Virus record (IMG/VR): IMGVR_UViG_3300006030_000109
Span: 1-23,638 of that record
Length of the DNA: 23,638 nt
Origin: a virus
Direction: 5' to 3' (one strand)
How positions within the stretch are numbered: the stretch's first letter is position 1; every line of letters starts with the position of its first letter. Of this stretch, positions 1-23,638 are shown piece after piece. Below the pieces are notes generated by a model, which saw nothing but the letters and a program-made list of their open reading frames with translations, was not told the origin of the DNA and ran no database searches. The position numbers and the translations under genes are program-made.

Positions 1-1
1 T

Positions 2-518
<517 letters not shown>

Positions 519-536
519 AACCTACTTGGAGACCTA

Positions 537-2438
537 ATGCAGACGCTCGTGTTCGACATCGAAGGCAACGGCTTGCTGCGTGAGGTGACCAAGCTGTGGT
601 GTCTGGTGATCATCGACGCGGCCACCGGAGAAGTGAAGCGCTACAACGAAGAGCCCTGCGGCGAGGATCACATCCTCCATGGCCTCGCGCGGCTCCACGA
701 TTGCGCCCTCTCCGGTGGCCGGGTGGTGGCTCACAACGGCGTGGGCTACGACTTCCCGACCATCGAGAAGCTCTACGGCATCACGTTTCCCGACAGGTCC
801 CGCTTCGACACCATGGTGCTCGGCCGGTTGTTCAACCCGGAGCGCAACGGCGGACACAGCATCGAGTCCTACGGGGAGTCATTCGGGATCAAGAAGGACA
901 CCGGGGCGGACGACTTCACGCAGTGGAGTCAGCGCCTTGAGGACCGCTGCGTGGACGATGCGCGCACCACGTACCTCCTGTGGCAGGAGTTGACGAAGCG
1001 TAACGTCCTGTCCTGGGGGCGCTCGCCTGAGATCGAGCACCGCTTCGCCGAGCTCATCGCCCTGCAGATGGAGAACGGGGTGAGCCTCAACGAGCGCCTC
1101 GCCATCGAGGTGGCCGCGGAGTGCCAGCAGGAACTGACCCAGCTTCAGGTCCAACTGCAGGAGGCTTTCCCGCCCATTCAGGTGGTCGACAAGATCATCA
1201 CGCCCAAACGCGACAACGCCAAGCTGGGCTACAAGGCCGGGGTCCCGGTGACGAAGTACAAGACGCAGGAGTTCAACCCCGGGTCGGGGATGCAGATCGC
1301 CGCCCGGCTGACCTCGAAGTACGGCTGGGAGCCCAAGAAGTTCACCGAGAGCGGGATTCCGGCGACGGACGAAGAGGTCCTGAAGAACCTCGAGTACCCC
1401 GAGGCGAAGCTCCTCGCGCGCTACGCCCGCGTGGACAAGATGTGGAAGCAGATCGCCGCGCCCAAGAAGAAGGACGGCTCGGGCGGCGGGTGGTTGCACC
1501 ACATCAACCCGAAGACCGGTCGCGTCCACGGCTACGTCAACTCCAACGGGGCGGTCACCGGGCGCTGCACGCACTCCCGGCCGAACACCGCCAACGTGGA
1601 CAAGAAGGACCTGAGGCTCCGCGAGATGTGGATCCCAAGGGCCGGCTGGAACACGCTGCTCGGAGCGGACGCCGAGGGGCTAGAGCTCCGGATGCTGGGC
1701 CACTACCTGGCCCGGTGGGACGAAGGGGCGTACTCCATGGCAGTCGTCACGGGGGACAAGGCGAAGGGAACCGACGTCCACACGCGGACCATCCGGATCC
1801 TTGCGATGGTCAAGCGGGACAACGGCAAGCGCGTCATCTACGCCATGATCTACGGGGCCGGCGACGCGAAGCTCGGGATCATCATCATCGAAGACGCGCT
1901 CGAGGCCGACACATACGCGCTCGAAAAGATGCCCCACCTGTTCAAAGTGGGGAAAGGCGGCGCGCAGAAGAAGCGGTCCCCGTCCGAATTGGGGGCCGAG
2001 GCGCGAGCGAAGCTGGAGACCGGCATCACGGGTCTCGGAGACCTCAAGGCGGCGATCCTCGAGCGCGTCAAGACGCAGGGCTGGATCACCGGCCTTGACG
2101 GTCGACGCCTGCGGATCCGCTCCGCGCACTCCGCGCTGAACACGCTGCTGCAGTCCGGAGGCGCGGTAGTGATGAAGCTCGCGTTGATCCTGTTCCACCG
2201 GGAGGCCTCCAAGCGCTTCAAGTGCAGCAAGGGGTGGAAGCACGAGGCGGACGACGACTACGGCTACTGCCTCAACGTCCACGACGAAGTGCAGATCGAG
2301 TGTCGCACGCGAGAGATCGCAGAGACCCTCGGGCCGATGTTCGCCGCGGCCATCACAGAAGCAGGGAAGCAACTCGGGGTACGGTGTCCGCTCTCCGGGT
2401 CCTACGACATTGGGGAGAACTGGTCTTGCACGCACTAA
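537..2438 (+). CDS. DNA polymerase, family A (T7 gp5-like)
   Basis: The replicative polymerase, 633 residues, with an N-terminal 3'-5' proofreading exonuclease and a C-terminal polymerase. Exo I is LVFDIEGNGLL (Asp7, Glu9), Exo II is HNGVGYDFPTI (66-76), and Exo III ends VDDARTTYLLW with Asp141. Motif A is GADAEGLELRMLGHYLA (Asp378 with Glu383), motif B is KRDNGKRVIYAMIYGAG (Arg427, Lys431, Tyr435), and motif C is NVHDEVQIE (580-588). Two differences from T7 stand out. The thumb insertion that binds thioredoxin in T7 (about 76 residues) is cut to roughly 35 (about 212-247). The Exo III Tyr, four residues before the catalytic Asp, is Arg137. A Lys/Gly-rich insertion (about 465-485) sits in the fingers. 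The start ATG follows a GGAGACC ribosome site by a few bases. Confidence 0.97.
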   Translation: MQTLVFDIEGNGLLREVTKLWCLVIIDAATGEVKRYNEEPCGEDHILHGLARLHDCALSGGRVVAHNGVGYDFPTIEKLYGITFPDRSRFDTMVLGRLFNPERNGGHSIESYGESFGIKKDTGADDFTQWSQRLEDRCVDDARTTYLLWQELTKRNVLSWGRSPEIEHRFAELIALQMENGVSLNERLAIEVAAECQQELTQLQVQLQEAFPPIQVVDKIITPKRDNAKLGYKAGVPVTKYKTQEFNPGSGMQIAARLTSKYGWEPKKFTESGIPATDEEVLKNLEYPEAKLLARYARVDKMWKQIAAPKKKDGSGGGWLHHINPKTGRVHGYVNSNGAVTGRCTHSRPNTANVDKKDLRLREMWIPRAGWNTLLGADAEGLELRMLGHYLARWDEGAYSMAVVTGDKAKGTDVHTRTIRILAMVKRDNGKRVIYAMIYGAGDAKLGIIIIEDALEADTYALEKMPHLFKVGKGGAQKKRSPSELGAEARAKLETGITGLGDLKAAILERVKTQGWITGLDGRRLRIRSAHSALNTLLQSGGAVVMKLALILFHREASKRFKCSKGWKHEADDDYGYCLNVHDEVQIECRTREIAETLGPMFAAAITEAGKQLGVRCPLSGSYDIGENWSCTH

Positions 2439-2557
2439 GAGATCGCCCTGAGCACTACACGGGCGCGGCAAATGAGCATTACGCGGCGTCGGTGTTTCTC
2501 AAGCGCGGAGGGGTCCGTTCAAAGTGGCGGCGTTACAAAAGAAAGGGCGCGAGATGA
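2426..2557 (+). CDS. Possible small basic protein between polymerase and exonuclease (TTG start)
   Basis: An open frame of 43 codons begins with TTG at 2426, eight bases after GGGGAG (2412-2417). It overlaps the polymerase end by 13 bases and stops with TGA at 2555-2557, giving an ATGA overlap with the exonuclease start. The product would be basic, with a C-terminal stretch SKWRRYKRKGAR. Support is the ribosome site, the coupled stop/start, and the fact that the 115-base gap would otherwise be unusually long for this part of the genome. T7 carries small genes between 5 and 6, but I see no specific match. The frame could be accidental, since its third-position GC is lower than in its neighbours. 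Confidence 0.35.
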   Translation: MHALRDRPEHYTGAANEHYAASVFLKRGGVRSKWRRYKRKGAR

Positions 2558-3297
2558 AGCGCCTCGCTCTCATCGACGGCGACGAGGTGGCTTTCAAGGC
2601 CGTCGCCGTCACCGCGACGAACATCCAGTGGGACGACGGGGAGCCCGACCAGGCCCCCAGCGCAGCCCTCGCGGTTCGCGCAGCGAAGGAGCTCGTGACC
2701 GCCTGGGCCCAGAAGGTGGAGGCCGACGAGATCATCGTCTGCCTGTCCTGCCGGGACCGCAAGCTGTTCCGTCGCGACATCTACCCAGCCTACAAGACGG
2801 AGCGCACCGAGAAGCCCGTCGCCTTCTGGGCCGCAGTTGACGCCCTTTCGGCAGCGTTCGAGGTCAGGGAGTACCCGGGCCTCGAGGCGGACGACGTCAT
2901 GGGGATCCACTCGGGGAAGGAGAAGGACCGCCAGCCGATCATCGTCTCGTCCGACAAGGACATGAAGACGATTGCTGGCGCGTGGATCTTCTCGCCATAC
3001 CACGGCACGAAGAAGAAGGTCACCGAGGAGGCGGGCAACCGCTACTGGATGACCCAGACGATCACCGGGGACCCGAGCGATGGCTACAAGGGGATCCCCG
3101 GCGCGGGCCCGAAGCGGGCCGAGAAGATCCTCGAGGGCCTCTCGTCCCTTCGGGCCATGTGGGCTGCAGTCGCGGACGCCTACCGGGTCGCCGGCCTGAC
3201 CTCAACCGCCGCCATTACCCAAGCACGCCTCGCGCGCATTCTGCGCCCGGGAGACTACGACTTTTCCAAGAAGGAACCGATCCTGTGGAATCCGTGA
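2554..3297 (+). CDS. 5'-3' exonuclease, FEN-like (T7 gp6-like)
   Basis: A 247-residue member of the 5'-nuclease (FEN) superfamily. It removes RNA primers and degrades host DNA in T7-like phages. Metal-binding acidic residues are visible in family order: LIDGDEVAF (Asp8, Asp10), a CRDRKLFRRDIYPAYKTER segment (66-84) equivalent to the Arg/Lys arch, GLEADDVMG (Glu111, Asp113, Asp114), SSDKDMKTI (Asp134, Asp136), and TGDPSDGYKGIPGAGPK (171-187), the helix-hairpin-helix-like DNA contact with Asp172 and Asp176. The C-terminal LARILRPGDYDFSKKE matches the end of T7 gp6. I chose ATG 2554 over the upstream GTG at 2524 because AAGGG lies six bases before it and the FEN fold begins directly with Lys-Arg-Leu-Ala-Leu-Ile-Asp. 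Confidence 0.93.
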   Translation: MKRLALIDGDEVAFKAVAVTATNIQWDDGEPDQAPSAALAVRAAKELVTAWAQKVEADEIIVCLSCRDRKLFRRDIYPAYKTERTEKPVAFWAAVDALSAAFEVREYPGLEADDVMGIHSGKEKDRQPIIVSSDKDMKTIAGAWIFSPYHGTKKKVTEEAGNRYWMTQTITGDPSDGYKGIPGAGPKRAEKILEGLSSLRAMWAAVADAYRVAGLTSTAAITQARLARILRPGDYDFSKKEPILWNP

Positions 3298-3881
3298 AGC
3301 TGCAAGAGCCCGTCGTGGGCCCCACGTACGCCGAGTCCAAAGCCGGCGTGATGAACACCCGCAGTGGCGTGAAGTTCAACCTCGTGAACCCGCGCGCCGA
3401 AGACGTCCGCATCGAGGACATCGCGTCCCACCTGTCGAAGCTCTGCCGATTCACCGGGGCGACGAGCACGTTCTACTCCGTGGCCGAGCACTCGGTGCTG
3501 GTTGCGTTCGAGATCCGGCAAAAGCACCAGCACGACCGGAAGCTGCAACTCATGGGCCTCCTCCACGATGCCGCAGAGGCGTATTGCGGGGACGTGTCGA
3601 AGCCCAACAAGGACGCAATGCGCGCGGTGATGCGGGAGAAGTTCGGGACGGCCGTTACGCCCTACGACGTCATCGAGGGGCGTGTGCAATCCGCCGTGTG
3701 GGAGCGGTTCTCTCTCACGGACTGCGCGGCTCCGAGCGCGACGCAGATCGTCAAGGAGGCCGACAACGCGGTCTACTGCCGTGAGGCGGGCCTGTGGATG
3801 GGGCGTCCCGGCGTCCCGGCGCTGAGTCCAGACACCGCGCGCGAGCTCTTCCTCGCTACCTTCGAGTTTTTGACGAAGTGA
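3285..3881 (+). CDS. HD-domain phosphohydrolase
   Basis: A metal-dependent HD-superfamily hydrolase of about 198 residues. The H...HD...D tetrad is visible: His69 in FYSVAEHSV, His94-Asp95 in LMGLLHDAAEAY, and Asp160 in QIVKEADNAV. The conserved opening of this family (a TRSGVKF turn followed by IEDIASHLSKLCRFTG) is intact. Members close to YfbR act on deoxynucleoside phosphates, so a role in the dNTP pool is likely but the substrate is not readable. The start is uncertain: GTG 3285 has AAGGA nine bases upstream; GTG 3294 gives a GTGA overlap with the exonuclease stop; ATG 3351 would give a shorter protein that starts at the conserved region. The gene after it overlaps its stop codon by GTGA and is probably co-translated. 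Confidence 0.85.
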   Translation: MESVKLQEPVVGPTYAESKAGVMNTRSGVKFNLVNPRAEDVRIEDIASHLSKLCRFTGATSTFYSVAEHSVLVAFEIRQKHQHDRKLQLMGLLHDAAEAYCGDVSKPNKDAMRAVMREKFGTAVTPYDVIEGRVQSAVWERFSLTDCAAPSATQIVKEADNAVYCREAGLWMGRPGVPALSPDTARELFLATFEFLTK

Positions 3882-4477
3882 CCCGCGACTGCAACACCTG
3901 CGCCAAGCACATCCAGGGCGCACATCCTGGGGACCGCGTGGTGTTCGCGCGGGGCCCCATCGGCGGCGCACTGACGTGCGCCGACTGCCTCAACGAAGAC
4001 GGCGACCACCAGTGGGTCCAGCCGTTGCCTTTATGGGAGCCGAAAGACATGAACGAAAAGACGGCCGCTGACAACTTCGTCACGGAGGCGAGCCTCGAGC
4101 CGATCCGCGAGCGCCTTGCCCAAGCCCTCACGCGCACCAACGACGGTGCCGCTCGCGCCAACGCGGGCAAGCCGCCGCTCTCGCTGGTGGTGCGTGAGCT
4201 CGTCGAGGGAACCGCGCGCGGCCTCGCCTACGGCCGCGACAAGTACACGAAGCTGACCGGCTCAGACGCCACGCACAACTGGAAGAAGGGCTTCCCGTGG
4301 CTGTCCCTCGTGGACTCCCTCGAGCGCCATCTCCACGCCTGGAAGGACGGAGAGGACACCGATGCCGAGAGTGGGCTGTCGCACCTCGACCTCGTGGCGT
4401 GCAACCTGATGTTCATCATGTGGCACATCAAGCACCGCCCGGACCTCGACAACCGCTGGAAGGGGGGCGCGGTGTGA
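3878..4477 (+). CDS. dATP/dGTP diphosphohydrolase-like protein with N-terminal Cys4 module
   Basis: A protein of up to 199 residues. The C-terminal part carries the pattern of the phage dATP/dGTP diphosphohydrolase N-terminal family: AYGRDKY (117-123), HNWKKGFPW (133-141), then a helix with LERHLHAWKDGEDTD (148-162) and ESGLSHLDLVACNLMFI (164-180). The family member from Vibrio phage phiVC8 (MazZ) converts dGTP to dGMP for 2-aminoadenine nucleotide synthesis, but relatives are widespread in phages that make normal DNA. The first 45 residues hold CNTC and CADC pairs (Cys5, Cys8, Cys34, Cys37), a likely zinc ribbon. GTG 3878 overlaps the HD gene stop. An internal ATG at 4049 behind GGGAG would give the enzyme domain alone, so the Cys module could be a leader region or an alternative isoform. 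Confidence 0.75.
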   Translation: MTRDCNTCAKHIQGAHPGDRVVFARGPIGGALTCADCLNEDGDHQWVQPLPLWEPKDMNEKTAADNFVTEASLEPIRERLAQALTRTNDGAARANAGKPPLSLVVRELVEGTARGLAYGRDKYTKLTGSDATHNWKKGFPWLSLVDSLERHLHAWKDGEDTDAESGLSHLDLVACNLMFIMWHIKHRPDLDNRWKGGAV

Positions 4478-4989
4478 ACTTCGGGGCCCTCCTGACGGCC
4501 GGCGCGTGGCTCGCCAAGTACTGGCGGGCCATCACCCTGGCCGTCTCGCTGACCTCGGCGGTGGGTGCTGCGTGGCACTGGATCGAGTCCCGTGCTGACC
4601 AGCGCGCCGCCGAAGCGGTCACCAAGGTCCGTGACGAACAACGCCGCACCTTGGCGGCGCAAGTTCAACGCGACTTCCAACTCACTCTCGATCAGGAAAG
4701 GATTTCCGCTGATGCTGACGCGCAACACGCTGCTCGTCTCGGCGCTCTGCGCCGCTATTACGCTGGCCGGATGCGCGAGCAGACCCCTGCAATGCGAACC
4801 GGTCCCGGCGAGACCGCTTCCGTTCCCGAGCGCCCCGGAGAGTCTCCTGCGGGACCCGGCGAACAAGGTGCTTGTCGACCGGGCGTTGAATACGACGCCC
4901 TCGAAGCCCGCGCCGCAGAGGACGCCCTGATGGTCCTCGATTGGCAGCGCTGGTACCACGAGCAGCAGAAACTGAGGAGCGCCGAATGA
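4474..4989 (+). CDS. Inner-membrane spanin (Rz-like, T7 gp18.5-type)
   Basis: A 171-residue type II membrane protein: one N-terminal transmembrane segment (about residues 4-32, with WRAITLAVSLTSAVGAAWHW) followed by a charged helical, probably coiled-coil periplasmic region rich in Arg, Gln, Glu and Ala. That is the layout of i-spanins, which with an outer-membrane lipoprotein fuse the two membranes in the last step of lysis of Gram-negative hosts. The start is GTG 4474, overlapping the previous stop (GTGA). A second gene with a lipobox lies fully inside it in the +1 frame, which is diagnostic of Rz/Rz1 pairs. Sequence alone would not identify the family; the architecture and the nested partner do. 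Confidence 0.85.
   Translation: MNFGALLTAGAWLAKYWRAITLAVSLTSAVGAAWHWIESRADQRAAEAVTKVRDEQRRTLAAQVQRDFQLTLDQERISADADAQHAARLGALRRYYAGRMREQTPAMRTGPGETASVPERPGESPAGPGEQGACRPGVEYDALEARAAEDALMVLDWQRWYHEQQKLRSAE
4712..4930 (+). CDS. Outer-membrane spanin lipoprotein (Rz1-like), nested in the Rz gene
   Basis: A 72-residue lipoprotein encoded wholly within the i-spanin gene in the +1 frame. The signal peptide is MLTRNTLLVSALCAAITLAG, with the lipobox Leu-Ala-Gly-Cys at residues 18-21. The mature part is short and Pro-rich, as in Rz1 proteins. A strong ribosome site, AGGAAAGGA, lies about ten bases before the ATG. After lipidation the protein would sit in the inner leaflet of the outer membrane and bind the periplasmic end of the i-spanin. 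The mature Ser-Arg after Cys does not suggest inner-membrane retention. Longer upstream starts in this frame lack the signal peptide at the N-terminus and are less likely. Confidence 0.88.
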   Translation: MLTRNTLLVSALCAAITLAGCASRPLQCEPVPARPLPFPSAPESLLRDPANKVLVDRALNTTPSKPAPQRTP

Positions 4990-5096
4990 TGGGCTTCGTC
5001 TTCGCGGTGATCGTCGTCATGGGTGCCTGGTGGTGGATCCTCGTCCGGAAGGGCGGGGAAGACCCGTGGGAGCACTTCTGCCGAAACTTCTGGTGA
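4986..5096 (+). CDS. 36-residue single-span membrane protein
   Basis: The start ATG overlaps the spanin stop (ATGA). The product has one hydrophobic span, MMGFVFAVIVVMGAWWWILV, followed by RKGGEDPWEHF and a short aromatic tail. One predicted membrane pass, a Trp triplet at the interface and a position right after the spanins make a lysis role (small holin or pinholin) possible, but nothing in the sequence proves it. It could be a membrane protein of another function. No other holin candidate is seen in the window. Confidence 0.55.
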   Translation: MMGFVFAVIVVMGAWWWILVRKGGEDPWEHFCRNFW

Positions 5097-5102
5097 ATCA
5101 AT

Positions 5103-5122
5103 GGGTTGGATTTATCCAACCC
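5103..5122 (+). repeat. Perfect inverted repeat before the small gene at 5143
   Basis: An 8-bp perfect stem (GGGTTGGA / TCCAACCC) encloses a TTTA loop in the 46-base gap before the ATG at 5143. It is not followed by a T-tract, so it is not a classic intrinsic terminator. It might be an mRNA-processing hairpin, an RNA-stability element or an operator. It is also AT-richer than its surroundings. Confidence 0.6.
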
Positions 5123-5142
5123 TCACGACGAAAGGGGTCCCT

Positions 5143-5373
5143 ATGAGTATCCCTAAGGACGAGTTCGAGTTGCCAGCGACCACCGCTGATCTCCTCCCGT
5201 ACCTGCAGACGCTGTACCCGGCCGCGGAGCTCGCCACGTACGTCCTCAAAGGGGACGACGAAGGTGCTCGCGTGTACGTCGGGAAGCTTCAACTGATCGA
5301 CGAACTGCTGTCCCTTCACAGGGAGCAGAACGAAAGAGTCGCGGCGGCGCATGAGGCTAGCGCCAGCCCCTGA
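5143..5373 (+). CDS. Small hypothetical protein, acidic
   Basis: A 76-residue protein I do not recognise. ATG 5143 follows AAAGGGG by about six bases. The sequence is mostly helical in character and acidic in the middle (KGDDEGARVYVGKLQLIDEL). It has no Cys, no signal peptide and no membrane segment. Its 3' end overlaps the following GNAT-like gene by 23 bases, so both are probably on one message and translationally linked. It lies between the lysis cassette and the structural genes, a place where T7-like phages carry variable small genes. Confidence 0.75.
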   Translation: MSIPKDEFELPATTADLLPYLQTLYPAAELATYVLKGDDEGARVYVGKLQLIDELLSLHREQNERVAAAHEASASP

Positions 5374-5758
5374 CCCGAAGGCACTCCACGAGTTCCTTCG
5401 CGATACGGGCTACCCATTTGAGTGGCCCGAAGACGTCCTCGCCCGTTACTGCGCCAAGACCGCGATTGAGACCTCCAGCGGTGACGTGGCGGGGTACGTT
5501 TGGTTCACCTGGGTTTCAGACGCCGACAAGGTTCTGGACTTCCACATCGCGGTACACCCAAAGTACCGCTCAAGAGTCTTCACGCGCCGCGTGTTGCACT
5601 CCCTCCTGTCCGCCATCCGGTCCACCGGTGCGCGGACTGTAATGGCACGGCCCACGTCCGAAGAACACGCGCAGCAACTGCGACGTCTCGGATTTTCCAT
5701 CCACGGGCCCTTCGCCGTATTCCCTCTCAGCAAGGATCCGCCCGAATGGGTTCGATGA
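5351..5758 (+). CDS. GNAT-like acyltransferase fold protein
   Basis: A 135-residue protein with the strand/helix pattern of small phage GNAT proteins: AGYVWFTWVS (47-56), VLDFHIAVHPKYRSRVFTRR (61-80), and the end strand GFSIHGPFAVFPL (114-126). The acetyl-CoA pyrophosphate loop (Q/R-x2-G-x-G/A) is not clear, since KYRSRVF stands in its place, so catalytic activity is uncertain. Proteins of this kind often precede the portal gene in T7-like phages, and T7 gp13, needed for virion assembly, has a comparable size and style. Whether this is an enzyme or a virion/assembly protein cannot be told from the sequence. Confidence 0.6.
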   Translation: MRLAPAPDPKALHEFLRDTGYPFEWPEDVLARYCAKTAIETSSGDVAGYVWFTWVSDADKVLDFHIAVHPKYRSRVFTRRVLHSLLSAIRSTGARTVMARPTSEEHAQQLRRLGFSIHGPFAVFPLSKDPPEWVR

Positions 5759-5967
5759 TTTCTGGTCTCCTCGGCGGTAAGGAAGCTGCCCCGCCCGTAA
5801 TGATCACTCCCGCTCCGCAACCCGCGAAGACGGAAGAGATCGACCCCGAAGCCAAGCGTCTCGCCAACGAGCGCCTCTCCCAGGCCAAGCTCCGCAAGGG
5901 CCGTGCGGCTCTCCGCACCGACCTCGTCACGGGTGGCTCCGGGGCGGGCATCGCGATCCCGACGTAA
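5746..5967 (+). CDS. Tail assembly/virion protein, T7 gp7.3-like
   Basis: A 73-residue low-complexity protein directly before the portal gene. The C-terminal half is KLRKGRAALRTDLVTGGSGAGI, which resembles the end of T7 gp7.3 (basic RKxRA segment, Leu-rich turn, then a Gly/Ser run closing with Ile). T7 gp7.3 is a small virion protein of the tail required for adsorption. The N-terminus is Met-Gly-rich and the middle Pro/Glu-rich, as in that family. ATG 5746 has AAGGAT about nine bases upstream; ATG 5755 would give an ATGA overlap with the previous stop. Identification rests on position and the C-terminal motif. Confidence 0.6.
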   Translation: MGSMISGLLGGKEAAPPVMITPAPQPAKTEEIDPEAKRLANERLSQAKLRKGRAALRTDLVTGGSGAGIAIPT

Positions 5968-5970
5968 CCG

Positions 5971-7497
5971 ATGGCCGCTACGTCCCTCAAGGCGCGGTAC
6001 GACAACCTCGCTATGCGGCGCGATCCGTTCCTGCGTCGCGCGCGGGAGTACGCGGCCCTCACGATCCCGTCGCTGCTCCCTCCGGTCGGTCACAACTCCA
6101 GCCAACGCCTTCCCGAGCCCTACCAAGGCTTCGGCGCGCGAGCGACCGTCAACCTGTCCTCGCGCCTCCAGCACGCGCTGCTGCCTGCCGGCCAGAGTTG
6201 CTTCCGGTACCGGGTCCCCAATTCCCTGCTCCTGAAGGCCAAGACCATGGCCCCCTCGGCGGAAGTCGAGCGCGGCTTGGCGATGAGCGAGAAGCTCGTC
6301 ATGTCGGAGATCGAGAACCGCAACTGGCGTCAAGCCACGTCGCTGTCCATTCAGCTTCTGATCGTCACGGGCAACGTGCTCGAGGTCATGCTGCCGGACA
6401 ACTCGATCCGGGTGTTCAGGCTTGACCAGTACGTGGTCGTGCGGGATCACGCGGGTAACCTCGTCGAGGTCATCACCGAAGAGAAGCTGTCGCCGCTGGC
6501 GCTCCCCGAAGAAGCGCAGGGCATGGTCGACCCCAAGAAGCTCGCCGATGCGGGCAGCGAGGTCGAGCTCTTTACCTGCTACAAGCGCCAGCCTGACGGG
6601 GCCTACAAGACCTGGCAGCAGCTGGAAGGCAAAACCGTCCCGAAGTCCCGCGGCACGTACGCGAATCAAGATCAACTTCCGGTCTTCGCGATCCGCTGGG
6701 CGGCGGTGCCGTGCGAGGACTACGGCCGCGGTAAGGTCGAAGAGCACGTTGCGGACCTGAGGACCCTCGAGGTCTACCGCAAGTCGATGATCGAGGGCGC
6801 AGCGATGGCTGCGCGCCACATCACGCTCGTGCGCCCGAACGCTGCCGGTGGCAACCTGCGTCAGCGCATCGCCAAGGCGAACAACGGCGACGTCATCCCG
6901 GGCAATCCAGACGACGTCCACATGCTCCAGTTCGAGAACGTGGCGGGACTGCAGATCGTCCAGCAGGACATCGCGGCGCTCCTCCCAGGTCTCTCGGCGG
7001 CGTTCCTCATGGTCGGCGACATGCGCCGCGACGCGGAGCGCGTCACCGCCACCGAACTGCGGATGCTCGCAGAGGAACTCGAAGGGGCCCTTGGCGGGGT
7101 CTATTCGCTCCTCGCGGCGGAAATGCAGAAGCGGCGCATCACCCGTCTCACGTACCAGATGCAGAAGCAGCGGAAGCTCCCCGAGTGGCCGAAAGGCATG
7201 ATCGAGGCGCAGATCACCACTGGCTTGGAAGCCCTCGGCCGGCAGGAAGATGTCCGCAAGGTTCTCCAGGCTGGCGAGATCGTGAAGGGAATGCCGGGCT
7301 CGGAGATGTACGTCAAGTTCAACGAACTACTGCAGATCGCGTTCAGCGGCATCGGCCTTCCGAATGCCGTGCGTACCGAAGCTGAAGTGCAAGAAGCACA
7401 GCAGCAGCAACTCGCAGCCGAAGCGTTGAGCTCCGGCGCGGGACAAGCACTCGGCGCTGCCGGTAAGGCGGCGATGCAGCAACCGACAGGGGCTTAA
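5971..7497 (+). CDS. Portal / head-to-tail connector protein (T7 gp8-like)
   Basis: A 508-residue portal protein of the T7 head-tail connector family; T7 gp8 has 536. Twelve copies form the vertex through which DNA is packaged and ejected and to which the tail is attached. The conserved N-terminus is clear: SLKARYDNLAMRRDPFLRRA, then PSLLPP, then an LPEPYQGFGARATVNLSSRL block and ALLPAG. Further on are the DYGRGKVEEHVADLRTLE core helix and the MRRDAERVTATELRMLAEEL segment typical of the stem and clip region. The C-terminus is Gln/Ala-rich. Its stop codon overlaps the scaffold start (TAATG). Confidence 0.96.
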   Translation: MAATSLKARYDNLAMRRDPFLRRAREYAALTIPSLLPPVGHNSSQRLPEPYQGFGARATVNLSSRLQHALLPAGQSCFRYRVPNSLLLKAKTMAPSAEVERGLAMSEKLVMSEIENRNWRQATSLSIQLLIVTGNVLEVMLPDNSIRVFRLDQYVVVRDHAGNLVEVITEEKLSPLALPEEAQGMVDPKKLADAGSEVELFTCYKRQPDGAYKTWQQLEGKTVPKSRGTYANQDQLPVFAIRWAAVPCEDYGRGKVEEHVADLRTLEVYRKSMIEGAAMAARHITLVRPNAAGGNLRQRIAKANNGDVIPGNPDDVHMLQFENVAGLQIVQQDIAALLPGLSAAFLMVGDMRRDAERVTATELRMLAEELEGALGGVYSLLAAEMQKRRITRLTYQMQKQRKLPEWPKGMIEAQITTGLEALGRQEDVRKVLQAGEIVKGMPGSEMYVKFNELLQIAFSGIGLPNAVRTEAEVQEAQQQQLAAEALSSGAGQALGAAGKAAMQQPTGA

Positions 7498-8303
7498 TGA
7501 GCCAGCAGCAACAGCAGGATGCGATGCCCGCGAAGGGCACGCCAGAGTACAACCAGCGGATGGTTGAGCTCTTCGAGAAGCAGGGTGGACAGTTCGACCC
7601 CAACACGCAGAGGTTCGTCCTCCCTTCGCAGCCCGGGGACCGCCCCGAGTGGCTCCCCGAGAAGTTCTTCGACAAGGACAAGGGTCCCAACTACGAGGCC
7701 CTGGCGAAGTCCTACGCCGAGCTCGAGAAGGGCCGCGGCAAGGCCCCGCCGGCCGGTCCCGCCAAGGGCGGGGACCCGGCGGAGTCTGCCGTCGCCAGCG
7801 CAGGGCTCGATTGGGACACCTTGGGCCAGAAGGTGGCGACCACCGGCACCATCGAGGACGCCGATTACCAAGCTCTCGAGAAGGCTGGGATCCCCAAGCA
7901 CGTTGTCGACGGCTACATCGCAAACACGAAAGTGGCCCAAGCGGCCGCGCGTGAGCGCAGCGCAAAGCACGTCGGCGGCGAAGACGTCCTGAAGCACATC
8001 ATGGAGCGCGCCGGCAAGGAGCTCTCGAAGGAAGAGGTCGCTGCGTTCAACGCGCAACTCGCCAACGAGAAGACGTGGTCGGCGGCGCTGGATGTGCTGA
8101 AGGCGAAGTTCGCCCCGGCGGACGGCGAGCCTCTCGGTCAACTCGGCGGCGGCAACGGCAGCGGTACGCCTGTCGGCTTCCAGAGCGCCTTCGAGCAGTC
8201 CGAGGCGATCAACAAGCGCGACGCGCAAGGTCGCAAGCTGTACGACGTGGATCAGGCGTACCGCGCCCAGGTCCGCGCGCGGATCGCCGTCTCGGCGTTC
8301 TGA
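7497..8303 (+). CDS. Capsid assembly scaffolding protein (T7 gp9-like)
   Basis: A 268-residue acidic scaffold that guides prohead assembly and leaves the head. Diagnostic is RPEWLPEKFFDKDKGPNYEA followed by LAKSYAELEKGRG, the signature segment of T7-type scaffolds. A flexible Pro/Ala/Gly linker and an alpha-helical C-terminal half follow, and the last 30 residues are basic (KRDAQGRKLYDV ... RAQVRARIAV), fitting the helix-turn-helix capsid-binding end of scaffolds. The Gln-rich N-terminus begins at an ATG overlapping the portal stop. A 336-base non-coding stretch follows, unusual for this compact genome. Confidence 0.93.
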   Translation: MSQQQQQDAMPAKGTPEYNQRMVELFEKQGGQFDPNTQRFVLPSQPGDRPEWLPEKFFDKDKGPNYEALAKSYAELEKGRGKAPPAGPAKGGDPAESAVASAGLDWDTLGQKVATTGTIEDADYQALEKAGIPKHVVDGYIANTKVAQAAARERSAKHVGGEDVLKHIMERAGKELSKEEVAAFNAQLANEKTWSAALDVLKAKFAPADGEPLGQLGGGNGSGTPVGFQSAFEQSEAINKRDAQGRKLYDVDQAYRAQVRARIAVSAF

Positions 8304-8639
8304 CCACGAAGCACTGATTCGCGCCGCCGAATAGCGGCCGTCACCGGAGCGTCATCCCGGCCAGCGTCCCGGCACATCCCGGGGCGCTCTCTCAAGCGTT
8401 AGGCGTCAGCGTACGACACGCCGAAGCGCTTCAGAGAGCGCACAGCGCTCCACCCCTCGCGGGGCTCCCACACCGCCCAACGGCAAGTCTCACACCGCGT
8501 TCCCCGGGAAGGGCACGCAGCGTGGGCTCTCCGTGACTCACCGAACACCTTGGCCCTGCTACGGCGGGACAACCTTGCGTGGTGCGGATGACGTCGAAGT
8601 CCAGCAGTTCTTCAACTTCACCACCAGCAAGGAAACACC
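8304..8639 (+). other. 336-base structured non-coding region
   Basis: I see no convincing gene here on either strand. What it holds: three TCCCGG copies at 8355, 8367 and 8377; a long imperfect hairpin (8384-8441); a competing hairpin that reuses its right arm (8436-8450); and a small CCCC/GGGG hairpin (8453-8464). The final 175 bases have no obvious structure and end in the ribosome site AAGGAA (8629-8634) of the next gene. No T-tract follows the hairpins. Confidence 0.6.
8384..8441 (+). repeat. Long imperfect hairpin upstream of the decoration gene
   Basis: Arms 8384-8398 (GCGCTCTCTCAAGCG) and 8427-8441 (CGCTTCAGAGAGCGC) pair at 14 of 15 positions. Inside, GGCGT (8402-8406) pairs with ACGCC (8418-8422), making one extended 58-base stem-loop. 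The right arm can instead pair with GCGCTC at 8445-8450 (stem 8436-8441, loop ACA). No T-run follows, so an RNase III site or structured RNA fits better than a terminator. Confidence 0.7.
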
Positions 8640-9137
8640 ATGGCGCACATTTCCGGCCACGCAGCCGCGAAGTATGACCAGTTCGTGCAGAGCGTGGACG
8701 CCTCGACGGCGTTCAACGTCGGCGCGGACTTTGGCGGTCAGGGCCCGATGCCCGTCGGCCGCAAGGCGTTCACCGAACTCTCGAACTCCGACACCATCAT
8801 GGTGCGCGCGACGTCGCAGTCCAACCCCCGTAACTGGGAGGTGGGCCTGTACACGTACACGTCGAGCACCAAGACCCTGGCCCGCACGACCATCCTCGAG
8901 TCCAGCAACTCGAACAGCGCCGTGGACTTCTCCGCGGCGGGCGTGGCCGGCTCGGTCCGCCTCGAGGGCCTGTCCCTCGTCGCTTCGACCGCCAATGCCT
9001 ACACGATCACCCAGATCGCCTCGGCCGGCCGCACGGTCGCCGCGAACAGCACCACGGCCAACGACGGCGTGAAGCTCGCGTGCGCCATCGTGCAAGACCT
9101 GGTCGCTGCCGGTATCCTCAAGGGCTCGATCTCGTAA
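8640..9137 (+). CDS. Probable head decoration or head fibre protein
   Basis: A 165-residue Ser/Thr/Ala-rich protein between scaffold and major capsid genes. Residues 65-100 follow a beta pattern common in phage surface and fibre proteins: NWEVGLYTYTSSTKTLARTT, then ILESSNSNSAVDFSA. The C-terminus (VKLACAIVQDLVAAGILKG) resembles the short helix that closes head fibre proteins of other phages. T7 has no gene at this place. A good ribosome site (AAGGAA) lies five bases before the ATG. A capsid surface role is inferred from gene position and the fibre-like motif; a tail or assembly role is not excluded. Confidence 0.6.
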   Translation: MAHISGHAAAKYDQFVQSVDASTAFNVGADFGGQGPMPVGRKAFTELSNSDTIMVRATSQSNPRNWEVGLYTYTSSTKTLARTTILESSNSNSAVDFSAAGVAGSVRLEGLSLVASTANAYTITQIASAGRTVAANSTTANDGVKLACAIVQDLVAAGILKGSIS

Positions 9138-9168
9138 GCCCTCGGGTTTACGCAACTCCCTCCTGAGT

Positions 9169-9222
9169 CCCGTTCCGCGCCCCTTTCTGTGGGCGCGCGG
9201 GTCTCGCTTTTCCTAAAGGAAA
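9169..9222 (+). terminator. Hairpins before the major capsid gene (weak terminator and SD hairpin)
   Basis: CGCGCCC (9176-9182) pairs with GGGCGCG (9191-9197), extended by CCCG (9169-9172) with CGGG (9198-9201), and followed by TCTCGCTTTT. This resembles a weak intrinsic terminator. Directly after it, TTTCC (9209-9213) and GGAAA (9218-9222) enclose TAAA, so the capsid gene ribosome site AAAGGA sits inside a small hairpin. Termination strength cannot be judged by eye. Confidence 0.45.
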
Positions 9223-9226
9223 CAAC

Positions 9227-9404
9227 ATGGCGTTCGGAGATCCCTCCAACCCGGCGCGCTTTGGCTACGGCCAGAGCGTGTCCGATGACCGCAACCTCTT
9301 CCTGAAGGTCTTCGGCGGCGAAGTCCTCGCGGCCTTCAGCGAAGCGGTGGTGACCCTCGACAAGCATCAGGTCAAGACCATCACCAGCGGCAAGTCCTTC
9401 CAGT
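9227..9404 (+). CDS. Major capsid protein, exon 1 (T7 gp10-like)
   Basis: Codons 1-59 plus the first base of codon 60 of the major capsid gene. ATG 9227 is preceded by AAAGGA six bases upstream. The segment RNLFLKVFGGEVLAAF (22-37) is the conserved N-arm of T7-like capsid proteins, and TITSGKSFQ (51-59) is the start of the conserved SGKS...FP block. Reading on without splicing gives TAA at 9404-9406, so the unspliced product would be a 59-residue fragment. The last seven bases (TTCCAGT) pair with an internal guide in the intron. Confidence 0.9.
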
Positions 9405-10009
9405 AAACCCTTCGGAGAGCTGGAGTAAAACCGTCTTAACTGCTGGAAACCCTCTCGTAGGCAATCAGCAGCCAAGCCCGACCTAACGGCGGGAAGGTTC
9501 AACGACTAGGGCGCAAGCCCGTAGATTCAAGCGAATCGAAATGGATGGCACACCGAAAGTGTGCCGCCTGTGTGGGACTGAAAAGCCCCTCAGTGACTTC
9601 TATTCTCGATCCGACACCGGCCGGCACAGAAACGAGTGCCGCGAGTGTTTGATCGAAGCGCACCGCTACAAGAAGCTCGGCGTGTGCAACACTGAGTATC
9701 ACAAGATGCTCGCAGCGCAAGGTGGGAAGTGCTCCATCTGCCGCTGCACCCTCAACTCCTCGCGGTACACCAAGTTCTCGGTCGATCACGACCACAGGAC
9801 CGGTGTCGTTCGCGGACTGCTCTGCAGCCCGTGCAACGTCGCGCTAGGGATGATGAAGGACAGCCCGCGACGCCTTGAGGCGGCGGCTGAGTATCTCCGG
9901 CGGCATGGTTGTGAAGATATAGTCTGATCTGCACGGCGACGTGCAGCGGGAGCGTAAGGCTCCGGCAGCGGGTGCGAACCGCTGTGAACACCAAGGCTTT
10001 CCAGAAATG
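9405..10009 (+). ncRNA. Group I intron in the major capsid gene
   Basis: About 605 bases with the conserved parts of a self-splicing group I intron. P1 pairs exon end TTCCAGT (9398-9404) with guide GCTGGAG (9419-9425), with the U.G pair at the splice site. P4 is CTGCTG (9440-9445) with CAGCAG (9466-9471). The R element GGTTCAACGACTA (9496-9508) pairs through GACTA with TAGTC (9920-9924) of the S element AAGATATAGTCT to form P7, the guanosine site. After R are two small hairpins (9509-9520, 9524-9537) as in subgroup IA. After S are P9-type hairpins (9929-9946, 9949-9963, 9966-9984). The intron ends in G10009. CTTCGG (9410-9415) can pair with CCGAAG of exon 2 as P10. I could not place P3 and P8 with certainty. 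Confidence 0.92.
9541..9927 (+). CDS. Intron-encoded endonuclease VII-like (HNH) homing endonuclease
   Basis: A 128-residue zinc-bound His-Me finger nuclease of the recombination endonuclease VII family. An N-terminal treble-clef pair, CRLC and CREC (Cys8, Cys11, Cys33, Cys36), is followed by the nuclease core: CSIC (Cys64, Cys67), VDHDHRTGVVRGLLC (81-95, with catalytic His83/His85 region), and CSPCN (Cys95, Cys98, Asn99). The C-terminal helix LEAAAEYLRRHG is typical. It lies inside the capsid intron, so its likely job is to cut intronless capsid genes and start intron homing. There is no good ribosome site before the ATG, which fits low expression. Its last codons overlap the intron S element. 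Confidence 0.93.
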   Translation: MDGTPKVCRLCGTEKPLSDFYSRSDTGRHRNECRECLIEAHRYKKLGVCNTEYHKMLAAQGGKCSICRCTLNSSRYTKFSVDHDHRTGVVRGLLCSPCNVALGMMKDSPRRLEAAAEYLRRHGCEDIV

Positions 10010-10806
10010 TCCCGAAGACCTGGAAAGCGACCGCCGAGTACCACACGGCCGGCCAAGAGATGCTCGGCAACGACATCGACACCACGGAAGTGACCGTCAC
10101 CGTCGACGGCCTGCTGGTCGCGCACACCGCGATCTACGACCTCGACGCGAAGATGTCCCACTTCGATGTGACCTCGCAGTTCTCGCAAGAGCTCGGCAAG
10201 GCGGTCGCCAAGGCGTTCGACAAGAACGTCTTCCGTGCGATCATCCTCGGTGCGCGCACCGCGGCCGACGGTCCGTTCCCGGCGGGTAACACCGTCACCG
10301 ACTCGTCCCTGACGAACTCAGGCACCATCGATGGCAAGACGTGGATCGACGCGATCCGCACCGCGCGCATCAACATGTTCAACAAGGACGTCCCCGAGGA
10401 CGCCCCGATGTACATGGCGGTGAACGCTGCCGTGTTCGACGCGATCAAGTACGCGAAGGACTCGAACGGCAACTACCTGTACATCCACAAGGACCTGGGC
10501 GACCTGAGCACGAAGAACCGTGCCCAGACCATCGTGGTCGAGGACGTGCAGATCCTGCGTTCGCGCCTGATGCCGACGGCCAACGAGACGTCCGACACTT
10601 CGGTGTACCCGAAGTACCGGGCGAACTACTCGACGACCACGGGTGTCCTGTGGGTGCCGCAAGCGGTCGCCACCGTCAAGCTCGCCGAACTGGCGATGGA
10701 GACGCAGCGCGACGTCCGCCGGCAGGAAGACTTCATGGTCGCCAAGATGGCCGCAGGCACGGACAAGCTCCGCCCCGAGGCTTGCGTCGAGTTCAAAACC
10801 TCCTAA
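10010..10806 (+). CDS. Major capsid protein, exon 2 (T7 gp10-like)
   Basis: The rest of the major capsid gene. Joined to exon 1 it gives 324 residues (T7 gp10A has 345), an HK97-fold shell subunit. The junction codon becomes TTC, restoring SGKSFQFPKTWKATAEYHTA. Recognisable T7-type blocks are EVTVTVDGLLVAHTAIYDLD (E-loop to P-domain), FDVTSQFSQELGKAVAKAFD, and near the end VATVKLAELAMETQRDVRRQ and AGTDKLRPEAC, equivalent to the conserved GGLRPEAAG end of gp10. A gene caller would probably start this protein at ATG 10060 and lose the N-arm and E-loop start; that shorter model is not correct. The last codons TTC AAA ACC resemble the T7 frameshift neighbourhood. Confidence 0.95.
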
Positions 10807-10813
10807 GAGGCGT

Positions 10814-10852
10814 GAGGGGACTGGGTGCGTACGCGCTAGGTCCCCTCTTTTT
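10814..10852 (+). terminator. Intrinsic terminator after the capsid gene (T-phi-like position)
   Basis: GAGGGGAC (10814-10821) pairs perfectly with GTCCCCTC (10840-10847), with an inner GTGC/GCGC stem around GTAC, and is followed by five T residues (10848-10852). In T7 the main late terminator T-phi also lies directly after gene 10, lowering transcription of the tail genes relative to capsid. Confidence 0.85.
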
Positions 10853-10868
10853 CCCACAAGGAGATCCA

Positions 10869-11162
10869 ATGGCCCTCGGCCTGAACGTCCGCAAGTTCCA
10901 GTTTCAAGCAGCGGCCGGCAACATCTGGGAAGTCATCCTCACCGAAGCGACGAGCGGGGCCGTCAGCGGCATCGGCCGGCGCGTCGAAGGCGACGACCCG
11001 TCGTTCGACGACACCGAAGTGTCCTTTGTGGTCATCACCACGAAGGTTGACAAGGTGTTCGGCACGGGCGCGCAACTCGACACGACCCTGGCGCACGCGG
11101 CGTACTACGACGCCTCGAACGTCGGCGGCGCGGGTGCGGCGCTGTCCACGCTCCTCACGTAA
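10869..11162 (+). CDS. Small structural protein candidate downstream of the capsid gene
   Basis: A 97-residue protein of unknown family, with AAGGAG five bases before its ATG. It has alternating beta-type strands (NIWEVILTEATSG, VSFVVITTKVDKVFGT) and no membrane segment or Cys, fitting a small virion component such as a capsid decoration or head-completion protein. It lies between two terminator hairpins, so its expression is likely set separately. The frame is also open upstream, without stop, back into the capsid gene, where it is the -1 frame; a capsid fusion by frameshift is therefore possible but unproven. Confidence 0.7.
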   Translation: MALGLNVRKFQFQAAAGNIWEVILTEATSGAVSGIGRRVEGDDPSFDDTEVSFVVITTKVDKVFGTGAQLDTTLAHAAYYDASNVGGAGAALSTLLT

Positions 11163-11167
11163 CACCA

Positions 11168-11199
11168 AGCGGTCCCGAGCTCCACTCGGGGCTGCTTTT
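11168..11199 (+). terminator. Intrinsic terminator after the 97-residue gene
   Basis: AGCGGTCCCGAG (11168-11179) pairs along all 12 positions (two G.U pairs) with CTCGGGGCTGCT (11185-11196), loop CTCCA, and the stem runs into TTTT (11196-11199). It lies in the 47-base gap before the tail tubular A gene, so some late transcripts should end or be attenuated here. Confidence 0.8.
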
Positions 11200-11209
11200 C
11201 GGAACCCTC

Positions 11210-11809
11210 ATGCCGTCCAATACCGTATTCAGCAAGCTCGACGCGGTGAACATCATCCTCAAGTGCATCGGTGAGGATCCCGTGTCGTCGCTCTCGTCCG
11301 GCCTTCCGGACGCGGAGGCCGCGGAAGCGGTCTACGACGAGACCATGCGCGACGTTCTCGAGTCGGGCTGGCACTGCAACACCGAGAAGGAAACCACGCT
11401 CACGCTCGACAGCGACAGCAAGATCCCGCTGCCGGACAACTGCCTGAAGGTGGACACGAGCGGCGATGACGCCGACATCGACGTCACCGAGCGCGACGGC
11501 TTCCTGTACAACCTCACGGACAAGACGTTCACATTCGACGACGACGTCGTGGTGGACATCGTCTATCTCCTCGAGTTCACCGAGCTCCCTTACCGCCTCG
11601 CGCACTACATCGCCTGGGTGGCTGGCGGGAAGTACCAGATGCGCCAAATTGGCTCGAACGTGCTAGAAGGGTGGATCGAGAAGGAAATCAACGACTCCCT
11701 CGCCAAGCTCAACGCCAGCGAGGAAGCCTCCGACGACGCCAACGTCCTGCGCGACAGCCGCAGCGTGGCCCTCGCGGCCTACCGCAACAACTACATCCGA
11801 GGACAGTAA
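11210..11809 (+). CDS. Tail tubular protein A (T7 gp11-like)
   Basis: A 199-residue adaptor (T7 gp11 has 196) that forms the ring between the portal and the nozzle. The family pattern is intact: KLDAVNIILKCIGEDPVSSL (9-28), then a DAEAAEAVYDETMRDVLESG helix leading to WHCNTEKETTL, and IPLPDNCLKVDTSG. The C-terminal helices with LAHYIAWVAGGKYQMRQIG and a final RNNYIRGQ close it. The ribosome site is weak (CGGAAC), and a terminator lies just upstream, so its level may be lower than that of the capsid genes. It precedes the tail tubular B gene by three bases and acts with it. Confidence 0.95.
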   Translation: MPSNTVFSKLDAVNIILKCIGEDPVSSLSSGLPDAEAAEAVYDETMRDVLESGWHCNTEKETTLTLDSDSKIPLPDNCLKVDTSGDDADIDVTERDGFLYNLTDKTFTFDDDVVVDIVYLLEFTELPYRLAHYIAWVAGGKYQMRQIGSNVLEGWIEKEINDSLAKLNASEEASDDANVLRDSRSVALAAYRNNYIRGQ

Positions 11810-11812
11810 CCC

Positions 11813-14110
11813 ATGGGGCAGCTTGTCGAGCAGCCGATCAAGACGCTCTTCAATGGCGTCTCGCGCCAGCCCCATCCCGTCCGCCTCCCCAGCCAGGTCG
11901 AGGTGGCGGACAACGTGCTGTTCTCCGTGATCACGGGCGGCTTCGAGAAGCGGCCCGCGACGCAACACGTAAAGACCCTCACGACCCTCGACTCAACCAT
12001 CGAGTACGCCCTTCACGTCATCGACCGCGACTCTACGGAGCGCTACGCGGTCGTGGTGGGGGACGACGACTTGGTGGTCTTCGACCTCCTGACGGGGGCC
12101 GCGAAGACCGTCGCGTACCCGGACGGTAAGACGTACCTCGCAGGGGACCCGCACGACATCGTGTGTGTCACCGTGGCGGACTACACCTTCGTGGTGAACC
12201 GGTCCGTGACGGCCGCGATGAGCAGCGCCAGGTTCGGCCGCACGCTCACTCCGCAGACCGTCTCGAGCATCACGCGCGCGTCCACTACGGCCACCGTGAC
12301 GACTGGCGTGGCACACAGCCTGACGACCGGCGATTGGGTGACCGTCTCCGGATGTACCCAGACCGCGTACAACGGGGTCTTCCAGATCACCGTGACCGGG
12401 GCGACCACTTTCACGTACACCGTGACGGGATCCCCGGCGACGCCCGCCACGGGCACCCCGGCGTACACCGCCGTGAAGGGCGCGGTGGACGGCACGAAGC
12501 AGACCTTCAGTGCCCTCCCGGCCGCGTCAGGGTCCCTCGTGATCTACAAGGTGACCGGCAACGAGGACACCGAGTTCGACGAGTACTACGTTCAGGACCA
12601 GGCGGGCAGCGTGTGGAAGGAAGTGGCCGCGCCGGGGACGGCGTACCAGTTCGACGCGACCACGATGCCCCACCAACTCGTGCGGAACAACGACGGCACG
12701 TTCACCTTCCAGAAGGCGACGTGGACCGTTCGACCGGTAGGCGATGACATCTCGGTCCCTGAGCCGGCGTTCATCGGCAAGGAGATCGTGGACGTCTTCT
12801 TCCACCGCGGCCGATTGGGCCTGGCGGCGGACGAGTTCGTCACGTTCTCGCAGGCCGGCGACGTGTTCACGATCTGGCCCGACAAGGCCTTCCAAGAGAT
12901 CGACTCGGATCCCGTTGAGCTCCAAGCGTCGACCAACAAGGTCACGATCCTCCGCTATGGCATCCCGTTCCGCAAGGCGCTGTTCCTGACGGCCGACTCG
13001 GTGCAGTTCGAGATCGGCTCTACGGAGCGCTTCACGCCGAAGACCGCCGCGATGGACGTCACGACGTCCTATCAGGTGGACCCGTACGCGCGTCCGGTGA
13101 CCATGGGGGAGCAACTCTACTTCGCCGGCTCGGTTCAAGAGTCTGGCGTCGTGTACGAGTACTTCTACAACGGAGACACGTTCTCCAACGTGGCCGCGGA
13201 CGTGACGAAGCACTGCTTCGGATACGTGCCCCCGCGGATCCGCTGCATGACGGCGAGTCCGCTTGCGGGTCGTCTCTTCGTGGTCCCAGATGACGAGCGC
13301 AACAGCGTCTACGTCTACACGTCCTACTGGGACGGGGACAAGAAGGTCCAGTCAGCCTGGGGGCGGTACAAGCTTGCCGAGAACGACACCGCCGCGTACG
13401 TCTACGGCGCGTCCGTCGTCGGCGACTTCATGTATCTCCTGATCGCCCGCGGGACCGAGGTGTGCCTCGAGAAGCTCCCCGTGGAGACCGAGACGGCCGA
13501 CGCAGGGCTGGGCTTCGCCCCGCTCTACGACCGCCGCGAGTCCCTCACTGGGGTCTACGATGCCGGCAACGACTGGACGACGTGGACGACGTCATACGCT
13601 CACGGCGACGCCGCTGCGGTCCTTCTCAGCGGGGACTTCACGGGAAACGCCGGGCGCGTCCTGTCCGTGACGTACCCGTCTGGCACCACGGTACGCGCCT
13701 CTGGGGACTTCTCCGGGGGCAGCGCCTACGTGGGGAGCCCCTACGAGGCCCGCTGCGAGCTCTCGAAGCAATACCTGCGTGACCAGAACGGCTCGGCAAT
13801 CAAGACCGGCCGGCTGCAACTCAGGCACTTCACGTTCAACTACAAGAACACCGGCTACTTCGAGGTCCATGTGACCGCGGAGGCCCGTGATCCGAAGGTG
13901 TGGACGATGACCGGTCGGATCCTAGGCTCGAGCCTGAACCTGATCGGCACGCCCTCGGTGGTCCCGCAAGGCAACTATCGGGTCCGCGTGGGCTCGCGAG
14001 GGGACACCAGCAAGGTCGAAGTGGTCTCCAGTTCTCCGTACCCGTTCGTCATCACTGGAGCGTCGTGGGTCGGCTTCTACAACAACGTGGCGCAGCAACC
14101 GCAGGGGTAA
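11813..14110 (+). CDS. Tail tubular protein B, nozzle (T7 gp12-like)
   Basis: A 765-residue tail nozzle protein (T7 gp12 has 794). The N-terminus IKTLFNGVSRQPHPVRLPSQ and then EVADNVLFSV, GGFEKRP is the family signature. Other conserved parts are EIVDVFFHRGRLGLAADEFV, the FTIWPDKAF segment and DSDPVELQAS. Residues about 148-220 hold an extra Ser/Thr/Gly-rich beta module (ITRASTTATVTTGVAHSLTT, YNGVFQITVTGATTFTYTV) of a kind often found in phage tail proteins, probably on the outside of the nozzle. Six copies form the tube that carries DNA out. The C-terminal region with LRHFTFNYKNTGYFEVHV is the gp12-type end domain. Confidence 0.95.
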   Translation: MGQLVEQPIKTLFNGVSRQPHPVRLPSQVEVADNVLFSVITGGFEKRPATQHVKTLTTLDSTIEYALHVIDRDSTERYAVVVGDDDLVVFDLLTGAAKTVAYPDGKTYLAGDPHDIVCVTVADYTFVVNRSVTAAMSSARFGRTLTPQTVSSITRASTTATVTTGVAHSLTTGDWVTVSGCTQTAYNGVFQITVTGATTFTYTVTGSPATPATGTPAYTAVKGAVDGTKQTFSALPAASGSLVIYKVTGNEDTEFDEYYVQDQAGSVWKEVAAPGTAYQFDATTMPHQLVRNNDGTFTFQKATWTVRPVGDDISVPEPAFIGKEIVDVFFHRGRLGLAADEFVTFSQAGDVFTIWPDKAFQEIDSDPVELQASTNKVTILRYGIPFRKALFLTADSVQFEIGSTERFTPKTAAMDVTTSYQVDPYARPVTMGEQLYFAGSVQESGVVYEYFYNGDTFSNVAADVTKHCFGYVPPRIRCMTASPLAGRLFVVPDDERNSVYVYTSYWDGDKKVQSAWGRYKLAENDTAAYVYGASVVGDFMYLLIARGTEVCLEKLPVETETADAGLGFAPLYDRRESLTGVYDAGNDWTTWTTSYAHGDAAAVLLSGDFTGNAGRVLSVTYPSGTTVRASGDFSGGSAYVGSPYEARCELSKQYLRDQNGSAIKTGRLQLRHFTFNYKNTGYFEVHVTAEARDPKVWTMTGRILGSSLNLIGTPSVVPQGNYRVRVGSRGDTSKVEVVSSSPYPFVITGASWVGFYNNVAQQPQG

Positions 14111-14114
14111 GCGT

Positions 14115-14657
14115 ATGAGTATGCCCGTCGCAATGATGATCTTCAGCGCCGTGTCTAGTGTGGTGCAGGCGTCACAGCAGTCCGACGCCGCACAGGCCCA
14201 AGCGGCCGCTGCCGCGCAGAACGCGCAGGCGGCGATTGACGAGGCGACTCGGCAGCAGGCGGAAAACAACCGAGTCGCGTCCGAGAAGAAGTCGGATCGG
14301 ATGCGCCAACTGGACGAAGACCTTGGCAGGGCTCGCGTGGCCTCCGCAGAGGGCTTCGGGATGCTCGGCCGGGAGATCGCTGACCTCGGCTACGTCGGGG
14401 GCTTGGACATCTCGCGCATCGAGGCGAATCGCGCGAGCATGAACAACTCGCTACAGGCCCGGAAGGTTGCGGCCCAGCAGGGCGCGGTGAACGCCGCCGA
14501 CGCAGCCAACCGTACGTCCACCGCGGCGTTCACCGGGGGCATCTTCAACGCCATCGGTTCGGGCCTGAAGATCGGCGCGCAAGACGCCGCCAACAAGCGG
14601 ATCGAGGACGCGGCACGTAACCGCAACCCGTCCGTGCGTTACGAAGACGCCTTCTAA
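14115..14657 (+). CDS. Internal virion protein, T7 gp14-like
   Basis: A 180-residue Ala/Gln-rich helical protein (T7 gp14 has 196). Position after the nozzle gene and before the two large ejection proteins, similar length, and the composition (a small hydrophobic N-terminal segment MPVAMMIFSAVSSVVQA, then a long amphipathic helix rich in Gln, Ala, Asn) identify it as the gp14 counterpart. In T7 gp14 leaves the head first and forms the outer-membrane channel for DNA entry. A later Gly/Ala-rich stretch (FTGGIFNAIGSGLKIGAQ) is a second membrane-active candidate. Sequence similarity is low, so the call leans on gene order. Confidence 0.85.
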   Translation: MSMPVAMMIFSAVSSVVQASQQSDAAQAQAAAAAQNAQAAIDEATRQQAENNRVASEKKSDRMRQLDEDLGRARVASAEGFGMLGREIADLGYVGGLDISRIEANRASMNNSLQARKVAAQQGAVNAADAANRTSTAAFTGGIFNAIGSGLKIGAQDAANKRIEDAARNRNPSVRYEDAF

Positions 14658-14665
14658 GGAACCAC

Positions 14666-17128
14666 ATGAGCGCAATCCGCGAGACCAACCTCGCCCGTAC
14701 CCGCCCTTCGCGGGGCGATTCGCCCGGCGTGCAAGCCCCGCGTGAGCGGTCCCAGGTCTTCGACAACCCGACGCCGGTCGTCCAGCACGACACCACGGAC
14801 CTGTCGATCCTGTCGAAGTCCTTCGGGAACTTCTTCGACGGGCTGAGTTCCGCGGCGCAGACGCTCCAGCGCGCGGACCACGCCGAGGCGATGCACAAGA
14901 TCGCGCAGGAGAACGAGGACCAGAAGGCAAAAGGTCTTGCCGACGCCTTGGCGGGCACCCCGGATCCCACGCTCGGCGACGACCGGGACTACATGACGGC
15001 CTTCTCGCGCACCAAAGGCGCGGTGGCGGGCCAGAAGTCCTCGGCGGACTTCCTCACGGCGCTCTCGCAGCAACCCTTCGGGACCGACCCGGAGGCGTTC
15101 CGCGACGAGTGGGTGAAGCGCGAGTTCGGCACCGGGTCCGGGAACCCGACGCTGGACGGGTCGATGCTCTCGACGTTCAAGCAGAGCACCGACCACGCGA
15201 TCCTGCAGTTCCGCGTGAACGCCGCCAAGGAGCAGCGTAACGCCGGCCTGTCCGCCCTGTCCGAAGAAGTGTATGGTCAGAGCGGGACGGCGAGCGTGGC
15301 CGATCTGCAGGACTGGCTTCGGCGCTCCACGACCCTTTCCCTAGGCGACGAGGTGAAGGGTCGCGCCCACGTCCTATCCACGCTGATCGACTCGGCGCGC
15401 ACCCCACAGCAACTCCAGCGGGTCGAGGCGCTCCTGCACGAGAAAAACTACGGCCCCCAAGGCCAGTCGTTCGCCGATATGTTCCCCGCGTCGGCCGCGC
15501 AAGTGTCCGAGAAGGCCACCAAGGAGTACCTCTCGAGCCTGTCCGCCGGAGCCTTCAAGGCCTACGACGACATCGAGAAGCAGATGGTCACTGCGCTGCA
15601 GTCCGGCGACGAGAAGCAACTCACCGCGGTCCAGCTGGGCCTCGAGAAGGCCCGCAGCCAGCATGGCGGCGAGGCGGTCTACGACCGACTCAACAACAAG
15701 TTGCAGGCTGCTTTGGACAAGGTCGTGAGGCAGAACGTCGCGATCAACGCCTACATCCTCAAGGGCACCCAGGGCGGCTACCCGGTGGACCCGGAGGAAG
15801 CCAACAAGCTCCAGCCCATCCTCATGGCGCGGATGCTTGCAGCGAACGGGGCCCACGAAGGGAACAACCCCGCCGAGTGGCAGAGCCCGCTCGCGTCGTG
15901 GAAGGCCGCGGAAGCGACCGCCCAGATGGTCAACGCCTACCACTCCATCGGCAACGACCTGAAGACCACGATGAGCATGGCGTTGCAGGACGTGAACAAC
16001 CTGCAAGCTCAGAGCAACGCCTTTCGCTTCTACGCGAAGCTGGGAGCCGAAGGCAGGGACGTCTCGAACTTCATGTCCGGCGACGCCTACAAGGCGTACA
16101 CCGCGGTGCAGTCGCTGATGCGCACGACCGCGCAGGGCAACCTCGAAGCGGCCCTCAAGGCCTACAACGCGAACCCCGACGTCGCCAAGGAAGTGGACGA
16201 GAGGGCGAAGAACGTCGACTGGCCCACCCTGATGAACCGTCCGGGGGACCAGAAGGAGAAGGTCGTTGCCGACGTCACCTCGACGCTGAAGTCGAGCCTG
16301 GCGGACGCCCTCGAGGTGAAACGCCTCGGCATCTTCTCGGCCCCCGGGAAGATCGTTTTCCAGCAGGACGTCGGCCAGGAACTGCTCGCGGACTACGCGC
16401 GCACGCTCCTCGAGTTCCGCGCGCGGGGCATCCCGGGTGCGGAGGACGCCGCGAAGGACGTCATCACGAAGAACCTCACGGCGAACTATCTCTCGGTGCC
16501 CGGCGCTGACGGGACCGTTCAGGTTGTGCGGCGGCGGGACTACCCGGCCTTCAAGGACGGCGTGAACATCGGCCCCGGGGTCCACATGAACCCGGCGCTC
16601 GGCGAGCGGGAGAACACCCTCGACAACTTCCGCGCGGACCTCGACGAGGCGAAGGCGCGGATGCCCGGGCTGTTTGGCACGCCCGGTATGTTCTACGTGC
16701 AGCGCGGCAAGGGAGACGTCACCGCGAACGGCGGCTTCCTGCTGATGAATGGCGAGGAGCGCCGGCCGGTGTTCTTTGCCCCGGGGCAGCAGATCGCCCT
16801 CGAGGAACCCGATGGGTGGGTCTCGACGAAGCTCAAGCAACTCACTGGAGTGGGGCGCGCGGCGGGCGGGAAGACCATCACCCTGTCCAAGAACCCCGAG
16901 GAGGCCCAACGCGAGCTCGAAGCTATCTTGCCGCGGCACTTCTCTGCGGAGCGTATGGATACGGTGCATGGTCCGGTGTGGAGGGTGTTCTACCAGTTCC
17001 ACCTGACGCAGCCGGAAGATCTCACCACCATCGGTGGGAAAGCCATGAAGCGCCGGCTGGAAGCGAACCAGCGCGACAGCGATATGCGCGAGATGCTCAA
17101 CAACCCAGACGCGAGGATGTACCCGTAA
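14666..17128 (+). CDS. Internal virion protein, T7 gp15-like
   Basis: An 820-residue protein (T7 gp15 has 747), almost wholly helical by composition and without Cys. AAGGA lies seven bases before the ATG. In T7 gp15 is packed in the head core and, with gp16, forms the periplasmic and inner-membrane part of the DNA-ejection channel. Features consistent with that are the Ser/Asp-rich N-terminus followed by NPTPVVQHDTTDLSILSKSF, long amphipathic helices between residues 100 and 560, and a more mixed C-terminal third with TPGMFYVQRGKGDVTANGGF. It is identified by position, size and helical character. Its stop overlaps the start of the lysozyme gene (TAATG). Confidence 0.85.
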   Translation: MSAIRETNLARTRPSRGDSPGVQAPRERSQVFDNPTPVVQHDTTDLSILSKSFGNFFDGLSSAAQTLQRADHAEAMHKIAQENEDQKAKGLADALAGTPDPTLGDDRDYMTAFSRTKGAVAGQKSSADFLTALSQQPFGTDPEAFRDEWVKREFGTGSGNPTLDGSMLSTFKQSTDHAILQFRVNAAKEQRNAGLSALSEEVYGQSGTASVADLQDWLRRSTTLSLGDEVKGRAHVLSTLIDSARTPQQLQRVEALLHEKNYGPQGQSFADMFPASAAQVSEKATKEYLSSLSAGAFKAYDDIEKQMVTALQSGDEKQLTAVQLGLEKARSQHGGEAVYDRLNNKLQAALDKVVRQNVAINAYILKGTQGGYPVDPEEANKLQPILMARMLAANGAHEGNNPAEWQSPLASWKAAEATAQMVNAYHSIGNDLKTTMSMALQDVNNLQAQSNAFRFYAKLGAEGRDVSNFMSGDAYKAYTAVQSLMRTTAQGNLEAALKAYNANPDVAKEVDERAKNVDWPTLMNRPGDQKEKVVADVTSTLKSSLADALEVKRLGIFSAPGKIVFQQDVGQELLADYARTLLEFRARGIPGAEDAAKDVITKNLTANYLSVPGADGTVQVVRRRDYPAFKDGVNIGPGVHMNPALGERENTLDNFRADLDEAKARMPGLFGTPGMFYVQRGKGDVTANGGFLLMNGEERRPVFFAPGQQIALEEPDGWVSTKLKQLTGVGRAAGGKTITLSKNPEEAQRELEAILPRHFSAERMDTVHGPVWRVFYQFHLTQPEDLTTIGGKAMKRRLEANQRDSDMREMLNNPDARMYP

Positions 17129-17985
17129 TGGACGTTTCCCTGATGTCCCAAGTGTCGTCCGCGACCAACTACGCGGACTACATGGCGGATCTGCAACGCT
17201 CCGTCCTTCGTGATCGCCAGATGCGCGGCGCGGCCCCCGACACGCTCGGGGTGTCCGTGCCGATGCCTGGCGTGTCCTCGGTGCGCGAGTTCATGGACAC
17301 GGCCCGCAACTGGTGGTCCGAGGTCCGAAAGAGAAAGGGCCCCCAAGGCTACGACATGGCGGATACGCCCATGGAGGGCAGCTACATCCAGCGCCGGTAC
17401 GACTTCATTGCCGGCGAGGAGGCTGCTCGCAAGTTCGCCTACGACGACTCAACGGGACGCCAAGTGCTCCCCGGCCAGGGCGTCAAAGGCAAGGTCACCG
17501 TCGGGATCGGCTTCAACATGGACCGCCCCGACGCCCGGGAAGTGATGTCCCGCGCGCTCGGCTTCGATGACGCGCGATTCGACGAGGTGTACCAAGGCCG
17601 CAAGCCACTGTCCGAAGTCGAGGTGCGAAAGCTCTTCGACTACAACGTGCGGGAGGCGGAAGACGTCGTCTCCACGCGGCTGAAGGGCGTGGACCTTCCG
17701 GAGCACCGCAGGATCCCCTTGGTGTCCCTCGCGTTCAACGGCCCGTCCCTCATCGGGCCGAAGCTCACCGCGGCCATCACCAGCGGAGACTGGGGCGGGG
17801 CCCTGAACGAGATCCTGTTCAACTCGAACCGGAAGTCGTTCGGCGGGCTCTTCTCGCGTCGGTATCGCGAGGCCTCGATGTTCTCCGGAGGGGACGTCGA
17901 GCCCCCCAAGTTCGCCGACTACATGGCGCGCGTCGCCCCGAAGTCGAAGCTCGCGTCCGCGGCTCTCAACAAGCCCGACGTCTAA
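17128..17985 (+). CDS. T4-lysozyme-type muramidase, virion-associated or endolysin
   Basis: A 285-residue protein with a helical N-terminal region (about 1-85) and a lysozyme domain in residues 90-245. The T4 lysozyme catalytic pattern E-x8-D-x5-T is visible: Glu98 in FIAGEEAARKFAYDDSTG, Asp107, and Thr124 in VTVGIGFN, with an 11-residue insertion between Asp and Thr. FNGPSLIGPKLTAAITSGDW (203-222) and the FNSNRKSF/RRYREASMF segment match the end of the lysozyme fold. It cleaves peptidoglycan. It sits exactly between gp15- and gp16-like genes, so it probably travels in the virion and opens the wall during DNA entry. T7 instead has a transglycosylase domain fused to gp16. It could also act as the endolysin, since no other is seen. 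Confidence 0.82.
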   Translation: MDVSLMSQVSSATNYADYMADLQRSVLRDRQMRGAAPDTLGVSVPMPGVSSVREFMDTARNWWSEVRKRKGPQGYDMADTPMEGSYIQRRYDFIAGEEAARKFAYDDSTGRQVLPGQGVKGKVTVGIGFNMDRPDAREVMSRALGFDDARFDEVYQGRKPLSEVEVRKLFDYNVREAEDVVSTRLKGVDLPEHRRIPLVSLAFNGPSLIGPKLTAAITSGDWGGALNEILFNSNRKSFGGLFSRRYREASMFSGGDVEPPKFADYMARVAPKSKLASAALNKPDV

Positions 17986-18000
17986 CACCCACGAGAGGTT

Positions 18001-21000
18001 ATGGCTGATCCGACCATTGCAGTCCCCGTGACGTCCCCTGTCGCCCAAGAGCGCCCCGTAGCGCCCACTCGCGACACCGTTGTGGAGGACATGAAGGCCC
18101 CCACGGCCCTCGAGACCGCCGCAGCGATGTGGCGTCGCGACACCGTGCTGGGCGCTGCGCTGGCCGAGTTCAGCATGGCGGAGGACACCGGGGAGTTCGA
18201 CCCGGGCTTCAACCCGTACTCGCATTTCGCGGCCAACAAGGTCCGCATGGTGGACCTCGAGCCGTGGCTCCGGCGCGGGGCGTTCGACTACGCGAAGAAC
18301 GAGGCTGACTTTGGCCGCATCGCTGCGCGGATCCGGACGCAGACGGAAGACCTCAAAACCATCGAGCAGGGCTCCGGATGGGGCCTGGCGCTGGGCATGG
18401 GGCTGTCGCTAGTGGATGTGATGACCCTCGTCCCGTTCGCCAAGGCGGGCACGGGCGGGGCGGTCGCCAACGCTCTGCGCGTCGGGGCGTCCGGAGCGGC
18501 CATCGCCACGGTGCAGGAGAGCGCGCTGCACGCACTGCAACCGACCCGCACCGAGACGGAGTCGTTCCTCAACATCGGCCTGACGACGGCGCTGGCCGGC
18601 GGCATCGGGGTGTTCGCCTCGGCGCTGCACCCGGCCGCGCCGCTCAACCCGGCGAACAAGCCGGCGCTGGACCCCTCCGCGCCCCCGCCGATTGGCTCCG
18701 CGCTCCCGGGGATGGCGCGGGAGGAGGCCGACACCGTGGGCTCCGTGGGTGCTGCCAGCGCCCGCGTGACGGCCGGGACGGAGCCCGTAACAGGCACCAA
18801 CGCCCTGCAACGCGGGGCCCTCAAGGTCGGCCAGTGGCTCTCCGCGGTGACCCCCACCGGGCGCGCCACCGCGTGGACCTCACAGGTGGCCCGCAGTGTC
18901 ACCCAAGGCCTATTCGACCTGGGCGGGATCTTCACCCGCCACATGGAGGAAGGCGTCGCCCACCGGGCTGGCGCAGAGGACATCATGCGGGACCTCATGG
19001 GCGCTCGGGATGAGATCCAGCAGTCCCTGATCGACGGCTTCCGGCAGATGCAAGTCGACATGGGCGTCACCGGGAGCACCGCGGCGGCGACCATCAAGTC
19101 CGACGTGAACCTCATGGGCTCCATCGTGGGCCAGAAGAAGTTCCTGAACACCGGGATCTCCGAGGACGAGTTCCACGAGATCGTCCGCCGCAAGGTGACC
19201 AACACCTGGTGGCAACAGGGCGGACTCTGGAAGATCGCCGAGCCGGACGGGAAGTGGTTCGCCAAGATCACCGAAGGGCTGGACCCGAAGGCCGTCGAGG
19301 TCATCGAGCGCCACACCGACCGTGTGGCGAAGCTCCTGCAAGCCAAGGCGCTCGAGCAGGAAGAGGCGATGTTCCGTGCGGGCATGATCACGGAGAAGCA
19401 GCGGCTCGGGAAGAAGTACGGGCTCGCGCAACTGTGGGACAAGGGGCACGTCCAGCTTAACAAGCAGGAGCTCCGCGGTCTCCTGCTTCAGGTGTTCGAA
19501 GGCCGGCCCGACGAGGCTTGGCTGCTCGAGACGCACAACCTGAAGCTCGACGAGTGGAAAGCGCTGCCCGACCGGGCGCAGCCGAAGCTCGACGCCAGCG
19601 GCAAGCCTGTGAAGGACGCCGCAGGCAACACGGTGACTCAGCCGGGACGCCTCGACCTACTCGAGGAGTGGACCGGAGACCGCGCCGCGGTGGCGCTCGA
19701 GCGGGCCCGCGCGGCCCACGAAGCGGCCACGCAGCGCTATCTCGACTCGCTCGACATCAAGGAGCTCACCGACCTGGGCGTGAAGCTCGGGGAGCAGGAT
19801 CTCCGCAAGGCCCGCATGGGTGAACTGCGCGCCGCCATCCGGCAGCGCACCGCCGAGCTCGAGGTGAAGCGCCTCGAGGGCCTGAAGGCCGCAGCACTGG
19901 AGGCCGAAGGCAAGCTGGACGAGATCACCCGCACCATCGATGACCAGACGCGGCTTGCCGAAGAGGCGACCGCGCGCCGGGCGAAGATGGGTAACGACCT
20001 CGCCCCGCTGGGCGACCTCATCGCCGCCGCCAAGGCCACGAAGGCCGAAGCGTCGGACGTCCTGAGTTCCCTCCCGCGCGACCGGCAGGTGTCCCCGGAC
20101 TCCCTCGCGAACCTCCAGAAGACCCGCGAGGAATACGCGGCGGCGCTCGCCAAGGCCCGCCAGCAGTACAACGATGCGGTGCTGGCGCTGCGTCAGCGCG
20201 TCAAGGACATGCAGTTGAACGCCAAGTGGGTCGACGAGGCCGTGAAGCGCGTCGATGAGGCGAAGACTGCGAAGGCCTTGGGCGAAGGCAGCGAGGCGAT
20301 CAACATCATCGTCGAGCGGGAATCCGCGGCGCTGAAGAAGCTCACCGACAAGTTCGAGGCCGTGGCCAAGGTCCGCAAGGAAGCCTGGGAGGCCTACAAG
20401 GTTCTCCGCACGGGAGCGAAGGAAGCGAAGATCAGCGTCCGAGACGCCAAGAAAGGCCTCACCGCGGCCAACAAGGAGCAGGCGAAGGCTGCGCGCCAGG
20501 CCGCGATCATGGACACGGTCGAAGAGATCGTGGACGGCATCGGCGACAACGGGAAGGCCCCCAACGGCCTCCTGCGGGAGCTCGGCCAATCCGGCCGGGC
20601 CAAGGACCGCAGGATCATCCTGACGGATGACGAGCGGCGGATGTTCGAGGACCGCGGGTTCCTGCACAAGGACCTGACGTACGTGCTCGACCGGCAGTAC
20701 CGGGACATCTCCGCGCGCCTGGCGCTGCGTGAGGTGTACGGGGAGGAGTCCCTCGAGAAGACCCTGAAGTCCGTCTACGCCGACTACGAGAAGCTCGCAG
20801 CGGCGTCTCCCGAGAAGCGCGCGAAGCTCATGGCCGAGTACGCCGCGGTCGAGAAGGACGTGATGATGGGTCGGGACCGGATGCTCGGCATCGCTGGTCG
20901 TCCGGAGGATCCTGAATCGCTCGCGATGTGGGGCCTCTCCAAGCTGCGCCAGATGACGTACCTACGGTTCGCCGCGGGGTTCGTCGTCTCGTCCATCGTG

Positions 21001-22134
21001 GACCTCGCGACCCAGGTGCTGCACAACGGGTTCGGCAAGGAAACCCTGTCGGCCAGCCGGCGGTACTTCAAGGTTCTGAAGGACGCCAAGGTGGATCCCG
21101 AGTCCCGGGAGCTCCGCACGCTGATGCTGGCCGCGGAGATGAGCATGGCGCACTCCACCGCGTCTCGGCAGTTCATGTTGAACGAGATGGCGAGCGCCCG
21201 CGGCGTCGGAACGGAAGGCTCGGTCAAGCAAGCCGTAACGGGCACGTACGACCGCGTCGCGAACACGCTGCAGTCCCGAATGAACGCATGGACCCTCATG
21301 GGCCCGTACAACTCGTTCGTGAAGGGCGTGTCGGGCCTGATGTTCGTCGAGAAGCTCTCGAAGTCCCTGGCAAAGTACGACTCCCTGTCCACCCTCAAGA
21401 AGGCCGAACTGGCCTCGCTGGGAATCGGGAAGGAGGAGGCGACGAAGCTGCAGGCGATGTTCGAGAAGCACGGTACCCGGGATGACTACGGGTTCCACGC
21501 CAACGCCTACAAGTGGAACGAGACGGCCGGCGGTGACGAAGCGGCGCGCACTTTGCGCGTTGCCCTGCGTCGCCTCATGGACCGCTCGAGTCCCACGCCG
21601 GGCATCGGCGACCTCCCGAACTTCATGTCCCGACCTCTCGGCCAGGTGCTGGCGCAGTTCCAGAGCTACGGCTTCGGGGCTGTGAACCGCGTCCTGCTGC
21701 CGGCGCTGCAGCGCGGTCTCATCTACGGGGACGCGCGCGTGGCGGCGTACTTCACGGAACTGGTGGCGCTGTCGACCCTCGTGGCGACGATCCGGGCGTA
21801 CCAGAACCGGAAGGACCCGGCGGACTACACCTCCATGCAGTGGATGAAGGAGGTGGTCGACCGCGGCGGGCTGACGTACTACCTCTCGCCATACATCGAC
21901 GCGGGCCTCAAGGCCACCGGAATGGACCCGGGCGGTATGTCCACGAAGTACCGCAACAACAAGTGGTGGCACTCGCTTCTGGGGCCGTCACTCGGGACGC
22001 TCGACACGATTGGCGTGGCGGGCACTGCGGCGCTCAACGGGGACGCACAACGTGCCCGCGAGAAGGCGCTGATGCTCGTCCCGTTCAACCAAGTGTGGCG
22101 TCTCGGAAACGCCTTGGCAAACCCGCCCGACTAG
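18001..22134 (+). CDS. Internal virion protein, T7 gp16-like, without transglycosylase domain
   Basis: A 1377-residue ejection protein (T7 gp16 has 1318), with GAGAGG before the ATG. The first 40 residues are Pro/Thr-rich, and no lytic transglycosylase motif is present. Residues about 126-212 contain Gly/Ala-rich hydrophobic helices (GWGLALGMGLSLVDVMTLVP; LTTALAGGIGVFASAL) that could enter the membrane. About 560-830 is a long Lys/Glu/Ala coiled-coil region. The last third has a second hydrophobic segment (LRFAAGFVVSSIVDLATQVL) and the conserved-looking RPLGQVLAQFQSYGFGAVNR. In T7 gp16 forms the inner-membrane channel and pulls in the first DNA. The lysozyme gene 15 bases upstream probably supplies the missing wall-opening activity. 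Confidence 0.92.
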   Translation: MADPTIAVPVTSPVAQERPVAPTRDTVVEDMKAPTALETAAAMWRRDTVLGAALAEFSMAEDTGEFDPGFNPYSHFAANKVRMVDLEPWLRRGAFDYAKNEADFGRIAARIRTQTEDLKTIEQGSGWGLALGMGLSLVDVMTLVPFAKAGTGGAVANALRVGASGAAIATVQESALHALQPTRTETESFLNIGLTTALAGGIGVFASALHPAAPLNPANKPALDPSAPPPIGSALPGMAREEADTVGSVGAASARVTAGTEPVTGTNALQRGALKVGQWLSAVTPTGRATAWTSQVARSVTQGLFDLGGIFTRHMEEGVAHRAGAEDIMRDLMGARDEIQQSLIDGFRQMQVDMGVTGSTAAATIKSDVNLMGSIVGQKKFLNTGISEDEFHEIVRRKVTNTWWQQGGLWKIAEPDGKWFAKITEGLDPKAVEVIERHTDRVAKLLQAKALEQEEAMFRAGMITEKQRLGKKYGLAQLWDKGHVQLNKQELRGLLLQVFEGRPDEAWLLETHNLKLDEWKALPDRAQPKLDASGKPVKDAAGNTVTQPGRLDLLEEWTGDRAAVALERARAAHEAATQRYLDSLDIKELTDLGVKLGEQDLRKARMGELRAAIRQRTAELEVKRLEGLKAAALEAEGKLDEITRTIDDQTRLAEEATARRAKMGNDLAPLGDLIAAAKATKAEASDVLSSLPRDRQVSPDSLANLQKTREEYAAALAKARQQYNDAVLALRQRVKDMQLNAKWVDEAVKRVDEAKTAKALGEGSEAINIIVERESAALKKLTDKFEAVAKVRKEAWEAYKVLRTGAKEAKISVRDAKKGLTAANKEQAKAARQAAIMDTVEEIVDGIGDNGKAPNGLLRELGQSGRAKDRRIILTDDERRMFEDRGFLHKDLTYVLDRQYRDISARLALREVYGEESLEKTLKSVYADYEKLAAASPEKRAKLMAEYAAVEKDVMMGRDRMLGIAGRPEDPESLAMWGLSKLRQMTYLRFAAGFVVSSIVDLATQVLHNGFGKETLSASRRYFKVLKDAKVDPESRELRTLMLAAEMSMAHSTASRQFMLNEMASARGVGTEGSVKQAVTGTYDRVANTLQSRMNAWTLMGPYNSFVKGVSGLMFVEKLSKSLAKYDSLSTLKKAELASLGIGKEEATKLQAMFEKHGTRDDYGFHANAYKWNETAGGDEAARTLRVALRRLMDRSSPTPGIGDLPNFMSRPLGQVLAQFQSYGFGAVNRVLLPALQRGLIYGDARVAAYFTELVALSTLVATIRAYQNRKDPADYTSMQWMKEVVDRGGLTYYLSPYIDAGLKATGMDPGGMSTKYRNNKWWHSLLGPSLGTLDTIGVAGTAALNGDAQRAREKALMLVPFNQVWRLGNALANPPD

Positions 22135-22139
22135 CGTGA

Positions 22140-22172
22140 GGGACCGTGAGGTCCCCGCGCTGCGGGCCTCAC
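22140..22172 (+). promoter_or_regulatory. Two alternative hairpins before the tail fibre gene
   Basis: GGGACC (22140-22145) pairs perfectly with GGTCCC (22150-22155) around a GTGA loop. Alternatively GTGAGG (22146-22151) pairs with CCTCAC (22167-22172), stacked on CCCGC/GCGGG (22154-22158 with 22162-22166). The two cannot form together, because they share 22146-22155. There is no T-tract. The tail fibre ATG at 22183 has no Shine-Dalgarno sequence, so folding could affect its translation or mRNA processing. Confidence 0.55.
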
Positions 22173-22182
22173 CACTACCCTC

Positions 22183-23580
22183 ATGGCAAACTCCTACGTC
22201 CGCTATACCGGAGACGGCGTCACGACCAACCGCGCCGTCCCGTTCCCGTACATCTCGCAGGACCACGTCAGTGTCACGGTGGACGGCGTCTCCACGGCCT
22301 TCACTTGGGTCAACGCGAGCACGGTCTCGATCAGTCCAGCCCCGGCAAACGGCGCAGACATCAAGGTCTCCCGAGATTCGTCTTCGACGGAACGTCTCGT
22401 CGAATACCAAGTCGGAACGCTCAACGCGGATGACCTCAACACCGACTCCCTGCAGGCGTTCTACCTCGCACAAGAGGCGGTGGACCGTGCGGGTGACGCG
22501 ATGGGCCTTACGGACGACGGCGATTGGGACGCGGAAGGCCTCCGCGTCACAAACGCTGGTGACGCCGTCGACGCCCAAGATCTCGTCACGAAGGCCCAGT
22601 TGGACGCGGCGGCAATCGCCCCCGTGACCCCCACGGCCGGAAGCATCGCGAATGTCCCCTCGGGGAACCTCGCCGGCACTACGGTTCAGGCGGCTCTGAA
22701 CGAGCTCCAAGGCGATGTGGACACGCTGACGACCAGTGTGGCTGCAAAGGCCAACACGGCCAGCCCGACGTTCACCGGCACCCCCGCGGTGCCTACCGCA
22801 GCGGCGAAGACCAGCACCACGCAAGCGGCCAGCACGGCGTTCGTGACGGCTGCAATCGTCGGGGTCGGATCGACGTCCGGCCTGAAGATCGTCCGCAACG
22901 CGACGACCTCCATCGCCGTCATCACGGCAGATGAGGCCGTGCTGGTCGACAGTTCTGGCCAGATCATCCGCCACACTGCGGTCTCCGTCAGTCCGAACAT
23001 CAACACCTCGGGTAGCGCGATCAACGCGCGCGACCAGGCCGGGGCGTTCAGCACCAGCACCACGGTGTACCTGTGGCTGATCTCGGACGGGACGACCATC
23101 GCGGGCCTCGCATCGCTCTCCGCTACGGCCCCCACGCTCCCCTCTGGGTACACCTACAAGCTCCTCGTGGGCGCGTGGAAGACCACGTCGGGCAGCGGCA
23201 CGGTCCTCCAAGCGGCGACGCAGCGGGGGAAAACGCTGCGCCTCGACGTCGGCGTCAAGGACGTCTCGGCGGCAACGTGTCCGACTTCGGGCAGCGCGAC
23301 GGCCAGCACGATGTCCACGGTGCCGACCATCGCGACGAAGGCCTTGTTCCTCCTGTGGAACAACACTGGCGGGCAGTACTACAAGGTCAACCACGCAGCG
23401 TTCACTGTCGTGGCGCACGCAAGCCTCGCCGGAAGCGCCGTCGAACTCGGCTCCTCGGTGGTCGACTTCCCAGTCGAAGTACTGATGGCGACCGCGCAGA
23501 CCCTCTACTGGGGCGGCGATTCGGCCAACGCTACGGACATCTGGACCCACGGGTGGGACATCCCCGGCAACCTCGGATAA
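22183..23580 (+). CDS. Tail fibre protein (T7 gp17-like N-terminus)
   Basis: A 465-residue fibre, shorter than T7 gp17 (553). The N-terminal tail-attachment domain (about 1-140) is clear: MANSYVRYTGDGVTTNRAVP, FTWVNASTVSI, RDSSSTERLVEYQVGTLNAD, and GDWDAEGLRVTNAGDAVDAQ, which matches the gp17 segment around DARGRRIVNLANAVD. Next is a shaft with fibre repeats: IANVPSGNLAGTTVQAALNE (155-174) and ASPTFTGTPAVPTAAAKTST (193-212). The C-terminal half (about 230-465) resembles beta-rich phage fibre modules with APTLPSGYTYKLLVGAW and probably binds the host surface receptor. This half should be the host-range determinant. No autocleaving chaperone domain is seen. Confidence 0.92.
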   Translation: MANSYVRYTGDGVTTNRAVPFPYISQDHVSVTVDGVSTAFTWVNASTVSISPAPANGADIKVSRDSSSTERLVEYQVGTLNADDLNTDSLQAFYLAQEAVDRAGDAMGLTDDGDWDAEGLRVTNAGDAVDAQDLVTKAQLDAAAIAPVTPTAGSIANVPSGNLAGTTVQAALNELQGDVDTLTTSVAAKANTASPTFTGTPAVPTAAAKTSTTQAASTAFVTAAIVGVGSTSGLKIVRNATTSIAVITADEAVLVDSSGQIIRHTAVSVSPNINTSGSAINARDQAGAFSTSTTVYLWLISDGTTIAGLASLSATAPTLPSGYTYKLLVGAWKTTSGSGTVLQAATQRGKTLRLDVGVKDVSAATCPTSGSATASTMSTVPTIATKALFLLWNNTGGQYYKVNHAAFTVVAHASLAGSAVELGSSVVDFPVEVLMATAQTLYWGGDSANATDIWTHGWDIPGNLG

Positions 23581-23583
23581 CCC

Positions 23584-23638
23584 ATGAACCAAGCATCGCA
23601 CAGCCCTGAGGGGCTCATCGCGACCCTCGCGGCCCTCG
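23584..23638 (+). CDS. Start of a further gene (partial, unidentified)
   Basis: Eighteen codons from ATG 23584, four bases after the tail fibre stop, run off the window: Met-Asn-Gln-Ala-Ser-His-Ser-Pro-Glu-Gly and then a hydrophobic LIATLAAL. No ribosome site is clear. In T7 the holin and small terminase genes follow gene 17, so either is possible, but the visible part is too short to decide. Confidence 0.5.
   Translation, partial: MNQASHSPEGLIATLAAL

Follow-up and report, generated by a model that had tools for sequence, protein, structure and literature searches.

The locus and its 336-base gap

The window, i.e. the whole 23,638-nt stretch of DNA analysed here, is part of a T7-like podovirus and is contained in a longer IMG/VR contig of 31,430 bases, IMGVR_UViG_3300006641_000103 (100% identity over the 13.5 kb compared, with both window ends present), which encodes a single-subunit RNA polymerase upstream. 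The tail genes lie downstream of the major capsid protein (MCP) gene, and the features referred to below are as follows.

537-2438: DNA polymerase gene
5971-7497: head-tail connector gene
7497-8303: scaffold gene
8304-8639, + strand: non-coding leader separating the scaffold gene from the first head gene; no GC3 periodicity, no database-supported open reading frame
8384-8441, + strand: 58-base hairpin; beyond shuffles, no counterpart recognised in the relatives examined
8436-8450 and 8453-8464, + strand: competing hairpin and CCCC/GGGG hairpin; seen in the sequence, without comparative support
8541-8590, + strand: capsid-leader RNA element of about 48 nt (whole match to covariance model R3); model and covariation
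GG 8552-8553 with CC 8573-8574, + strand: helix P1a, closing the core; outer pair C8549-G8577
C8554 opposite ACAA 8569-8572, + strand: asymmetric internal loop of the C/AYAA type
CCTGC 8555-8559 with GCGGG 8564-8568, + strand: helix P2, 5 bp
8560-8563, + strand: tetraloop TACG of the YNMG class, capping P2
8573-8584 with 8619-8632, + strand: downstream hairpin H2; predicted fold
8640-9137, + strand: 165-aa gene ('head decoration'), the first gene behind the leader; homologues in relatives
9227-10806, + strand: MCP gene, interrupted by a group I intron; matches Pfam Gp10A-like and PHROG major head protein

The gap described by the first-pass annotation proved real, with the scaffold gene ending at 8303 and the 165-aa gene starting at 8640, and also non-coding, as its GC contents by codon position were 0.69/0.63/0.66 while the neighbouring genes reached 0.87-0.92 at position 3. 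A hidden gene was rejected on the missing codon signal and the missing protein match. Folding of the gap was better than that of its shuffles on both strands (z −2.3 on + and −3.7 on −), and the reported absence of T-tracts (no TTTT) and the three TCCCGG copies (8355, 8367 and 8377) were confirmed. The size contrast with other gaps held in that those measured at most 89 nt, except that 140 nt inside the group I intron exceeded the claimed limit of about 120; the length itself is nothing unusual, since long gaps are usual at the same place in 72 loci (window included), where the distance from the last long open reading frame to the head-gene start had a median of 216 nt and an upper quartile of 588. 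A sequence similarity search of the gap DNA against phages gave only one 30-base chance match, a tRNA/tmRNA search of the window gave none, and no convincing repeat of a phage promoter sharing sequence with the gap was found within the virus. An intrinsic terminator signature, namely a GC hairpin followed by a U-tract, was absent from the gap, and the proposed switch-like attenuator (terminator/anti-terminator) found no support, having neither a U-tract nor a conserved alternative pairing.

The 58-base hairpin at 8384-8441 was present as described, with the arms GCGCTCTCTCAAGCG and CGCTTCAGAGAGCGC and 14 of 15 outer pairs formed. Its inverted-repeat score of 13.5 was equalled in 0 of 300 dinucleotide-preserving shuffles of the gap (best shuffle 12.5), and folded alone it yielded −34.6 kcal/mol (z −4.7), being a long irregular stem of the RNase III type. 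The competing hairpin GAGCGC-ACA-GCGCTC and the CCCC-TCGC-GGGG hairpin were likewise found at their places. However, no copy of the 58-base hairpin was recognised among the relatives inspected, and the gaps of the seven relatives with the same gene order measured only 104-222 nt, so that, compared with these, the hairpin and a large share of the upstream gap are additional sequence in the window; the hairpin is a private addition and perhaps a processing site. In predicted hairpin H2, the 3′ arm contains the Shine-Dalgarno AAGG (8629-8632) and the 5′ arm shares CC with P1a, a pairing that was not conserved in relatives.

Around the head genes of the window, a group I intron (RF00028, 9390-9946, E 1.9e-11) with an endonuclease VII open reading frame inside (9541-9927) interrupts the MCP gene, which is free of the intron in relative L037. 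The 165-aa protein had no Pfam or PHROG match; its residues 35-100 make up a domain common to proteins of many other viral contigs (L003-L023), and the RNA element described below was looked for at those loci and none was found.

A conserved RNA element before capsid genes

The initial searches with the connector, scaffold and decoration proteins returned almost only the same virus, and alignment queries were needed for relatives. Distant relatives were found by protein, and a common pattern was seen in the DNA just before their MCP genes. By connector alignment, 119 loci were gathered in IMG/VR and bacterial genomes, with the MCP start located in 98, named phages included. Most leaders shared a core in which a short stem carries a TGCG-like loop, is preceded by an unpaired C and followed by A[C/T]AA, and is enclosed by another short helix. 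A simple finder, which preferred the C and required AYAA, detected this core in 72 of 99 leaders (window included) versus 0-1 of 99 shuffled leaders, and in 5 of 95 or 1 of 93 MCP-gene stretches taken as a control. Among the matches, the internal C was present in 72/72, followed after the stem by ACAA in 58 and ATAA in 14, and the tetraloops were TGCG (50), TACG (9), TGAG (6), TTCG (2) and CGAG (2), all of the YNMG class, with other loops in 3 of 72. In alignment A3 the C, G, A and AA were invariant columns too.

Covariation was markedly higher than in shuffled alignments throughout. It scored 0.566 versus 0.219 ± 0.014 (0/500 shuffles) in the model-fitted alignment A4, with two-sided changes at all 10 pairs; 0.506 versus 0.231 ± 0.015 (0/500) in A5, a sequence-only model alignment not fitted to the structure; 0.593 versus 0.201 ± 0.011 (0/500) in A6, comprising 100 relatives; and 0.435 versus 0.160 ± 0.019 (0/500) in A8, comprising the window's own clade, which was found later and used in building no model. 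Slid partners gave a far lower covariation score than the true pairing. In A6, P2 was 98.7% paired, its three variable pairs having changed on both sides 31, 60 and 32 times, and P1a, i.e. the inner two P1 pairs, was formed in 97% of sequences by switching between G-C and A-U; outside P1a the next two positions were usually unpaired, and the outer C-G/U-A pair occurred in 86%. As the sequences in the alignments are related, the shuffle counts are not probabilities, and the argument therefore rests on the effect size and on its repetition in an independent clade.

Pairing was partly a criterion in choosing the samples for A3, A4 and the tree, so the scan that left the stem bases free carries the most weight. 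It applied the patterns TGACCNNNTGCGNNNGACAATC and TGGCCNNNTGCGNNNGACAACC, whose stem bases N may be any letter, to IMG/VR, and the number of copies listed is a lower bound. Among the matches listed, all three N pairs were complementary in 220 of 236, and the MCP start lay 36-141 nt downstream in 214 of 236, a contig edge intervening in 7. Of the 221 listed matches that adjoin a capsid gene or a contig end, 220 were fully complementary; the 15 listed matches elsewhere, with no MCP, had at most one of three pairs each, so that among the matches listed the folded form was confined to sites before capsid genes. When 112 phages were placed on an MCP tree, 30, 46 and 26 two-sided pair-keeping changes were counted at the three variable P2 pairs, in a sample forming 44 clusters at 60% identity for which P2 pairing was itself a selection criterion; related pairs in it had a median MCP identity of about 41%.

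Searching 32 kb of the virus on both strands, model R3 matched 8541-8590 with 29.8 bits (E=9e-6), the next best match scoring 12.4 bits. R3 was built from 100 relatives with the window left out, and its significant match in the window is therefore independent; model R1 includes the window, and its match there was not counted as evidence. The window copy has every part by which the element is defined, namely P2 with a YNMG loop, a C opposite AYAA, a two-pair closing helix, the position and the R3 match. Its AYAA starts 71 nt upstream of the ATG at 8640 on the same strand, within the 36-141 nt range. When 8538-8592 was folded alone the predicted core appeared, with an energy that was not exceptional (z −1.1).

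In the window's clade, a clade-specific connector alignment gave 79 further loci at 48-55% connector identity, with the MCP located in 64, and R3 matched 58 of these 64, once per locus and always on the gene strand. Inspection by eye recognised the core in five of the six missed loci (L433, L438, L441, L443 and L444) and a variant of it in the sixth, L419, which is the same contig as L037. Comparison thus establishes the fold, strand, place and conservation of the element, and a conserved fold in the gap, taken alone, is almost certain. The check that the first-pass annotation had proposed, namely base-pair covariation among related phages, gave a strongly positive result, but in a part of the gap different from the 58-base hairpin. 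The earlier reading as a structured leader RNA of the head genes is hence supported by comparison at 8541-8590, although its weight had been put on the private hairpin, and the conserved element had gone unlisted.

Distribution and position of the element

Hundreds of divergent T7-like phages and prophages carry the element 36-141 nt upstream of their head genes, as a rule in one copy per genome. It was present in RHEph01/RHEph21, TRX32-1, BB8 and CRP-804, in HTVC019P (R3, E=1.5e-8) and weakly in Syn5 (R3, E=0.016), and the carriers' hosts include rhizobia, Bordetella, Pelagibacter and Synechococcus. LUZ100 had only a weak, elongated form, scoring 14.6 bits with R1 and not listed with R3. No covariance-model match was obtained at the MCP leaders of T7 (head region searched), SP6, phiKMV, gh-1 and P-SSP7; by eye, P-SSP7 has a look-alike with ATAC instead of AYAA. 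Weak second matches away from the capsid leader (L057 10405-10452, L107 7136-7183 and L404 16551-16598; E 0.04-0.13) may be chance or second copies.

No Rfam 15 family matched the element above its gathering score. Judged by the comparative support, which is very strong, it is a widespread structured RNA matching no Rfam 15 family. No description of it was found in the open-access literature searched, and the word 'capsid' is missing from the main text of two large RNA-motif papers; within that scope the element appears to be unreported.

In seven clade loci a decoration-like gene, homologous to the 165-aa gene, lies between the scaffold and MCP genes as in the window, and there the element, or its variant in L037/L419, precedes the decoration-like gene and not the MCP gene (L433 and L438, both among the seven, have identical leaders). 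As far as gene order tells, the element stays at the front of the head-gene unit. That it stands before the inserted gene speaks for an effect on the mRNA, or on whichever gene comes first in it, rather than one exerted directly at the MCP start site.

Other structures were also observed near the element in relatives. A second hairpin of the AGCCGCACTGCG...CGCGGTGGCT type recurs upstream of it (L030 7916-7945, L031 ~7555-7585, L134 and L137), and in the marine clade a conserved hairpin AGTTGTGCAACC...AGGTGGCAACT lies upstream (L071, L077, L079, L103, L111, L114, L115 and L405, i.e. HTVC019P). In Syn5 (L404), a tRNA-like T-arm at 19842-19882 stands directly before the element (weak mascRNA-menRNA match, E 0.014), and a similar stretch was seen in P-SSP7.

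Proposed function and alternative readings

We read the gap as the 5′ leader of a late head-gene mRNA, with a cis-acting RNA element that would control the head genes, and assign this reading, built on sequence comparison, a probability of roughly 0.7. G-U pairs in both orientations and the YNMG loops point to an element acting as RNA. The gap would be transcribed by the phage's own single-subunit RNA polymerase, and the RNA would fold into the YNMG-capped P2, stacked via the C/AYAA internal loop on the short helix P1. Most likely the element would be bound by a protein of the phage or by a broadly conserved host factor, and the binding would set the amount of head protein via mRNA stability or translation of the first gene; in this scheme we infer that the window's phage transcribes the gap, that a protein binds the element and which way the effect goes. 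A protein recognition surface is suggested because the invariant C, AYAA and YNMG letters sit on freely varying stems, and a generic stabilising or RNase III hairpin is disfavoured because it would not need invariant letters and would be expected at other genes too. Because the fold is kept across capsid proteins of about 41% identity and hosts as varied as rhizobia, Bordetella, Pelagibacter and Synechococcus, something specific probably reads it. We tentatively propose, at somewhat less than even odds, an operator that either a structural protein of the phage (capsid or scaffold) or a near-universal host factor would use to set head-protein dosage in T7-like phages outside the T7/SP6/phiKMV groups. 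Against a control function, T7, SP6, phiKMV and gh-1 do without the element, and the LUZ100 copy is weak.

How the element might act was examined at the ribosome site. In 120 leaders the Shine-Dalgarno sequence was unpaired at 0.488 versus 0.498 with shuffled linkers, i.e. without difference, with the linker start offset by one base for loci from pattern scans. General occlusion of the ribosome site is thus unsupported and would not be a general mechanism. The linker from the element to the start was modestly more structured than its shuffles (mean z −1.06).

T7 R sites are RNase III processing sites, and the 58-base hairpin might similarly be a site whose cleavage frees a stable head-gene mRNA, with the element being part of the processed 5′ end. 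Its long near-perfect stem is beyond chance, the gh-1 annotation lists a putative RNase III stem-loop (R10) ahead of the MCP gene, and in LUZ100 one mapped 3′ end (T15) falls in a hairpin upstream of the weak element and another (T14) next to the start of tRNA-Asn. The LUZ100 ends may, however, represent termination, and with the hairpin unrecognised in the relatives inspected and gaps of just 104-222 nt in the seven of the same gene order, we regard processing of this kind as possible but rather unlikely. An RNA switch, in which an alternative fold would pair the 5′ or 3′ flank of the element to the ribosome-binding site, appears less likely still. In the window CCTTGC (8573-8578), sharing CC with P1a, can pair with GCAAGG at the start site, and in a marine clade there is complementarity, including some matched changes, between TTACCTTT located 5′ of the element and AAAGGTAA at the start site, the mean 5′-flank pairing score being 10.30 versus 9.33 ± 0.19 in shuffles (0/200), although related sequences can beat shuffles without function. 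Over all relatives 3′-flank pairing was not enriched (9.61 versus 9.56, the 3′-flank window being offset by one base for loci from pattern scans), and the accessibility of the ribosome site was unchanged, as given above.

A scar of a lost gene, tRNA or intron would concern only the upstream gap (~8304-8540) and is about as doubtful as the switch: the shorter gaps of the same-order relatives (104-222 nt), tRNAs before the MCP gene in 6 of 106 related loci and the group I intron one gene further on are consistent with it, but a tRNA, Rfam or protein remnant was looked for and none was found. That the conserved sequence is a DNA signal, i.e. a late phage promoter or an att site, is highly improbable. 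A late phage promoter is expected hereabouts, as with phi10 of T7 and phi7 of LUZ100; yet the element is usually single-copy per genome with no repeated motif elsewhere in the virus, its stem covaries with G-U pairs and carries RNA tetraloops, and the LUZ100 promoter lies ~440 nt upstream of the weak element.

T7-like phages serve as textbook models, with capsid-gene control understood as a matter of promoters, terminators and RNase III sites. An operator for a capsid or scaffold protein or a host factor, if true, would add an unrecognised control layer in a much-studied phage family. Its small size allows the element to be mutated stem by stem, which makes capsid-dosage control directly testable in culturable phages, and the culturable carriers include Rhizobium phage RHEph01, Bordetella phage BB8 and Pelagibacter phage HTVC019P. 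The R17/MS2 coat protein and T4 gp43 operators are short hairpins, located close to a structural or key gene, in which the loop letters are invariant; they overlap the ribosome site, whereas the present element lies upstream of it and combines the YNMG loop with the C/AYAA internal loop. The phi10 leader of T7 gene 10 is likewise structured and directly precedes the MCP gene in a T7-like phage, but it is ~62 nt behind its own promoter and contains no element copy by the covariance models. In the window's virus no repeated promoter-like motif was found. R10 of gh-1 is likewise a hairpin between the scaffold and MCP genes, but is annotated as a processing hairpin, and gh-1 has no element match. 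The manA and wcaG RNAs, candidate cis-regulatory RNAs of phages, are likewise covarying RNAs found by comparison in phage and marine sequences, yet they belong to different genes and different phage groups from the head-gene element (PMC2864571).

For LUZ100, a local phage promoter together with a strong terminator 3′ of the gene apparently governs the MCP gene, and the 3′ ends of this phage were analysed in −60/+40 windows (PMC10134795). The LUZ100 record places promoter phi7 at 20586-20635, ~440 nt upstream of the weak element, and this local promoter counts in favour of the leader reading. Taking the record's 100-base terminator features as −60/+40 windows, a rule supported by the U-run of T16 at the expected base, T15 falls at position 7922 of L030, in the hairpin arm upstream of the weak element, and T14 adjoins the tRNA-Asn start; by this analysis the two positions suggest leader processing. 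The T15 end also seems to fall inside the recurring second hairpin. In the window, a hairpin GAGGGGAC...GTCCCCTC followed by TTTTT lies directly 3′ of the capsid gene (10814-10852), the same position as that of Tphi in T7 and of the T16 terminator in LUZ100, and between the capsid and tail-tube genes a small 97-aa reading frame with a good codon signal was observed at 10869-11162.
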